DNA of 64,000 nt, taken from assembly GCF_000422765.1 (NCBI RefSeq), contig NZ_AUGR01000001.1:124001-188000 (forward strand), written 5' to 3'. Both the position numbers and the translations under genes were made by a program. Positions 1-64,000 of this stretch are shown here, in pieces. Within the stretch, counting starts at the first letter, position 1; each line of letters begins with the position of its first letter. The notes under the pieces are model-generated. The model did no database searches. It saw only the letters and a program-made list of their open reading frames with translations, and had not been told where the DNA came from. The DNA comes from Neptunomonas japonica DSM 18939. GTDB lineage: Bacteria > Pseudomonadota > Gammaproteobacteria > Pseudomonadales > Balneatricaceae.

Positions 1-156
1 GCCGTTACCTATACCATGACCGCGTACCTCTGCTGAGGGGGAGTGTACACGTAAAAATTCTGCACTGAGCTCATAACTGTCTTGGTCATAAATGAGTTCC
101 AGTGTCTTAGATTTTTTATGTAACTTTATGTTTGAGGGAATTGGCGTAGAAGTCAT
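1..156 (-). CDS. DUF971 (gamma-butyrobetaine hydroxylase N-terminal-like) protein, 3' end outside window
   Basis: The reading frame opens at an ATG on the minus strand at 156 and runs off the left edge, giving the first 52 residues. It contains LRVHSPSAEVRGHG, which resembles the conserved core of DUF971 proteins, small domains related to the N-terminal part of gamma-butyrobetaine hydroxylase and sometimes linked to iron-sulfur metabolism. A DUF971 gene directly after hslU is the arrangement I recall from Pseudomonas, which supports the call. The biochemical function is not established and the C-terminal half cannot be seen. It is probably cotranscribed with hslVU, although a hairpin lies between them. 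Confidence 0.8.
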   Translation of the reverse strand, partial: MTSTPIPSNIKLHKKSKTLELIYDQDSYELSAEFLRVHSPSAEVRGHGIGNG

Positions 157-178
157 GGAAGTCTCTTGGTCGGTATGC

Positions 179-204
179 AGTGAGCCTACTGTCGCAGGCT
201 CACT
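179..204. other. Intercistronic hairpin between hslU and the DUF971 gene
   Basis: A perfect 9-bp inverted repeat (AGTGAGCCT / AGGCTCACT) with an 8-nt loop lies just after the hslU stop. No T-run follows it in the direction of transcription (minus), so it is not a standard intrinsic terminator. An mRNA processing or 3'-end stabilising element is possible. Confidence 0.5.
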
Positions 205-220
205 TAAGAAAAAGTAAGAA

Positions 221-1564
221 TTAGAGTATGTAGTGACTCAAATCCTCATCCTGGCTAAGTTCGCTCAATTGCTTATTCACATACTCTTCATCAATAGTGA
301 TGACTTTGCCTGAATCATCTGAAGCATGGAATGATAGCTCTTCAAGTAAGCGTTCCATCATCGTGTGAAGTCGGCGTGCACCAATATTCTCGGTTTTTTC
401 GTTAACTTGAAAAGCGAGCTCTGCTACGCGTGCAATGCCTTCCTTAGTAAAGGTGACATCAACCCCTTCGGTTTTCAGTAGCGCAATGTATTGTGCTGTT
501 AGAGACGCAGTAGGCTCTGTCAAAATACGACGAAAATCATCAGGCGTTAGCGCGCTTAGCTCAACACGAATGGGCAATCGCCCTTGTAGTTCTGGAATAA
601 GATCTGAAGGTTTTGCTAAGTGGAAGGCTCCTGAGGCAATAAATAAGATATGGTCAGTTTTTACCATGCCGTATTTTGTGTTGACGGTACAGCCTTCAAT
701 GAGTGGTAATAAATCACGTTGAACGCCTTCACGTGATACATCGCCGCCGCCCGACCCTGAGCTGGCGCGCTTACAAACTTTGTCAATTTCATCAAGAAAA
801 ACAATACCGTTTTGCTCAACCATATCGACAGCGCTTTGTTTAATGTCTTCCTCTTTCACCAAGTTAGCGGCTTCTTCTTCAATAAGCAGCTTCATGGCTT
901 CTTTGACAGGCATTCGCTTGCTCTGCTTATTGGCTGCGCCCATATTAGAGAACATGCTCTGCAGCTGGTTTGTCATATCTTCCATACCAGGAGGAGCCAT
1001 GATCTCTACATTGGCTTTTGACTGAGCAACATCAATGTCGATCTCTTTGTCATCCAGCTCGCCTTCACGTAGTTTTTTACGAAAAATCTGTCGTGTCGCG
1101 TTGTCGGTCTTGCTATCTGTTGAGGCATTGTCGCTATCTGTCGGTCTTGCTTGTGGAAGCAGGGCGTCTAGAATGCGATCTTCAGCTGCATCTTCAGCAC
1201 GAAAGCGAACTTTTTCTGTTTCTTGTTCGCGAATCATTTTGACAGCCATGTCGATCAGATCACGTACAATCGTTTCAACATCGCGGCCCACGTAGCCTAC
1301 TTCTGTAAATTTAGTGGCTTCAATCTTAATAAAAGGGGCGTTGGCGAGCTTGGCTAAACGTCGAGCGATTTCTGTTTTACCGACGCCTGTAGGGCCGATC
1401 ATCAGAATGTTTTTTGGTGTAACTTCAACGCGTAATTCTTCAGGTAGCTGCATGCGACGCCAGCGATTACGTAGCGCAATAGCAACTGAGCGTTTAGCAT
1501 CCTGTTGACCGATAATATGGCGGTCTAATTCGTGAACGATTTCACGGGGTGTCATGTTGGACAT
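221..1564 (-). CDS. hslU: HslU, ATPase subunit of the HslUV (ClpYQ) protease
   Basis: This is the AAA+ unfoldase that feeds substrates into the HslV peptidase ring in the cytoplasm. The 447-residue product starts [14 protein letters not shown], nearly identical to the E. coli start. It has Walker A GPTGVGKT at residues 57-64, Walker B with FLDEIDK, a divergent I-domain between them, and the C-terminal EDLSHYIL tail that docks into HslV. The frame stays open further upstream into hslV, but the ATG at 1564 has an AGGAG site seven bases before it and matches the family start, so it was chosen. It lies 20 nt after hslV, in the usual hslVU operon order. Confidence 0.97.
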
Positions 1565-1584
1565 GTTAGGGCTCCTAAATGCTC

Positions 1585-2115
1585 TTAGTCTTTTGCTGGC
1601 AAAGTTTCGATAGTTAGATTGTGGTTGGTGAACACACAAATGTCGGCCGCTATGTTAAGGCTTTTTTCAACAACTTCTTTCGCACAAAAATCAGTATTAG
1701 CTACCAGTGCCTTAGCCGCCGCTAGGGCATAATTGCCACCGGAGCCTATGGCGATAACGCCATCTTCTGGTTCGATAACATCGCCAGTACCAGATAATAG
1801 GTAGGTTTTTTCATCGTTGGCGACGAGCATTAGCGCTTCAAGGCGACGTAAAACACGGTCACTACGCCACTCTCTAGCAAGATGGATAACGGCATTGACG
1901 ATATTGCCGTGATGTTTATCAAGTTGCTGCTCAAATAGATCACGTAATGTAATGGCGTCAGCTGTACTGCCTGCAAACCCGGTAATAACGTTGTGTTTAG
2001 GTAAAAGGTTTACTTTCTTAGCGGTACCTTTCATGACAGTGTTGCCAAGAGATACTTGTCCATCGCCACCGACGACGACTTGATCACCGCGGCGTACTGA
2101 AACAATTGTTGTCAT
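1585..2115 (-). CDS. hslV: HslV, proteolytic subunit of HslUV
   Basis: This is the threonine peptidase of the HslUV complex, related to the proteasome beta subunit. The product is 176 residues, the normal size. It begins [10 protein letters not shown], so removal of Met1 exposes the catalytic N-terminal threonine, and it carries the GGDGQVSLG and GFAGSTADA segments typical of the family. It is the first gene of hslVU and sits 36 nt downstream of a near-consensus heat-shock promoter. The Shine-Dalgarno match is weak. Confidence 0.97.
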
Positions 2116-2150
2116 GGGAGCTTGACCTTATTGGGTTCGGGTTACTCCAG

Positions 2151-2179
2151 ATATGGGATTTCCCAGGAAGGATTTCAAG
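2151..2179 (-). promoter_or_regulatory. Heat-shock (sigma-32 type) promoter for hslVU
   Basis: Reading the minus strand, CTTGAAA (2179-2173) is followed after 14 nt by TCCCATAT (2158-2151). The sigma-32 consensus is CTTGAAA, a 13-15 nt spacer and CCCCATNT, so only one defined position differs. The predicted start site gives a leader of about 30 nt to hslV. HslVU is a classic heat-shock operon, so the site fits its gene. This is a sequence match only. Confidence 0.8.
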
Positions 2180-2200
2180 GGGAAGGGTGTAAAATGATGC

Positions 2201-2908
2201 TTAATCAACTCGGATAGTCAGCGCATTAATATTTAGGCGGGCTAGTTTGTCATGGGCTTTATTCATGACTGAGCGATTATCAAAAGGACCTATTCTGACT
2301 CGATACCATAGGCCATTGGCGCCATTGGATGGGTTGGTGTGTACGTTTTTTAGACCTGAGAGTAGCAGTTGTGCTCTCATTTTTTCAGCATCAGCTGCAT
2401 TTCGAAACGAGCCTGCTTGCAGTACATATGTTTTATCAAGTTTCGCGCTGCGCGGTGTTGATTTGTATTCCTTTACTGCTGCTGGTGTTATTTCATCTTT
2501 TGGCAGCAGCTCGTAAAATTCATATTTATTCTGCTTTGGTACTGTTTTAGCTTCTACAGATTTTTCAACAACCTTGGGTCCTGAAGCAGGTTTTTTAATT
2601 ACTGTAGGTTTGGTTGCAACGACTTTTTTCTCCGTACGTTTTACCACAGGAACTGGTTTTTTAACGGGAGTAGAGGTTTGTTTTTTTACAGTTGTCGTTT
2701 GAGGTGTCTGTATTGAATCCACGTTTAGTAGTTGATTCAATAAAAATACGAGCCCTGCAAGAGCGACTAAACTAAAGAGGGCGAGTTTCCATGGCTTGCG
2801 CTTAGGCGCAGGTGTTGCCTTCGCACGTGGTTTTGCTGCTGCCGGCCGGTTAGGGCTGGCAGGAGACTGCTTTCGTGAGCGCTGAACAAAATCCTTACGC
2901 GAAGCCAT
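2201..2908 (-). CDS. SPOR-domain inner-membrane protein (FtsN-like)
   Basis: The 235-residue protein has a basic cytoplasmic N-terminus, one membrane segment (about 41-61), a long Lys/Pro/Val-rich periplasmic linker, and a C-terminal SPOR domain (about 157-235, starting at TYVLQAGSF and containing VRIGPFDN). SPOR domains bind denuded septal peptidoglycan. This topology is that of FtsN-like division proteins, and a SPOR gene between argS and hslV is the arrangement I recall in Pseudomonas. Whether it is the functional FtsN or an accessory SPOR protein cannot be decided here. It is 13 nt from argS and so probably cotranscribed with it. Confidence 0.88.
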   Translation of the reverse strand: MASRKDFVQRSRKQSPASPNRPAAAKPRAKATPAPKRKPWKLALFSLVALAGLVFLLNQLLNVDSIQTPQTTTVKKQTSTPVKKPVPVVKRTEKKVVATKPTVIKKPASGPKVVEKSVEAKTVPKQNKYEFYELLPKDEITPAAVKEYKSTPRSAKLDKTYVLQAGSFRNAADAEKMRAQLLLSGLKNVHTNPSNGANGLWYRVRIGPFDNRSVMNKAHDKLARLNINALTIRVD

Positions 2909-2921
2909 GGGTGTCCTTTAC

Positions 2922-4682
2922 TTACATCTGTTCAGGTGAACTAACACCTAAAAGGGTCAGACCATTGTTTAGGATTTGGCGGGTTGCTTCGCTAAGCGTG
3001 ATACGAGCATTTCGTAGTTCTGCATCATCAATCAGCATTTTGTTAGCGTTATAGTACGAGTGGAAGTTATTCGCCAATTCTCGAAGGTAGTTGGCAAGTA
3101 AGTGTGGCTCGTAATTAACCGCTGCATGAGTAAGCACTTCTGGGTATTTAGACAACCGAGTAATCAAGTCTTTTTCATGTTCTGTGTCGAGCTTGCCTAA
3201 GTTTGCTAAGCCTGATTCTTGATCCCAAACCCACTCATTCTCAGCCAGTTTGCGATGTACTGAGCAAACGCGTGCGTGAGCATACTGAATATAGTAAATA
3301 GGGTTATCTTTTGACTGAGTCTTGGCTAGCTCTAGGTCAAAATCCATATGTTGATCCGCTTTACGGGTTACATAGAAGAAACGGCAAGCATCTTTACCTA
3401 CTTCATCACGCAGTTCACGCAATGTTACGAATGAGCCGGAGCGCGTCGACATTTGTACACGTTCTTCACCGCGGTAAAGTATAGCAAACTGTACCAAGCG
3501 AACTAATAATCGCTCTGGGTCATAACCTAACGCTTGGCAAGCCGCTTTCATACGAGCAATGTAACCATGGTGGTCGGCCCCCCAGATATAAAGCACCTTA
3601 TCAAAACCGCGCTCGAACTTATTTTTAAGATAAGCAATATCTGACGCAAAATAAGTCGTTAAACCATTAGCGCGACGAACAACACGGTCTTTGTCATCAC
3701 CGAATGCAGTCGAACGGAACCATAAGTTTCCTTCTTCCTCAAACAGGTAACCATTTTCCTGAAGTGTATTCAGTGCACTCTCTACATCGCCGTTTGCTGT
3801 TAAGCTAAGCTCTGAAAACCATTTCTGATACTCGACACCAAAGTCTGACAGGTCATCGCGGATATCAGACAGAATTGAGTCCAATGCCGCATTAAAGAAA
3901 ACAGCATAGCCCTCGGCTGTTAAGAGTTCTTGGGCTCTTTCTATGAGTGCATCAATGTGAGTTTCTTTATTACCGCCTTGAGGTTCGTCTGCAGGGATGT
4001 TGTGCATCACTTCATCAAGAGGGCGTTTGTAGATATCAGCATGCTCATCGATAACTGATGAGGCTATGTCATGAATATAGTCGCCCTTATAGCCATTACT
4101 TGGAAAAGTAACAGTCGCGCCAAGTTTTTCTAAGTAACGTAACCACAAGCTAGTGGCCAGGATGTTCATTTGTCGGCCAGCGTCATTGACGTAGTATTCA
4201 CGTTCTACAGGAACGCCAGCAGCTTCAAGCAAGTCGGCAACTGATGCTCCATATGCTGCGCCACGGCCGTGGCCTACATGTAATGGGCCTGTTGGGTTGG
4301 CTGAAACAAACTCAACTTGTGTGCGTTCAGTGCTACTGGCAAGACCGCGACCAAATTCGGTTTTTTGGGCAATAATCTGACCAACAACAGCCGTTGTAGT
4401 TTCTTGAGTTACAAAGAAATTAATAAAGCCAGGTCCGGCAATTTCAGTTTTATCCAGATTTTCAGACGCTGGTAGTGCATCAATAATCAGTTGGGCTAAC
4501 TCACGAGGGTTGCGTCGAGCTGGTTTGGCTAAGGCTAGGGCGATATTTGAAGCAAAATCCCCGTGTGATTTATCGCGCGTGTTTTCAACCATGATAGAAG
4601 GTTGGACATCAGCGGCGAAAATGCCGTTGTCGCTCAGTGTTTTTAGTGCTGCACTGATCAGATCTGCAATATGCTGTTTCAT
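2922..4682 (-). CDS. argS: Arginyl-tRNA synthetase
   Basis: This class I synthetase charges tRNA-Arg with arginine. The 586-residue product is full length. It shows the HIGH-type signature as HVGHGRG (around residue 132), the MSTRSG segment in place of a canonical KMSKS (around 410; ArgRS commonly lacks the lysine), and a C-terminal helical anticodon-binding domain. The N-terminal additional domain is also present. A strong sigma-70-like promoter lies about 75 nt upstream. The SPOR gene follows after 13 nt. Confidence 0.97.
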   Translation of the reverse strand: MKQHIADLISAALKTLSDNGIFAADVQPSIMVENTRDKSHGDFASNIALALAKPARRNPRELAQLIIDALPASENLDKTEIAGPGFINFFVTQETTTAVVGQIIAQKTEFGRGLASSTERTQVEFVSANPTGPLHVGHGRGAAYGASVADLLEAAGVPVEREYYVNDAGRQMNILATSLWLRYLEKLGATVTFPSNGYKGDYIHDIASSVIDEHADIYKRPLDEVMHNIPADEPQGGNKETHIDALIERAQELLTAEGYAVFFNAALDSILSDIRDDLSDFGVEYQKWFSELSLTANGDVESALNTLQENGYLFEEEGNLWFRSTAFGDDKDRVVRRANGLTTYFASDIAYLKNKFERGFDKVLYIWGADHHGYIARMKAACQALGYDPERLLVRLVQFAILYRGEERVQMSTRSGSFVTLRELRDEVGKDACRFFYVTRKADQHMDFDLELAKTQSKDNPIYYIQYAHARVCSVHRKLAENEWVWDQESGLANLGKLDTEHEKDLITRLSKYPEVLTHAAVNYEPHLLANYLRELANNFHSYYNANKMLIDDAELRNARITLSEATRQILNNGLTLLGVSSPEQM

Positions 4683-4761
4683 TTGCCTGTAGATACCAGT
4701 TCGATTTAAATATTTTAGGAAGTAAAAGCTCGAGAGTTAAACGGCCCAGAACGAACCGGCT

Positions 4762-4790
4762 ATTATCCCCTGTTGGCGCTGGGATGTTAA
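4762..4790 (-). promoter_or_regulatory. Sigma-70-type promoter for argS
   Basis: On the minus strand TTAACA (4790-4785) is separated by exactly 17 nt from GATAAT (4767-4762), each one base from consensus. It points toward argS with a leader of roughly 70 nt. The spacer and -35 region overlap an imperfect 9-bp inverted repeat (4770-4778 / 4796-4804). Confidence 0.65.
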
Positions 4791-4823
4791 CCCCTCGCCA
4801 GCAGAAGATTGGATGTTTTATAT

Positions 4824-6794
4824 TCAGATTGTGAAGCGGCGAATTAACTCACGTTGTATTTGAGCAATTTTTAGCAATGTGGTGCTGCTCTCTGATGCCG
4901 TATGGGCGCCTTGTGCTGTTTCGGTTGCCGCTGTATTAATGCTAACCAAAGTTCGGCTGACTTCTTGTACGGCACTGTTTTGTTGTGATGCAGCTTCTGC
5001 TATGTGGGTGTTCATATTGCGAATAGTTTCGATAGCCGTTTGCATGGCATGTAAGGCGTCGCTGGATGATTGTGCATGCTGCACACACTCTCCCGCTTTA
5101 TCGTGGCTGTTTCGCATCCCGCTAGCAACACTGCGTATACGCATTTGCATGCTGTTGACCATGGCTTGAATTTCTTCAGTAGAGTTTTGTGTGCGGCTAG
5201 CCAGTTGTCGGACTTCATCCGCCACTACCGCAAAGCCTCTGCCGTTATCACCTGCACGGGCTGCTTCAATGGCGGCATTGAGCGCTAAAAGATTGGTTTG
5301 TTCTGCAATAGTGTTGATAGTGACTAATATTGAGTCAATTTTCTTGCTGTCCATTTCAAGTTCTGTTGACGCATGGACTGCTTCTTCAATAACGGATGCT
5401 TGGGAAGATATGCTAGTGCGAGTTAATTCCATTTTTTTATCTACATCTAGGCTTAACTCTTCGCAGTGCTGCACTGCGGATAGTGTTGAGTCGGCATGAT
5501 GCGAGACTTCGGATACCGTATTTTCCATCTCAGTGGACGCCGTTGATGTTAATTCTAGTTGCTGGCTTTGAGCGGTCATGGCCGACGTTGCTTCTTTGCT
5601 GATTTGCGCGTTGTCCTCAGCTACTTGAGATAGTTGTTTTGAGTTACTTATCACTTGCTGCAAGATCTCTTGAAGGCCTGTAACAACGGTGTTTAAACTA
5701 GCCGCCAGTTCACCAAATTCATCGTCGCGTTTATCGTTAAAGCGTATGGTTAAATCACCTTTTCCTACGGCTATTAGCTGTTGGCGCATATTGTTGAGTG
5801 GGCGGCGTATGGTGTTCATAATGATCCAGCCGACGATACAGGCAATAATTAGACCTGAAGCACTGAGTCCGTAGATTAGCAGTTGGCTGGTTTTTATAGT
5901 GTATGTTGCTTGAGTTCTGGCGCCATCTGTTTGTTCTAATGCGATGTTCAGTACTTTTTGTAAGCTTGTTTCCGTCAGCGATAATTGCATTTCTGCATTT
6001 TTTAACTTGCTCTCCAGAAGCTGGGTGGTGTTATCTTGTTGGATATAGGCTCCTAAAAGTCCAACGTTTTCTTCCAAAGAGAATTTTAGTCCGTCGATAA
6101 TGCCTGCTATTCGTGCACCATCTTCGTCGAGTTCGACGAAATTTTTAAAGCCCTCGGTTACTTTTATTCTCAGTTTAAGTAGCGATGCTTTTAGTTTGCT
6201 GATGTCGTAAGTTTTTTGGTAAATACGTACAGCCGTTTTGACTTGATTCACTGTTCTTAACAAGACTTGGATGCTGGAGCGTGCGTCTTCAGAAGGGTCT
6301 TTTGTTAAGTACCTTTGCCCCCAGTTAGACATGGAGTCGATCTGGGCTTGAAACATCTGTGTTTCCGTAATTACTTTGCGTGCTAGCAAGGTTCGCTCAA
6401 CATGTATTTTTTGTACCTCTTTAGCGGCTTTTACATAGTGGTTAGCTGCTGTTTCGGATTCAATTAATGCGCTATAGAGTGTGCTGCCTTCTTTTTGTTG
6501 GCTTTTTAGTTGCGCTAGTCCTTGATTGAAACCTGCGAAGTGGCGGTCAAAAGCTTTTAGGTGTGTTTGGAATTTTTCTTCGCGACTATTCAAAAACTTG
6601 AGAAGTGACTGGTTGGCTTGATTTAACGCGAGGGTTTGCTGGTAGCTGCTGGTCAGTTGTGGAACGGATTCATCCGAGATCAAGTGTAGTTGTTTATTGA
6701 TGTCGTTTATTCCAAAAAGGCCTCCTGTACCAATAACCAGAATGGTAATAGCCAGTACACCAAAACCCATGAGTATTTTTTTGGATATGTTCAT
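4824..6794 (-). CDS. Methyl-accepting chemotaxis protein
   Basis: This transmembrane chemoreceptor is expected to signal through CheW/CheA. The 656-residue protein has an N-terminal membrane helix (about 8-28), a large helical periplasmic sensor region of roughly 270 residues, a second membrane helix (about 304-326), a HAMP domain, and a long cytoplasmic coiled-coil. The signalling tip contains [18 protein letters not shown] and [10 protein letters not shown] (about 497-530). There is no C-terminal NWETF-like pentapeptide, so methylation enzymes would be recruited by other means. The ligand cannot be inferred. The gene lies between argS and priA, which I recall as adjacent in Pseudomonas, suggesting a lineage-specific insertion. 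A possible FliA-type promoter precedes it. Confidence 0.93.
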
Positions 6795-6831
6795 CTGCTT
6801 GTATATCTTCTTTATTGTTAGACTTTTTATG

Positions 6832-6847
6832 TAAGTGTAGACACTTA
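6832..6847. other. Short dyad upstream of the chemoreceptor gene
   Basis: A perfect inverted repeat TAAGTGT-AG-ACACTTA lies 38 nt before the chemoreceptor start codon, at or just after the predicted transcription start. It could be an operator or a 5' mRNA hairpin. No regulator is assigned. Confidence 0.4.
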
Positions 6848-6873
6848 TAGTGGCATATCCAGCCTAAACATTA
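6847..6873 (-). promoter_or_regulatory. Possible FliA (sigma-28) promoter for the chemoreceptor gene
   Basis: On the minus strand TAATGTTT (6873-6866) is followed by exactly 11 nt and then GCCACTAT (6854-6847). The sigma-28 consensus is TAAAGTTT-N11-GCCGATAA, so the -35 matches 7 of 8 and the -10 matches 5 of 8. Spacing and gene type fit, but the mismatches in the CGAT core keep confidence moderate. Confidence 0.4.
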
Positions 6874-6881
6874 ATAAAAGC

Positions 6882-9071
6882 TTAATACATATCGTAAGGG
6901 TCGATGTCTATGGACCAGCGTATTTTGCTGGCCATAGGGTGTGTCTCAATATTGGCGCAGAGATAACTGAGGGAGTGTTGGAGCAGGGGGCGCGATAGGC
7001 TTGAAATGAGCAGCTGTGAGCGAAAAACACCGGCGCGCTTTTCCATCGGAGAGGGAAATGGGCCTGACCATTGGACTTGAGGGAATGCTTGGCTTTGCTG
7101 ATCTCTTATCGATTGTAAAAAGCCTTCTGCTCTACCGGTATCCGCGGCTTCTGCTCGAATAATCGCAATATGTTGGTAGGGTGGGAGTTGGAATTGATGT
7201 CGCTGTTTGAGTTCCTCTTTAGCAAATGTTTCATAGCCTTTAGTTGCTAATAACTCTAACAGTGGGTGCTCAGCATGATGTGTCTGCAGAACCACCTTTC
7301 CGGGGTGCTCTGCTCGTCCGGCTCGTCCGGCTACTTGTACTATCATCTGTGCCGTGCGCTCCATGCCTCGAAAATCGGTGCTGAATAGTCCTGCATCAGC
7401 ATCTAATATCGCCACGAGTGTCACTTTAGGGAAGTGATGTCCTTTAGCCAGCATTTGGGTGCCCACTAAAATACAAGGCGCTCCTTCTTGGACCTGCTCC
7501 ATGATCTTTGCCATGGAACCTTTGCGAGATGTGCTGTCACGGTCAACTCGAAAGATAGGTGTTTTAGGGAATAATTCATTGAGTGTTTGTTCGGTGCGCT
7601 CTGTGCCCGCTCCTACAGGTTTTAACGCACGACTGCCGCAATGGTCGCATTGTGATGGTATAGGGCGCTGGCTGTCGCAATGGTGGCAATGTAGGTGGGC
7701 TGGCTTTTGGTGGAGTGTCATTCTTGCGTCGCAGCGTCGACATTCGGCTAACCAGCCACAATCATGGCATATGAGACTGGGGGCAAAGCCTCTACGGTTA
7801 ATGAAAACCAGTACTTGAGTGCCTTTTTCCAAGTGTTGCTGGATTTGTGTGATAAGCGTAGAAGAAAGTCCGTTATTAAGTGGGAGTCTCTTTATATCTA
7901 ATAATTGAAATTCAGGTGTTTTCGCGTTCCCCGCTCTAACACGCAGTGTTAAATGTTGGTATCTATTGAGTGCGCAATTATGTAAAGACTCTAGAGAGGG
8001 CGTCGCACTGCCGAGGATGATAGGGACCTGTTCTGCGTGGGCTCTCACTACTGCAAGGTCGCGTGCAGAGTAGCGAAATCCTTCTTGTTGCTTGAATGAA
8101 CTGTCGTGTTCTTCGTCAATTATGACGATGCCGGGAGATTTTAACGGTGTGAAAATAGCTGATCGTGTACCGATAACAATAGGCGCCTCTCCTTGAGATG
8201 CATGCATCCATGCATCGAAGCGTTGCTTGTCGGTTAAATTGGAGTGTAAAACGGCAACAGGAACACGAAAGCGGCTTTTGAAGCGTTGAACGGTTTGTGG
8301 CGTTAGGCCAATTTCAGGCACTAATATGAGTGCTTGTTGTCCTTTTTTCAGTATTTCGTGTATGGCTTGTAGGTATACCTCTGTTTTTCCTGATCCAGTG
8401 ATGCCATCGAGTAGAAAAGCATTGAAACCCTTGTCTTTTGTTATTGATTGGAGGGCGTTCTGTTGCTCTGAATTTAGCGATAAAGGTACTTCTTTGAGTA
8501 GATGTGAAGCCTCCGGCAGCGAATGCTTTTGTGTGACCTTTTTAATGAGTTGTTTGCTTTCGAGTGTGGCAAGTAGTGTTGTTTGGCCGCCCTCTGCTTT
8601 TATTGCTTCCTTGCTAATGCCTTGTGGGTGTTCTGCAATGAGTTGGTATAACGCCTGCTGCTGATAAGCTCTAGCGGAAATTCCTCCGGCAGTGGAGTCT
8701 TGCGTGACTTGCCAAAGGTAAGTATGTGTTGCTACCCCTTCGCCACCTTTGCGTAGGTAAACCGGAAGTGATTGAAATAAGGCATCACCTATTGGGTGTT
8801 GATAATAATCAGCGGCCCATAGTGCTAAATCTCGAATATACTGTGGCTGCAAAGGTATGCTATCTAAGACCTCAATAACAGGCTTTAGTTTGTTCGTGGG
8901 GACATCCGTCTTTGTTACGACTTCTAGCAAGATCCCGATGAGTTCTCGTCTGCCAAAAGGTACTTTTACGCGTACACCTGCTTGGAAAGAATCTGCGTTC
9001 GTGTGTTCTGGGGGCAAGTAATCAAAATGTCGTCTGAGAGGTGAAGGTATGGCGACGCGAAGAAAAATCAT
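6882..9071 (-). CDS. priA: Primosomal protein N' (replication restart helicase PriA)
   Basis: PriA is the 3'-to-5' DNA helicase that recognises stalled forks and reloads the replicative helicase. The 729-residue protein has the N-terminal DNA-binding domain, Walker A GITGSGKTEVY (around 223), the DEEH box, and an aromatic-rich loop (SSFKQQEGFRYSARD). It also has the zinc-binding insertion rich in CxxC pairs (CHDCGW, CRRC, CHHC, CDHCGS) and helicase motifs V/VI (GTQMLAKGHHFP, QVAGRAGR). Length and motifs are complete. It is transcribed divergently from rpmE. The Shine-Dalgarno is weak. Confidence 0.97.
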   Translation of the reverse strand: MIFLRVAIPSPLRRHFDYLPPEHTNADSFQAGVRVKVPFGRRELIGILLEVVTKTDVPTNKLKPVIEVLDSIPLQPQYIRDLALWAADYYQHPIGDALFQSLPVYLRKGGEGVATHTYLWQVTQDSTAGGISARAYQQQALYQLIAEHPQGISKEAIKAEGGQTTLLATLESKQLIKKVTQKHSLPEASHLLKEVPLSLNSEQQNALQSITKDKGFNAFLLDGITGSGKTEVYLQAIHEILKKGQQALILVPEIGLTPQTVQRFKSRFRVPVAVLHSNLTDKQRFDAWMHASQGEAPIVIGTRSAIFTPLKSPGIVIIDEEHDSSFKQQEGFRYSARDLAVVRAHAEQVPIILGSATPSLESLHNCALNRYQHLTLRVRAGNAKTPEFQLLDIKRLPLNNGLSSTLITQIQQHLEKGTQVLVFINRRGFAPSLICHDCGWLAECRRCDARMTLHQKPAHLHCHHCDSQRPIPSQCDHCGSRALKPVGAGTERTEQTLNELFPKTPIFRVDRDSTSRKGSMAKIMEQVQEGAPCILVGTQMLAKGHHFPKVTLVAILDADAGLFSTDFRGMERTAQMIVQVAGRAGRAEHPGKVVLQTHHAEHPLLELLATKGYETFAKEELKQRHQFQLPPYQHIAIIRAEAADTGRAEGFLQSIRDQQSQAFPQVQWSGPFPSPMEKRAGVFRSQLLISSLSRPLLQHSLSYLCANIETHPMASKIRWSIDIDPYDMY

Positions 9072-9144
9072 TAATTTATACTTTGCTGAATGTTGGTTGC
9101 CTAAGTGTAAGGGCTTTTGTTAGAGGTTTAAATGGCCTATATGC

Positions 9145-9173
9145 TTGCAGCTAGTAGTATCTGTCCGTATAAT
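9145..9173 (+). promoter_or_regulatory. Sigma-70-type promoter for rpmE
   Basis: TTGCAG (9145-9150), a 17-nt spacer and a perfect TATAAT (9168-9173) point toward rpmE. The predicted leader is about 100 nt, long for a small ribosomal protein gene, and contains a stem-loop. Confidence 0.6.
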
Positions 9174-9200
9174 TTGCCGCCTACCATTATAGGCTGGCTA

Positions 9201-9238
9201 TATGTCAGTTTATTTTTATTTGTACGGTGCCTGACATA
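9201..9238 (+). other. Stem-loop in the rpmE 5' leader
   Basis: TATGTCAG (9201-9208) pairs perfectly with CTGACATA (9231-9238) across a 22-nt loop inside the predicted leader of rpmE. Autogenous control of rpmE translation by L31 is described in E. coli, so a regulatory leader is plausible. Equivalence to that element is an inference. Confidence 0.4.
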
Positions 9239-9278
9239 ATGATCAGGTGGCGGTGCAGAAACAACTCTGAGGTTTACT

Positions 9279-9503
9279 ATGAAAGCGGACATCCATCCTA
9301 AATATGAAGACGTGACTATCACGTGTTCTTGCGGTAACGAAATGAAAACAAGCTCTACAATGTGCCATGATATGCACGTGGATGTTTGCAGCCAGTGTCA
9401 CCCTTTCTATACAGGTAAGCAGAAAGAAGCGACTTCTGGTGGCCGTATCGATCGCTTTAACAAGCGTTTTGGTTCTATCGGCACTAAAAAGACTGCTGAA
9501 TAA
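9279..9503 (+). CDS. rpmE: 50S ribosomal protein L31 (bL31), zinc-binding form
   Basis: L31 is part of the ribosomal intersubunit bridge B1b. The 74-residue protein begins [19 protein letters not shown] and carries four cysteines at 16, 18, 37 and 40. This is the zinc-binding (C+) form rather than the zinc-independent YkgM type. The start has a GAGG site eight bases upstream. It is followed directly by a strong intrinsic terminator. Confidence 0.96.
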
Positions 9504-9517
9504 TCAAACAGTTATTC

Positions 9518-9547
9518 AAAAAGGCACTCTTAATGAGTGCCTTTTTT
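9518..9547 (+). terminator. Intrinsic terminator of rpmE
   Basis: AAAAAGGCACTC (9518-9529) pairs with GAGTGCCTTTTT (9535-9546) around a 5-nt loop and ends in six T residues. The start codon of the next gene (9533-9535) lies in the loop and first stem pair. Confidence 0.85.
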
Positions 9548-10270
9548 GTGTCTGCTATTTCAGTTGTACAGGCATCAGATAGCTGTGTATTGAGCATTAA
9601 GAAAGTTAAAGTCTCTGTACGCTATGTTTATGATGGTGATACGTTAGAGTTATCGGATCGTCGCCGAGTTAGGCTGGTTGGCATTAATACACCAGAACTA
9701 AAAAGTGGGTCTAGCTGGTCTAGAGTGGTCGCGCAACAAGCCACTTCTGTATTGAAATATTGGGTTTCACTTCATAAAGAAGACGTATATCTACAAATTG
9801 AGAAAGAAGCACATGACAGCTATGGTCGTGTTCTTGGTTATATAGTCGATTCTAAAGGTGTAGGTCCTGATATTGAGCTGCTCGAAAAAGGCCTCGCCTA
9901 TGCTATTTCGGTAGCGCCGAATGTGCAAAAGAAAAAGTGCCATAGGTTAGCAGAGAAAAAAGCGCGTTCGGCTGAGTTAGGGGTGTGGGCGCATGAGCTT
10001 ATGCATGCAAGCAATTTTAGTAGAAAGCATCTTGGCTTTTCTGTACTGCAAGGCAAGGTGACTAGGCAGTTCCGCTTTAAAACAGCGGACGCCTTGGTGC
10101 TTGATGAAAAAGTAGTCGTTATGCTGCGAGGTACGTCACGTTTGCCTTCATTATCTGGCCGCAATGTTCAGGTAAGAGGGTGGGTGCAGGCAAAAACCTT
10201 TAAGCGTGATGGGTTTGACGCTGCATTTACTGTGTATTTGAACCATGTATCTAATATCGAAGTGCCTTAA
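9533..10270 (+). CDS. Secreted thermonuclease (SNase)-family nuclease
   Basis: The 245-residue protein contains the staphylococcal-nuclease fold signature: YDGDTLEL, then RVRLVGINTPEL with the expected Arg and Glu, and DSYGRVLGYIV with the second catalytic Arg. A short hydrophobic N-terminus (residues 1-14) suggests export, though it lacks the usual basic residues. A C-terminal domain of about 70 residues may be OB-like. No ATG, GTG or TTG exists further upstream in frame, so the start is the ATG at 9533 or a GTG at 9548. The ATG uses AAGG in the terminator stem as its Shine-Dalgarno. A nuclease gene after rpmE is also what I recall in P. aeruginosa. Confidence 0.85.
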   Translation: MSAFFVSAISVVQASDSCVLSIKKVKVSVRYVYDGDTLELSDRRRVRLVGINTPELKSGSSWSRVVAQQATSVLKYWVSLHKEDVYLQIEKEAHDSYGRVLGYIVDSKGVGPDIELLEKGLAYAISVAPNVQKKKCHRLAEKKARSAELGVWAHELMHASNFSRKHLGFSVLQGKVTRQFRFKTADALVLDEKVVVMLRGTSRLPSLSGRNVQVRGWVQAKTFKRDGFDAAFTVYLNHVSNIEVP

Positions 10271-10331
10271 TTGAGTTTGTTATTTCTTGCATGCTTAGTA
10301 TTAGAAGGTTAGTTCCTTAGTTGGAGGGGAG

Positions 10332-10360
10332 TTGTCCCTTTAATCTCTTTTCTATATGAT
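10332..10360 (+). promoter_or_regulatory. Probable sigma-70 promoter for maeB
   Basis: TTGTCC (10332-10337), a 17-nt spacer and TATGAT (10355-10360) lie 42 nt before the malic enzyme start. The -10 is one base from consensus and the -35 two bases. Confidence 0.5.
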
Positions 10361-10401
10361 TCTTGACTCGTCTTTTGTTATAAAAAATTGGAACAGCAAT
10401 C

Positions 10402-11667
10402 ATGTCTGAAGATCTGAAACAAGCGGCACTGGATTACCATGAATTCCCTCGTCCAGGCAAAATCAGTGTTGAGCTGACTACATCAGCAGCAACGGCCCGT
10501 GATCTTGCTTTGGCTTACAGCCCGGGTGTAGCGGAGCCTGTCCGTGAAATCGCGCGCGACCCTGAAAATGTCTTCCGTTATACAGCTAAAGGTAATTTAG
10601 TCGCAGTTATTACAAACGGTAGTGCAATTCTTGGTTTGGGTGATCTAGGTCCATTGGCTTCTAAACCAGTCATGGAAGGTAAATCCCTACTATTTAAGAA
10701 ATTTGCTGGTATAGATTCAATCGATATAGAAGTAGATGCAGAAAGCCCGCAGGCGTTTATTGACACTGTTGCGCGCATTGCTGAAACTTTTGGTGGTATC
10801 AACCTTGAAGATATCAAAGCGCCTGAGTGTTTTGAGATTGAACGAGTTCTTATTGACCGCTGTAATATCCCTGTTTTCCATGATGACCAACACGGTACAG
10901 CTATCGTAACGGCTGCAGGTATGATCAACGCTTTGGAAATTGCAGGTAAGAAGCTAGACGAAGCTAAAATTGTAACCTTGGGTGCTGGTGCTGCCGCTTC
11001 TGCTTGTATGAAGCTACTGATTAATATGGGCGCAAAAGTAGAAAACATCTACATGCTTGACCGTAAAGGTGTGATTCACTCTGGTCGTGAAGATCTAACA
11101 CCTGAGAAAGCAATTTTTGCAACTGAGACTGATAAGCGCACCCTTGATGATGCTATCGATGGTGCCGATGTATTTGTAGGCTTGTCTGGTCCTAACTTGC
11201 TGTCTGCTGATCAGTTGAAGAAGATGGCTGCTACACCTGTTGTGTTTGCATGTGCTAACCCTGATCCTGAAATTCTACCTTCAGTTGCTCATGCGGCACG
11301 TAATGATGTCATTATGGCAACAGGTCGTTCGGATTTTCCGAATCAGGTTAATAACGTTCTTGGTTTTCCGTTCATTTTCCGTGGCGCGCTAGATGTTCGT
11401 GCTTCTGCGATCAATGAAGAGATGAAAGAAGCAGCAGTACGTGCTTTAGTTGACTTGGCTAAAGAGCCCGTTCCTCAGGATGTATTAGATGCCTATGGTT
11501 TAGAGTCTCTGGAGTTTGGTCCTGAGTACATTATTCCAAAACCAACAGATACGCGTTTGTTCGGTGCTTTATCAATGGCTGTAGCGCAAGCTGCGATCGA
11601 TACTGGTGTGGCGCGCTTGCCTTTGCCAGCTCATTATCCGCTAACGACATTGGCTGATATTGTATAA
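10402..11667 (+). CDS. maeB: Malic enzyme, short single-domain form
   Basis: It catalyses oxidative decarboxylation of malate to pyruvate with reduction of NAD(P). At 421 residues it contains only the malic and NAD-binding domains. It shows LAYSPGVAEP with the catalytic Tyr, GKSLLFKKFAGID with the catalytic Lys, the metal-binding FHDDQHGTA, and GAGAAASACMKLL for the dinucleotide. E. coli MaeB (about 760 residues) has an extra phosphotransacetylase-like C-terminal domain that is missing here. The cofactor preference cannot be read safely from sequence. It is monocistronic, with its own promoter and terminator. Confidence 0.92.
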   Translation: MSEDLKQAALDYHEFPRPGKISVELTTSAATARDLALAYSPGVAEPVREIARDPENVFRYTAKGNLVAVITNGSAILGLGDLGPLASKPVMEGKSLLFKKFAGIDSIDIEVDAESPQAFIDTVARIAETFGGINLEDIKAPECFEIERVLIDRCNIPVFHDDQHGTAIVTAAGMINALEIAGKKLDEAKIVTLGAGAAASACMKLLINMGAKVENIYMLDRKGVIHSGREDLTPEKAIFATETDKRTLDDAIDGADVFVGLSGPNLLSADQLKKMAATPVVFACANPDPEILPSVAHAARNDVIMATGRSDFPNQVNNVLGFPFIFRGALDVRASAINEEMKEAAVRALVDLAKEPVPQDVLDAYGLESLEFGPEYIIPKPTDTRLFGALSMAVAQAAIDTGVARLPLPAHYPLTTLADIV

Positions 11668-11696
11668 AGTATAGTTAATGTACTTTTAGCAGAATG

Positions 11697-11725
11697 AAAA
11701 AAACCGGCGTTGCCGGTTTTTTTTC
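11697..11725. terminator. Bidirectional intrinsic terminator between maeB and mrcA
   Basis: AAAAACCGGC (11699-11708) pairs with GCCGGTTTTT (11712-11721) around a GTT loop, with T-runs on both strands. It serves the two convergent genes. Confidence 0.9.
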
Positions 11726-11772
11726 GTCTTGAATTTGGAATGACTTTTGTGCCCAACTGTATTTTATGAACC

Positions 11773-14160
11773 TTAGAAAAGGTCTTCAGTGGACTGTCCG
11801 TTGGAAGGTGAGTTTTCGGCCACGCCTTGGTGTGGCGTTTGTTCGGATTTAAAGTATTCATATAGGGTGTTGCTTTGTTTTGAGCTGGCACGTAAACCGG
11901 TGCTGGAGTGAATGCGTACTTGCACTATGCCATTAGGTCTAGGTACAGGTGCTTCAGGCGTGTCAGCTAAGGCCTCTCGCATAAAGTCGACCCAAATAGG
12001 CAGTGCGGCAGTGCCGCCAAACTCCGAGCGTCCTAGGGGTGCTGGTTGGTCATAGCCGACCCATGATGTGGTTACCAGTTTGCTATTAAACCCAGTAAAC
12101 CATGCGTCTTTTTGCTCGTTAGTTGTGCCTGTTTTTCCGGCTAGGTCTGACCTGTTAAGGACTCTAGCGCGCGTGCCTGTTCCACGTCGAATAACATCTT
12201 GCATGATGCTATAAAGTAAAAAATTTGTACGTTTGTCCATAATGCGTGGCGCGACATTAGTTGCTGCTACAGTTGTTGTGTCAATGGCTTTGTTTTTATT
12301 GTTAGTTGTGGAGCAATCATGGCATACGATAGGTGTATTAGTGGTGAAAATGGTTTGGCCGTATTGATCATTAATGCGTTCAATGAAGTAAGGCTCAACT
12401 TTATAACCACCATTTGCTAAAGCTGCGTAGCCAGTCACTAATTCTAGAGGAGTGACATCGGCGCTCCCCAAAGCAAGTGATAGATTGGCGGGTAGTTTTT
12501 TAGGGTCAAAGCCAAAGCGAGATAAGTATTCTATTCCCTTGTTAAAACCAAGAGAGCGTAACAGTCGAATAGAAACTAGATTGCGTGACTTATATAAGCC
12601 GACCCTTAGGCGTGTTGGTCCTGAAAACTTTTTACTTGAGTTTTGAGGGCGCCAATTGCCATCGAGGCCTTTGTCTTGTAACACGACAGGCGCATCGTTA
12701 ATTATAGAAGCGGGTGTGAAGCCATTCTCCATAGCTGCGGCATAAATAAAAGGTTTGAAGTTGGAGCCGGGCTGGCGGTGAGCTTGAGTCGCACGATTAA
12801 ATTTGTTGTGAGTGAAGCTAAATCCACCAACGAGTGAGCGAATAGCACCTGATTGCGGTGTCATAGAGATTAATGCGCCTTGTGCCTTAGGTACTTGACT
12901 CAGCTCCCAGTACTCGCCTGTATTTAGTATGCGTACAAGGTCGCCTGTTTGGACGACCTTAGCAGCGGTTTTCGGCATTGGGCCGGAGTAATTCACCGTT
13001 TTAAACTTCTTTGCCCACTTTAATCCTTCCCATGGAAGGGTGATTATTTCGCCATTTTTTCGTTGTGCAGTAGCGCTTTTTTTATCTACATTAAGAATAA
13101 TGGCAGGTTCAAGCTGAGCAAATGAGGTTTCTTTTTTTAGTAAAGTCGTGATCTCCTCAGATGAAATGTCTGTAATGTCGTGCTGCTTCTCAGGGCCTCG
13201 GTAACCATGGCGTTTGACATAATTAACAAGCCCGTTACGTACGGCTGTGTTAGCAGCTGACTGCATTGTGCTATTCAGTGTTGTGTACACAGTAAAGCCG
13301 TCAGTATAAAGCTCATCACCATACTGTCCGTATAGGTCACTTCTCACCATTTCTGCAATATAGGGGGCGTATAATTCTATTTCTGTAGTGTGGTATTTGG
13401 CTGTGACAGGGGCTGACTGTGCTTCTTTAGACTCTTCTTCAGTTATAAAAGATAGATTGTGCATGCGGCCTAAAATCCAATTCCTACGCTCTATAGCTCT
13501 ATTAGGGTTGGTTATAGGGTTGAAGGTTGAGGGGGCCTTGGGAAGGCCTGCAATCATAGCCAGCTGTGGTAAAGATAGTTCGTCAATGTTTTTTCCATAA
13601 TAGACATTTGCCGCAGCTTGGATTCCGTATGAGCGGTGTCCTAAGTATATTTTATTAACATATAATTCAAAAATTTCTTGCTTGGATAGTGATTGTTCTA
13701 TTTTTAAGGCAAGAAATATTTCGCTAAATTTTCGCTCAAAAGTACGTTCTCTCGTTAAGAAAAAATTCTTGGCGACCTGCATGGTTATGGTTGAACCACC
13801 GCTTTGAATTTTTCCGGTCGAAACTAATTGATAAGCCGCGCGTGATAGTCCAATTAAGTCTATTCCGTAATGCTCAAAAAAACGACTATCTTCAGCGGAT
13901 TGAAGTGCTTGGACAAATGTTTCAGGAATTTTTTCATAAGTGATTGGCGTGCGTTTTTTTTCGCCAAATTCAGCAATTAATTTACCATCAGTCGATAAAA
14001 CTTTTAACGGGGTTTGAAATTTTATATCTCGCAAAGTTTCTACGTTTGGTAGCGTTGGTGCAAAGTGTTGATACAGACCAATAACGGCTACAGCTCCCAA
14101 TATTAGGCCTATGAAAGCTAGAATTAAAGCGAAGCGGAAGAAGGATTTAAGCACGCGCAT
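11773..14160 (-). CDS. mrcA: Penicillin-binding protein 1A (bifunctional peptidoglycan synthase)
   Basis: This class A PBP polymerises and cross-links peptidoglycan in the periplasm. It has an N-terminal membrane anchor, a GT51 glycosyltransferase domain with EDSRFFEHYGID, and an OB-like insertion. The transpeptidase domain has the SNFK active-site serine (around 465), SRN (around 525) and KTGT (around 674). The frame continues upstream to a TTG at 14187, but the ATG at 14160 has AAGG at good spacing and leads directly into the anchor, giving 795 residues. It is divergent from pilM, the classical ponA-pilM arrangement. Confidence 0.95.
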   Translation of the reverse strand: MRVLKSFFRFALILAFIGLILGAVAVIGLYQHFAPTLPNVETLRDIKFQTPLKVLSTDGKLIAEFGEKKRTPITYEKIPETFVQALQSAEDSRFFEHYGIDLIGLSRAAYQLVSTGKIQSGGSTITMQVAKNFFLTRERTFERKFSEIFLALKIEQSLSKQEIFELYVNKIYLGHRSYGIQAAANVYYGKNIDELSLPQLAMIAGLPKAPSTFNPITNPNRAIERRNWILGRMHNLSFITEEESKEAQSAPVTAKYHTTEIELYAPYIAEMVRSDLYGQYGDELYTDGFTVYTTLNSTMQSAANTAVRNGLVNYVKRHGYRGPEKQHDITDISSEEITTLLKKETSFAQLEPAIILNVDKKSATAQRKNGEIITLPWEGLKWAKKFKTVNYSGPMPKTAAKVVQTGDLVRILNTGEYWELSQVPKAQGALISMTPQSGAIRSLVGGFSFTHNKFNRATQAHRQPGSNFKPFIYAAAMENGFTPASIINDAPVVLQDKGLDGNWRPQNSSKKFSGPTRLRVGLYKSRNLVSIRLLRSLGFNKGIEYLSRFGFDPKKLPANLSLALGSADVTPLELVTGYAALANGGYKVEPYFIERINDQYGQTIFTTNTPIVCHDCSTTNNKNKAIDTTTVAATNVAPRIMDKRTNFLLYSIMQDVIRRGTGTRARVLNRSDLAGKTGTTNEQKDAWFTGFNSKLVTTSWVGYDQPAPLGRSEFGGTAALPIWVDFMREALADTPEAPVPRPNGIVQVRIHSSTGLRASSKQSNTLYEYFKSEQTPHQGVAENSPSNGQSTEDLF

Positions 14161-14307
14161 ACTTACCTTGAAATAGTTTTTATTCAATAAAATACATTAT
14201 ATCGGCGCTAATATACTCTCTCTAGCTTAATTAAAGTTTAATTTTTCATTATTTCAGCTAAAGTCATTAGGTAGAAGGTAAATTTATATATTGAAAGGAA
14301 CTTATAA

Positions 14308-15369
14308 GTGGTCAGCTTTTTCGGGAAGAAAACGGCCAGCTGGGTCGGTGTTGATATTGGTTCGTCGTCGGTTAAGTTGGTTGTCTTGTCCAGGCGCGGA
14401 AGTCTGGTCGGACTGGATGCCTATGCTATTGTGTCATTGCCTCCAACGGCGGTTGTTGATGGGAATATTCAAGAAGTACAGCCTGTCACTGAAGCAATAG
14501 AGCGAGCTATTAAAATTTGTGCTCTCAAGCAGGGCAACGCTATTGCTGCAGTCCCCTCTTCTGCCGTTATCATCAAGCGAATGGAACTTAGCAAAGCGTT
14601 CTCTGAAGTTGAACTTGAAGATCAAGTTAAAGTTGAAGCTGATCAGTTTATTCCTTATCCCTTAGATGAAGTGGCGCTTGATTTTGAAATTTTAGGCGAA
14701 TCTAGGACTCATCCTGAACTGAATGATTTGTTGTTGGTTGCGTGTCGTCGCGATGACGTGGACCAACGCGAAGATGCTATTAATGCTGCTGGCCTAAAAT
14801 GCGCGATTGTTGACGTCGATACGTATGCAATTGAGCGTGCTTTTCCGATGCTTATTAATGAAGATCTTAAAAGTGACGATATGGTTGCGATTGTGGATGT
14901 GGGAGCTGCCACGTTAACGCTCAATGTTATTCGAGATCATAAGATTATCTACAATCGCGAACAGTCTTTTGGTGGGAATGACCTAACTACAAACATTCAT
15001 CACCAATACGGCATGGCTATTGATGAAGTCGAGCAGGCTTTAAGACTTGGAGAGATTAGCGAAGAGGTGCAAGAATCTGTTATTCAGCCTTTTCGTTTAA
15101 CGGTTTCTCAGCAGGTTTCTCGCGCATTACAGTTTTTTTACTCCTCAGGGGTTCAGCACCAGCTTACAAAAATCTACTTATGTGGAGGCGTCGCTTCTAT
15201 TGATGGTTTGACTGGTATTCTGAGTGATGAGCTAGGTATTCCGGTAAATACAGCTAACCCATTTGAACAAATGGATGTGAGCGTTAAGGTTAATAAAGAG
15301 CGCTTGGTAAAAGATACGCCTGCATTGGTAAAAGCTTGTGGCTTAGCGCTTAGATCGTTTGATCAATAG
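14308..15369 (+). CDS. pilM: Type IV pilus inner-membrane platform protein PilM
   Basis: PilM is a cytoplasmic actin-like protein that binds the N-terminus of PilN and links the alignment complex to the pilus motor. The 353-residue protein has the phosphate-binding VGVDIGSSSVKLV motif, VDVGAATLTLNVI and CGGVASIDGL, all typical of the actin/FtsA-like fold. The start is GTG, preceded by GAAAGGAA at good spacing. It heads the pilMNOPQ operon, divergent from mrcA. Confidence 0.96.
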   Translation: MVSFFGKKTASWVGVDIGSSSVKLVVLSRRGSLVGLDAYAIVSLPPTAVVDGNIQEVQPVTEAIERAIKICALKQGNAIAAVPSSAVIIKRMELSKAFSEVELEDQVKVEADQFIPYPLDEVALDFEILGESRTHPELNDLLLVACRRDDVDQREDAINAAGLKCAIVDVDTYAIERAFPMLINEDLKSDDMVAIVDVGAATLTLNVIRDHKIIYNREQSFGGNDLTTNIHHQYGMAIDEVEQALRLGEISEEVQESVIQPFRLTVSQQVSRALQFFYSSGVQHQLTKIYLCGGVASIDGLTGILSDELGIPVNTANPFEQMDVSVKVNKERLVKDTPALVKACGLALRSFDQ

Positions 15370-15378
15370 GGAATAGTA

Positions 15379-15984
15379 ATGGCAAAAATTAATTTACGAC
15401 CATGGCGAGAGGAGCGCACAGCGGCAAGGCAGAAAGACTTTGTTACCAGTCTCGTTGCTTCCGCTATATGTGCTGCCGCTCTTGTTCTTATGATGGGCTA
15501 TTATTATGACGTACAGATGGATCGTCAGAATGCCCGTAACGGTTTTTTGAAAGTAAATATCTCTAAGCTTGATGAGAGAATCAAAGAGATAGAAGAGCTT
15601 AAGCGACAACGTGAAAGGCTATTGGAGAGGTTGAATGCAATTCAGGAGCTGCAAGGGAATCGGCCTATTATTGTAAGAAATTTTGATGAGCTGGTTAGAG
15701 TACTGCCTGATGGTTTGCATTACGACTTTCTGGAAAGAAAGGAAGCTGGTTTTGCTAGTGCGGATGCTATCAATATTAAAGGTTTAGCACTTCAAAACAA
15801 AGATGTTTCCGAGCTGATGAGGCGCCTCAACTCCTCCATTTGGTTTGGGGAGCCTAACCTGTCGCAAGTAGGAGCTTTAGGTGCAGGAGCAGGTGCCGCT
15901 AGAAAGTCTTTGGCCTTGGCTGATATCAGAGCCTTTAATCTCTCAGTTGTTTTGACTAAACCTAAAGCCGAGGATGCAAAATGA
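15379..15984 (+). CDS. pilN: Type IV pilus alignment protein PilN
   Basis: This bitopic inner-membrane protein of 201 residues begins MAKINLRPWREE, a form of the conserved INLLPWR motif that binds PilM. One membrane helix (about 23-43) is followed by a coiled-coil and a periplasmic ferredoxin-like domain that pairs with PilO. It lies 9 nt after pilM and overlaps pilO by 4 nt. Confidence 0.95.
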   Translation: MAKINLRPWREERTAARQKDFVTSLVASAICAAALVLMMGYYYDVQMDRQNARNGFLKVNISKLDERIKEIEELKRQRERLLERLNAIQELQGNRPIIVRNFDELVRVLPDGLHYDFLERKEAGFASADAINIKGLALQNKDVSELMRRLNSSIWFGEPNLSQVGALGAGAGAARKSLALADIRAFNLSVVLTKPKAEDAK

Positions 15985-16586
15985 AAAGCCAGTCTTTAAA
16001 AAATGCATTCCAGGGCTTTGACCCTAATAATATGGACTTCAACACCGCCGGCAATTGGCCTGTTGGTGTTAAAGCTGTTGTTTATCTAATTATTATGGCG
16101 ATAGTTGTTTATGCTGGTATTCACTTTTATGTGAGTGAGCAGCATGTGCAGCTAGAGCGAGAGATTCAGAAAGAGAGTCAGCTTAAACAAGAGTTCGAAA
16201 AAAAGTCATTCCAGGTCGCTAACTTAACCGCTTTAAGAAAGCAGATGGAAGATGTTGAAGGCAAGTTTTCTGAGCTTCTAGGGCAACTTCCTACTGATAA
16301 AGAAGTTCCGGGTTTACTTGAAGATATTAGTGATATTGGACGCGCTGCTGGTTTGCAGATTGAGCAAATAGCTTTAGCGGGTGAGAGAAAAGAAAAGTTT
16401 TATATTGAGCTGCCGATAAATATAGAAGTAGAAGGGACTTATCACCAGATGGGACAGTTTGTTAGTGGTGTGGCTGCGATTAAACGCATAGTTACGCTGC
16501 ATGATTACACTCTACAGCCTACGGATGGTGGTTTGTTAAAAATGGGAATCAGTGCGAAGACTTATCGTTATGATGATACTGAATAA
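15981..16586 (+). CDS. pilO: Type IV pilus alignment protein PilO
   Basis: This bitopic inner-membrane protein of 201 residues has one helix (about 31-51), a periplasmic coiled-coil and a C-terminal ferredoxin-like domain (with PTDKEVPGLLEDIS). It forms heterodimers with PilN and contacts PilP. Its ATG overlaps the pilN stop (ATGA), indicating coupled translation. Confidence 0.95.
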   Translation: MKSQSLKNAFQGFDPNNMDFNTAGNWPVGVKAVVYLIIMAIVVYAGIHFYVSEQHVQLEREIQKESQLKQEFEKKSFQVANLTALRKQMEDVEGKFSELLGQLPTDKEVPGLLEDISDIGRAAGLQIEQIALAGERKEKFYIELPINIEVEGTYHQMGQFVSGVAAIKRIVTLHDYTLQPTDGGLLKMGISAKTYRYDDTE

Positions 16587-17139
16587 ACGTTCTTGTAGGG
16601 GGCTTCGTGCCTTGTTCGCTGGAGTGGTGGTTAGTTTAGTAACTGGGTGTATCTGGGTTGAAGATACTGCTGACCTTTCTAAATTCATTACTGATGTGCA
16701 GGCTAAACCGAAAGGGAAAATTAAGCCACTACCGACCTTTGAGCCTTATCACAGCTTTGTTTATCAAGGAGCAAGCCTGAGGGATCCGTTTGTGCCGTTG
16801 GTGCGTGTGGTTTCAACACTGTCTAATTTTGAGCTAGAAGATGGTGATGGTCTGCAGCCAGATCAGGATCGTTCTAGAAGTTATCTTGAGCAGTTTGCTG
16901 TGGATCAACTCTCTATGGTTGGCACTATCGGTAAGGCTGAGAATGATTTCTTTTGGGCGCTTGTACTAGATGATAACAGCGAGATACATCGCGTGAAAAT
17001 TGGAGACTATTTAGGTTTAGATTTTGGTCGAGTTTTTGCTGTTTCAGATCAGCAGCTTGATGTGATGGAAATTATATCGAATGGACGAGGTGGATGGATG
17101 CAGCGTCCAAGAACTATTGAGTTAGCCGAGCAGAAATGA
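16570..17139 (+). CDS. pilP: Type IV pilus lipoprotein PilP
   Basis: PilP is an inner-membrane lipoprotein that connects PilNO to the secretin PilQ. The N-terminus has basic residues, a hydrophobic stretch and a lipobox ending VTGC. The mature part carries the expected LRDPFVP segment and the small beta domain (SMVGTIG...). Candidate starts are a GTG at 16552 and tandem ATGs at 16570/16573. The first ATG was chosen because it gives a normal signal peptide; all overlap the end of pilO. The mature protein is the same whichever is used. Confidence 0.92.
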   Translation: MMILNKRSCRGLRALFAGVVVSLVTGCIWVEDTADLSKFITDVQAKPKGKIKPLPTFEPYHSFVYQGASLRDPFVPLVRVVSTLSNFELEDGDGLQPDQDRSRSYLEQFAVDQLSMVGTIGKAENDFFWALVLDDNSEIHRVKIGDYLGLDFGRVFAVSDQQLDVMEIISNGRGGWMQRPRTIELAEQK

Positions 17140-17154
17140 GCGAAGGATAGAAAC

Positions 17155-19272
17155 ATGAATAACAACAATGCTTATCTACAACCCCATGGCGCGGGGCTTC
17201 TCAAAGGCGTTTTCATTACGGCGCTATTGCTGTTGGGTGCGGTTTCTCAACAAGTCTCTGCTCAACAAGAGGTCGCGTTAAATAAGTCCTCTTTTGTTGC
17301 GTTGCCGGGTAACAAAATCGAGGTTAAGCTCGATTTTGATGCCGCTCCTCCAGTACCTAAAGCCTATACAATTGATAGCCCTCCTCGGTTAGTTTTGGAT
17401 TTTTGGGGTGTGAAAAATGATTTAGGTACGAAATCTGTAGATGTGAAGGCAGGTGTGGTTGAGTCTCTTAATTTTGCACAAGGTAACGGTCGCTTACGAA
17501 TAGTAACAAACCTGCATGGTATGACTGATTATCGTACATTCACTGAAGGACAAAGTTTATTCGTTGTTTTTGGCGAAAAACCGAGCAAGTCCGCGTCGAT
17601 AGCTAAAGTTGCATCCGCACCTACAACTAAACCGAAAAAGATGTCTGCTACACGCTCTGTATTAGATGCTTATAATGATAAGACTCGTGTTCAAGGTATA
17701 GATTTTGAGCGTGTTTCTGGTGGGGTGGGGCGTATCGTTATAACGCTGTCAGATGACCAGGCTGGTCTTGATATCCAAGAGGAAGGAAATAACGTAGCGG
17801 TTAATTTTTCAGGAGCAAGTTTGTCTCCTTCGCTGCAACAGCGCGTGAATGTGCAAGACTTTGCAACACCTGTTATGTTTGTTGATGCTATGGCAAGTGG
17901 CAAGAACACAACAGTGCTTATTAAACCCGGTGCTGAGCCATATGACTACATGGCATACCAAACAGGTAACAAGCTTATTCTAGATTTTAAACCGCTATCG
18001 CGTGCTGAAAAGGATGAGTTGAAGAAGAATGATTTTCCTTATAGCGGTGAAAAAATAGATCTTAACTTTCAAAATGTGAGTGTGCGGTCCGTGTTACAGA
18101 TTTTGGCTGAAGTAGCACAGCTAAACCTTGTAGTTGATGATGCCGTAGAAGGTGAAATTACTCTACGGTTGAAACACGTTCCATGGGATCAAGCGCTCGA
18201 TATTGTTATGAAAACACGCGGTTTAGATAAGCGCCAGGTTGGTAATGTCTTATTGGTCGCTCCAGCTGAAGATATAGCAGAGCGTGAGCGAGTGGAGCTT
18301 GAGAGCCAGAAACAAGTAGAAGAATTATCACCACTAAAAACAGACTTTATACAGGTTGATTACCGTAAAGCCTCTGAGATGCGCTCGCGTATCTATGAAG
18401 CGAAGCTGGTTTCAGAGCGTGGATTCATTGTTGCAGATGATCAAACCAATGTATTAATGGTGAGAGAAACCGTCAGTACGTTGGAAGAGATTCGTCGTAC
18501 GCTACGTAAATTTGATACTGAAGTAGCTCAGATTATGGTTGAAGCACGACTAGTGACGGCCTCAACTGACTTTACACGTGATTTAGGTGTGAAGTGGGGC
18601 TTTGGCTTGCTGCAGGGGGGATTTGTCGCTGGTGGTGGTGGTGGCACTGCTCCGTACTTTAGAAATGATTTTCCTGCTGTTGGGCAAAACACTCAGCTGG
18701 GAGTTGATTTGGGTGTGAGTCCACAGTCTTCCATTCGTTTAGGTTATGCTACCAGTAATTTCCTTATTTCTACTGAGCTGTCTGCATTACAAAGTGAAGG
18801 AAAGGCTGAGATTATTTCTCAACCGAAGATTATTACTACTAATGGTAAAGCTGCACGTATTCAATCAGGTCAAGAAATTCCATATCAAACGGTTGAAGAT
18901 GGTGAAGTGAAAATTGAGTTTAAGGATGTAGTGTTGAGTTTAGATGTTACTCCGCAGCTTAATCCTGGTGATAGAATCACGCTAGATTTGAAGATTAATC
19001 AAGATTCCTTGGGTGAGGTTTTACCTAATGGTGAAATAAGTATTATTAATAATGAACTTGAAACTTCTGTTGTTGTTAAAGATGGTGATACGATTGTCCT
19101 TGGTGGTGTTTATAGAAACGAAGTGGTTGATGCTGTCGCTAAGACTCCTTTCTTAGGTGACTTGCCAGGGATCGGAGCTCTATTTCGTAAATCAGAAGTG
19201 CAAGACAAGAAAGTCGAGCTGTTGATATTTATTACACCTAAGTTAATTCGAGAGTCTTTATCGGCAAAGTAG
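17155..19272 (+). CDS. pilQ: Type IV pilus secretin PilQ
   Basis: PilQ forms the outer-membrane channel for the pilus. The 705-residue precursor has a signal peptide ending near VSAQQ, two AMIN domains (about 45-140 and 175-270) for peptidoglycan binding, an STN/N0 domain (from about 300), a secretin N domain, and the C-terminal secretin domain (about 500-703) with the conserved EIISQPKIITTNGKAA and VPFLGDLPGIG-like ends. A Gly-rich stretch near 18,630 lies at the start of the secretin core. It is the last pil gene, with aroK 16 nt on. Confidence 0.96.
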   Translation: MNNNNAYLQPHGAGLLKGVFITALLLLGAVSQQVSAQQEVALNKSSFVALPGNKIEVKLDFDAAPPVPKAYTIDSPPRLVLDFWGVKNDLGTKSVDVKAGVVESLNFAQGNGRLRIVTNLHGMTDYRTFTEGQSLFVVFGEKPSKSASIAKVASAPTTKPKKMSATRSVLDAYNDKTRVQGIDFERVSGGVGRIVITLSDDQAGLDIQEEGNNVAVNFSGASLSPSLQQRVNVQDFATPVMFVDAMASGKNTTVLIKPGAEPYDYMAYQTGNKLILDFKPLSRAEKDELKKNDFPYSGEKIDLNFQNVSVRSVLQILAEVAQLNLVVDDAVEGEITLRLKHVPWDQALDIVMKTRGLDKRQVGNVLLVAPAEDIAERERVELESQKQVEELSPLKTDFIQVDYRKASEMRSRIYEAKLVSERGFIVADDQTNVLMVRETVSTLEEIRRTLRKFDTEVAQIMVEARLVTASTDFTRDLGVKWGFGLLQGGFVAGGGGGTAPYFRNDFPAVGQNTQLGVDLGVSPQSSIRLGYATSNFLISTELSALQSEGKAEIISQPKIITTNGKAARIQSGQEIPYQTVEDGEVKIEFKDVVLSLDVTPQLNPGDRITLDLKINQDSLGEVLPNGEISIINNELETSVVVKDGDTIVLGGVYRNEVVDAVAKTPFLGDLPGIGALFRKSEVQDKKVELLIFITPKLIRESLSAK

Positions 19273-19288
19273 TCGGAGTTGTTCCAGC

Positions 19289-19813
19289 TTGAATATTTTC
19301 CTTATCGGTCCTATGGGTGCTGGAAAAAGCACCATAGGGCGCATGCTTTCTCAAGAGCTAAGCCTTCTGTTTGTGGATGTTGACCGAGAGATTGAAGAGC
19401 GCGCAGGCGCTAATATTCCTTGGATATTTGATGTAGAAGGCGAGGCCGGGTTTCGTGATCGTGAGGAATCCGTAGTAGATGAGCTAACACAAATGGATGA
19501 GCAGGTGCTGGCTACCGGCGGCGGGGCTGTGCTTCGGCCCATCAATCGTGCTAATTTACAGAGTAGAGGATTTGTTGTTTATCTGGATACATCTATAGAG
19601 CAGCAACTAGAAAGAACAGCTAAAGATAAAAACCGCCCTCTGTTAAATGCTGAAAACCCTCAGGCAATACTTGAAAAACTAATGCTGGAACGAGATCCTT
19701 TATATATACAGACCTGCGACCTGATTATTAAAACAGATCGTAGGCATCCTCGTGGCGTGGTTACTGATATTGTTAAACAACTGGTGCGCCAAGGTATTGT
19801 CTCTGGCGGCTAA
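19289..19813 (+). CDS. aroK: Shikimate kinase
   Basis: It phosphorylates shikimate in the aromatic amino-acid pathway. The 174-residue product has the P-loop GPMGAGKST, DVDREIEERAG for shikimate binding, GGGAVLR and the lid RPLL. The start is a TTG giving MNIFLIGPMGAGK; a GGAG site lies about ten bases upstream. It follows pilQ and precedes aroB, the conserved order. Confidence 0.95.
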   Translation: MNIFLIGPMGAGKSTIGRMLSQELSLLFVDVDREIEERAGANIPWIFDVEGEAGFRDREESVVDELTQMDEQVLATGGGAVLRPINRANLQSRGFVVYLDTSIEQQLERTAKDKNRPLLNAENPQAILEKLMLERDPLYIQTCDLIIKTDRRHPRGVVTDIVKQLVRQGIVSGG

Positions 19814-19831
19814 CAATAATTTGGAGATTGT

Positions 19832-20899
19832 GTGCAATCCTTAACGGTTGAATTGGGTGAACGTTCGTACCCCATCTATATTGGTCAAAATATTCTTTCT
19901 GAAGCATTAATCACTCCCTTTATCAAAGGTAATCAAATTATGGTGGTCACGAATGACACGATAGCGCCTTTGTATCTTGATACCTTACTAAAGTGCTTAC
20001 CTGGATTCACAGTTGATGTCACCGTATTACCCGACGGGGAGTCTTTTAAAGATTTAACTCACCTGAATTTGATCTTCGATCAGTTGCTTAAAAGTCGGCA
20101 TAACCGAACCACCACACTGATTGCTTTGGGTGGTGGTGTCGTGGGCGATATGACAGGTTTTGCAGCAGCGAGTTATCAGCGTGGCGTAGATTTTATTCAA
20201 ATCCCTACGACTGTCTTGTCTCAGGTTGACTCTTCTGTGGGTGGTAAGACGGGTGTAAACCATCCTCTAGGTAAAAATATGATTGGAGCGTTTTATCAGC
20301 CACAATTAGTCCTTGCTGATATTTCTGTTTTTACTACCTTGCCTGATCGTGAACTTGCGGCAGGTTTAGCTGAAGTGATTAAGTACGGTTTGATTTATGA
20401 TTACACGTTCTTTTGCTGGCTTGAAGAAAATATGAACGGATTAGTGGCACGTGATCCGGACATTCTTATGCAGGCAATTTTGCGTTCTTGTGAAATTAAG
20501 GCTGAAGTTGTTGCCCAAGATGAAAAAGAGGGCGGTATTCGCGCTTGGTTAAATTTAGGACATACTTTTGGGCACGCAATTGAAACGCATCAAGGGTATG
20601 GTAACTGGTTGCATGGTGAAGCTGTTGCTGCAGGCACAATGATGGCGATGGCTCTCTCGTTGAATATGGGGTGGTTGTCACCTGATGATGTAGACCGAGC
20701 ACGTATTTTATTTGAGAAGGCTAATTTACCTATATTGCCACCTGATAATATGAGTGAAAAAGATTTTCTTGAGCTAATGTCTGTAGATAAGAAAGTACTA
20801 AATGGTGAGTTGCGTTTGGTTCTGTTGGAAGCTCTTGGAAAAGCTGTTGTGACAGCTGACTATTCTCAAGAAAAACTGATGAGTGTCTTAAGCGCCTAG
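19832..20899 (+). CDS. aroB: 3-dehydroquinate synthase
   Basis: It converts DAHP to 3-dehydroquinate, using NAD and a divalent metal. The 355-residue protein shows the NAD-binding [13 protein letters not shown], and the metal-ligand regions [22 protein letters not shown] and [10 protein letters not shown]. The start is GTG with GGAG seven bases upstream. aroK, aroB and damX form one run. Confidence 0.96.
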
Positions 20900-20924
20900 A
20901 CCGGGCGTTAAGTGGGTGGTATCA

Positions 20925-22760
20925 ATGAGTCAAAATTTCTACTTCGAGCCTCCTAGTCGAATACAGCTAGTTGATAAAATGGCTCATTTGCTTCGCTATT
21001 CCGAATTTTTGATTGTTATTGCTGGCCCAAAAGGGAGCGGGAAAACCTCAGTGTCGAAGCGTTTAGCTTTGGTGACGCAAACGAGTGATATAAGTCAGAT
21101 TCTTGTTACGCTTGAAGGCGAAACGGGAGCCATGTCACTTGCTCTGCAGTGTGCAAAATTAGTTTCTGATGATTATGCCGAAGGCATGGATCCATTGACT
21201 ATCTTACATGAAAAAAGCAGGTCACTGCATGATGTTGGACAGCACCTGCTGATTCTTATTGATAATGCAGAATGGCTCAACGATGAGGCCATTGAGTTGC
21301 TGGCCGGGCTGTTGGTATCAGGGGTGGGTAAACCTAAAGTTGTGCTTTCTGGTGAAGAGTCCTTGGTGAGTCGTTTACATTCATTGAGTCTTTATGAGTT
21401 ACTAGAAGGCCGTTTGCATCTTGAGACTTTACAGCCGTTTAGTGAAGATGAAGCAAAAGAGTTCCTTGCTTTACGGTTTTCTTCGCAACAAGCGCTGAGT
21501 AAGCGCGACCTGAAAGGTGTTTACGAAAGTTCTAAAGGCTATCCTGGAAGGATCACCTCTGCTGCCTCTGAGATATATCGTTCAGGCAAAATTACTAGCA
21601 GGTCTAGGAGGTTCCTTCCCTTGCCTATGCCGCATATGGTTGGTATAGGTATTGTGCTTTTAGGGGTGTTGATGATATCTGCTTGGCAGGCTTCGCAGGA
21701 TAGTAATCTAGTTATTGAGCCGCAGATTGTCGCAGGGCGTGTATCTGTACCGCTAGATGTTTCTGTCAAGGATCCTTTGTTAGGTGATATTCGTGATGAC
21801 TCTATTACTCAGATGCAAAGTGAGTTGTCTAAGTTATTAGCTGAACAAGAGAAGTTGTTAAAGCAAGAAACTGCTTTGCTAAAGGCCCCCCCAGCTATAA
21901 AAGAAAATACGCTAAATACTCCAGCAGTAGTTGAATCTAAGCCTATACCCGTAACGACGATCTTAGCGAAAGAGAAAGAAGGGGTAAGTGAGTCTAGCTT
22001 GGTTGAGAAAGAGCTCAGGCAGAGTGAAAAATTAATAGATAAGCGCCCTAAACCAGTTGCGGTTAAGGTATTAGAGCCAACTGTCATTGCCTCTAAGCCT
22101 GTTAACTTACCTGCTGTTGTATCTAAACCTACTGCTGTTGTATCTAAACCTACTGCTGTTGTATCTAAACCTACTGCTGTTGTATCTAAACCTACAACTG
22201 TTGCTACACCGAGTATTGTATCCAAACCTACAACTGTTGCTACACCGAGTATTGTATCCAAACCTGCAGTAGTTGTAGCGCCTAGTGTTGTTTCTAAGCC
22301 TGATGTGATTACTGTTAAAGTTGCGCCTAAGCCTAAAGTGGTTGTCTCTGAAAAAGGCACGGCTGTACCTAAAGATGTGATACCTAGAAGTGTTGTATCT
22401 GAGGTGGTTTCTTCAGGTAAAGAAAAGAAAAGTATAACTGCTACAAAAGCAAGTACGAGTAAATGGCTTAAAGAAGAGCAGTTGTTAACCTGGCCTTCTA
22501 CAGGTTATACCTTACAAGTGTTAGGTGCGCGCTCTCAATCTAGCGTTGTGCAATTCATGGAGTCTTTGGATAGTCGAGATCGTTTATATTACTTTACAAC
22601 GATGTTCAAAAAAGCACCTTGGCACGTGGTTGTATATGGACAATATGCTAACCGTACTGCTGCAAATCGGGCGGTCAGCTCATTGCCAGAAGAGCTTAAA
22701 AAGCTTAAACCTTGGGCTCGAAGCATTAAAGGGGTGCAACAAGACATCAAGAAAAAATAA
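20925..22760 (+). CDS. damX: DamX-like protein: AAA ATPase plus SPOR domain
   Basis: The 611-residue protein has an N-terminal AAA-type ATPase domain (about 1-230, Walker A GPKGSGKTS), one membrane segment (about 236-256), a low-complexity Val/Ser/Lys/Pro linker (about 300-490) with tandem repeats, and a C-terminal SPOR domain (about 525-605, TGYTLQVLGARS). SPOR proteins bind septal peptidoglycan, and DamX takes part in cell division. An in-frame GTG at 20916 is possible, but the ATG at 20925 (MSQNFYFEPPS) fits better. It ends the pil-aroKB run and is followed by a terminator. Confidence 0.9.
   Translation: MSQNFYFEPPSRIQLVDKMAHLLRYSEFLIVIAGPKGSGKTSVSKRLALVTQTSDISQILVTLEGETGAMSLALQCAKLVSDDYAEGMDPLTILHEKSRSLHDVGQHLLILIDNAEWLNDEAIELLAGLLVSGVGKPKVVLSGEESLVSRLHSLSLYELLEGRLHLETLQPFSEDEAKEFLALRFSSQQALSKRDLKGVYESSKGYPGRITSAASEIYRSGKITSRSRRFLPLPMPHMVGIGIVLLGVLMISAWQASQDSNLVIEPQIVAGRVSVPLDVSVKDPLLGDIRDDSITQMQSELSKLLAEQEKLLKQETALLKAPPAIKENTLNTPAVVESKPIPVTTILAKEKEGVSESSLVEKELRQSEKLIDKRPKPVAVKVLEPTVIASKPVNLPAVVSKPTAVVSKPTAVVSKPTAVVSKPTTVATPSIVSKPTTVATPSIVSKPAVVVAPSVVSKPDVITVKVAPKPKVVVSEKGTAVPKDVIPRSVVSEVVSSGKEKKSITATKASTSKWLKEEQLLTWPSTGYTLQVLGARSQSSVVQFMESLDSRDRLYYFTTMFKKAPWHVVVYGQYANRTAANRAVSSLPEELKKLKPWARSIKGVQQDIKKK
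22113..22265 (+). repeat. In-frame tandem repeats in damX
   Basis: Four 21-bp copies (22113-22196), identical apart from the last base, encode the heptad AVVSKPT. They are followed by two identical 36-bp copies (22194-22265) encoding TTVATPSIVSKP, then a diverged third copy. All are multiples of three, so copy-number changes would keep the frame and only alter linker length between membrane and SPOR domain. Confidence 0.95.
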
Positions 22761-22794
22761 TTTTTTTCTTTGGTTTTTTCAGTAAATTGTTTTT

Positions 22795-22820
22795 AAAAAA
22801 CGGCCTTTTGCCGTTTTTTT
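22795..22820 (+). terminator. Intrinsic terminator of the pil-aro-damX run
   Basis: AAAAAACGGC (22795-22804) pairs with GCCGTTTTTT (22810-22819) around a CTTTT loop and ends in a T-run, 35 nt after the damX stop. Confidence 0.9.
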
Positions 22821-22976
22821 TATGCTTAATCGAATGAATATTTGCTTAAAATTTGTCCCCGAAGGGCTCAATGTGTAAAATATCCTCCCTTTTTGCCTGC
22901 CAAATAAAAGTCCAGTCGAAAAGGTATTTAGTTAAACCTTTGTTTTTTTTAAGAACTTTTTAAGTGAGTATGACTT

Positions 22977-25900
22977 ATGAGCACAGGTCTATATCGCCCC
23001 GGTGAATTTAAGGATAACTGTGGTTTTGGTCTGATGGCGCACCTGGAAGGTACGGCCAGTCATGATCTTTTACTAAAAGCGATCGGAGCGCTTGCCTGTA
23101 TGACCCATCGAGGCGGCATTGCTGCTGATGGCAAAACAGGTGATGGCTGCGGATTATTAATGCAGAAGCCCGATGGTTTTCTGCGTGAAGTAGTAAAAAG
23201 TGACCTCAGTGTTGAGCTAGCAGAGCAATATGCTGTAGGTATGATCTTTCTATCACAAGAGCCTGCGTTGGCTGATGTGTCGCGTAGCACGTTAAACCAT
23301 GAACTAGAAGCTCAAGGGCTTGTTGTGAAAGGTTGGCGTGTCGTGCCAACAGATGAGAGCTGTCTTGGGCCTATTGCTAAAGATACTTTGCCAAAAATTG
23401 AGCAAGTATTCGTCGAAGCACCTGGTAAGTCTGAGCGTGATTTTGGTATCAGCTTGTTTGTTGCTCGCCGTAAGGCTGAAATAGCTTTAAGTACGGATAA
23501 TGATTTTTATATCTGTAGCCTTTCCGATAAGGTTCTTTCATATAAAGGGCTGACATTACCGGTCGATTTGCCAGTGTTTTATAAAGATTTGGCAGATGAG
23601 CGTCTTGAAACAGCGGTGTGTACTTATCATCAGCGTTTCTCTACGAATACAGCACCGCGCTGGCCTTTAGCTCAGCCGTTCCGTTTTCTGGCCCATAACG
23701 GTGAGATCAATACGATCGAAGGTAACCGTAATTGGTCGCGAGCACGTTCACGAAAATTTGCTACGGATCTGCTGCCTAACCTTGAAGAACTACAGCCTAT
23801 TGTAAATACCAGTGGTTCCGACTCTTCCAGCATGGATAACATGCTGGAATTTTTAATGGTTGGTGGAATCGATATTTACCGCGCTGTTCGTATGATCATT
23901 CCACCGGCGTGGCAGAACGTGGATACCATGGATACGGAGTTGCGTGCTTTCTATGAGTACAACTCTATGCACATGGAACCATGGGATGGTCCAGCAGGCA
24001 TGGTAATGACCGATGGTCGATTTGCTGTGTGTATGCTTGACCGTAATGGTTTGCGTCCATCTCGTTGGGTGATGACGAAGCAAGGATATGTTTGTACGGC
24101 GTCTGAAATTGGTGTTTTTGATTACCAGCCAGAAGATATTGTGGCGCAGGGGCAAGTAGGCCCAGGTCAGATTTTTGCTATCGATACAGCCAGTGGTGAG
24201 GTGTTACACACGGCAGATGTTGATAACCGCTTGAAAAAAGCTCAGCCTTATAAAAAATGGCTCAGAGAAAACGCTCTGCGTCTTGAGCAGACGATGAACT
24301 TGAGTGAAGAATCGCGCTCTTTCCGCGAGATGCCTCCAGAAGAAGTTAAAAGGTACATGAAAATGTTCCAAGTGACTTTCGAAGAGCGAGACCACGTTAT
24401 TCGCCCTCTTGGGGAGTCTGGTATGGAAGCCGTCGGCTCTATGGGTGACGATAAGCCAATGGCAGTGTTATCTAGCCGTGTTCGTTCTCCATATGACTAT
24501 TTTCGTCAGCAGTTTGCTCAAGTAACCAACCCACCTATTGATCCTTTGCGTGAATCGATCGTTATGTCGTTGGAAACCTGTATCGGTGCTGAGCAGAATA
24601 TTTTTGAAGAAAGCGCAGCGCATGCTCGACGCGTTATTTTAACAACTCCAGTATTGTCGGCGTCTAAGTTCCGTCGCCTACGTGATAACGAAGTCTCTGG
24701 CTTTGACGTTATAACGATTGATTTGAATTACGACCCTTCAATAACCAATCTGAAAGACGCAATAGCAGCCGTGACTGATCGGGCTGAAAAGTCTGTTCGT
24801 GATGGTAAGGTCATCATCATTCTATCGGATGCTAAGATAGAAGAAGGAAAATTACCTATCCATGCGGCGATGGCCACAGGTGCCGTGCATCACCGCTTAG
24901 TGGATACGGGGCTGCGTTGTGATGCCAATATCGTTGTTGAAACTGGAACAGTCAGAGATCCTCATCACTTCTCGGTTCTGTTTGGTTTTGGTGCTACGGC
25001 CGTTTATCCATTCCTTGTCTATCGTGTGCTAAATGATTTGTGCACATCTGGCGAAATGCTGTTAGATCCATTGGATAGCCATGAAAACTACCGTAAAGGT
25101 ATTAATAAAGGCTTGATGAAGATCCTTTCGAAGATGGGTATTTCTACCATCGCTTCGTATCGAGGAGCTCAGTTGTTTGAAGCCATCGGTTTAAGTTCTG
25201 AAGTGGTCAGTCAGTGCTTTAAAGGTGTGAGCAGCCGTATTGAAGGCGCGCGTTTTGAAGATTTTGAATACGAGCAGTCATTACTAGCTAAACAGGCTTG
25301 GACAGCGCGTAAGCCTATTCAGCAAGGTGGCTTACTAAAATATATGCATGATGGTGAATATCATGCGTATAACCCAGATGTTGTTCGCACTATTCATGAA
25401 GCAGTTGAAAGTGGTGATCCGGCTAAATATCAAATATATGCTGATTTAGTTAACAATCGTGGTGTTGCCACACTGCGTGACATGCTTGCTTTGAAAAAAG
25501 ATGTGAAGTCAATTTCGCTAGACCAAGTTGAGCCCGTTGAAGAAATTCTCAAGCGCTTCGACTCAGCAGCAATGTCTCTGGGAGCATTGTCACCAGAGGC
25601 GCATGAAGCATTAGCGGTTGCTATGAACGAGTTGGGCGGCCGTTCTAACTCAGGTGAGGGCGGTGAAGACCCTGCTCGCCATGGCACCATGAAGCGCTCA
25701 AAAATTAAACAGATAGCATCAGGTCGCTTTGGGGTTACTCCTGAGTACTTGATGAGTGCAGATGTTTTACAGATCAAGGTTGCTCAGGGAGCTAAGCCTG
25801 GTGAGGGTGGTCAGCTTCCTGGCGGGAAGGTCAATGAGCTGATTGCCCGTTTACGTTTTTCTGTCCCGGGTGTGACGTTGATTTCGCCACCGCCGCATCA

Positions 25901-27434
25901 TGATATTTACTCGATCGAAGATTTGGCTCAGCTGATTTTCGATTTGAAGCAAATTAATCCTGAAGCACTGGTCTCGGTAAAACTGGTTTCACGTCCAGGT
26001 GTCGGTACTATCGCCTGCGGTGTGGCTAAAGCGTACGCTGATCTGATTACTATCTCAGGTTATGATGGCGGAACCGCGGCATCGCCGATTACCTCGATTC
26101 ACCATGCGGGTTCACCATGGGAGCTAGGTCTTTCTGATGCGCATCAGTCTCTACGTGGTAATCATCTTCGTGGCAAAATTCGTTTGCAAACAGATGGTGG
26201 TTTAAAAACTGGCTTGGATGTAATTAAGGCGGCGATGTTAGGTGCTGAGAGCTTTGGTTTTGGCACGATGCCAATGGTAGCTCTAGGCTGTAAATACTTG
26301 CGGATCTGTCATTTGAACAACTGTGCAACTGGTGTTGCTACTCAAAATGAAAGACTGCGTGACGACTTCTTCCGTGGAACGGTTGAAATGGTAAAGAACT
26401 TCTTCAGGTTTGTCGCAGAAGAGACACGTCAATGGATGGCTCAAATGGGTATTCGTACCATGGATGAGTTGGTCGGGCGTGTTGATTTACTGGAGTTGAT
26501 CGACGGTTATACACCGAAACAACAGAATCTGGATTTAAGCCCGATTATTAGTGACGGTGGCGTGCCTGCTGAATACCCACAGATTTGTCAGCAAACACGC
26601 AATGAACCGTACGATAGTGGTGCGCTCAATACCCAGATGCTTGAACTGTCATTACAGAGTATTGAGCAGAAAACCGGCGGAGAATGGCAGTTGGCAATTA
26701 CTAACTGCGACCGTTCTGTTGGTGCGCGCACTTCAGGTGCCATTGCTAAGCAGCATGGGAATCTGGGCATGTGTGGTCAGCAGCTCACGTTTAGCTTTAA
26801 AGGCCACGCAGGTCAGTCATTTGGTGTGTGGAACGCCGGTGGACAGGATCTGATTTTGGAAGGTGATGCCAACGACTATGTCGGTAAAGGTATGGCGGGC
26901 GGTAAAATTGTGATTAAACCGTTTGCAGCTACTACTTTCAAATCAAATGAAACCGCTATTATGGGTAATACCTGTCTGTATGGTGCAACTGGCGGGAAGT
27001 TATTCTCTGCAGGTCGTGCAGGTGAGCGTTTTGCAGTGCGTAACTCAGGTTGTCATGCGGTTGTTGAAGGTGCTGGTGATCATTGCTGTGAGTATATGAC
27101 TGGCGGTTTGGTTACCGTACTTGGCTCGACTGGTTATAACTTCGGTGCAGGCATGACCGGTGGTTTTGCCTATGTATTGGATATGAGTAATACCTTTGTG
27201 GATAAGTACAACCATGAATTGGTTGAAATTCACCGAGTTCATACTGAGCATATGGAAATCCATAAAAACCATCTGCGTTCAGTGATTATTGAATTTGCTA
27301 GAGAGACAGGCAGCGCTTGGGGCCAAGAAATTATTGAGAATTTTGATGATTATATTGGTCGCTTCTGGTTAGTTAAGCCCAAAGCCGCTGGTATTACTGA
27401 TTTACTGAATAGTGTTCGTAGACGCCCTGAATAA
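22977..27434 (+). CDS. gltB: Glutamate synthase (NADPH), large subunit
   Basis: It forms two glutamates from glutamine and 2-oxoglutarate. The 1485-residue precursor has a 14-residue propeptide; the expected mature N-terminus is CGFGLMAH, whose Cys15 is the glutaminase nucleophile. Then come the type II amidotransferase domain (to about 430), a linker domain, and the FMN-binding synthase domain (about 790-1190). The last contains the 3Fe-4S cysteines in [12 protein letters not shown] (from about 1105). The GXGXG beta-helix closes the protein. Length and order are complete. It forms an operon with gltD. Confidence 0.97.
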
Positions 27435-27462
27435 CAGGTTTCGTAGCGATAACGTTTAACCT

Positions 27463-27480
27463 GCGCCTGTTAACAGGCGC
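27463..27480 (+). other. Perfect 18-bp palindrome between gltB and gltD
   Basis: GCGCCTG-TTAA-CAGGCGC is fully palindromic and would form a 7-bp GC-rich hairpin in the gltBD mRNA, 17 nt before the gltD start. No T-run follows, so it is not an intrinsic terminator. It may tune the gltB:gltD ratio or stabilise a processed end. Confidence 0.6.
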
Positions 27481-27488
27481 CATAATGA

Positions 27489-28928
<1,440 letters not shown>

Positions 28929-28986
28929 TGCTGGATTTTAAATTGTTGCTTAGTCGTTTCTTATGACTGCAACGTTGTTCAAAATA

Positions 28987-29011
28987 GGTCGCTAATTTAG
29001 CGGCCTTTTTT
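28987..29011 (+). terminator. Intrinsic terminator of gltBD
   Basis: GGTCGCTA (28987-28994) pairs with TAGCGGCC (28998-29005, one G-U pair) and is followed by six T residues. It sits between convergent gltD and rarD. Confidence 0.85.
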
Positions 29012-29055
29012 ATGTCTGGTTCTGCTCTAGGTCCTACATTAGATTGTCAGTTTTC

Positions 29056-29970
29056 TTATTTCTCTAACCCTATATTATCGGCGAATCTCGCTAGTTTCGC
29101 ACGGCGCATAGCATCGATTGAGAAGACGGTAAAGCCTATCCATACCAGTGCAAAGGTTACCAAGCGTCCTGTATTGATTGCTTCAGCGAATACGAATACT
29201 GCTAGAAGAAAATAAAGGGTGGGTTCTATGTACTGCAAGACTGCAATCGTAGAGATGTTTTTTGTGCGGGCTACACCAAAGGCAAATAAACCCAGAGGAA
29301 GGATCGTCATGGGTGCGGTTAGCATTAAAAAAAGGCGATCACTGTCTTCACCGGTTTCCCAGTGAGTAAGCCCCGACATACCAATCAGGTAAAACAGAGC
29401 AAAAGGAACCATGAGTAGTGTTTCAGCTGCGAGTCCGTTGAGAGTGTCGATACGTACTTGCTTCTTAATGACGCCATAACAACCAAATGCAAGAGCAATA
29501 CCGATGGTCAGCCATGGGAAACTATCCAGACTTATACAAGCGTAAAGAAATCCTGTTGCGCAAAGTATTAACGCTATCAATTGTAATGGTGTAAGTCGCT
29601 CACGTAGGTAGAACACTCCAATCAGGATGCTGATCAGCGGCGTGAGAAAATATGCCAGACTTACCATGAGAACCTGACCATTGGTGACTCCCCAGGTATT
29701 GAGGTACCAGCTAGTAGAGATACAAGCTGTAGACAGAAACAGCGAAGTGAATGTTTTGGGTTCCATTAGCAGATTGAAAACGCGTATGGGAGTGACTGTA
29801 ACCCAGAGCAAGATAGCCATTAGAGGCACAGAACATAGGACGCGCAGGGCAAAAATTTCCATGGCTTCTACCTCGCGAAGATGCTGATAGAAGAGCGGCG
29901 TTAGTCCCCAAATAATATAAGCACAAGTGGTCCAAAGTAGACCACCTTGTAGAAAGTTAGATAGTTGCAT
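29056..29970 (-). CDS. rarD: EamA/RarD-family transporter
   Basis: This inner-membrane protein of 304 residues has ten predicted membrane helices, typical of the drug/metabolite transporter superfamily. The N-terminus (GGLLWTTCAYIIWGLTPLFYQHL) and the segment after it (EIFALRVLCSVPLM) are characteristic of the RarD subfamily. The substrate is unknown; relatives export amino acids or metabolites. No good Shine-Dalgarno is seen. It lies downstream of, and in the same direction as, the racemase operon but 242 nt away. Confidence 0.85.
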   Translation of the reverse strand: MQLSNFLQGGLLWTTCAYIIWGLTPLFYQHLREVEAMEIFALRVLCSVPLMAILLWVTVTPIRVFNLLMEPKTFTSLFLSTACISTSWYLNTWGVTNGQVLMVSLAYFLTPLISILIGVFYLRERLTPLQLIALILCATGFLYACISLDSFPWLTIGIALAFGCYGVIKKQVRIDTLNGLAAETLLMVPFALFYLIGMSGLTHWETGEDSDRLFLMLTAPMTILPLGLFAFGVARTKNISTIAVLQYIEPTLYFLLAVFVFAEAINTGRLVTFALVWIGFTVFSIDAMRRAKLARFADNIGLEK

Positions 29971-30083
29971 ATGTCGATTTTAGCTATAAATTATCATGAT
30001 GGTGGGAGAGGGGATGTATACAAAAACAAGATGTACTAAATGGAATGATCAAAGGTTTTTGACAGCGTTGAAAACTTTACTGA

Positions 30084-30168
30084 AACTTCATAGTTTGTGA
30101 AGTTATTTGCAAAACTTATAAACGACGCATGAAATGACGGCTGTGGAACAGATCCAAAACCGTCGTTT
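30084..30168. other. Dyads between the racemase gene and rarD
   Basis: Two perfect inverted repeats lie here: AACTTCA-N7-TGAAGTT (30084-30104), and AAACGACG (30120-30127) with CGTCGTTT (30161-30168). Neither has a T-run in the minus direction, so they are not clear terminators. They could be operators for rarD or RNA structure downstream of the racemase gene. The whole 242-nt gap holds no convincing ORF. Confidence 0.4.
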
Positions 30169-30212
30169 GTCGCGCTCTCTATATATGCAGTTAGCACTGT
30201 GTGAAACTTAAA

Positions 30213-30929
30213 TTAAGCTATTTGACGATCCACTGCCGCTGCCACCATGCGAGTCAGACTGCTCAAATCAAAGATGGGTAGGCCAAATTCTTTCTGTAAT
30301 TTCGGTGCAAAGTGCGAAAGGTCGGTGCACTCAAGAACGATTGCCCCTACTTCTGGGTTTTCGTTCAACATGTTCTGAACCACGGAATTTAATTCCTCCT
30401 CAAAAAGATCCATATCTAGGTCATCTGTATCGCCACGAAGGATGACTTCTGCAAACTGTTTCTGGTGCTGCATACCTGCAACTACAATAGGCTCTGCAAC
30501 AATACCGACACCTTTTAGGTGATCTTCGCTCAGTGCATCACTGTTGGCAACGACGACCCCTACTTTTTGATCCTGCTTTAATAAGCGAGACACCAATGGC
30601 ACTTGAATGAGGCTAGACATAAATACGGGTACATTAACCGCATCGGCGATCTCTTTCTGATGTAGGGCTAGAAAACCGCAGCTGCCGGTGATTGCTTTTA
30701 CGCCTTCACGTTCTAGTTCCTGAGCGGCTTCTATAAATGGTTTTAACAGTTCAGGGTCTCGTTCGCGGATAAGACGGTCAATAGTGGCACCTTTGACTGT
30801 CTTGTAAAGGATGGGAAAGTCAAAGCTGGCGGGGTGTTTAATGTGCCCAGCCGGTTTAGGGAAGTAAGACTCTAGGGAAATAACACCTATGGTGAGTCCG
30901 CATACATTGATACCACCTTTGATTATCAT
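30213..30929 (-). CDS. Aspartate/glutamate racemase-family protein
   Basis: The 238-residue protein has the two-cysteine layout of the Asp/Glu/hydantoin racemase superfamily: ITGSCGFLAL in the first half and VLECTDLSHF in the second. These enzymes invert the alpha carbon by a two-base mechanism, while some relatives are isomerases or decarboxylases. The substrate is unknown. The start ATG has AGGAT seven bases upstream. It lies 12 nt after the FAD oxidoreductase gene in an operon with ridA, which suggests supply of a stereoisomer for oxidation. Confidence 0.82.
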   Translation of the reverse strand: MIIKGGINVCGLTIGVISLESYFPKPAGHIKHPASFDFPILYKTVKGATIDRLIRERDPELLKPFIEAAQELEREGVKAITGSCGFLALHQKEIADAVNVPVFMSSLIQVPLVSRLLKQDQKVGVVVANSDALSEDHLKGVGIVAEPIVVAGMQHQKQFAEVILRGDTDDLDMDLFEEELNSVVQNMLNENPEVGAIVLECTDLSHFAPKLQKEFGLPIFDLSSLTRMVAAAVDRQIA

Positions 30930-30941
30930 TTAAATATCCTG

Positions 30942-32183
30942 TCAGTTAAAACGTGCGGCGGAGAATGGTTTTAGGTCCACTGCTGGTTCATGGCCCTGTA
31001 TACTTTGTGTAATCAGTTTGCCGGTGATCGCAGCAAATGTTAGTCCTAAGTGGCCATGACCAAACCCTACTTTTATCCGCGGGTGCTGCTCTAGTGCCCC
31101 GATAACTGGCAGAGAGTCTGGTGTTGATGGACGACTACCAACCCAGGTCGACTTAATTGAAGGGTCACTGCCTAGCATTACTTTGGCATGCTTCAACATT
31201 TCATCAGCACGTTGTGGGTTTAGTGGTGCATCAGCGAATGCAAATTCTGCCGTTCCTGCCAAGCGTATACCGTCTTCCATTGGCGTAAGGAAGACGGCTT
31301 TATCTAGCCAGCCTACTGGGCGACTAAGAGATTTTTTGCCGATATCTAGCGTTAGGTGATAGCCACGTTCGCTGACGAGTGGGATTTTCACTCCAAATTT
31401 TGTAAGAATCGCTTTGGAGGAGAAACCTGTACAGATCACAACTTGATCATATTTTACGATGCTATCACTTAGCTTCACTGTAACTTCATTATCGTTAGGT
31501 AATACCGCTTGTACTTCATCTTGTAAGATTGTTCCACCGTTGTTAATGAAGTAAAGGGCATAACGTCGGCTTAATTCAACGGGGCTTATGGTGAAACGAG
31601 TATCGGGATAAAAAACTCCACCGGCATGAAAATTTGCTAAATCTGGTTCTAAGTCGTGTACCTGGTTTGCATTCAGAAATTCGAGATTTACACCTTGCTC
31701 TCTACGTTCTCGTAGATCGCCATTCTGAGCGTTTAAAACCCCTTCCTCTGTTGCAAATAAACCTAAGCAGCCTGCGGATTTAATCAAGTCCTGAGCATCT
31801 GTGAGGTCCAATAATTCTTGATTAGCGAGTTGCGTATGTGCTTGCAACGATGTCAGTGCTTCTTTTCCTTGCACGTACTTTGTAGGGAAGCAGGCTTTGA
31901 AAAATCCCCAGCCGTAAGGCATCAATGAAGGTAAATAGCTCCCTTGCATAGACAGCGGGCTGGTTTTGTCTAGCAGCATTCCAGGCATTTTTTTCATCAT
32001 GGCAAACTTGGCAAACGGCAATCGGGCATAATCTGCAAATAAGCCAGCATTACCGAAAGATGCACCCATGCCAGGTGCTTCCTTATCGATCAATGTCACC
32101 TTATAACCCGCTTTTTGCAAGCACAGTGCGGTGGACAGACCGACGATGCCAGCCCCCAAGATTCCAATATGTATATTTTGCAT
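30942..32183 (-). CDS. FAD-dependent D-amino acid dehydrogenase-like oxidoreductase
   Basis: The 413-residue protein has an N-terminal Rossmann FAD-binding motif GAGIVGLSTALCLQKAG ending in ID, then ASFGNAGLFADYARLPFAKF as in DadA-like enzymes. The C-terminal closing motif is KVGFGHGHLGLTFAAITGKL. The family oxidises D-amino acids or cyclic imino acids to imines or 2-oxo acids. The partner ridA gene, whose product hydrolyses reactive imines, fits this role. The exact substrate is undetermined, and assignment to dadA itself would be unsafe. Confidence 0.85.
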   Translation of the reverse strand: MQNIHIGILGAGIVGLSTALCLQKAGYKVTLIDKEAPGMGASFGNAGLFADYARLPFAKFAMMKKMPGMLLDKTSPLSMQGSYLPSLMPYGWGFFKACFPTKYVQGKEALTSLQAHTQLANQELLDLTDAQDLIKSAGCLGLFATEEGVLNAQNGDLRERREQGVNLEFLNANQVHDLEPDLANFHAGGVFYPDTRFTISPVELSRRYALYFINNGGTILQDEVQAVLPNDNEVTVKLSDSIVKYDQVVICTGFSSKAILTKFGVKIPLVSERGYHLTLDIGKKSLSRPVGWLDKAVFLTPMEDGIRLAGTAEFAFADAPLNPQRADEMLKHAKVMLGSDPSIKSTWVGSRPSTPDSLPVIGALEQHPRIKVGFGHGHLGLTFAAITGKLITQSIQGHEPAVDLKPFSAARFN

Positions 32184-32219
32184 GTTTACTTCGTGATGAA
32201 ACCATCACGCCTCACAATT

Positions 32220-32567
32220 TTAAGCTTTGGCTGCGATTACCTGAATTTCTACTAGCAGCTCCGGTCGTGCTAAACGGGATTCCACACAGGCCCTGACGGG
32301 TGTGTTTTTACTGTCTACCCATGCATCCCACACCGCGTTCATTTGGGCGAATTGGCTCATGTCAGAAACCCAGATATTTGCGCTGATTAGACGGCTCTTA
32401 TCGCTCCCCGCATCTTTAAGTAGTTCATCTATTTGTGCCAGAACTTGCTGGGTCTGCCCTGTTATATTCTCGGATGGCTTTTTTGCGACTTGGCCTGCAG
32501 TCCACACTAGGCCTGCAAAGCTTACTAGTTGGCTCATACGTTGATTTGAATGTTGGCGTTGGATCAT
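32220..32567 (-). CDS. RidA-family (Rid) protein
   Basis: The 115-residue protein has the YjgF/YER057c/UK114 fold signature: AGLVWTAGQV near the N-terminus, and PVRACVESRLARPELLVEIQV near the C-terminus, which keeps the Arg needed for imine/enamine hydrolysis. RidA proteins form trimers that deaminate reactive enamine/imine intermediates. It is the first gene of the ridA-oxidoreductase-racemase set, 36 nt before the oxidoreductase. An alternative start at Met11 (MSQLVSFAGL) is possible. Confidence 0.88.
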   Translation of the reverse strand: MIQRQHSNQRMSQLVSFAGLVWTAGQVAKKPSENITGQTQQVLAQIDELLKDAGSDKSRLISANIWVSDMSQFAQMNAVWDAWVDSKNTPVRACVESRLARPELLVEIQVIAAKA

Positions 32568-33418
32568 GTCCTACTCACTTATTATTGGTTTTTTGTTGGC
32601 TAGCGGTACTAGTAAGTTGTTCGTAGCGCTCGCCTTTTTTGATGATGAGATTAGTTGCTAAAATCATTAAGTAAACGGCTCACAGGCGCTCGATTATGAG
32701 AACAAATAACTCAAATATGGTCGTCGAAATAAATAAGAGAAGGATTGTAAGTGCGAGGTACTAGATACTGATTCTTATAATCGCCACCGATTACAAAGGG
32801 TATGTACATCGAGATCTTCTTTTATTGTTATATTCGGCCTACTCGCTAAATCAACCCAGGGAGTAGTCTTTAAGAAGTTATTATTTACACTAAAAAACAT
32901 AATAACAAATCGTAAATATTTAACATTTCATCAGATTTTTTTATATTAATGAATATTTATGTAGGGCAGTGTGCGTTCACATCCACTATTGAAATTCAGT
33001 ATTTACCAAGGGAGTAAGTTGATTGAGTTTGTTAGATCGACGTCAAATCTAACGGAGGTAACCGCGTTTCGTTTTCACAAAAGCATGTTTCCTTCACTTT
33101 CTATCGAAGTGGTCTTTTCTATTTTATTAATAAAAATATCCCCCTAGTATTTTTTAGGAACCCCGCAGTTACATAAACACTCAACTACATAGCTCTCTTA
33201 TTAAAATACTGTCGTCGAGAACAGCTATGGTGTGATAAATAACATAAGAAAAACTTATATAATCAAATATTTTTTAGAATTGTATCTATATTAAGTTTGT
33301 TTACACTGAATGAATCAGTGTCCTGTGATATTGGCAATTGAGTTGTTACAGCAACTTTACGTTCTTCGTCACAGTCATTGCTGAAACCTATAAAAACAAG
33401 AAACATTCGGGTAGCAAA
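32568..33418. other. 851-nt AT-rich divergent intergenic region between ridA and tctB
   Basis: No convincing gene was found; all frames are short and broken by stops. It must hold the promoters of the ridA operon (minus) and tctBAC (plus). Visible structure includes GTTAGAT-N9-ATCTAAC (33031-33053, followed at once by GGAGG) and ACACTGA-N5-TCAGTGT (33303-33321). A TATAAT lies at 33257-33262 without a good -35. Confidence 0.6.
33303..33321. promoter_or_regulatory. 19-bp dyad upstream of tctB, possible operator
   Basis: ACACTGA and TCAGTGT flank a 5-nt centre, about 98 nt before the tctB start. The size suits a dimeric regulator such as the nearby LysR or a GntR-type protein. The assignment is inference. 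Confidence 0.35.
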
Positions 33419-33883
33419 ATGGATAGAAGAAAGATAGACGTCGTATTATCGACATTTTTGATTATTGTTTCTTTGATTATCTTGACCAACAACAACCTAG
33501 TTGAAGGTGGTGCTGAAAGTGATCTAGGATCCATGTTTTTACCTCGTGTCGTAGCGGGGTTGATGATCATTTTTTCTGCGACTATCGCTATCCAGTCTCT
33601 AATGAAGCTTTCAAAAGGTACCAAGATTGAAGGTTTGGAGCTGATCAGCACTGACGGCTTCTCCGGTATCCTTATCTATATAGGGATCTTTATTGTGTAC
33701 TGGCTTGCTGTGCCTTACGTAGGCTTTCTGGTTGCCACCCCCTTTATTATGATCGCTGTTGCTATGCTCCTTGGAGGTCGCGACTGGGTTCCTATTATCG
33801 CGATGTCTGTTATCACCCCTGTACTGATCGATTATGGCTCTAAAGAGTTTCTGCGAGTCTACTTGCCAACGTGGTCTTTTTAA
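33419..33883 (+). CDS. tctB: Tripartite tricarboxylate transporter small membrane subunit (TctB family)
   Basis: The 154-residue protein has four membrane segments, starts MDRRKIDVVLS and shows the TctB pattern (GSMFLPRVVAGLMII). It is the small membrane component of a solute-binding-protein-dependent secondary transporter. The frame extends upstream to 33338, but the ATG at 33419 starts at the normal family position. The gene order is B-A-C rather than the more common C-B-A. Confidence 0.88.
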   Translation: MDRRKIDVVLSTFLIIVSLIILTNNNLVEGGAESDLGSMFLPRVVAGLMIIFSATIAIQSLMKLSKGTKIEGLELISTDGFSGILIYIGIFIVYWLAVPYVGFLVATPFIMIAVAMLLGGRDWVPIIAMSVITPVLIDYGSKEFLRVYLPTWSF

Positions 33884-33897
33884 GGGGAGGAAATCAG

Positions 33898-35418
33898 ATG
33901 TTTGATAATATTATTAGTGGTTTCTCTTCTATTCTGGCGATAGGTCCTATTTTGGGCATTATTGCTGGCGTAATCATCGGTATTATTTTTGGCGCTATTC
34001 CTGGCATATCTGCCATCATGGCGATCGCTATTATTTTGCCTATGACCTTTTATGTCGATCCAATCATAGGTATCACTATGTTATTGGCTGTATATAAAGC
34101 CGGTATTTATGGAGGATCGATTTCAGCCATCTTGATTAATACACCTGGGGCCGCAGCCTCATTTCTTACTGCTCAAGATGGTAATGCACTGACGAAAGCC
34201 GGTAAGGCGGGCAAGGCACTCGATATGTCTTTATTTGCCTCGGTCACAGGTGAGATGCTGGCAACATTAGTACTGATTTTAGTTGCTGCTCCGATCTCTT
34301 TGATCTCATTGCAGGCAGGCCCTATAGAAAAAGTATTCCTGCTGCTGTTTGCTTTTACCGTTATAGGCTCTATGGCAGGAGAGTCGCTCCCGCGTGGCTT
34401 ACTATCGTGCTGTCTGGGTATGCTGTTTGCTATGGTCGGTATGTCTACTATTACAGGGGCCGCACGCTTTACTTTTGGTTATACCGAATTGATGGGTGGT
34501 TTTACCTTTACGCCTATGCTGATCGGCATATTGGTTATGCCTGAGGTGTTTAATGTTATTAAACGGCGTCTGGTTCCACATCATGAGATGACGATTACTC
34601 ACTCTCCGAATCCTGCTGATAATCGCATTAGTTTTAAAGAATTTCGAAATGTGTTTAGCACTATTTTAAAATCCAGTGGTATTGGTACCTTTGTTGGCGC
34701 CCTGCCAGGTTTGGGTTCTAGTACAGCAGCCTTTATTGCCTATGGTGAAGCAAAACGTACCGCTAAAAAACCTGAAGAGTACGGCAAGGGGTCAGTCGAA
34801 GGTATTGCTGCTGCAGAGTCTGCTAATAACGCAGTGTGTGGCTCTAGCATGATTCCAATGCTGACATTGAGTATACCTGGTGATGATGTAGCGGCATTGC
34901 TTATGGGGGCTTTTTTGATTCATGGCCTGACACCTGGCCCTATGATCTTTTTCGAGCACACTGAAATTATCTACGCGATTTTCGCCGGTTTCTTGATTAC
35001 CGATCTATTCCTTTTGGTGATCGCTCGATCTGGATTCAAATTTTTCGTGAAAATGGCGTCGTTGCGTCGCTATTATATTTTCCCTTGTGTGACTGTGTTT
35101 GCTTTCACTGGTGCCTTTACTGCTGGACAAAACATGGATGACATTCTTGTTCTCATTGCCTTTACTGTGATGGGCTACGGCATGAGGTTAGTGGGCTTAA
35201 ATCCGGCTGTATTTATCATCGGCTTTATTCTGACACCGTTCCTAGAACAAAACTTAGATCAGGCAATGTCGATCGTTGGCACTGACTATTATCTGTTCTT
35301 AGCATCACCGTTCTCATGGGTGTTTATAGCACTGTCTGTTTTCTTTGTTTTCTCCAGTATGCGAGTAAAGCGAAAAACTGCGAAAGCTACTGCTTCGGCA
35401 GAAAATAAAACCACCTGA
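33898..35418 (+). CDS. tctA: Tripartite tricarboxylate transporter large membrane subunit (TctA family)
   Basis: The 506-residue permease has about twelve membrane helices and the family-defining GAIPGISAIMAIAIILP and ILINTPGAAASFLTAQDG segments, repeated in weaker form in the second half (GALPGLGSSTAAFIAYG). It works with the periplasmic TctC protein and an ion gradient to import carboxylates. The ATG at 33898 has an excellent GGGGAGGA site eight bases upstream; the frame open before it overlaps tctB and is not needed. Confidence 0.93.
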   Translation: MFDNIISGFSSILAIGPILGIIAGVIIGIIFGAIPGISAIMAIAIILPMTFYVDPIIGITMLLAVYKAGIYGGSISAILINTPGAAASFLTAQDGNALTKAGKAGKALDMSLFASVTGEMLATLVLILVAAPISLISLQAGPIEKVFLLLFAFTVIGSMAGESLPRGLLSCCLGMLFAMVGMSTITGAARFTFGYTELMGGFTFTPMLIGILVMPEVFNVIKRRLVPHHEMTITHSPNPADNRISFKEFRNVFSTILKSSGIGTFVGALPGLGSSTAAFIAYGEAKRTAKKPEEYGKGSVEGIAAAESANNAVCGSSMIPMLTLSIPGDDVAALLMGAFLIHGLTPGPMIFFEHTEIIYAIFAGFLITDLFLLVIARSGFKFFVKMASLRRYYIFPCVTVFAFTGAFTAGQNMDDILVLIAFTVMGYGMRLVGLNPAVFIIGFILTPFLEQNLDQAMSIVGTDYYLFLASPFSWVFIALSVFFVFSSMRVKRKTAKATASAENKTT

Positions 35419-35446
35419 ATATGAAAACCAAACCTCCTTAGCTGGG

Positions 35447-35466
35447 TAGTAACTTTTATGTTACTA
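35447..35466 (+). other. Hairpin between tctA and tctC
   Basis: TAGTAAC (35447-35453) pairs with GTTACTA (35460-35466) around a TTTTAT loop. The 120-nt gap also has an 11-bp direct repeat ATATGAAAACC at 35419 and 35491. Such intercistronic structures often help set a higher level of binding protein than permease; whether it does so here is not known. Confidence 0.4.
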
Positions 35467-35538
35467 GTCTTTGCTTGAGGCCGAAAATCCATATGAAAAC
35501 CGTTAAATATAAATATAAATAAATCGAAGGAAGTACGT

Positions 35539-36486
35539 ATGAAAAGCTCTAAAAAAATACTAGCAACTCTTACCGCAGCGCTGGCTGTAACATTGGCTTC
35601 TGGTGCAGCATTGGCTGAATATCCTGAGAAACCAATCAATGTTATCGTTCCTTGGGGAGCGGGTGGTGACTCTGATTTAACGACGCGTATTTGGGCTGAC
35701 GCCGTAGAAAAAGAGCTAGGTGTTCCTGTGGTTGTTATTAATAAGACAGGCGGTGGCGGTATTGTTGGAACATCGTTTGTTGCTCGTGCAAAAAAAGATG
35801 GCTATACCTTGATTAATGCGGGTCTTAGTAACATGTTAATAACCCCTAACTTCAGCAAAACGCCTTATAACTTTGATAGCTTTACACCCGTGGTTAAAAT
35901 GACTTCTGTACCGCTAGCGGTAGTCGTTGCAAAAGACAGCCCTTACAAAACATTTGAAGATTTTGTTGCTGGCGCTAAGAGTAAGAGAGTAACTCAGGGA
36001 TCTTGGGGTGCGACCTCTTCAGGTACGATTCAAGCCAACATCATTGCAGAACAGATGGGCTATAAAGTTAAGTATGTCCATGCAAAAGGCGCTGCAGACT
36101 CTATGGTTTCAGTTGTCGGTGGTCACATTGACTCTGCTGTTTCATTCCCTCCTGCATTTGGCCCTCATGTAAAGGCTGATCGTGCACGTGCACTGGTTAT
36201 GAACCAGAAAATGGATGCATTTCCAGGTGTGCCGACATTTGCAGATTATGGCGTAAAAGGCAGCTTCGAAGGCTGGTCGGGTGTGTTTGCACCAAAAGGT
36301 GTTCCTCAGGATGTGGTTGATAAACTGAATGCTGCAACTGCCAAAGCAATGGAAGATCCAAAAGTGCTGGCTGCGTACCAGAACATTGGTGCAATAGTTG
36401 ATTATCGTCATGGATCTGAGTGGGTAAGTGACATGAAAGAAACTTACGGCATCATGAAAGAGGCGGCTGCGAAAGTTAAGAAATAA
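35539..36486 (+). CDS. tctC: Tripartite tricarboxylate transporter substrate-binding protein (TctC/Bug family)
   Basis: This is a periplasmic binding protein of 315 residues. The signal peptide ends ALAEYPEKP; the mature protein has the Bug-family IVPWGAGGDSDLTTR near the start and GGGGIVGTSFVA after it. Family members bind citrate, other carboxylates, or amino-acid derivatives; the ligand here is unknown. The Shine-Dalgarno GAAGGAAG is strong. It is the third gene of tctBAC and ends in a hairpin terminator. Confidence 0.92.
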   Translation: MKSSKKILATLTAALAVTLASGAALAEYPEKPINVIVPWGAGGDSDLTTRIWADAVEKELGVPVVVINKTGGGGIVGTSFVARAKKDGYTLINAGLSNMLITPNFSKTPYNFDSFTPVVKMTSVPLAVVVAKDSPYKTFEDFVAGAKSKRVTQGSWGATSSGTIQANIIAEQMGYKVKYVHAKGAADSMVSVVGGHIDSAVSFPPAFGPHVKADRARALVMNQKMDAFPGVPTFADYGVKGSFEGWSGVFAPKGVPQDVVDKLNAATAKAMEDPKVLAAYQNIGAIVDYRHGSEWVSDMKETYGIMKEAAAKVKK

Positions 36487-36503
36487 TAGCCGTAACTGAT
36501 ATT

Positions 36504-36550
36504 CAACGGCACTCGGTATTTTCTGGTTATCGAGCTGTCGTTGAGTTTTT
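36504..36550 (+). terminator. Probable terminator of tctBAC
   Basis: CAACGGC (36504-36510) pairs with GTCGTTG (36537-36543, one G-U), extended by an inner CTCG/CGAG stem (36512-36515 / 36531-36534), and is followed by AGTTTTT. Confidence 0.6.
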
Positions 36551-36796
36551 CACTGCCAATTCTCCCTACAGTTTCTATTCAATACCCAAATCAATATTTA
36601 TCTCTTGCCTACGCTTTGCCTCTCTTTGTTATTTCATGACGGTTTTCTGGTTTCTTGTGCGCAACTTACCAGCTTAAAACTGGATTACATGAACAAGCAT
36701 CGAATGCTGATGTACGTTATATTTCTACTTTAACTATAATTAAACACCTATTTTTAGGGTTGTTCATCAGTATATCTAATATTTAAAGGTGAAATA
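36551..36796. other. Intergenic region upstream of the LysR gene
   Basis: This is the rest of the 310-nt gap between tctC and the LysR gene. It is AT-rich and has no convincing ORF. It presumably holds the promoter of the LysR gene; AT-rich -10-like sequences occur (for example near 36770-36785) but none is clear. Confidence 0.5.
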
Positions 36797-37729
36797 ATGA
36801 ACCTCAAGCAGATGGAAGCCTTTCGGGCGGTGATGTTAAGTGGTTCGGTTTCACAGGCCGCTAAACAATTATTTCGAACTCAACCAGCAGTGAGCATGAT
36901 GATTACCTCGCTGGAAAACGATATTGGTTTTCAATTGTTTGAACGGCATAAAAAACGCCTGTATCCCACTCCTGAGGCTCACTATTTATATAAAGAAGTA
37001 GAAGCTATCTTCTCTCGTATACAGGATGTAAGCCAGACTGTTCAGGATATACAGAACAAGCAGTATGGTTTTCTACGCATCGGTTGTATGCCTGGGCCAT
37101 CTAATTTCTTCGTGCCAGATATTTTGGCAGATTTTTTGGAAGACCATCCCAAGGTTCAGGCCTCATTACAGACTCGAACGTCTGATGCTGTCGTTGAGTG
37201 GGTCGCTTCCAATCAATACGACTTGGGTCTGGCTGAAATATCCACGCATCAGTCCAAGCTAGGTAGAAATAGGCTGTTCGAGTTGCCTTGTGTTTGTGCG
37301 CTACCGGCTGATCACCCGTTGGCAGAGCAGGAGGTGATTACGCCCGAGATGCTTGACGATGAGCCAATGATAACCCTGCATCCAGATCATATGATATTCC
37401 ATGATTTGATGCAGCTGTTTGAAGCGGGTGGGCATCGTATGAATGTGCGTTTGCAAACCCGCTTCTTTATTCCGGCGCTTAAGTTTGTTGAGCGGGGGCT
37501 TGGTGTATCTATTGTTGACCCTATATCAGCAAGTAGTTACACCACGTACGCACAAGCTGACAAAGTTGTCTTTCGTCGCTTTCAGCCTGACGTGCATTTA
37601 CGTATAGGTTTGATGTTCCCCTCGGGTAACCCGTCATCGATGATTGCCATGGAGTTTGCTGACCTACTGTGCAAGCAGATTGAAAATGTTCTTGATAACC
37701 CTGAGCAGTTCCTTGGTTGGGGTGAGTAA
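36797..37729 (+). CDS. LysR-family transcriptional regulator
   Basis: The 310-residue protein has an N-terminal winged helix-turn-helix (residues 1-60; MNLKQMEAFRAVMLSGSVSQ then AAKQLFRTQPAVS) and a C-terminal periplasmic-binding-like effector domain. It lies directly after tctBAC in the same direction but with its own upstream region. The natural guess is control of tctBAC, and perhaps of the ridA operon across the divergent region. The inducer is unknown. Confidence 0.9.
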   Translation: MNLKQMEAFRAVMLSGSVSQAAKQLFRTQPAVSMMITSLENDIGFQLFERHKKRLYPTPEAHYLYKEVEAIFSRIQDVSQTVQDIQNKQYGFLRIGCMPGPSNFFVPDILADFLEDHPKVQASLQTRTSDAVVEWVASNQYDLGLAEISTHQSKLGRNRLFELPCVCALPADHPLAEQEVITPEMLDDEPMITLHPDHMIFHDLMQLFEAGGHRMNVRLQTRFFIPALKFVERGLGVSIVDPISASSYTTYAQADKVVFRRFQPDVHLRIGLMFPSGNPSSMIAMEFADLLCKQIENVLDNPEQFLGWGE

Positions 37730-37791
37730 TGGTTCTAGTTAGGTGTTGCTGGATTGTGTGGTGTACTAAAATATCTTGCAGTGAAAACAAA

Positions 37792-37820
37792 AAAGCCTCG
37801 TATTTACGAGGCTTTATATT
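37792..37820. terminator. Bidirectional terminator between the LysR gene and putP
   Basis: AAAGCCTCG (37792-37800) pairs with CGAGGCTTT (37807-37815) around a TATTTA loop. On the minus strand it is followed by TTTTTTGTTTT, a strong terminator for putP. Confidence 0.85.
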
Positions 37821-37838
37821 AAGGCGTATAGCTACGTT

Positions 37839-39329
37839 TTATAACTTGCCAAGGTAGCTATCAAATCGCTGCTTAATTGATTCTGACGGTGCTGCGGTTA
37901 CTAAGCTTACAATGATAATTGATAGTGCCGCAAAGATAATTCCCGGAACTATTTCATAAACATCAAAGATGCCTCCACTGATCTGTTTCCAGATAACAAC
38001 CGTTAAGCCACCCACAATAACACCTGCCAATGCGCCAAAGCGATTCATACGCTTCCAGTACAAGCTTAGGATCAGCGTTGGACCAAAAGCAGCACCAAAA
38101 CCTGCCCATGCATAAGAAACCAACCCTAATACAGAGCTATCAGGATTCATTGCTAGCATCAGTGCTACAAGGGATAAGCCTATCACAGCAACTCTACCTA
38201 CCATGACAACTTGTTTTTGCGATGCGTCTTTACGGAACACCTGTTTGTAAAAGTCTTCAGCTAGTGCAGAAGAAGATACCAACAGTTGAGAATCTGCTGT
38301 ACTCATAATGGCTGCAAGAATCGCGGCTAAAAGAATACCAGCAACAACAGGGTGGAATATGGCATTGACTAGTAACATGAAGATTTTTTCGCCGTCGCCT
38401 AGGTTTCCGCCCAGCTGATTATCTACATAGATAATACCGGCAAGGCCCACTAGTATAGCGCCGACCATTGATAACCCAGACCACACAACAGCAATACGGC
38501 GAGCAGTAGAGATCTCTGCATTACTACGTACTGCAGCAAAACGTGCCAAAATATGAGGCTGGCCGAAGTAACCTAAGCCCCATGCAGCTAAAGAAATAAT
38601 AGCGATGGCTGTGAGTGGTTCACCTTTGCTATCGTTCCAGATAGTGAGCAATTCTGGGTTTTTAATTTCTAGAGCAGTAAAGAGGTTAGCAAAACCCCCT
38701 TCAGATTGAATAGCAATAATTGGTACAAGAATAAGCGCTGCAGCCATCAATAAGCCCTGCACTAAATCTGTCCAAGACACTGCTAAGAAACCACCAAATA
38801 AGGTATAAGACACAACACAAACGGTGCCTATGATGACTGCTAGGGTGTAATCCAGTCCAAAGACCGTTTCAAATAGCTTACCGCCAGCAACTAAGCCTGA
38901 ACTTGTATAGAACAAGAAGAATAATAAAATAAAGAAGGCAGAAATAACCTGTAATAGGTTTGATTTGTCCTCGAAACGGTTAGCAAAGAACTCAGGTAGT
39001 GTGAGAGCATCGTCTGCTTCAATACTATAAGTACGTAGACGCTTGGCTACTAATAACCAGTTTAACCAAGTCCCTATGAGTAAGCCTGCCCCTAGCCAAA
39101 TTGATTCTAAACCAGACGAAAATGCATAACCTGGAAGGCCTAAAAGTAACCAGCCACTCATATCTGAGGCGCCTGCCGATAATGCGGCTGGCCAAGGGCC
39201 TAGAGAGCGACCACCCAAAAAGTAATCTGAAGAGTTTGCTGTGCGTCGGTAAGCATACACACCAATGGCGAGCATGAGTCCTAGATAAATCGTAAAAGTA
39301 CCAATAATGGCACCGCTATTTGCGATCAT
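37839..39329 (-). CDS. putP: Sodium/proline symporter PutP
   Basis: This sodium:solute symporter of 496 residues has about 13 membrane helices. The PutP hallmarks are present: YFLGGRSLGPWPAALSAGASDMSGWLLLG near the N-terminus, the TM5-6 region, and GFGAAFGPTLILSLYWKRMN near the C-terminus. It imports L-proline with Na+. The start has GAGG nine bases upstream. Third in order after putA and the detached PutA domain on the same strand, so proline uptake and oxidation are grouped. Confidence 0.95.
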   Translation of the reverse strand: MIANSGAIIGTFTIYLGLMLAIGVYAYRRTANSSDYFLGGRSLGPWPAALSAGASDMSGWLLLGLPGYAFSSGLESIWLGAGLLIGTWLNWLLVAKRLRTYSIEADDALTLPEFFANRFEDKSNLLQVISAFFILLFFLFYTSSGLVAGGKLFETVFGLDYTLAVIIGTVCVVSYTLFGGFLAVSWTDLVQGLLMAAALILVPIIAIQSEGGFANLFTALEIKNPELLTIWNDSKGEPLTAIAIISLAAWGLGYFGQPHILARFAAVRSNAEISTARRIAVVWSGLSMVGAILVGLAGIIYVDNQLGGNLGDGEKIFMLLVNAIFHPVVAGILLAAILAAIMSTADSQLLVSSSALAEDFYKQVFRKDASQKQVVMVGRVAVIGLSLVALMLAMNPDSSVLGLVSYAWAGFGAAFGPTLILSLYWKRMNRFGALAGVIVGGLTVVIWKQISGGIFDVYEIVPGIIFAALSIIIVSLVTAAPSESIKQRFDSYLGKL

Positions 39330-39412
39330 TTACCATACCTCGTGTTGAGTCTGAGAGTTATTATTAGAATCGGCCTATTTTGGAGAGGGCGAAAATAAGC
39401 CGTGGATCATAC

Positions 39413-39446
39413 GCTTACCGTTATACTTTTGGATATGACGATAAGC
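39413..39446. other. Hairpin between the PutA C-terminal domain gene and putP
   Basis: GCTTACCG (39413-39420) pairs with CGATAAGC (39439-39446), one G-U pair, in the 128-nt gap. Not followed by a T-run on the minus strand, so it is not a standard terminator. Confidence 0.35.
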
Positions 39447-39457
39447 ATTTTTTGAGG

Positions 39458-40165
39458 TTACGAATCGCTCTTGCCACCAAGCTCCAATAACGTCGCATTA
39501 CCTCCAACCGCAGTGGTGTTCACTGAGAGAGTGCTTTCTGTAACAAAACGCCAAGGATAATCAAGGCTTGTTAGTGTCGCATAAGTGTTAAAATCTGTTT
39601 CCGCAATGAGTTGCGCTAGCATGCCGTCGCGTTGTGCTAGTTGTGTATTGAGTGCTATTACATCAGCATCGGGTCCACAAAAGGCATAGGCATGAAAGGC
39701 TTCATGGCTGGCTAGCTCTTCTATTGATGCGCTGCTGATTTGAACGACATCAGCTGGTACTCCAACGTTCAATAGTGCTGAATGTAAGCGGTGCATATAT
39801 TTATTGGATGACTGTAGAACCACTGCATTTCCGGTTGCTAGTGCGGTGAATAACTGTGCCGCTATTGCTGTTTCATACGCTAGAACAGTCTCACTATCTT
39901 GTGAGTTGGGGGCGCCTGAGCAAATACCGATAAGCCCGCGGCCACTCCAATGCAGGCTGTTCGCTTCGCCTGTAGGCCCTGGTAAATGGAGAGTGTCTGG
40001 CATGGTGTTAGTGACCCGTGCCAAGAGCCAGTTAACTAAGGGTTGGTTGAGTTCTTTAGCCGCGACACTAAGCAATTCAACTCGGGCTATAGCACCTAAC
40101 GTATTCCAAGCTTCCCAGGCAGATTCTGCAGTTTTTACAGTGCTCGCTAATGTTGGGGTAGTCAT
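39458..40165 (-). CDS. Stand-alone PutA C-terminal domain (ALDH-superfamily-like) protein
   Basis: The 235-residue protein resembles the extra C-terminal region of long PutA proteins. It has the GPTGEANSLHWSGRGLIG segment, an aldehyde dehydrogenase-like alpha/beta stretch (ALATGNAVVLQSS), and the closing motif STLSVNTTAVGGNATLLEL, like the conserved C-terminal motif of type B/C PutA. In those enzymes this domain covers the P5C dehydrogenase active site and supports substrate channelling. It has no catalytic Cys/Glu pair of its own. Here it is a separate gene with its own AGGAG site, 13 nt after the putA stop. It probably acts in trans with PutA; that is inference. Confidence 0.75.
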   Translation of the reverse strand: MTTPTLASTVKTAESAWEAWNTLGAIARVELLSVAAKELNQPLVNWLLARVTNTMPDTLHLPGPTGEANSLHWSGRGLIGICSGAPNSQDSETVLAYETAIAAQLFTALATGNAVVLQSSNKYMHRLHSALLNVGVPADVVQISSASIEELASHEAFHAYAFCGPDADVIALNTQLAQRDGMLAQLIAETDFNTYATLTSLDYPWRFVTESTLSVNTTAVGGNATLLELGGKSDS

Positions 40166-40178
40166 ATTAATCTCCTGC

Positions 40179-43100
40179 TCATGCTTGGCTATTTAGGGGG
40201 CTTTGAGTGTTTGGAACGTGAGTACTTTGAGGCTGAGTCTTTCGAACTTCACGCGTGAAACGTTTTAAATAGTGAGGCCCACCCGCTTTAGGGCCTGTTC
40301 CTGACAGCCCTTGTCCACCAAAGGGTTGCACACCTACCACTGCGCCGACCTGATCACGGTTGATATAAATGTTGCCTGCACGTACGCGATGCGTAATGTG
40401 GTTGGCGGTGGTTTCGTTACGTGTATGCACACCCAGGGTTAGACCAAAACCGCTAGCATTGATACTGTCAATGATGCTGTCAAGCTCAGAGGCTTTATAG
40501 CGAACCACGTGAAGAATCGGTCCGAACTGCTCTTCCGTTAACTGCTCGATTCCTGAGATCTCAAATGCACTTGGCGCAACAAAAGTACCTTTCTCAGAAT
40601 CAAATGGCAGCGGCGTTTGAGCAATCAGAGAGGCGTTTTTATTCATGTCTTCAATATGTTGTAAAAGCCCGGCTTGTGCCCTTTTATCGATGACAGGTCC
40701 AATATCTGTTTGATGATATTCAGGGTTTCCAACGATGCTTTCTTGCATGGCTCCACGTAGCATTGGAATAATGCGATCAGCAACATCTTGCTGGACAAAT
40801 AGCACGCGTAACGCTGAACAACGTTGCCCGGCAGATGCAAAAGCTGAGCGCACAACATCACGTACAACCTGTTCAGGTAAGCATGTTGAGTCGATTAGCA
40901 TGGCATTCTGGCCGCCAGTTTCGGCGATAAATGGAACGGGGTCTGCTTGGCGTTTGGCTAGTGAGCGGTTAATACGCTGGGCGGTCCCTGTTGAGCCAGT
41001 AAAGGCAACTCCAGCAACACGTTTATCAGAAGTTAACGGCTCACCGAGTGTCGCACCTTCACCGGTAAGTAGCTGAATAGCGCCTGCAGGGATACCAGCC
41101 TCAAGCATTAGTTGAACAGCGCGAAAGGCAATAAGGCTAGTTTGTTCTGCAGGCTTGGCGACAACCGTGTTACCGGCAGCCAAAGCTGCTGCTATTGGTC
41201 CTAGGAATATTGCTAGGGGGAAATTCCATGGTGATATACAGACGAAAACACCACGCCCTTGACGGCTTATTTCAAGAGTTGAGTGGTCAAAGTTCTGTAA
41301 TGTTTCTGTTTCACTCATTGCCAAGCGAGCTTGGACGGCGTAATAACGGCAAAAATCAACGGCTTCACGCACTTCGTCGATTCCATCTTGTAACGTTTTG
41401 CCCGCTTCACGATGACATAGTGCCATTAACTCACCGTAATTGGCTTCTAGTAAGTCGGCTAAGCGTTCTATAGCCTGGGCACGTTCCGTTACTGGCGTAT
41501 CGCGCCATGCAGGGTAGGCTTTTTCAGCATGTTCTAGAGCAAGGTCTACATGCGAAGCGCTGGCGAAATTAACCTGTCCAACGGTATGATGACGATCGTA
41601 TGGAGCAACAACGCTAAAGGGCGTGGTATTTGTAGATATCACTTCACCATTTATGATCGGACCTGCTTGCCAGGTAGTTGCCATAAATGGCTCAATCATC
41701 GCTTTAAAGTGGTTCCACTCTACATCGATCTCAATGTTGTAACCGTAAGAGTTCTTACGCTCATCACTAAACAGTTCTGCAGGAAGTGGAATATGAGGGT
41801 TGGCTAGTGATTTTCGTGCTGCTAATACATCCGCAGGATGATCCACTAGTTCACTAATAGGACAACGAGCATCCACCAAACGGTGAACAAAAGAGCTGTT
41901 AGCCCCATTTTCTAACAAGCGGCGTACTAAATAGGGCAGCAAGTCTTTGTGGTTGCCTACCGGTGCATAAATACGAACAGCGACATTGTTCGTTCTGATA
42001 ACCGTATTATAAAGAGCATCCCCCATGCCGTGTAGGCGCTGGAATTCGTACTCATCGTGCATAGCCATAGCTATTACTGAAGCAACGGTATGCGCATTGT
42101 GGCTAGCAAACTGAGGATAAATATGTCCTCGGACATTTTCGCTTAGCAAGAATCGCGCGCATGCTAAGTAAGCGGTATCCGTAGCTTCTTTACGTGTATA
42201 AACGGGATATCCGCTTAAGCCACGCTGTTGGCAATTTTTTATCTCGCTATCCCAGTAAGCACCTTTTACCAAGCGCAATGGAATACGATCTCCCTGGCTT
42301 TTGGCTAATGCTGCTAGCCAGGCCAAAACAGGTAATGCGCGTTTTGAATAGGCCTGTACTACTAGACCTAGCTCACCCCAACCACGGGTTTTTGGGTGCT
42401 GGTATAGCTGCTGGAATAGTTCTAAAGATAATTCTAAACGATCCGCTTCTTCAGCATCGATGGTAATGCCGACATTGAGAGATCTCGCGTGGCTGATGAG
42501 CTCAAGTACCTTATCGCTCATCTCTCCTAATACGCGTGCTTTTTGGCTCACTTCATATCGCGGGTGAAGAGCTGACAGCTTGATAGATATCGTCGGTTTA
42601 GGCGCGCTTCCTTCGTACTTATCTTTTCCGACAGCGCTAATGGCCTGTTTATAATCCTTGAAGTACTTATCAGCATCTTGTGAAGTTAGGGCTGCTTCAC
42701 CTAGCATGTCGAAAGAGTAAGTATAGCCTTTGTCGCGGTCGTTACGGCCACGCTTTAGTGCTTCTTTAATGGAGCGTCCCAGCACAAACTGATGGCCCAT
42801 TATTTTCATCGCCTGATTCATCACTTTACGGATGACAGGTTCAGACATTTTATTGACGAGGCGGTTAATGACGTTTGAAGGTTCGCCGTCTTCATCTTTA
42901 TCAAGGGATACTACTTTCCCAGTCAGCAGTAATCCCCATGTAGAGGCGTTTACAAATAAAGAGTCTGAGTTCTTTAAGTGTGCTTTCCAATCAGCTACCG
43001 ACAGCTTGTCACGTATTAACGCATCGGCTGTTTCTGCATCAGGAATACGCATGAGCGCTTCAGCAAGGCACATGAGAAGGATTCCTTCACGTGTGTCTAA

Positions 43101-43346
43101 GCTGTATTCCAGCAACAATGCATCAATCATATGAATGGCACCATCATCTGCGCGCACTTGCTCGATTAGCGTAGTCGCACCTTGAGTGATCTGTTGGCGT
43201 TCATTTGTGTTAGGTGTGGCTAATGGCAACAGCTCTTTTAACCAACTCGTTTCATCTACTGAGTAGAGTGGCGAAATGAGTTCCCAAATGTGTGGGAGTG
43301 GCTGATCTAAAAAATCAGGATTAAAGATGTCGGTGGCTTTGAACAT
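40179..43346 (-). CDS. putA: Bifunctional proline dehydrogenase / P5C dehydrogenase PutA, short form
   Basis: It oxidises proline to glutamate in two steps. The 1055-residue protein has an alpha-helical N-terminal part, an FAD-binding proline dehydrogenase barrel (about 180-480; PTISIKLSALHPRYE and RLVKGAYWDSEIK), and a P5C dehydrogenase domain (about 560-1030). The latter has FIAETGGQN (Glu about 807) and GQRCSALRV (nucleophilic Cys about 841). There is no N-terminal ribbon-helix-helix DNA-binding domain, so it should not repress its own operon. It also lacks the C-terminal domain, which is encoded next door. The ATG at 43346 has AGGGAG upstream and was preferred to the start at 43406. Confidence 0.95.
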   Translation of the reverse strand: MFKATDIFNPDFLDQPLPHIWELISPLYSVDETSWLKELLPLATPNTNERQQITQGATTLIEQVRADDGAIHMIDALLLEYSLDTREGILLMCLAEALMRIPDAETADALIRDKLSVADWKAHLKNSDSLFVNASTWGLLLTGKVVSLDKDEDGEPSNVINRLVNKMSEPVIRKVMNQAMKIMGHQFVLGRSIKEALKRGRNDRDKGYTYSFDMLGEAALTSQDADKYFKDYKQAISAVGKDKYEGSAPKPTISIKLSALHPRYEVSQKARVLGEMSDKVLELISHARSLNVGITIDAEEADRLELSLELFQQLYQHPKTRGWGELGLVVQAYSKRALPVLAWLAALAKSQGDRIPLRLVKGAYWDSEIKNCQQRGLSGYPVYTRKEATDTAYLACARFLLSENVRGHIYPQFASHNAHTVASVIAMAMHDEYEFQRLHGMGDALYNTVIRTNNVAVRIYAPVGNHKDLLPYLVRRLLENGANSSFVHRLVDARCPISELVDHPADVLAARKSLANPHIPLPAELFSDERKNSYGYNIEIDVEWNHFKAMIEPFMATTWQAGPIINGEVISTNTTPFSVVAPYDRHHTVGQVNFASASHVDLALEHAEKAYPAWRDTPVTERAQAIERLADLLEANYGELMALCHREAGKTLQDGIDEVREAVDFCRYYAVQARLAMSETETLQNFDHSTLEISRQGRGVFVCISPWNFPLAIFLGPIAAALAAGNTVVAKPAEQTSLIAFRAVQLMLEAGIPAGAIQLLTGEGATLGEPLTSDKRVAGVAFTGSTGTAQRINRSLAKRQADPVPFIAETGGQNAMLIDSTCLPEQVVRDVVRSAFASAGQRCSALRVLFVQQDVADRIIPMLRGAMQESIVGNPEYHQTDIGPVIDKRAQAGLLQHIEDMNKNASLIAQTPLPFDSEKGTFVAPSAFEISGIEQLTEEQFGPILHVVRYKASELDSIIDSINASGFGLTLGVHTRNETTANHITHRVRAGNIYINRDQVGAVVGVQPFGGQGLSGTGPKAGGPHYLKRFTREVRKTQPQSTHVPNTQSPLNSQA

Positions 43347-43655
43347 AGTTATGCTCCCTAAACATGTTGGACGGTCGATAGCTGCGCCATGGGTCACGAA
43401 TATCATGATGGTTCAACTGTATGGCCAACTGGTCGCTTTCGTCTTGCGAAAAACTTGGCTTGTTTTGCAAAAAGCTCTGTTTTACCTCCCTTTAAGGTCT
43501 TTTTTGGATGTTTTCTTTATAAACATGAAGGGTGATGAGGGGAAATTCCAGTTTTTAAGCGATCAATTGTCTGGAATTTGCTATGATCCGCTTTTGCGGC
43601 GTTATTTTGGATAGCGCTTCTTTTTAGTACAATTAATTAGATCGGATCGAGTTAT
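43347..43655. other. 309-nt divergent region between putA and purE
   Basis: It holds no convincing gene. On the putA side there is a 10-bp palindrome TTTTGCAAAA (43463-43472) with a related TTGCGAAAAA just beside it, possibly an operator. On the purE side is an extended -10 promoter. No PurR-type box was recognised. Confidence 0.5.
43579..43587 (+). promoter_or_regulatory. Probable extended -10 promoter of purEK
   Basis: TGCTATGAT combines the TGn extension with a -10 hexamer one base from TATAAT, 68 nt before purE. There is no good -35. A small CCGC-TTTT-GCGG hairpin lies at the predicted start site. Confidence 0.45.
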
Positions 43656-44147
43656 ATGCAACCGAAAGTCGCCATTATCATGGGTTCTAAAAGTGATTGG
43701 GATACCATGAAATTAGCCACCGAGATCCTGGACGAGCTTCAGGTACCTCACCATGTAGAAGTCGTTTCAGCACACCGTACACCTGATAAGCTATTTTCTT
43801 TTTCCTCTGGTGCCGTTGATGCGGGCTATCAGGTAATTATTGCAGGGGCTGGCGGTGCCGCACATTTACCTGGCATGGTTGCTTCAAAAACGCGCCTTCC
43901 TGTTTTAGGTGTTCCAGTGCAGAGCAAAGCGCTGAATGGTATGGATAGCTTGCTATCAATTGTTCAGATGCCTAAAGGGATTGCTGTTGGCACATTGGCC
44001 ATTGGTTCTGCCGGTGCTTTTAATGCTGGCTTGATGGCAGCACAAATTCTTGCCAACACCGATGCTGAGTTAGCGCATCGTTTGGAAGCATTTCGCAAAG
44101 CGCAGACGGATACTATTTTAGAAAACCCTGATCCACGAGAAGTCTAA
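43656..44147 (+). CDS. purE: N5-carboxyaminoimidazole ribonucleotide mutase
   Basis: It moves the carboxyl group of N5-CAIR to C4 in purine synthesis. The 163-residue product has [22 protein letters not shown] and [14 protein letters not shown], the class I PurE active-site pattern. It overlaps purK by one base (TAATG). Confidence 0.97.
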
Positions 44148-45214
44148 TGAGTAAAGTATGGGTATTGGGTGCAGGTCAGCTAGGAGCAATGATGCGCCAT
44201 GCGGCGACGCCGCTAAATGTTGAGGTTGTGCCGGTTGATTTTAATCAGTCCCAGAGCGTTGAGTTGGCAGATGATGATGTTGTTACTGCTGAAATAGAGC
44301 TGTGGCCTGAAACGAATGCAACCAAGGTGCTTTCAAAGCATCCTCACTTTATTAATCGAGAAGTGTTCCCGCGTTTGGCAGACCGCTTCACGCAGAAGCA
44401 GCTACTTGATGAATTACAGATTGCCACAGCACCGTGGCAGCTGGTGGATTCTGATACTCAAGCACAATCACTCTATCAGTCATTAGGTGAAACCGTACTC
44501 CTGAAGCGTCGTACGGGTGGTTATGATGGACGCGGTCAATATTGGCTGAAGCAACCGGAAGGAACAGAATTCCCTGAAGGTTGGCATCAAGAAGCCATTG
44601 CAGAACAGAAAATACCGTTTGATGAAGAAGTGTCTCTTGTCGGAGCTAGAGATAAGGAGGGTAATTTGTATTTTTACCCACTGGCGCTGAACCTGCATGT
44701 TAATGGCATACTCATGGCATCCATTGCGCCTTTGGAGCGTTTGTCGGGTGTTCAGGCAGAAGCGGAAGAGATGCTGGGTAAACTGCTGACTTCTCTTGAG
44801 TATGTTGGTGTGATGGCGATGGAGTGCTTTCGTGTCGGAGAGCACTTGATGGTGAATGAACTCGCTCCTCGTGTACATAATAGTGGGCATTGGACTCAAT
44901 CAGGAACAAGTATCAGCCAGTTTGAATCACATATTCGTGCTGTAGCAGGTTTGCCAATGAGCAAGGCCGTAGTGAAAGGCCAGTCTGTGATGATTAACTT
45001 GATCGGTGTTGAGCGCAATAATGATTGGCTTGGCGTTGAAGGTGCTGAATTATATTGGTACGGAAAAGAAGTGAGAGTTGGGCGAAAAGTAGGACATATC
45101 AACCTTACATTGAATGACTCACAGCAGTTGAACTCATCTTTGAGTCAACTGGCTTCAAGCTTTCCTGAACCTTACCCCGAAGTATTTAGCTGGGTCGCTG
45201 ATAACTTGAAATAA
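44147..45214 (+). CDS. purK: N5-carboxyaminoimidazole ribonucleotide synthase
   Basis: This ATP-grasp enzyme makes N5-CAIR from AIR, bicarbonate and ATP. The 355-residue protein starts [16 protein letters not shown] (nucleotide-fold glycines), has KRRTGGYDGRGQYW in the ATP-grasp core and NELAPRVHNSGHWT in the metal/ATP site. It is translationally coupled to purE and followed by a strong terminator. Confidence 0.97.
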   Translation: MSKVWVLGAGQLGAMMRHAATPLNVEVVPVDFNQSQSVELADDDVVTAEIELWPETNATKVLSKHPHFINREVFPRLADRFTQKQLLDELQIATAPWQLVDSDTQAQSLYQSLGETVLLKRRTGGYDGRGQYWLKQPEGTEFPEGWHQEAIAEQKIPFDEEVSLVGARDKEGNLYFYPLALNLHVNGILMASIAPLERLSGVQAEAEEMLGKLLTSLEYVGVMAMECFRVGEHLMVNELAPRVHNSGHWTQSGTSISQFESHIRAVAGLPMSKAVVKGQSVMINLIGVERNNDWLGVEGAELYWYGKEVRVGRKVGHINLTLNDSQQLNSSLSQLASSFPEPYPEVFSWVADNLK

Positions 45215-45260
45215 GCTAGTAGCTTTATGCTTAGATAATATGTGATTAGCAAAAAACATT

Positions 45261-45289
45261 AACGCCGTTGAACTTCAACGGCGTTTTTT
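45261..45289. terminator. Terminator of purEK
   Basis: AACGCCGTTG (45261-45270) pairs with CAACGGCGTT (45276-45285), followed by T residues. An A-run before it would also serve the convergent AraC gene on the minus strand. Confidence 0.9.
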
Positions 45290-45339
45290 GTTTAAACCTT
45301 CTATAAAGCTTAAGGCGGTGTGGCTCATCTGTTGTTTAA

Positions 45340-46197
45340 TTAATACTCAATGATGGTTTTCTGGCAACGTGCTGGCGTGATATTGAAATGGTCACGAAAT
45401 GCATGTGTAAATGCGCTCTGGCTGCTAAAGCCACAATGTTCAGCGGTTTGCAGTATTGTCCATCCGGCAGCTAACTTTTCTTTTCCTCGCTCTAAACGTT
45501 TTAGCAATACATATTGATGAGGTGTAATGCCTGCTTTTTCCTTAAAGCAGCTATGGAAATGGCTTGGGCTTAAAAAAACGCTTCCAGCGAGTTCTGCAAT
45601 AGATATTTTACGATGCATATTTAATTGGATGTAAAGATCTAGCGCTGCTAAATCAATCTGAGTGTTCATTCGCCGTGGTGAAGGCTCGCTCATGAGATTT
45701 TGCATAGAAAGCAATAAGGTATTACCACATGCCTGTAGTAGAGGAGAGTCGGCAGGTGTTTGCTTTATTTCTTGGCAAATAGCTTGCAGTAAGACTTGTC
45801 TTTGGCTGTCTAGTGAAAAGTATGAGGCTTTATCAAACAGGCGAGATACTTGTGTTTGTAGTGTGGCAGAGTTTAGTTTTGCCGTTTCGATATTAATGAC
45901 AACAATACGGTTGTCTCCCATCCCACAAAAAGCATGCTCTGTTGCTGAAGGAACTAGGCAACCTTTGCCAAGACCCACATTGGCCCCGCGACCTTGAATA
46001 TCAAACTCGGTATTGCCTTCTAATCCAAAAACCAGCTGGTGGTACTTGTGGTCATGGTTGTTGGCGGTGTCAGGTAATGTCAGCAACTCTGTAGTCGTCA
46101 CGATAGTGCTTGCCGTAGTTTGAACTGGGTTTGTTATATTTATAATTAAGTCGGCATATTTTCTGAAAAACCGTACTGATTGATAATTGTACAGCAA
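45340..46197 (-). CDS. AraC-family transcriptional regulator
   Basis: The 285-residue protein has an N-terminal cupin-like effector domain (YHQLVFGLEGNTEFDIQG) and two C-terminal helix-turn-helix motifs (ISIAELAGSVFLSPSHFHSCFKE; ILQTAEHCGFSSQSAFTHAFRDHF). These are expected to bind DNA. It lies between purEK and hemE, divergent from hemE. The target and effector are unknown; proline/amino-acid genes nearby are candidates only by position. Confidence 0.9.
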   Translation of the reverse strand: MLYNYQSVRFFRKYADLIINITNPVQTTASTIVTTTELLTLPDTANNHDHKYHQLVFGLEGNTEFDIQGRGANVGLGKGCLVPSATEHAFCGMGDNRIVVINIETAKLNSATLQTQVSRLFDKASYFSLDSQRQVLLQAICQEIKQTPADSPLLQACGNTLLLSMQNLMSEPSPRRMNTQIDLAALDLYIQLNMHRKISIAELAGSVFLSPSHFHSCFKEKAGITPHQYVLLKRLERGKEKLAAGWTILQTAEHCGFSSQSAFTHAFRDHFNITPARCQKTIIEY

Positions 46198-46321
46198 AAA
46201 TTCAATGGTTCCATGGGAATCAAATAGAGTTAGCGATGGCTTCTTTGATGTTGATCGTCTAATTAGAGCGCATTTCCTCTTAAAAATCGGTAGAATACGC
46301 CCCCATTGAAAGAAACTTTAG

Positions 46322-47401
46322 ATGGCTGAAATCGACATGGCTGAATTACAAAACGACCGCTTTTTACGTGCGCTAATGCGCGAACCCGTTGATGTTACAC
46401 CTGTTTGGATGATGCGACAGGCAGGGCGTTATTTACCAGAATATAAAGCAACACGTGCGCTAGCAGGAGACTTTCTGAGTCTTTGTAAGAACCGTGAGCT
46501 AGCGTGTGAAGTAACGCTTCAGCCATTGGAACGCTTTGATCTTGATGCTGCAATTCTATTCTCTGATATTCTGACAATCCCTGATGCAATGGATCTGGGA
46601 TTGTATTTCGAAGAGGGAGAAGGTCCGCGTTTTAAAAAAGTTGTTCGTACCGAGCAAGATGTTGAAGCGTTAAAAGTACCAGATGCAGCTACCGATCTTG
46701 ACTATGTAATGAATGCTGTTAAAGAAATTCGCTCAGAGTTGAAAGGTCGAGTACCATTGATTGGTTTCTCTGGAAGCCCTTGGACGCTAGCAACCTATAT
46801 GGTTGAGGGTGGTTCTTCAAAAGATTTCCGTCATCTTAAAAAGATGATGTACGCTGAGCCACAGGTGCTGCATGAGCTGCTAAATAAGCTGGCGCAGTCA
46901 GTAACTAACTATCTTAATGAGCAAATTTTGAGCGGTGCTCAGGCCGTACAAATTTTTGATACTTGGGGTGGCGTGCTTAGCGGTGACATGTATAAGGCAT
47001 TCTCTTTAGATTACATGCGTAAAATCATCTCCGGTTTAATTCGTGAACATGATGGCCGTAAAGTGCCGGTTATTATGTTCACCAAGAATGGTGGGCAGTG
47101 GTTAGAAGTGATGGCTGACGCTGGTGCTGATGCACTAGGTCTTGACTGGACTACGGATATTGATGACGCACGCCGCCGTGTTGGGGATAAAGTAGCGTTA
47201 CAAGGTAATATGGATCCATCAGTATTGTATGCACACCCTGAGCGTATTCGTCAGGAGGTTGCAGATATCTTACAACGCTTTGGTACAGGTAATGGCCATG
47301 TATTTAACCTTGGCCATGGCATACATCAGTTTGCTGACCCTGAACATGCAAAAGTATTTGTTGATGCAGTGCATGAACTCAGCGCTAAATACCATGTCTG
47401 A
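46322..47401 (+). CDS. hemE: Uroporphyrinogen decarboxylase
   Basis: It converts uroporphyrinogen III to coproporphyrinogen III in haem synthesis. The 359-residue product has the URO-D signatures [15 protein letters not shown] and [17 protein letters not shown], plus FDTWGGVLS and the closing NLGHGI. The ATG at 46322 has a weak upstream GAAAG; the ATG at 46337 ([13 protein letters not shown]) matches the E. coli start better and could be the true one. In P. aeruginosa I recall hemE next to gltD; here about 17 kb lie between them. Confidence 0.96.
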
Positions 47402-47425
47402 TTTGCATCATTAATATGCTTTAAT

Positions 47426-47452
47426 AAAAGGGACTTCACTGTCCCTTTTTAT
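47426..47452 (+). terminator. Terminator of hemE
   Basis: AAAAGGGAC (47426-47434) pairs with GTCCCTTTT (47441-47449) and runs into a T-rich tail, 25 nt after the hemE stop. Confidence 0.9.
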
Positions 47453-47515
47453 TAATTATCTTTTGTCGACGGGATTTTATATCTGAATCTTTATACCTAA
47501 CTTTTACGGATTAAT

Positions 47516-48178
47516 ATGAAAAAATTACAGCACCTTTTTGATAGTAATCGTTCTTGGGCGGACAAAATAACGGAAGAAAATCCAGATTTTTTTGCTACGC
47601 TAGCGAAGCAGCAAGCACCTGATTATTTATGGATTGGTTGCTCGGATAGCCGTGTACCTGCCAATGAAATCGTCGGAATGCTTCCGGGCGATATCTTTGT
47701 TCATCGAAATGTATCAAACCTTGTTATCCACACCGATATGAATTGTTTATCAGTTATTCAGTATGCTGTGACCGTATTAAAAGTGAAGCATATTATGGTG
47801 GTAGGACATTACGGTTGTGGTGGTGTGCGAGCTGCCATTGAATCGAAACCGCATGGCTTGATTGATAATTGGTTACGTCATATCCGCGACATTGATACTA
47901 AACATCGTGATTTATTGTCGGTTTGGTCTGATCAGACTGAGTATTTAGAACGACTATGCGAACTTAATGTAATTGAGCAAGCATACAATGTATGTAATAC
48001 CACCATTGCCCAAGAAGCATGGGGAATAGGACAAGATCTTTCTGTACATGCGTGGGTATATGGTTTAGATAACGGCTTAGTAAGAGATCTGAATTTTTGT
48101 ATATCTGAGCCGAGTCTTATTGAGTCTGGTTATCACGAAGCTGTGGAATCGATTAATCAGCTTGCTGGCGCCAAATGA
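47516..48178 (+). CDS. can: Beta-class carbonic anhydrase
   Basis: It interconverts CO2 and bicarbonate. The 220-residue protein has the zinc ligands Cys42 (IGCSDSRVPANE, with Asp44 and Arg46), His98 and Cys101 (VVGHYGCGGV), at the same numbers as E. coli Can. It is cytoplasmic, with no signal peptide, and a single gene between hemE and the convergent sulfhydrylase gene. Confidence 0.95.
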   Translation: MKKLQHLFDSNRSWADKITEENPDFFATLAKQQAPDYLWIGCSDSRVPANEIVGMLPGDIFVHRNVSNLVIHTDMNCLSVIQYAVTVLKVKHIMVVGHYGCGGVRAAIESKPHGLIDNWLRHIRDIDTKHRDLLSVWSDQTEYLERLCELNVIEQAYNVCNTTIAQEAWGIGQDLSVHAWVYGLDNGLVRDLNFCISEPSLIESGYHEAVESINQLAGAK

Positions 48179-48194
48179 TTCATCTTCTTTAAAG

Positions 48195-48225
48195 TATCCC
48201 CTGCAGGTTTTTACTGCAGGGGATA
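48195..48225. other. Strong hairpin between convergent can and metY
   Basis: TATCCCCTGCAG (48195-48206) pairs perfectly over 12 bp with CTGCAGGGGATA (48214-48225) around a 7-nt loop. No T-run follows on either strand. It may be a shared 3'-end structure working with Rho or protecting the mRNA ends. Confidence 0.65.
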
Positions 48226-48246
48226 GGTAATACAAGTATTAAGCTT

Positions 48247-49521
48247 TTACTTAGTGCTAGCTAGTGCTTGTTCAAGATCAGTCAGTAGATCGTCTATGTG
48301 TTCAATACCAATAGATAGGCGAATCATTTCTGGTGCAACACCCGCAGATTTTAACTCTTCATCATTTAATTGACGATGCGTTGTTTCGGCTGGAATTGAA
48401 GCGAGTGATTTACAGTCTCCAATATTAACCAAGCGCACAAATACAGCTAAAGCGTCATAGAATTTGCGGGTAGCTTCGCGGCCACCAGTGACGCCAAAGC
48501 TTAAAATACCTGATGCTTGTCCATTCATGTATTTCTTCGCTAATGCGTGATCTTTATGGCTTTCTAAGCCTGCATAGTTCACCCATGCAACTTGATCATG
48601 GCTTTCTAAATATTCAGCAATCGTTTGAGTGTTAGCATTAACACGCTCCATCCGAAGTGCTAGCGTTTCGATGCCTTGCAGAATTAGGAAAGCATTCATA
48701 GGGGAGAGAGCTGCGCCCATGTTACGTAATGGAACCACGCGACAGCGACCGATAAATGCAGCAGGACCAAAGGCTTCTGTGTAAATAACGCCGTGGTATG
48801 AAGCATCTGGTTCGTTCAGTAAAGGGAAACGTGCTTTGTTCTCAGCCCACGGGAAGTTACCCGAATCAATGATAACGCCAGCTAAAGAGTTGCCGTGCCC
48901 ACCCATGTATTTTGTGGCAGCATGCACAACAATATCAGCACCTTGCTCAATAGGGCGCCACATCAGCGGGCTTGCGACTGTGTTATCCACAATTAAAGGT
49001 ACGCCATGTCGATGTGCAATCTCTGCTAATTTCTCAATATCAGCAATGCCACCTGAAGGGTTGCCGATAGATTCGCAAAAAATGCCTTTAGTTTGCTCGT
49101 CGATGTGCGCTTCAATTGCAGCGAAATCATCTTTGTTTGCAAAACGAACCTTGATCCCTTGGCGTGGTAGAGTATGAGCAAACAAATTGTATGTGCCACC
49201 ATAGAGCTCGCTAGTAGAAACGATGTTATCGCCTACTTCCGCTAGTGTCTGGATGGTATAAGTAATAGCGGACATACCAGAAGCAACTGCTAATGCTGCG
49301 ATGCCTCCTTCTAGTTCTGCCGCACGTTTCTCAAGGACATCGGTGGTTGGGTTCATGATACGTGTATAAATATTACCAGGGACCTTTAAGTCAAACAGGT
49401 CTGCACCATGTTGGGCATCATCAAACGCATAAGAAGCTGTTTGGTAAATAGGGACAGCAACCGCTTTAGTCGTTGGATCTGGCGTGTAACCGCCATGAAC
49501 GGCAATGGTTTCCAGTTTCAT
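48247..49521 (-). CDS. metY: O-acetylhomoserine sulfhydrylase (aminocarboxypropyltransferase)
   Basis: This PLP enzyme of the Cys/Met metabolism family makes homocysteine from O-acetylhomoserine and sulfide. The 424-residue protein has ETIAVHGGYTPDPTTKA at the start, SGMSAITYTIQTL, VDNTVASPLMWRP, and the PLP-lysine region HAATKYMGGHGNSLAG (Lys about 205). The long C-terminal part with LVNIGDCKSLASIPAETTH and MIRLSIGIEH is typical of MetY rather than MetB/MetC. The Shine-Dalgarno AAGGAG is strong. Confidence 0.93.
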   Translation of the reverse strand: MKLETIAVHGGYTPDPTTKAVAVPIYQTASYAFDDAQHGADLFDLKVPGNIYTRIMNPTTDVLEKRAAELEGGIAALAVASGMSAITYTIQTLAEVGDNIVSTSELYGGTYNLFAHTLPRQGIKVRFANKDDFAAIEAHIDEQTKGIFCESIGNPSGGIADIEKLAEIAHRHGVPLIVDNTVASPLMWRPIEQGADIVVHAATKYMGGHGNSLAGVIIDSGNFPWAENKARFPLLNEPDASYHGVIYTEAFGPAAFIGRCRVVPLRNMGAALSPMNAFLILQGIETLALRMERVNANTQTIAEYLESHDQVAWVNYAGLESHKDHALAKKYMNGQASGILSFGVTGGREATRKFYDALAVFVRLVNIGDCKSLASIPAETTHRQLNDEELKSAGVAPEMIRLSIGIEHIDDLLTDLEQALASTK

Positions 49522-49700
49522 GTAGCGCTCCTTGGATGTTTTTTATTAAGGGCTTGTTATCGTTTGTTCGATAATACGATAAAAATAGTAGGTCGATTGT
49601 AAAGGTTATCCCCGACAAATTAAAAGCGAAACAGACTAATGCTTTATGAGAAGTGTGCAGGTTGGGTAGAATGCATTTCATATAGCAAAGGGAGAACAAC

Positions 49701-51068
49701 ATGGCGAAAGCCAAAACGGCTTATGTTTGCAACGAATGCGGCGCTGATTTTACTAAGTGGCAAGGGCAATGCTCTGCTTGCCAGGCGTGGAATACCTTAA
49801 GTGAAGTGCGTTTAGGCGCAGTCCAAAATTCGGCCGCCAAACCGCGGTTTGATGGCTATGCAGGGCAAGCGAGTCAACGGGTTATGCGTTTAGCCGACGT
49901 CGATCTAGCAGATATGCCACGTTTTAGTACGGGGGCCGAGGAGCTTGATCGTGTATTGGGTGGAGGGTTAGTACCTGGTTCATCTATTCTGATGGGGGGG
50001 CACCCGGGAGCGGGTAAAAGTACGCTGCTGTTACAGATCATGTGTTATTTGGCTGAAAACATGCCTGCATTGTATGTGACGGGTGAAGAATCACTGCAGC
50101 AAGTCGCGATGCGTGCACACCGCTTAGGTTTAAAAGCCGAACAGCTAAAAATGCTCTCTGAAACCAGTGTTGAGTCTGTGTGCCAGGTGGCCACTGAGCT
50201 TAAACCTAGAGTGGTTGTTATCGACTCAATTCAGGTGATGCATATGGCTGAGGTGCAGTCAGCCCCTGGCTCAGTTTCGCAGGTTCGAGAGTCTGCTGCT
50301 GATTTAACACGCTTTGCTAAGCAAACGGGATGCGTGTTGTTTTTAGTCGGGCATGTGACAAAAGATGGTTCGTTAGCAGGCCCTAAGGTGCTAGAGCATA
50401 TGATCGATTGCTCTTTGCAGTTAGAAGGTTCCTCAGATAGCCGCTTTAGAACGCTACGCTCACATAAAAATCGCTTTGGTGCTGTAAATGAGTTGGGCGT
50501 ATTTGCTATGTTGGAAACAGGGCTTAGGGAAGTGAAAAACCCTAGTTCCATCTTCCTTAGTCGTGGTGAGGTAGCGAGCCCTGGCAGTGTTGTTATGGTT
50601 GTCTGGGAGGGTACTAGACCTTTGTTGGTCGAGATTCAAGCGTTAGTCGATCAGTCGCATATGAATAATCCAAGACGTGTGGCTGTTGGGTTGGACGGTA
50701 ATCGTTTATCAATGCTGCTGGCAGTTCTCCATCGTCATGGCGGTTTGCAAACAGGGGACCAGGATGTGTTTGTAAATGTCGTGGGTGGTGTAAAAGTACT
50801 TGAGACAAGTGCTGACCTTGCATTACTACTGGCGGTAGTTTCTAGTTACAGAGACAGGGCTTTACCACAAGATCTAATGGTCTTTGGTGAAGTAGGTTTG
50901 TCAGGTGAAATCCGCCCGGTACCAAACGGGCAGGAGCGTATTCGAGAAGCCGCCAAACATGGCTTTAAACGAGCTATTGTTCCCAAGGGCAATGTACCTA
51001 AAGACGCCATAAAAGGAATGGAGGTTGTTGGCGTCAGCCGCTTAGCTGACGCTTTGGATGCTTTGTAA
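49701..51068 (+). CDS. radA: DNA repair protein RadA
   Basis: RadA is a RecA-related ATPase and branch-migration helicase in recombination. The 455-residue protein has an N-terminal C4 zinc finger (Cys10, 13, 24, 27), Walker A GGHPGAGKST, the RadA-specific KNRFG motif (SHKNRFGAVNELGVF), and the C-terminal Lon-like domain (VNVVGGVKVLETSADLAL, FGEVGLSGEIRPV). Complete. Confidence 0.97.
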   Translation: MAKAKTAYVCNECGADFTKWQGQCSACQAWNTLSEVRLGAVQNSAAKPRFDGYAGQASQRVMRLADVDLADMPRFSTGAEELDRVLGGGLVPGSSILMGGHPGAGKSTLLLQIMCYLAENMPALYVTGEESLQQVAMRAHRLGLKAEQLKMLSETSVESVCQVATELKPRVVVIDSIQVMHMAEVQSAPGSVSQVRESAADLTRFAKQTGCVLFLVGHVTKDGSLAGPKVLEHMIDCSLQLEGSSDSRFRTLRSHKNRFGAVNELGVFAMLETGLREVKNPSSIFLSRGEVASPGSVVMVVWEGTRPLLVEIQALVDQSHMNNPRRVAVGLDGNRLSMLLAVLHRHGGLQTGDQDVFVNVVGGVKVLETSADLALLLAVVSSYRDRALPQDLMVFGEVGLSGEIRPVPNGQERIREAAKHGFKRAIVPKGNVPKDAIKGMEVVGVSRLADALDAL

Positions 51069-51098
51069 TCACCCAACACTCAAGATAAAGGTTGCTTA

Positions 51099-51479
51099 TT
51101 AAACCTTATAAAGGTGAATTAGTTCTCGTTCTAGTAGAGCTGGGTCACCTAAGTTCAACTCTACAAGCCGACGCAAGTAGCTGATGCTTGAAAGCTCCAT
51201 GTCCATTGCTTGAAAGCCAAGGTGATTATCTTCTCGATGGTTTATGCGAGCGGGCATTGTAATAACGACATCATTACCATCGAGTATTATTTTCAATTCG
51301 ACTAGATCACCAATACTCAGAGAAATGTCAGTATGGCTCTCAACTAACGCGCCCTTTAAACAAATATCGATTAATTTGACTGGCCACTCCCCATCTGATG
51401 ACTGCAGTGTACACTGCGCATCAAAATGAATCCTTGTGAACCTGCGCCGGTTTTGTGGGTGTTGAATAGACTCTTCCAC
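51099..51479 (-). CDS. mapZ: PilZ-domain c-di-GMP receptor, MapZ-like
   Basis: The 126-residue protein has the PilZ arginine motif (NRRRFTRIHFDA) and DICLKG in place of the canonical D/NxSxxG, so Cys replaces Ser. The C-terminal SYLRRLVELNLGDPALLEREL closely resembles P. aeruginosa MapZ (PA4608) as I recall it. MapZ also lies beside radA there, binds c-di-GMP, and inhibits the chemotaxis methyltransferase CheR1. The start is GTG with GGAG six bases upstream. Convergent with radA and divergent from the GGDEF-EAL gene. Confidence 0.85.
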   Translation of the reverse strand: MEESIQHPQNRRRFTRIHFDAQCTLQSSDGEWPVKLIDICLKGALVESHTDISLSIGDLVELKIILDGNDVVITMPARINHREDNHLGFQAMDMELSSISYLRRLVELNLGDPALLERELIHLYKV

Positions 51480-51595
51480 TTTGTGCTCCAGATATTCGTC
51501 AATTTCTTATTATTTAGTATAGAGCGAAAATCGCTATTAGCGTAGATCATCAACTACACTATTAATATGGAAATGAATTCGGTGTGTAGACTTAG

Positions 51596-54500
51596 ATGAC
51601 TAGCTTTGCAGGGTTATTGAATAATGCTGTTTTGTTGTTGGCACTTGGCGTTATTTATGATTCGTTAGGTTTGCATAACCTCGCGAATAAAGTATTACGT
51701 AACGTATTGACGGGTATTTTAGTCGGCATCATAGGTATCTCTGTGATGTTAACGCCTTGGGAGCTAAGCCCTGGTGTCTTTTTCGACACCCGTTGGGTGT
51801 TGATAAGCCTATGTGGGCTGTATTTTGGATTTGTTCCAACGTTAATCGCTGTAGCTATGACAGTTTGTTTGCGCCTTTTTCAAGGAGGCGCTGGAATTTA
51901 TGTTGGTTCAATAGTGATTATCTCCAGTGGCATCATTGGTTTGGCGTGGCGTTATTGGAGTCTGCGATATAAGAAGGAGATGAGTTGGGGGTTGCTCTAC
52001 TTACTGGGCTTGAGTGTCCAGCTTGATGTTCTGCTGTGTATGTTTTTGATGCCTGTTGATATGCGTTATACCATCATTTCGGCCATTGCTCCCTCGTTGT
52101 TTACTATTTACCCCATCGGAACAATGCTGCTGGGTATGTTGCTCAAGCATCAAAAAGATAGGCGCAAAGCCGAGCTTGACCTTCTTGAGCATAAAATTTT
52201 ATTGGATCGAGAAAGAGGCTTGCTTAAGCGTCTGATTGATAGCATCCCCGACTTTATTTTTTATAAAACTGTAGATGGTCGTTATTTGGGTTGCAATAAA
52301 GCGACAGCTGAGCTTTTTGGTGCGAGCGAAGCAGAGATTATAGGTAAGACAGATTACGATTTTTTTGATCATGAACAGGCCGTTTTTTTTCGACAAAAAG
52401 ACCAAGAGATGTTGTTGTCTGGCCAGCATCGTACAAATGATGAAGTGGTTATGCATCCCGATGGGCGAGAAATTCTTCTTGATACATTGAAAACACCTTT
52501 TTATGGTGAGGCCGGTAAGCTTTATGGCCTCATAGGGATTGGCAGAGATGTAACTGAAAAGAAGAGAGCAGAAGAACTACTACGTAGGAATGAAAATACC
52601 TATCGCAATGTATTAAGTACTGCATTGGATGGTTTCTTGATTATATCGCCTGATGGTCTTGTTCAGGATGCAAATGAAGCTTATTCGGTGATGTCGGGTT
52701 ACAGTATTGCTGAGCTTTCTGGTATGCATATCAATGAGTTAGTGGCTATTGAGACTGCCCAAATGACTGAGAAGCATATTCAGCAAATTATTAACCAAAA
52801 AGAGCAGCGTTTTAGTAGTCAGCACTGTCGTAAAAACAGCTCCGTGTTTGATGTTGAAGTGAATGCGACATATTGGGCTGAGAATGGCGGTAAGTTTTTT
52901 GTATTTATAAAGGATATAACTGAGCGGAAAATGGCAGAGCAGCGCTTATGGCAAAGCGAAGTGAGATTTAGGCATGTATTTGAGAACATGCCCGCTATTG
53001 CTGTCCAAGGTTATGACAAAAACCGTGATGTTATTTTTTGGAATGATGCGAGTGAAGCCGTATATGGTTACTCGACAGCAAATGCCTTAGGTAAAAAGCT
53101 AGAAGATTTAATTATACCAGATGCGATAAGAGAGCCCGTTATAGAAGAGGTCAATCGTTGGGTAGCGGGAGGTCCTGTGACTCCCGCCTCAGAAATGGTA
53201 TTGCAAAAATCTGACGGCTCACCGATTTCAGTATTCACCAGCCATGTCATGATTACTGGTGTGAATAATGAGCCCGAGATGTATTGTATCGATTTAGACT
53301 TGACGGCCTTGAAGCGAGCTGAAGAGCGTATTATTACGCTTTCTCAGGCGATAGAGCAAAGCCCTGTTTCTGTGGTACTCACTGATGTTCATGGCAAAAT
53401 AGAATATGTTAATAGCATGTTTGAGCGAGTGACTGGCTACAGTAGTGATGAAGTAGTTGGTGAGCCTAGTAGTCTGCTTAAGTCTGGCTCTACTCCCGAC
53501 GCTAAATATCAGCAACTATGGGCAGCTTTGGCTGCTGGGGAGTCATGGCAGGGAGAGTTTCAGAATAGAAAGAAAGATGGGCAGTTATTTTGGGAGCAGG
53601 CGCATATAGCACCCGTAATTAACGAAGTAGGGAATGTAAAACACTACTTAGCGGTAAAACAGGATATAACTCAGCAAAAAAACCAAGAAGAAAGAATACT
53701 CTATCAAGCTCACTATGATAGTTTGACAGGCCTACCTAACCGCTTTTTATCGCTTGATAGGCTGTCGCAAATGCTAAAAGATACTCAGCGTTCACAGGCG
53801 CAAGTGGCGGTGTTCTTTCTCGATTTAGATGATTTCAAAAAAGTGAATGATACCTTGGGGCATCAGATCGGTGATGAGTTACTGGTAGAGGCTGCCTTAC
53901 GTTTAAAAACTGCTGTTAGGGATGTAGATGTCATTGGTCGTTTGGGTGGTGATGAGTTTATTATTCTTATCGATCAGCTAGAAAGTAATGCCATTATTGC
54001 TCAACTTGCGGAGAAGTTATTAGAGCAGTTTAGAGCTCCGTTTCAGTTGAAGGGTAGAGAGCTTGTATCTACTGTGAGTATCGGTGTGTCTGTTTACCCT
54101 ACGGATGGTTTAACGCCTGCTGAGCTATTAAGGCAGGCTGATGCAGCTATGTACCACTCAAAAGAGCAGGGCCGTAATACCTATAATTTTTATACTCAAC
54201 AAATGAATGAAGATGTTGCACGTCGCTTGCTTATTGAAGAGCAGTTGCGTGCGGCGCTAGGAAAAAATGAGTTTCAAGTATATTTTCAGCCTGTTGTTGA
54301 TTTAAAAAAACGTAAAGTGATTGGTGCAGAAGCATTGCTGCGTTGGAATAACGAAGTATTAGGGCAGGTGGCGCCGGATGAGTTTATCCCTATCGCAGAG
54401 CAGACTGGGTTAATTGTTGCTATTGGCAGGTATGTCTTGGAGCAGGCTGTTACTGTTGCATCTGGTTGGCGTAATGAATTTTCACCTAACTTTCGTGTGG

Positions 54501-55003
54501 CTGTTAATATTTCGCCACGTCAATTTCGAGATGCAACGTTGGTAACATTCATTCACGATTTGTTAGCGCGTTTTAATCTTCCTGCTTCTGGCATTGAGCT
54601 TGAAATTACAGAAGGTGTTTTGATGACAGGGCATGCCATGATAGATGTTGCTTTGTCGGATCTGAATAGCATGGGAATAGGTATTTCGATGGATGATTTT
54701 GGTACTGGGTACTCATCATTGAGTTACCTGCGAAGCTATCCATTTGATACGTTAAAAGTCGATAAAAGCTTTATTAATGATATAACGCTGGATCAGGCTG
54801 ACCTGCAGCTTGTAAGCGCTGCTATCGCGATGGGACAAGGGTTAGGTCTTAAAGTAATAGCGGAGGGTGTTGAAACAGAAGAGCAGTATCAGCTGTTATT
54901 GGAGCAGCAATGCGATTATGCGCAAGGGTATCTATTTAGTCGGCCGGTACCAGCAGATGAGTTTGAGAAGATACTTATGGTAGATAGCAAACCGCTACAT
55001 TGA
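51596..55003 (+). CDS. Membrane 5TM-PAS-GGDEF-EAL c-di-GMP enzyme
   Basis: The 1135-residue protein begins with a membrane sensor of the 5TMR-LYT type (about 1-190), then about four PAS domains (roughly 205-700), a GGDEF domain (about 710-865) and an EAL domain (about 885-1130). The diguanylate cyclase signature GGDEF (about 784) and the inhibitory RxxD site (RDVD, five residues before it) are intact. So are the phosphodiesterase motifs EALLRW (about 912), ELEITEG, DDFGTGYSSLSYL, DTLKVDKSF and EGVETEEQ. Either or both activities are possible. The start has no clear Shine-Dalgarno. In P. aeruginosa the PAS-GGDEF-EAL protein MorA is encoded between glyA and mapZ, a similar neighbourhood. Confidence 0.92.
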   Translation: MTSFAGLLNNAVLLLALGVIYDSLGLHNLANKVLRNVLTGILVGIIGISVMLTPWELSPGVFFDTRWVLISLCGLYFGFVPTLIAVAMTVCLRLFQGGAGIYVGSIVIISSGIIGLAWRYWSLRYKKEMSWGLLYLLGLSVQLDVLLCMFLMPVDMRYTIISAIAPSLFTIYPIGTMLLGMLLKHQKDRRKAELDLLEHKILLDRERGLLKRLIDSIPDFIFYKTVDGRYLGCNKATAELFGASEAEIIGKTDYDFFDHEQAVFFRQKDQEMLLSGQHRTNDEVVMHPDGREILLDTLKTPFYGEAGKLYGLIGIGRDVTEKKRAEELLRRNENTYRNVLSTALDGFLIISPDGLVQDANEAYSVMSGYSIAELSGMHINELVAIETAQMTEKHIQQIINQKEQRFSSQHCRKNSSVFDVEVNATYWAENGGKFFVFIKDITERKMAEQRLWQSEVRFRHVFENMPAIAVQGYDKNRDVIFWNDASEAVYGYSTANALGKKLEDLIIPDAIREPVIEEVNRWVAGGPVTPASEMVLQKSDGSPISVFTSHVMITGVNNEPEMYCIDLDLTALKRAEERIITLSQAIEQSPVSVVLTDVHGKIEYVNSMFERVTGYSSDEVVGEPSSLLKSGSTPDAKYQQLWAALAAGESWQGEFQNRKKDGQLFWEQAHIAPVINEVGNVKHYLAVKQDITQQKNQEERILYQAHYDSLTGLPNRFLSLDRLSQMLKDTQRSQAQVAVFFLDLDDFKKVNDTLGHQIGDELLVEAALRLKTAVRDVDVIGRLGGDEFIILIDQLESNAIIAQLAEKLLEQFRAPFQLKGRELVSTVSIGVSVYPTDGLTPAELLRQADAAMYHSKEQGRNTYNFYTQQMNEDVARRLLIEEQLRAALGKNEFQVYFQPVVDLKKRKVIGAEALLRWNNEVLGQVAPDEFIPIAEQTGLIVAIGRYVLEQAVTVASGWRNEFSPNFRVAVNISPRQFRDATLVTFIHDLLARFNLPASGIELEITEGVLMTGHAMIDVALSDLNSMGIGISMDDFGTGYSSLSYLRSYPFDTLKVDKSFINDITLDQADLQLVSAAIAMGQGLGLKVIAEGVETEEQYQLLLEQQCDYAQGYLFSRPVPADEFEKILMVDSKPLH

Positions 55004-55022
55004 AGAATAGGACGTTATGAGA

Positions 55023-55051
55023 ACAAACAACCAGCAGCGCTGGTTGTTTGT
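55023..55051. terminator. Hairpin between the GGDEF-EAL gene and ettA
   Basis: ACAAACAACCAGC (55023-55035) pairs perfectly over 13 bp with GCTGGTTGTTTGT (55039-55051) around an AGC loop. It lies between convergent genes; the 3' arm is T-rich on the plus strand and the minus strand reads GGTTGTTTGTTC. Probably a bidirectional terminator, though without an uninterrupted T-run. Confidence 0.6.
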
Positions 55052-55068
55052 GGTTACAGGCTCTACTA

Positions 55069-56727
55069 CTAGTTGATGCGTTTGTACTTAATACGCTCTG
55101 GCTGGTGGTCTTTACCATGGCGACGCTTGTAATCTTCAGCGTATTCTGTGTAGTTCCCATCAAAGAAAGATACTTGAGAATCGCCTTCGTAGGCCAGCAT
55201 GTGTGTACATACACGGTCTAAGAACCAGCGGTCATGCGAGATAACCACGGCACAGCCAGGGAAAGCCAATAGTGCTTCTTCTAAAGCACGTAGTGTTTCT
55301 ACATCTAGATCGTTGGTTGGCTCATCTAATAGCAGTACGTTGCCGCCTTCTCTTAGCAGTTTCGCTAGATGTAAGCGGTTGCGCTCACCTCCTGACAGGT
55401 CACCCACACGTTTTTGTTGATCTGAACCTTTAAAGTTGAAGCGACCACAATAGGCGCGTGATGGTGTTTGGTAGTTACCAATGGTGATTATGTCTTGCCC
55501 ATCAGAGAGCTCTTCCCAAACGGTGTTGTCACCATTGAGTTCGCGCATCTGATCTACATAAGCCAATTTAACAGTACTACCAACGATAACTTCACCAGAA
55601 TCAGGTTGCTCTTCGCCAGCAATCATCTTAAATAGCGTTGATTTACCTGCACCGTTGCCTCCGATAACGCCCACGATAGCACCTTGTGGAATGGTCGCTT
55701 CTAGGTTTTCAAAGAGCAGTTTGTCGCCATAGGCTTTGGATACATTATGCAGCTCTATCACTTGGGCGCCTAAACGAGGTCCTGGTGGGATATAGATCTC
55801 TTGGGTCTCGTTACGTGTTTGGAACTCGCGAGAGTTCATCTCTTCGAACTGGCTTAGGCGAGCTTTAGATTTGGATTGTCGGCCTTTTTGACCTTGGCGA
55901 ACCCATTCTAATTCAGATTTCACGGCTTTTTGGTGAGCAGCTTCTTGCTTAGATTCTTGAGCTAGGCGCTGTTCTTTCTGCTCAAGCCAAGATGAGTAAT
56001 TGCCTTCATATGGAATGCCGTGGCCACGGTCTAGTTCAAGAATCCAGCCTGCAGCGTTATCTAGGAAGTAGCGGTCATGGGTGATGGCAACAACAGTACC
56101 AGGGTACTCTTGTAAGAAGCGCTCAATCCAAGCGATAGACTCCGCATCTAGGTGGTTGGTGGGCTCATCTAGAAGCAACATATCTGGTTTATCTAGAAGC
56201 AGGCGGCATAGAGCAACACGGCGACGCTCACCACCGGATAGATGTTCAACTTGGGCATCCCATGGCGGTAGTCGCATAGCATCAGCGGCACGTTCTAGTG
56301 CGACTTCAAGACTGTGACCTTCTTTTGCTTCAATGAGGTTTTCGAGTTCGCCCTGTTTTTTAGCTAGCGCGTCAAAATCTGCATCGGGTTCTGCATAGGC
56401 TGCATAAACTTGATCGAGCTCTGTCAGCGCATTCTTTACGTCGGCTACTGATTCTTCAACAATTTCACGTACAGTTTTGCTGTTATCTAACTGGGGCTCT
56501 TGTGGTAAATAACCGACTTTAAGGTCCGGCATGGGGCGAGCTTCACCGATAAAGTCAGTATCAACGCCAGCCATGATTTTAAGAAGAGTGGATTTACCTG
56601 AACCATTGAGGCCGAGTACGCCGATTTTGGCACCGGGAAAGAAAGAGAGTGAAATATCTTTAAGAATCTGACGTTTGGGAGGAACAATTTTTCCCAAGCG
56701 ATTCATTGTATAAACGTACTGTGCCAT
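55069..56727 (-). CDS. ettA: Energy-dependent translational throttle protein EttA (ABC-F)
   Basis: EttA is a ribosome-binding ABC-F ATPase that gates the first elongation step according to ATP/ADP. The 552-residue protein starts MAQYVYTMNRLGKIVPPKR and has two ABC domains (Walker A GLNGSGKST and GGNGAGKST; signatures LSGGERRRVALCR and LSGGERNRLHLAK). The PtIM linker lies between them. There are no membrane segments. The start has GAGG seven bases upstream. Confidence 0.97.
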   Translation of the reverse strand: MAQYVYTMNRLGKIVPPKRQILKDISLSFFPGAKIGVLGLNGSGKSTLLKIMAGVDTDFIGEARPMPDLKVGYLPQEPQLDNSKTVREIVEESVADVKNALTELDQVYAAYAEPDADFDALAKKQGELENLIEAKEGHSLEVALERAADAMRLPPWDAQVEHLSGGERRRVALCRLLLDKPDMLLLDEPTNHLDAESIAWIERFLQEYPGTVVAITHDRYFLDNAAGWILELDRGHGIPYEGNYSSWLEQKEQRLAQESKQEAAHQKAVKSELEWVRQGQKGRQSKSKARLSQFEEMNSREFQTRNETQEIYIPPGPRLGAQVIELHNVSKAYGDKLLFENLEATIPQGAIVGVIGGNGAGKSTLFKMIAGEEQPDSGEVIVGSTVKLAYVDQMRELNGDNTVWEELSDGQDIITIGNYQTPSRAYCGRFNFKGSDQQKRVGDLSGGERNRLHLAKLLREGGNVLLLDEPTNDLDVETLRALEEALLAFPGCAVVISHDRWFLDRVCTHMLAYEGDSQVSFFDGNYTEYAEDYKRRHGKDHQPERIKYKRIN

Positions 56728-57075
56728 AAGTCCTCAGCGTATCGTATCGGTTAGCATGCCGCTCAATTTTATCTGAAAATACTAGAATGAAACGTATATT
56801 TTCAAATACGTATTTGGGGCGGCTCTATAAAAGCTGAGCCGCCGATAAGTGTTCTTAAGTCTTACTATATTGAGAGCATTTTGAATAAAAGGTAAACAAT
56901 AAAGGAGTAACGGGGTTCGGGCAACTGAACTCGCGCAATCAGGCGCTTGAACATGGTATTCGTAACTGTCATTAAAGAGGCAATTTTGCATACAAAGTAT
57001 GCAAAGTAATTAAGGCCCTCGTTATGTTCCCGCCCTGTAAGGGCCGTAATTCTCAGAAAGTTCGTATACTTGGTT
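56728..57075. other. 348-nt intergenic region upstream of ettA with several dyads
   Basis: No well-supported gene. Contents include GGCGGCTC / GAGCCGCC (56818-56825 / 56836-56843), and a 9+3+9 dyad TTTGCATAC-N3-GTATGCAAA (56985-57005). A third is AATTAAGGCCCT / AGGGCCGTAATT (57008-57019 / 57040-57051, one mismatch). A 29-codon minus-strand ORF (56865-56954) lacks a Shine-Dalgarno. The region may be a structured leader, an sRNA, or a cluster of operators. Confidence 0.55.
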
Positions 57076-57450
57076 CTAAGCTTTCGTGTTTACAAATCTT
57101 TGTTCAAGGTAGCGGATGATATCGTTCGACTCATACATCCAGCTCACGCCGCCATCATTATTAGTAATGCGTAAACAAGGTACTTTGATGCGTCCCCCTT
57201 GTTCTAGTAGCTCTTGGCGGAATGTTTCATTGTTTTTGGCATCGCGCAGTTCAATATCAAGAGAGTAGCGCTTCATCGCACGGCGCACTTTGACGCAAAA
57301 AGGGCAGGCATGAAATTGGTAAAGTGCCAATTGATGTGTCTGTTTATCGGTTTGAGCCTGTTCGTCTGCAGTGCGTTTGAGTCCACGAGGAGTTGTCAGA
57401 AAATTAATGGTCAGAATTAGTTTGCCTAGGAACCAGCGAATAAAAGCCAT
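57076..57450 (-). CDS. Glutaredoxin-like (GST N-terminal) thiol protein
   Basis: The 124-residue protein has a hydrophobic N-terminus (about 3-19), a short linker, and a thioredoxin-fold domain with CPFC at residues 49-52 (LYQFHACPFCVKVRRAM), the cis-Pro region KVPCLRI and ESNDIIRYLEQRF. It resembles membrane-anchored glutaredoxins/GST N-domains. The physiological partner is unknown. Confidence 0.87.
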   Translation of the reverse strand: MAFIRWFLGKLILTINFLTTPRGLKRTADEQAQTDKQTHQLALYQFHACPFCVKVRRAMKRYSLDIELRDAKNNETFRQELLEQGGRIKVPCLRITNNDGGVSWMYESNDIIRYLEQRFVNTKA

Positions 57451-57589
57451 CTCTAAAAGTCTCAGCTATCAAGGTAGAAAGGCGCGTAGCTTATCATGTT
57501 CAGCGATTAATGATCATCTATTGGCTGTTATGAATGCTCTTCTTGTCTAAGTGATAGACTTTCAAGTGTGTTTTGGCCTCAGTTCAGAG

Positions 57590-57595
57590 TATAAT
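57590..57595 (+). promoter_or_regulatory. Probable -10 element of glyA promoter
   Basis: A perfect TATAAT lies 61 nt before glyA; the -35 position (TGTGTT with 17-nt spacing) matches poorly, so activation or a relaxed promoter is likely. A small CCGGA-N5-TCCGG hairpin follows in the leader (57612-57626). Confidence 0.4.
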
Positions 57596-57655
57596 GCGCT
57601 CCTTTTTTAAAGGCCGGATGCCATCCGGGTGAGACCAGTAACTTAGGGGATAGCT

Positions 57656-58912
57656 ATGTTTAGCAAAGATATGTCAATTGCCGATTTTGATACTGATCTG
57701 TGGTCAGCAATGCAGTCTGAAGCCACACGTCAGGAAGAGCACATCGAGCTGATTGCTTCTGAAAATTATACCAGCCCACGAGTGATGGAAGCTCAGGGAT
57801 CTGTACTGACTAATAAATATGCTGAAGGTTATCCTAATAAGCGTTACTACGGTGGTTGTGAGTACGTTGATGTTGTAGAGCAACTGGCCATTGATCGTGC
57901 TTGTGAACTTTTTGATGCAACTTATGCCAACGTGCAGCCTCATTCAGGTTCGCAAGCTAATGCTGCTGTTTTTATGGCGTTGTGCAAGCCCGGTGATACT
58001 ATTTTGGGTATGAGTCTTGCTCATGGTGGTCATTTAACCCATGGCTCAGCTGTGTCTTTTTCAGGCCGTATTTATAATGCGGTTCAATACGGTTTAAATG
58101 CAGAAACAGGTGAAATTGATTACGCCGAAGTTGAGCGTTTAGCGCTTGAGCATAAACCTAAGATGATTGTTGCTGGTTTCTCTGCGTATTCTGGCATTGT
58201 TGATTGGCAGCGTTTCCGCGATATCGCGGATAAAGTAGGTGCATATCTGTTTGTTGATATGGCACATGTTGCTGGTTTAGTTGCCGCCGGTGTATATCCA
58301 TCACCAATGCAGTACGCGGATGTTGTGACGACCACAACGCACAAAACCTTAGGCGGCCCGCGCGGTGGTTTGATTTTGTCTGCTCGTGCAGATGAAGACT
58401 TGCAGAAGAAGCTGAATTTTGCTGTTTTCCCTGAGTCTCAGGGTGGTCCTTTGATGCATGTTATTGCAGGTAAAGCGGTTTGCTTTAAAGAAGCAATGCA
58501 GCCTGAGTGGAAAGCATACCAGGCGCAGGTTGTGAAGAATGCACAGGCAATGGCTGAAACGTTTAAGTCTCGCGGCATTAATATTGTTTCTGACGGAACA
58601 GAGAATCATCTGTTCTTAATGGACCTGATTGACAAAGATTACAGTGGTAAAGATGCTGATGCTGCCTTAGGTCGTGCAAACATTACAGTGAACAAAAACT
58701 CTGTTCCTAATGATCCACGTTCACCGTTTGTGACATCGGGTCTTCGTATCGGAACACCTGCGGTAACACGTCGTGGTTTTAAAGAGGCAGAAGTTACTCA
58801 GTTAACTAACTGGATCTGTGATGTTCTTGATGACATTACTAATGAAGAAACGAGTGCACGTGTAAAAGCTCAAGTGCTCGATATCTGTAGCCGTTTCCCT
58901 GTTTATAAATAG
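57656..58912 (+). CDS. glyA: Serine hydroxymethyltransferase
   Basis: This PLP enzyme converts serine and tetrahydrofolate to glycine and methylene-THF. The 418-residue product has [31 protein letters not shown], and the PLP-lysine motif [14 protein letters not shown] (Lys about 230). Length is normal. The start has AGGGGA upstream. A strong terminator follows. Confidence 0.97.
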
Positions 58913-58954
58913 CATTTCAGTTTATAAATAAGCGCTAAATCAGGTAGAATAGAC

Positions 58955-58980
58955 GGGCGACTGAAAGGTCGCCCTTTTTT
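58955..58980 (+). terminator. Terminator of glyA
   Basis: GGGCGAC (58955-58961) pairs with GTCGCCC (58968-58974) and is followed by six T residues. Confidence 0.9.
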
Positions 58981-59075
58981 GCGTTACAGGTTATGAATTA
59001 GTTATATACACCGCTCTTTATCTTGAGTAAGACACGCACTGTTTTACTTACGCTCTTTAATGACAGGATTTCACT

Positions 59076-59588
59076 ATGCATTGTCCCTTTTGTGGCGCCA
59101 ATGAAACCAAAGTAGTCGACTCGCGCCTCGTGGCTGAAGGCCAACAGGTTCGTAGAAGACGTGAATGTATTGCCTGTCATGAGCGCTATACCACTTTTGA
59201 AATTGCTGAACTCCTCATGCCTCGTCTAATTAAAGCAGACGGGTCACGTCAACCTTTTGATGAAGACAAACTCCGCGCTGGAATTCAACGCGCGTTAGAA
59301 AAACGCCCTGTCAGCGTTGAAGCTGTCGAAGCTTGCATTAACCATATAAAGCACCGTTTACGTGCCACTGGCGAAAGAGAGTTACCATCACGCCAATTAG
59401 GCGAAGAGGTGATGGCTGCACTGCGTAAGCTGGATCAAGTCGCTTATGTCAGGTTTGCATCTGTTTATCGCAGTTTCCAGGATATCAATGAGTTCCGTGA
59501 AGAGATCGAGCGCCTGTCTGAAGATGAGACGCTTGAAGGCCAAGCGCCTAAAGTTCTTGTCTCTAAAGATAAAGTACTAGAGGGCTAG
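59076..59588 (+). CDS. nrdR: Transcriptional repressor NrdR
   Basis: NrdR represses ribonucleotide reductase genes through an ATP-cone nucleotide sensor. The 170-residue product has the zinc-ribbon cysteines 3, 6, 31 and 34 and the ATP-cone from about residue 49 ([17 protein letters not shown]). It heads the riboflavin operon, with ribD only 3 nt away. This is the usual association in gammaproteobacteria. Confidence 0.97.
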
Positions 59589-59591
59589 GCG

Positions 59592-60752
59592 GTGCCTGAT
59601 TGGAGTGTAGAAGATACTAGCTATATGGCTGAGGCTATCCAGCTTGCCAAGCAAGGACTGTACACCACGGAACCTAATCCGAGAGTCGGTTGTGTTGTGG
59701 TGAAAGGCGGTGAAGTGGTCGGTCGTGGCTTTCATTACCGTGCAGGTGAAGGGCACGCCGAAGTTAATGCGCTTAAGCAAGCGGGAGAAGCGGCCCGTGG
59801 TGCAACGGCGTATGTCACATTAGAGCCTTGCAGCCATTACGGAAGAACCCCTCCATGCGCTGAAGGCTTAATCAATGCGGGCATTGCTCGGGTTGTGAGT
59901 GCCATGCAGGACCCTAACCCTGAAGTAGCAGGGCGAGGTATACAAATGCTTCAGTCGGCAGGTATTGAGTGCAGTACTGGCTTATTAGGTAAACAAGCGG
60001 CGGAGTTGAACCCGGGCTTTATTAAACGCATGGAGACCGGACTGCCATGGGTAAGGGTCAAGCTAGCGATGAGCCTTGATGGGCGCACAGCGATGAGCAG
60101 CGGTGAATCCCAATGGATCACCGGGAGCGCAGCTCGTGGTGATGTACAGCGATTAAGAGCCAGGAGTTCTGCCATTGTTACGGGCATTGGATCGATACAA
60201 ATAGATGATTCTTCTTTGACGATCCGTGAGACAGAATTAGGCTTAGAAAATGCTACGGATATTGTTAAGCAACAGCCACTTCGTGTGGTGCTTGATAATT
60301 CTGGAAAGATGGATTCTGGTGCTAAAATTTTACAGCAACCTGGCCGTACTTTATGGGTAACTCAGGGTGAGCGTGATATGCCACACGCTGAAGTGCTTGC
60401 GGCTCAACAGTGTGATGGCCAGATTGATTTAGAATGGCTATTACGTCATCTGGCATCGTCGGAACAGTGCAATGAGGTGCTGGTTGAAGCCGGTGCTACA
60501 TTGGCAGGAGCATTTGTTGAAGCGGGGTTAGTCGACGAGCTAGTTGTATATATGGCATCCACAATCTTGGGTTCCAATGCCCGCCCTTTATTACATTTGC
60601 CCCTAGATCAAATGAACCAACAATTACGGTTATCAATGACTGATTGTCGGCAATTGGGTGATGACCTTCGTATGACTTACTGTTTTCTTGATAGTGTGAG
60701 TAGTTCCTGTAACACCTCCCGAAATAACGTAGCTAATGAGGTGTCAGTTTAA
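59592..60752 (+). CDS. ribD: Bifunctional riboflavin deaminase/reductase RibD
   Basis: It carries out the second and third steps of riboflavin synthesis. The 386-residue product has an N-terminal deaminase domain with zinc ligands His54, Cys79 and Cys88 (GHAEVNAL; PCSHYGRTPPC) and catalytic Glu56. A C-terminal NADPH reductase domain begins near WVRVKLAMSLDGRTA. The start is GTG, 3 nt after nrdR. Its stop overlaps the ribE start by one base. Confidence 0.96.
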   Translation: MPDWSVEDTSYMAEAIQLAKQGLYTTEPNPRVGCVVVKGGEVVGRGFHYRAGEGHAEVNALKQAGEAARGATAYVTLEPCSHYGRTPPCAEGLINAGIARVVSAMQDPNPEVAGRGIQMLQSAGIECSTGLLGKQAAELNPGFIKRMETGLPWVRVKLAMSLDGRTAMSSGESQWITGSAARGDVQRLRARSSAIVTGIGSIQIDDSSLTIRETELGLENATDIVKQQPLRVVLDNSGKMDSGAKILQQPGRTLWVTQGERDMPHAEVLAAQQCDGQIDLEWLLRHLASSEQCNEVLVEAGATLAGAFVEAGLVDELVVYMASTILGSNARPLLHLPLDQMNQQLRLSMTDCRQLGDDLRMTYCFLDSVSSSCNTSRNNVANEVSV

Positions 60753-61420
60753 TGTTTACCGGTATTATTGAAGCCTTGGGGGAAGTCGCAGCACTTGAGC
60801 AAACTCAAGGTGACCTTCGTCTTTATATTAGAACGGGCACGTTAGATCTATCAGATGTGCAGTTGGGCGATAGCATTGCGACCAACGGTGTGTGCTTAAC
60901 GGCCGTTGAGCTACCTGGTGATGGATTTTGGGCGGATGTATCGCGGGAGTCCTTGGCGCATACCCGGTTGGAGTCTTTGAAAGTGGGGGAACGCGTTAAC
61001 TTAGAAAAAGCCTTAATACCGACAAGCCGTTTAGGTGGGCATATTGTGACAGGGCATGTTGATGGTATTGGTGAAGTAGTTGAGCGACGTGAAGATGCGC
61101 GTTCAATCCACCTGGTGGTTGAAGCCCCTGTGTCTTTATCAAAGTATATTGCTGGCAAAGGTTCGATCACTGTTGATGGTGTTAGCTTGACGGTTAATAG
61201 CGTGCAAGGAGCCTTGTTGTCGCTGAATATTGTGCCACACACGGCGAAGCAGACACTACTTGATCAATATGTAACAGGCAGTAAGGTTCACTTAGAAGTA
61301 GATATCATCGCTCGTTATATGGAGCGCCTTCTAATGACCGGCCAAACAGAACATACGCAAGAAGAACAAAGTGGATTAACGCTGGCGACGCTAGCGGAAA
61401 ATGGTTATATGAAGCGTTAA
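60752..61420 (+). CDS. ribE: Riboflavin synthase, alpha chain
   Basis: It dismutates two lumazine molecules into riboflavin. The 222-residue protein begins MFTGIIEALGEV and contains the two similar lumazine-binding barrels (first with GVCLTAVEL, second with GHIVTGHVDGIGEV and GVSLTVNSV). Translationally coupled to ribD. Confidence 0.96.
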   Translation: MFTGIIEALGEVAALEQTQGDLRLYIRTGTLDLSDVQLGDSIATNGVCLTAVELPGDGFWADVSRESLAHTRLESLKVGERVNLEKALIPTSRLGGHIVTGHVDGIGEVVERREDARSIHLVVEAPVSLSKYIAGKGSITVDGVSLTVNSVQGALLSLNIVPHTAKQTLLDQYVTGSKVHLEVDIIARYMERLLMTGQTEHTQEEQSGLTLATLAENGYMKR

Positions 61421-61442
61421 AAGCTTACAAGACAGGAAGATA

Positions 61443-62564
61443 ATGATGGAGCTAAATAGCCCACAAGAACTGATTGAAGATATTCGCCAGGGTAAAATGG
61501 TCATCCTGATGGATGATGAAGATCGCGAAAATGAGGGCGATATTGTTATCGCGGCTGATCAGGTTCGTGCTGAAGATATTAACTTTATGGCGATGCACGC
61601 GCGCGGTTTAATTTGCCTAACATTAACGCGTGAACGCTGTGAGCAGTTGAACCTACCATTGATGGTTCAAAGTAATGGCGCTCAGTTCTCGACGAACTTC
61701 ACCATGTCTATTGAAGCAGCGACGGGCGTTACGACGGGTATCTCTGCAGCTGATCGTGCTCACACGGTTCGTGTAGCGGTAAAAGGCGATGCTAAAGCTG
61801 AAGATATTGTACAACCCGGTCATATTTTCCCATTGATGGCGCAACCCGGTGGTGTGCTTAGCCGCGCGGGACATACAGAGGCAGGTTGTGATCTTGCGCG
61901 TATGGCTGGCTTAACCCCAGCAGCTGCAATCGTTGAAATTATGAACGATGATGGCACGATGGCGCGCCGTCCTGATCTAGAGAAGTTTGCAGAAAAGCAT
62001 AATTTGAAGATCGGTACTATTGCTGACCTCATTCATTATCGTACAACTAACGAGCGCACAGTAGAAAAAGCTGATGAAGGCGTTTTGACGACAGAATACG
62101 GTGATTTTAACTACACGACTTATCATGACACTATTCAGAATGTCACTCATATGGCGTTAGTTAAGGGCCATATTAAGCCTGATGAGGCCACGATTGTTCG
62201 TGTGCATGTGCGTGGTGACGTACTTCGTGACTTAGTGGGTGTGAACCGCGATGGTGATTCTAAATGGACAATGCACCGTGCATTAGAATATGTCGCTAAG
62301 GAAGAGCAGGGTGTTGTTCTGCTGCTGGATAACGGTCAGCGTGAAGATCTGGGTACAGCGTTAGATCGTGTACTGGGTAAACAGCCCAAAACACGCGCAG
62401 CTAACTTTAGTTCGTCTGGTGCTTATTTGACGGTGGGCACAGGGTCCCAAATTTTGCGTGATTTAGGTGTAGGTAAGATGCGTTTACTTAGCTCTCCTAT
62501 CAAATTTAATGCAATTTCTGGTTTTGATCTGGAAATTGTTGAATACATCCCCTGCGATGAGTAA
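61443..62564 (+). CDS. ribB: 3,4-DHBP synthase with degenerate GTP cyclohydrolase II domain (RibBX)
   Basis: The N-terminal half (about 1-205) is a complete 3,4-dihydroxy-2-butanone 4-phosphate synthase, with MDDEDRENEGDIV, RAGHTEAGCDLARM and the usual acidic site. The C-terminal half (about 206-373) aligns in outline with RibA. It lacks the Cys-rich zinc site (the HSECxTGD...CDCG region reads VHVRGDVLRDLVGVNRDG). GTP cyclohydrolase II activity is therefore not expected, and a separate ribA should exist elsewhere. This matches the RibBX type described in gammaproteobacteria. Either of two adjacent ATGs may be the start. Confidence 0.93.
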   Translation: MMELNSPQELIEDIRQGKMVILMDDEDRENEGDIVIAADQVRAEDINFMAMHARGLICLTLTRERCEQLNLPLMVQSNGAQFSTNFTMSIEAATGVTTGISAADRAHTVRVAVKGDAKAEDIVQPGHIFPLMAQPGGVLSRAGHTEAGCDLARMAGLTPAAAIVEIMNDDGTMARRPDLEKFAEKHNLKIGTIADLIHYRTTNERTVEKADEGVLTTEYGDFNYTTYHDTIQNVTHMALVKGHIKPDEATIVRVHVRGDVLRDLVGVNRDGDSKWTMHRALEYVAKEEQGVVLLLDNGQREDLGTALDRVLGKQPKTRAANFSSSGAYLTVGTGSQILRDLGVGKMRLLSSPIKFNAISGFDLEIVEYIPCDE

Positions 62565-62580
62565 TTAACAGGAATATATT

Positions 62581-63054
62581 ATGTCAGTACAGATTATTGA
62601 AGGTGACTTCGTTTCCGCTGATGGTAACTATGCCATCGTAGTAGGCCGTTTCAACGCATTTGTGGTTGAAAGCTTGTTAGAAGGTGCACTGGATACACTT
62701 AAACGCCATGGTGTTAAAGAAGAGAATATTCGTGTTGTGCGTGTACCAGGGGCATTCGAAGTTCCTTTGGTTGTACAAAAAATTGCTCAACAGAAGAAAG
62801 ATGATGCCATTATCGCTTTAGGTGCGGTTATTCGTGGTGGCACACCTCACTTTGAGTATGTATCAGCTGAGAGTTCTAAAGGTATTGCTCAAGTAGCAAT
62901 GGATTCTGGAATTCCAGTCGCTAACGGTATTTTGACAGTTAATAGTATTGAACAAGCGATTGAACGTTCAGGTACTAAAGCGGGAAATAAAGGCGCTGAA
63001 GCAGCGTTATCTGCACTAGAAATGGTTAGCTTACTGCGTAACCTTGAGGCGTAA
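62581..63054 (+). CDS. ribH: 6,7-dimethyl-8-ribityllumazine synthase
   Basis: It joins DHBP and the pyrimidine intermediate to make lumazine. The 157-residue product has [38 protein letters not shown] and GILTV, the standard active-site set. It lies 16 nt after ribBX and 5 nt before nusB. Confidence 0.96.
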
Positions 63055-63059
63055 TTGGA

Positions 63060-63542
63060 ATGACAGAAGAAAGCTCACCAGCTCCACGTAAAGCTAAAAA
63101 AACATCATTAACGGCACAGCGTCGTTCCGCTCGTGGTTTTGCTTTACAAGCCTTGTATCAGTGGCATATGGCTGGACAACCAGTTAACGAAATTGAGGCT
63201 CAGTTTCGTGTTGATAATGATATGGCTGGTACAGATGTTAAGTTGTTTCGTGAAATTTTACAGGGCGTTTCGCATTCCAAGAGCGAATTGGATGAGGCTT
63301 TTCAGCCTTTTCTTGATCGCGGATTGCATGAGTTAGACCCAGTTGAACTGGCAGTGTTACGCATTGGTAGTTATGAACTGATTAACCGTTTAGAAGTACC
63401 TTACCGTGTTGCGATCAATGAAAGCGTTGATTTAGCCAAAACCTTTGGTGCTACAGATAGCCATCGTTATGTGAATGGTATTTTGGATAAGCTAGCTCAA
63501 CGAGTACGCATGGTTGAGATCAGAGGCTCTCGAGGCAAATAA
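63060..63542 (+). CDS. nusB: Transcription antitermination factor NusB
   Basis: NusB with NusE binds boxA RNA in rRNA antitermination. The 160-residue all-helical product has [44 protein letters not shown] and [10 protein letters not shown]. It has a basic N-terminal extension of about 20 residues ([15 protein letters not shown]). It follows ribH, the conserved order. Confidence 0.96.
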
Positions 63543-63548
63543 ATAGTC

Positions 63549-64000
63549 ATGGATGAGTTTGCACTGATACGCCGTTACTTTCAGCCTTTACAGCAGCCCC
63601 GGCAGGGGACAGCTGAAGAAAGTGTATCGGTAGGTATCGGTGATGATTGTGCGGTGCTTAATGTTCCTGAGGGGCGGCAACTCGTTGTGTCTATCGATAC
63701 GCTGGTTGAAGGGACACATTTTTTAGCGGATACCCCGCCTGAGCAACTCGCCTGGCGGTTACTTGGAGCCTGTGTCAGTGATTTAGCTGCCATGGGGGCA
63801 ACACCTAGTTGGCTGACACTTGCACTGACATTGCCTCATGCAGATGAGGCGTGGGTGAGCGCTTTTTCGGCTGCGCTGTCTGAAGCTACTCAGCTCTACC
63901 GCATTCGGTTGGTGGGTGGTGACACGACACGTGGGCCGCTGACATTAACGGCACAGGTTCATGGCTTTGTTAAAACAGATACTGCGTTGCTACGAAGCAA
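63549..64000 (+). CDS. thiL: Thiamine-monophosphate kinase, 3' end outside window
   Basis: It phosphorylates thiamine monophosphate to the diphosphate. The visible 150 residues begin MDEFALIRRYFQPL and contain VGIGDDCAVL, VSIDTLVEGTHF, CVSDLAAMGATPSWLTLAL and LVGGDTTRGPLTL. These are the ATP/Mg-binding aspartates of ThiL. The frame is open to the window end. It starts 6 nt after nusB. Confidence 0.95.
   Translation, partial: MDEFALIRRYFQPLQQPRQGTAEESVSVGIGDDCAVLNVPEGRQLVVSIDTLVEGTHFLADTPPEQLAWRLLGACVSDLAAMGATPSWLTLALTLPHADEAWVSAFSAALSEATQLYRIRLVGGDTTRGPLTLTAQVHGFVKTDTALLRS

Follow-up and report, generated by a model that had tools for sequence, protein, structure and literature searches.

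PutA is a textbook example of substrate channelling. In published accounts, as far as the accessible excerpts go, closure of the PutA tunnel is attributed to a fused C-terminal domain (CTD) or to the partner in a domain-swapped dimer. Long type B PutAs have 1100–1200 residues with a CTD of 100–200 residues, and the CTD of Rhodobacter capsulatus PutA has a role in aldehyde dehydrogenase (ALDH) activity and channelling (excerpt of PMC5293562). In Bradyrhizobium japonicum PutA the tunnel is covered by the oligomerization domain of the partner (excerpt of PMC5786444), and the PutA C-terminus has been described as covering part of the tunnel like a lid (excerpt of PMC12398946). In the accessible parts of the open-licence literature, no description of a detached PutA CTD was found.

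The locus compared with these systems here lies in a 64,000-nucleotide stretch of the Neptunomonas japonica DSM 18939 genome (the window) and consists of putA followed by a small gene. It resembles the fused long PutAs (types B and C; Sinorhizobium meliloti 5kf6, R. capsulatus) in having the same ALDH-like half, GPTGE flap and closing motif and the same predicted place at the P5C dehydrogenase (P5CDH) domain; however, these are one polypeptide there and two here, and the main chain here is of the short lineage. With type A PutA (B. japonicum 3haz) it shares the lineage of the main chain, and the fold and closing motif of the small protein are nearest to the P5CDH half and C-terminus of that enzyme, but in type A PutAs flap and lid are both part of the main chain, whereas the main chain here has neither. 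In the putBCP operon of Vibrio campbellii, the gene in the position of the small gene is called PutC, a P5C dehydrogenase (excerpt of PMC3858670). The likeness is one of gene order, PutB-PutC-PutP corresponding to putA-small gene-putP in V. campbellii LJC015, whose sequence at this position reads as a non-catalytic domain.

Organization of the putA locus

The features of the locus are as follows.

40179..43346, minus strand: putA, 1055 aa, proline dehydrogenase (PRODH) plus P5C dehydrogenase; short core of type A lineage without the GPTGE flap motif and without the C-terminal motif
40172..40176, minus strand: AGGAG, ribosome-binding site for the small gene, whose ATG follows after 6 nt; read from the sequence
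39458..40165, minus strand: detached PutA CTD (small protein, 235 aa), an apparently non-catalytic ALDH-like flap and Rossmann-type half with closing motif
39965..39985, minus strand: LPGPTGE flap motif, residues 61–67 of the small protein, from conservation and the model
39476..39559, minus strand: C-terminal closing motif, residues 203–230 of the small protein, YPWRFVTESTLSVNTTAVGGNATLLELG, from sequence comparison and motif counts
37839..39329, minus strand: putP, 496 aa, sodium/proline symporter-like, third in the array with 128 nt between it and the small gene upstream

The putA stop codon is TGA at 40181–40179, and an in-frame ATG upstream at 43406 offers an alternative start giving 1075 aa. 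The small gene runs from an ATG at 40165 to 39458, its product ending in RFVTESTLSVNTTAVGGNATLLELGGKSDS; the gap between the two genes is 13 nt and their reading frames are offset by one base. These coordinates agree with the first-pass annotation, which had described a separate 235-residue open frame 13 nt after putA with its own AGGAG and ATG. PutA also stops after the P5CDH domain, as had been stated there: the Pfam Aldedh match (573–1032) is complete, as alignment to solved PutAs also supports, and only a short divergent tail follows. The putP gene was identified by eye and by position, an annotated putP occupying the same position in Salinivibrio. The order putA-small gene-putP was also found in Salinivibrio (annotated) and V. 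campbellii (open frames).

The two-gene arrangement in related genomes

The split pair was present in 18 of 57 related genomes, own genome included, and in all eight of the genus Neptunomonas. The gaps between the two genes in the related genomes ranged from -1 to 35 nt. A sequencing error restoring a single frame had been named as the result that would undo the split. Because 17 other relatives share the two-gene layout, the gap is not a frame to be mended. Comparison of the window with a related locus, L021, gave dN 0.065 and dS 0.35 for the small gene, indicating purifying selection, and dN 0.015 and dS 0.38 for putA. Conserved pairs and purifying selection together rule out a sequencing error, a pseudogene or a local oddity. 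The small-gene dN/dS was about 4–5 times that of putA (window versus L021 and L022), which is looser than a tightly fitted subunit would lead one to expect.

In a first set the two genes were out of frame in 18/18 cases, but this is not a general rule, as three Marinomonas pairs and some Vibrionaceae pairs are in frame. Two loci, L086 and L103, look split but are long PutAs with a frameshift; they were set aside.

Lineages with the split pair are Vibrionaceae, Neptunomonas, Marinomonas, Marinobacterium and kin. In the one sample of 81 Vibrionaceae genomes on which both counts rest, putA and the small gene were both found in 73 and the same remaining eight had neither, so that the pair is not confined to this genome or to the Oceanospirillales. 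In two genomes (G011 and G024) a long PutA occurs in addition to a split pair. Downstream of the short PutAs, no such small gene was found.

A class-wide survey matched the profile in 226 of 369 genomes. Among the matches listed, a clean separate frame occurred only in the own genome and no Vibrionaceae-like pair was seen; Vibrionaceae were probably absent from the draw. Since they were probably undrawn and the matches are listed only in part, the survey yields no rate. Matches also fell within 432- and 497-aa frames of two genomes, G186 and G266.

The small protein is a PutA C-terminal domain homologue without catalytic motifs

The small protein had been taken for a homologue of the ALDH-like CTD of long PutAs, closing motif included, and its matches to solved PutAs bear this out. 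The best were 6bsn/3haz (E 6e-9), and the C-terminal region 1083–1235 of S. meliloti PutA was matched with E 0.002; the score against Pfam Aldedh was below the cut-off (20.8 versus 23 bits).

Motifs were counted in 45 split rows (44 different genes, one of them counted twice, as L081 and as L204), their 45 partner PutAs, 29 short PutAs and 73 fused PutAs. The sets are without duplicates (L061, L062, L064, L066, L067, L139), loci with a frameshift or truncation (L020, L063, L086, L103, L115, L141, L223), the short loci L170–L200 and open frames below 870 aa. The small protein lacks the ALDH catalytic half: neither the GQRC-type catalytic Cys motif nor the SPWN motif was found in any of the 45 small proteins, and each was found in 45/45 partner PutAs. 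By its motifs, the small protein thus appears to be a non-catalytic domain and no aldehyde or P5C dehydrogenase enzyme. That it is itself a P5C dehydrogenase, as the annotation and the operon name putBCP would have it (excerpt of PMC3858670), is hardly credible against these missing elements; moreover, the preceding gene in another V. campbellii strain encodes a 1043-aa PutA with both domains.

The flap and closing motifs were distributed differently among the three PutA forms. In the short PutAs both lie on the main chain, with an exact GPTGE in 25/29 (PSPTGE or SVTGE at the same place in the other four) and the C-terminal motif in 27/29 (of the remaining two, one is ended by a contig edge and one is divergent). 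In the split pairs, the partner PutAs had neither motif (0/45 each), and the small proteins had GPTGE in 43/45 (18/18 in the first set) and the C-terminal motif in 45/45. All 73 fused PutAs had both, with a single GPTGE located 138–167 residues from the C-terminal end, within the CTD.

The main chain groups with short type A PutAs

Identity of the PutA core was 60–66% to four short type A PutAs versus 47.6–50.6% to 16 fused long PutAs. All trees were unrooted and came from 'quick' searches with SH-aLRT support only, and the sister groups and tested clades were chosen after the first tree was seen. In the core tree, which took in 22 of the 66 thinned fused rows, the split PutAs were nested in a grade of short PutAs. 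In another core tree they fell with four sister short PutAs on one side of a branch with support 100 (L221, L059 and L060 set aside). A single clade of split and fused PutAs was rejected (delta lnL 275, AU p 2.7e-91). The main chain of the split pairs is therefore of the short type A lineage.

This result bears directly on gene fission, the splitting of a once long (type B) PutA through a frameshift or a stop. In its favour, the small protein and the long-PutA CTD are homologous, the small gene lies directly downstream of putA, and the small proteins group with fused CTDs in the domain tree (support 99); the nesting among short PutAs and the rejected clade refute fission of the main chain, given the model used, and the frameshifted long PutAs L086 and L103 are broken within the P5CDH domain, where the split pairs are not. 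Fission is thus very improbable. Of the first-pass reading, the homologous CTD with its closing motif stood, and origin by cutting a long PutA in two fell with the core tree and the AU test.

Compared with type B (1100–1200 residues), a homologous ALDH-like CTD with closing motif is present in the genome, but it is in a separate frame from the PRODH-P5CDH chain in all 45 split rows and the core does not share descent with the fused long PutAs. Compared with type A, which has no CTD, the main chain has a core within ~1000–1060 aa (1055 aa), PRODH and P5CDH domains and short-PutA descent, but none of the 45 split PutAs has its own closing motif or its own GPTGE flap in P5CDH.

Origin of the small gene

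In the domain tree, small proteins and fused CTDs were separated from all catalytic domains with support 99. A topology of local origin, joining small proteins with the P5CDH halves of the split PutAs themselves and of the four sister short PutAs, was not rejected (AU p 0.137). The domain trees were built without L221 and L222, and the tree behind these two values was also without seven long rows and thinned to 58. As to where the small gene came from, the domain trees are not decisive. The closing motif of the small proteins was nearest to short PutAs in 45/45, with a mean identity of 74% to sister short PutAs versus 48–51% to fused PutAs, and flap identity was 65% versus 54% (36/45 with a countable flap).

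The seal may have been invented again, a tentative reading: in a marine gammaproteobacterial short PutA, a 3′ portion of the P5CDH region would have been duplicated, the catalytic half would have been dropped, and the flap and lid would have been handed to the copy, kept as a separate subunit, so that PutA there would be an obligate two-subunit enzyme with its tunnel closed in trans. Alternatively, the small gene may go back to a long PutA whose CTD was copied and recruited by a short PutA; the flap and lid motifs of the short PutA itself would have been lost afterwards. The function would be the same, and the small gene would differ only in its source. The grouping at 99 and the coexistence of split pair and long PutA in G011 and G024 are consistent with recruitment; nevertheless it is rather unlikely, as the domains joined by that grouping are fast-evolving, non-catalytic and long-branched, local origin stays unrejected, and the closing motif and flap are closer to those of short PutAs.

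Structure models

The small-protein model had pLDDT 90 and pTM 0.86 and placed LPGPTGE at the turn between strands 58–61 and 67–75. Among the 50 structural matches listed, the best solved ones were to type A B. japonicum PutA (Z 22.6–23.4 over 208–211 residues), and S. meliloti PutA was not among these 50 for the small protein alone. A docking model was made with an artificial covalent link, an in-frame stop being read as Gln in a Marinomonas pair, which is a pair other than that of the window. The linked model superposed on S. meliloti PutA over 643–654 residues with rmsd 2.1–3.0 Å, spanning both parts, and the small protein is modelled where the fused CTD sits. This placement is not independent, because the alignment contained 28 fused PutAs and AlphaFold2 has probably seen S. 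meliloti PutA. Foldseek gave TM 0.77–0.79 by query length and rmsd 6.6–7.3 Å, figures that span 724–752 columns with the linker included and are less tight than the other superposition. Confidence was low for the C-terminal motif in both models, the small protein and the linked pair.

Proposed function

These comparisons make the small protein the evident candidate for closing the tunnel, as a piece that would need non-covalent assembly. We put at roughly three in four the probability that it serves PutA as a non-catalytic accessory subunit, binding non-covalently at about 1:1 at the site of the fused domain and closing the tunnel in trans. Binding and stoichiometry are inferred and the place is modelled. 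The GPTGE β-flap and the C-terminal motif would close the P5C/GSA tunnel between the PRODH and P5CDH sites. In short PutAs the flap comes from the partner protomer and the lid from the chain's own C-terminus; in the split lineage, PutA would have lost both elements, a direction suggested on unrooted trees, and the neighbouring gene would supply them in trans. PutA alone would then be expected to leak or to have weak P5C dehydrogenase activity. Computed support comes from homology, coordinated motif relocation, the absent catalytic half, co-occurrence in Vibrionaceae and nesting among short PutAs; the fold of the small protein and its docked place come from models only.

A CTD has been suggested as part of the switching apparatus (excerpt of the Discussion of PMC5293562), and a separate gene would allow titration, so the small protein might chiefly tune membrane binding or redox switching of PutA, not seal the tunnel. 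This is unlikely: an obligatory structural part is favoured because the main chain lacks both tunnel-closing motifs and co-occurrence in the sampled Vibrionaceae is strict. Regulatory and tunnel-sealing roles are compatible with each other.

If the small protein is such a sealing subunit, a natural two-piece PutA is widespread, and its seal could be removed, titrated or mutated without altering the catalytic chain; the need for a covalent link in channelling would therefore be directly testable. In Salinivibrio the small gene is annotated as an aldehyde dehydrogenase family protein. Our results suggest that this name and that of P5C dehydrogenase in V. campbellii are misleading, and that proline catabolism in Vibrionaceae may rely on a subunit masked by them.

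PutA and a separately encoded C-terminal domain

The window sequence confirmed the first-pass annotation that PutA here ends after its P5C dehydrogenase (P5CDH) domain and that a separate gene for a 235-residue protein (the small gene) follows at 13 nt with its own AGGAG and ATG. The put genes are:

43346..40179, minus strand, putA, 1055 aa
40165..39458, minus strand, small gene, 235 aa
39329..37839, minus strand, putP-like gene

The 13 nt lie between the PutA stop and the small-gene ATG, which the AGGAG precedes by 6 nt, and the two frames differ. The PRODH and P5CDH domains of PutA are both complete, and shortly past P5CDH the chain reads GPHYLKRFTRE and continues into a divergent tail. Matches to the small protein were found among PutAs of known structure; as had also been noted, it carries the PutA closing motif (NTTAVGGNATLLELGG). 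Beside the put genes (30213-37729), an Asp/Glu racemase-like gene, a DadA-like FAD oxidoreductase gene, a tripartite tricarboxylate transporter-like set and a LysR-like regulator gene were named by eye.

Placement of motifs and catalytic residues

A conserved C-terminal motif of PutA is proposed to seal the cavity, and the GPTGE hairpin is part of the oligomerization domain. In short (type-A) PutAs, which have no C-terminal domain (CTD), GPTGE lies in the P5CDH half, exact in 25/29 and as PSPTGE or SVTGE at the same place in the remaining four; the closing motif stands at their own end in 27/29, the exceptions being one cut by a contig end (L122) and one divergent sequence (L060). All 73 fused PutAs have the closing motif and a single GPTGE, which lies 138-167 residues before the C-terminus and thus in the CTD. 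Split PutA main chains contained neither motif (0/45 each), and their small proteins carried GPTGE in 43/45 and the closing motif in 45/45. The two motifs therefore change place together between PutA forms. TGE and the closing motif stand a median of 355 residues apart in short PutAs versus 148 in small proteins, as though the catalytic half had been excised. Neither the catalytic Cys motif nor the NAD-site SPWN occurred in any small protein (0/45 each), and both occurred in all partner PutAs (45/45 each), indicating that the small protein, judged from its sequence, is a pseudo-ALDH half and not a P5C dehydrogenase.

Lineage of the main chain

The core of the window PutA shares 60-66% identity with four short PutAs (L039, L053, L057 and L058) versus 47.6-50.6% with 16 fused PutAs; two other short PutAs (L059 and L060) are as distant as the fused ones (48-49%). 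A tree was built from 89 cores, of which 39 were split, 28 short and 22 fused; 38 of the split PutAs formed one group (support 99) nested within a grade of short PutAs. In a 41-row tree, forcing split and fused PutAs together cost 275 log-likelihood units (AU p 2.7e-91). The proposal that the PutA here is half of a long PutA was thus rejected. The PutA outside the split group (L221, from Vibrionaceae genome G443) lies on a long branch, and a single split group including it was not rejected (p 0.12). Its small protein has diverged strongly (40 bits against the small-protein profile); a second origin or merely fast evolution is possible.

Split PutA differs from type-B PutA in its unfused CTD and in a core of another lineage, and from plain type-A PutA in a main chain devoid of both GPTGE and the closing motif. 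On these grounds split PutA is classed as neither.

Origin of the small gene

A profile built from small proteins, with the closing motif excluded, gave median scores of 114 bits for the P5CDH half of short PutAs (n=29), 85 for fused CTDs (n=73), 62 for the split PutAs' own P5CDH (n=45) and 49 for fused P5CDH (n=73). The closing motifs of the small proteins were nearest to those of short PutAs in 45/45, with a mean identity of 74% to sister short PutAs versus 48-51% to fused ones. These results favour a local duplication as the source of the small gene, although the likeness of the closing motifs could also come from the need to fit a short-type core. Against local duplication, small proteins and fused CTDs group together in the domain tree (support 99). 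However, this grouping may reflect long-branch attraction between non-catalytic domains, and a local-origin grouping was not rejected (p 0.137).

At L051:5664-7242, a fused long PutA is followed 3′ by a further, partial copy of its own CTD, nearly identical to it (frame 117-148 aa), the intervening gene being ferredoxin-like by eye. It is a recent partial duplication of the putA 3′ end, showing that such duplications do occur.

Distribution among relatives

The small protein was encoded as a separate frame directly 3′ of putA in 18/57 relatives, at gaps of -1 to 35 nt: in 8/8 genomes of the genus (the window's own included), 10/28 elsewhere in the family and 0/21 from other families of the order. 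Among the best 80 of at least 412 relatives in a scan of named genomes, 11 had separate genes (Neptunomonas, Nitrincola, Neptuniibacter, Marinomonas, Marinobacterium, Allopseudospirillum and Vibrio), 64 had a one-frame PutA, fused or short (L115 and L122 incomplete), and three had a match at a contig end with no PutA sequence alongside; two apparent split pairs were rejected as frameshift look-alikes. The putA of Nitrincola sp. A-D6 (L063:1862-4995) is broken, probably by an assembly frameshift, into overlapping frames of 413 and 652 aa.

In the Vibrionaceae, putA and the small gene occurred in the same 73/81 sampled genomes (open frames of the small gene 211-304 aa), and neither was found in the remaining eight. 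putA was directly upstream in 20/20 fetched regions. In one of these, from a 2.6 Mb genome (G429:C2:973559-977307), putA is broken and an internal stop interrupts the small-gene match; the two seem to be decaying together. The annotated order in Salinivibrio is putA, 'aldehyde dehydrogenase family protein', putP, and V. campbellii LJC015 (L202:2831-8312) has the same order with a putA-small gene gap of 11 nt. A V. campbellii transcriptome paper names an operon putBCP, down-regulated in its mutant, with PutC as P5C dehydrogenase (PMC3858670). From gene order, not sequence, we infer that this PutC is the small gene; the gene at the matching position in LJC015 lacks the catalytic half. The CTD itself is already known, and in Vibrionaceae the small gene carries an annotation, though that of an enzyme. 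No description of a detached PutA CTD was found in the open-licence literature searched.

Predicted structure and mode of action

Modelled alone, the small protein gave a pLDDT of 90 and a pTM of 0.86, with low confidence at the closing motif (last blocks 75, 52 and 51). Its best solved matches were B. japonicum PutA (Z 22.6-23.4, 208-211 residues, rmsd 2.4 A), with the aligned stretch reaching its residue 988-989; generic ALDHs scored about 20-21. For docking, a Marinomonas pair was joined into one chain of 741 aa by placing Gln at the in-frame stop (pTM 0.89). VIA-align superposed this linked model on S. meliloti PutA over 643-654 residues spanning both parts (rmsd 2.1-3.0 A), and Foldseek found the same target more loosely (TM 0.77-0.79, rmsd 6.6-7.3 A, 724-752 columns). 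Among the matches listed, PutAs without a CTD covered only residues 1 to about 505. Because of this superposition, the small protein is predicted to sit at the place of the fused domain. Since the alignment contained 28 fused PutAs and AlphaFold2 probably knows fused PutA structures, the placement shows compatibility and is not independent proof.

ALDH activity and channelling in R. capsulatus PutA depend partly on its CTD, which may also share in membrane switching (PMC5293562), the tunnel of B. japonicum PutA is covered by the partner's oligomerization domain (PMC5786444), and the C-terminus of S. meliloti PutA is a lid (PMC12398946). Together with these roles, the predicted seat suggests that PutA here would be a two-subunit enzyme, closed in trans by the small protein.
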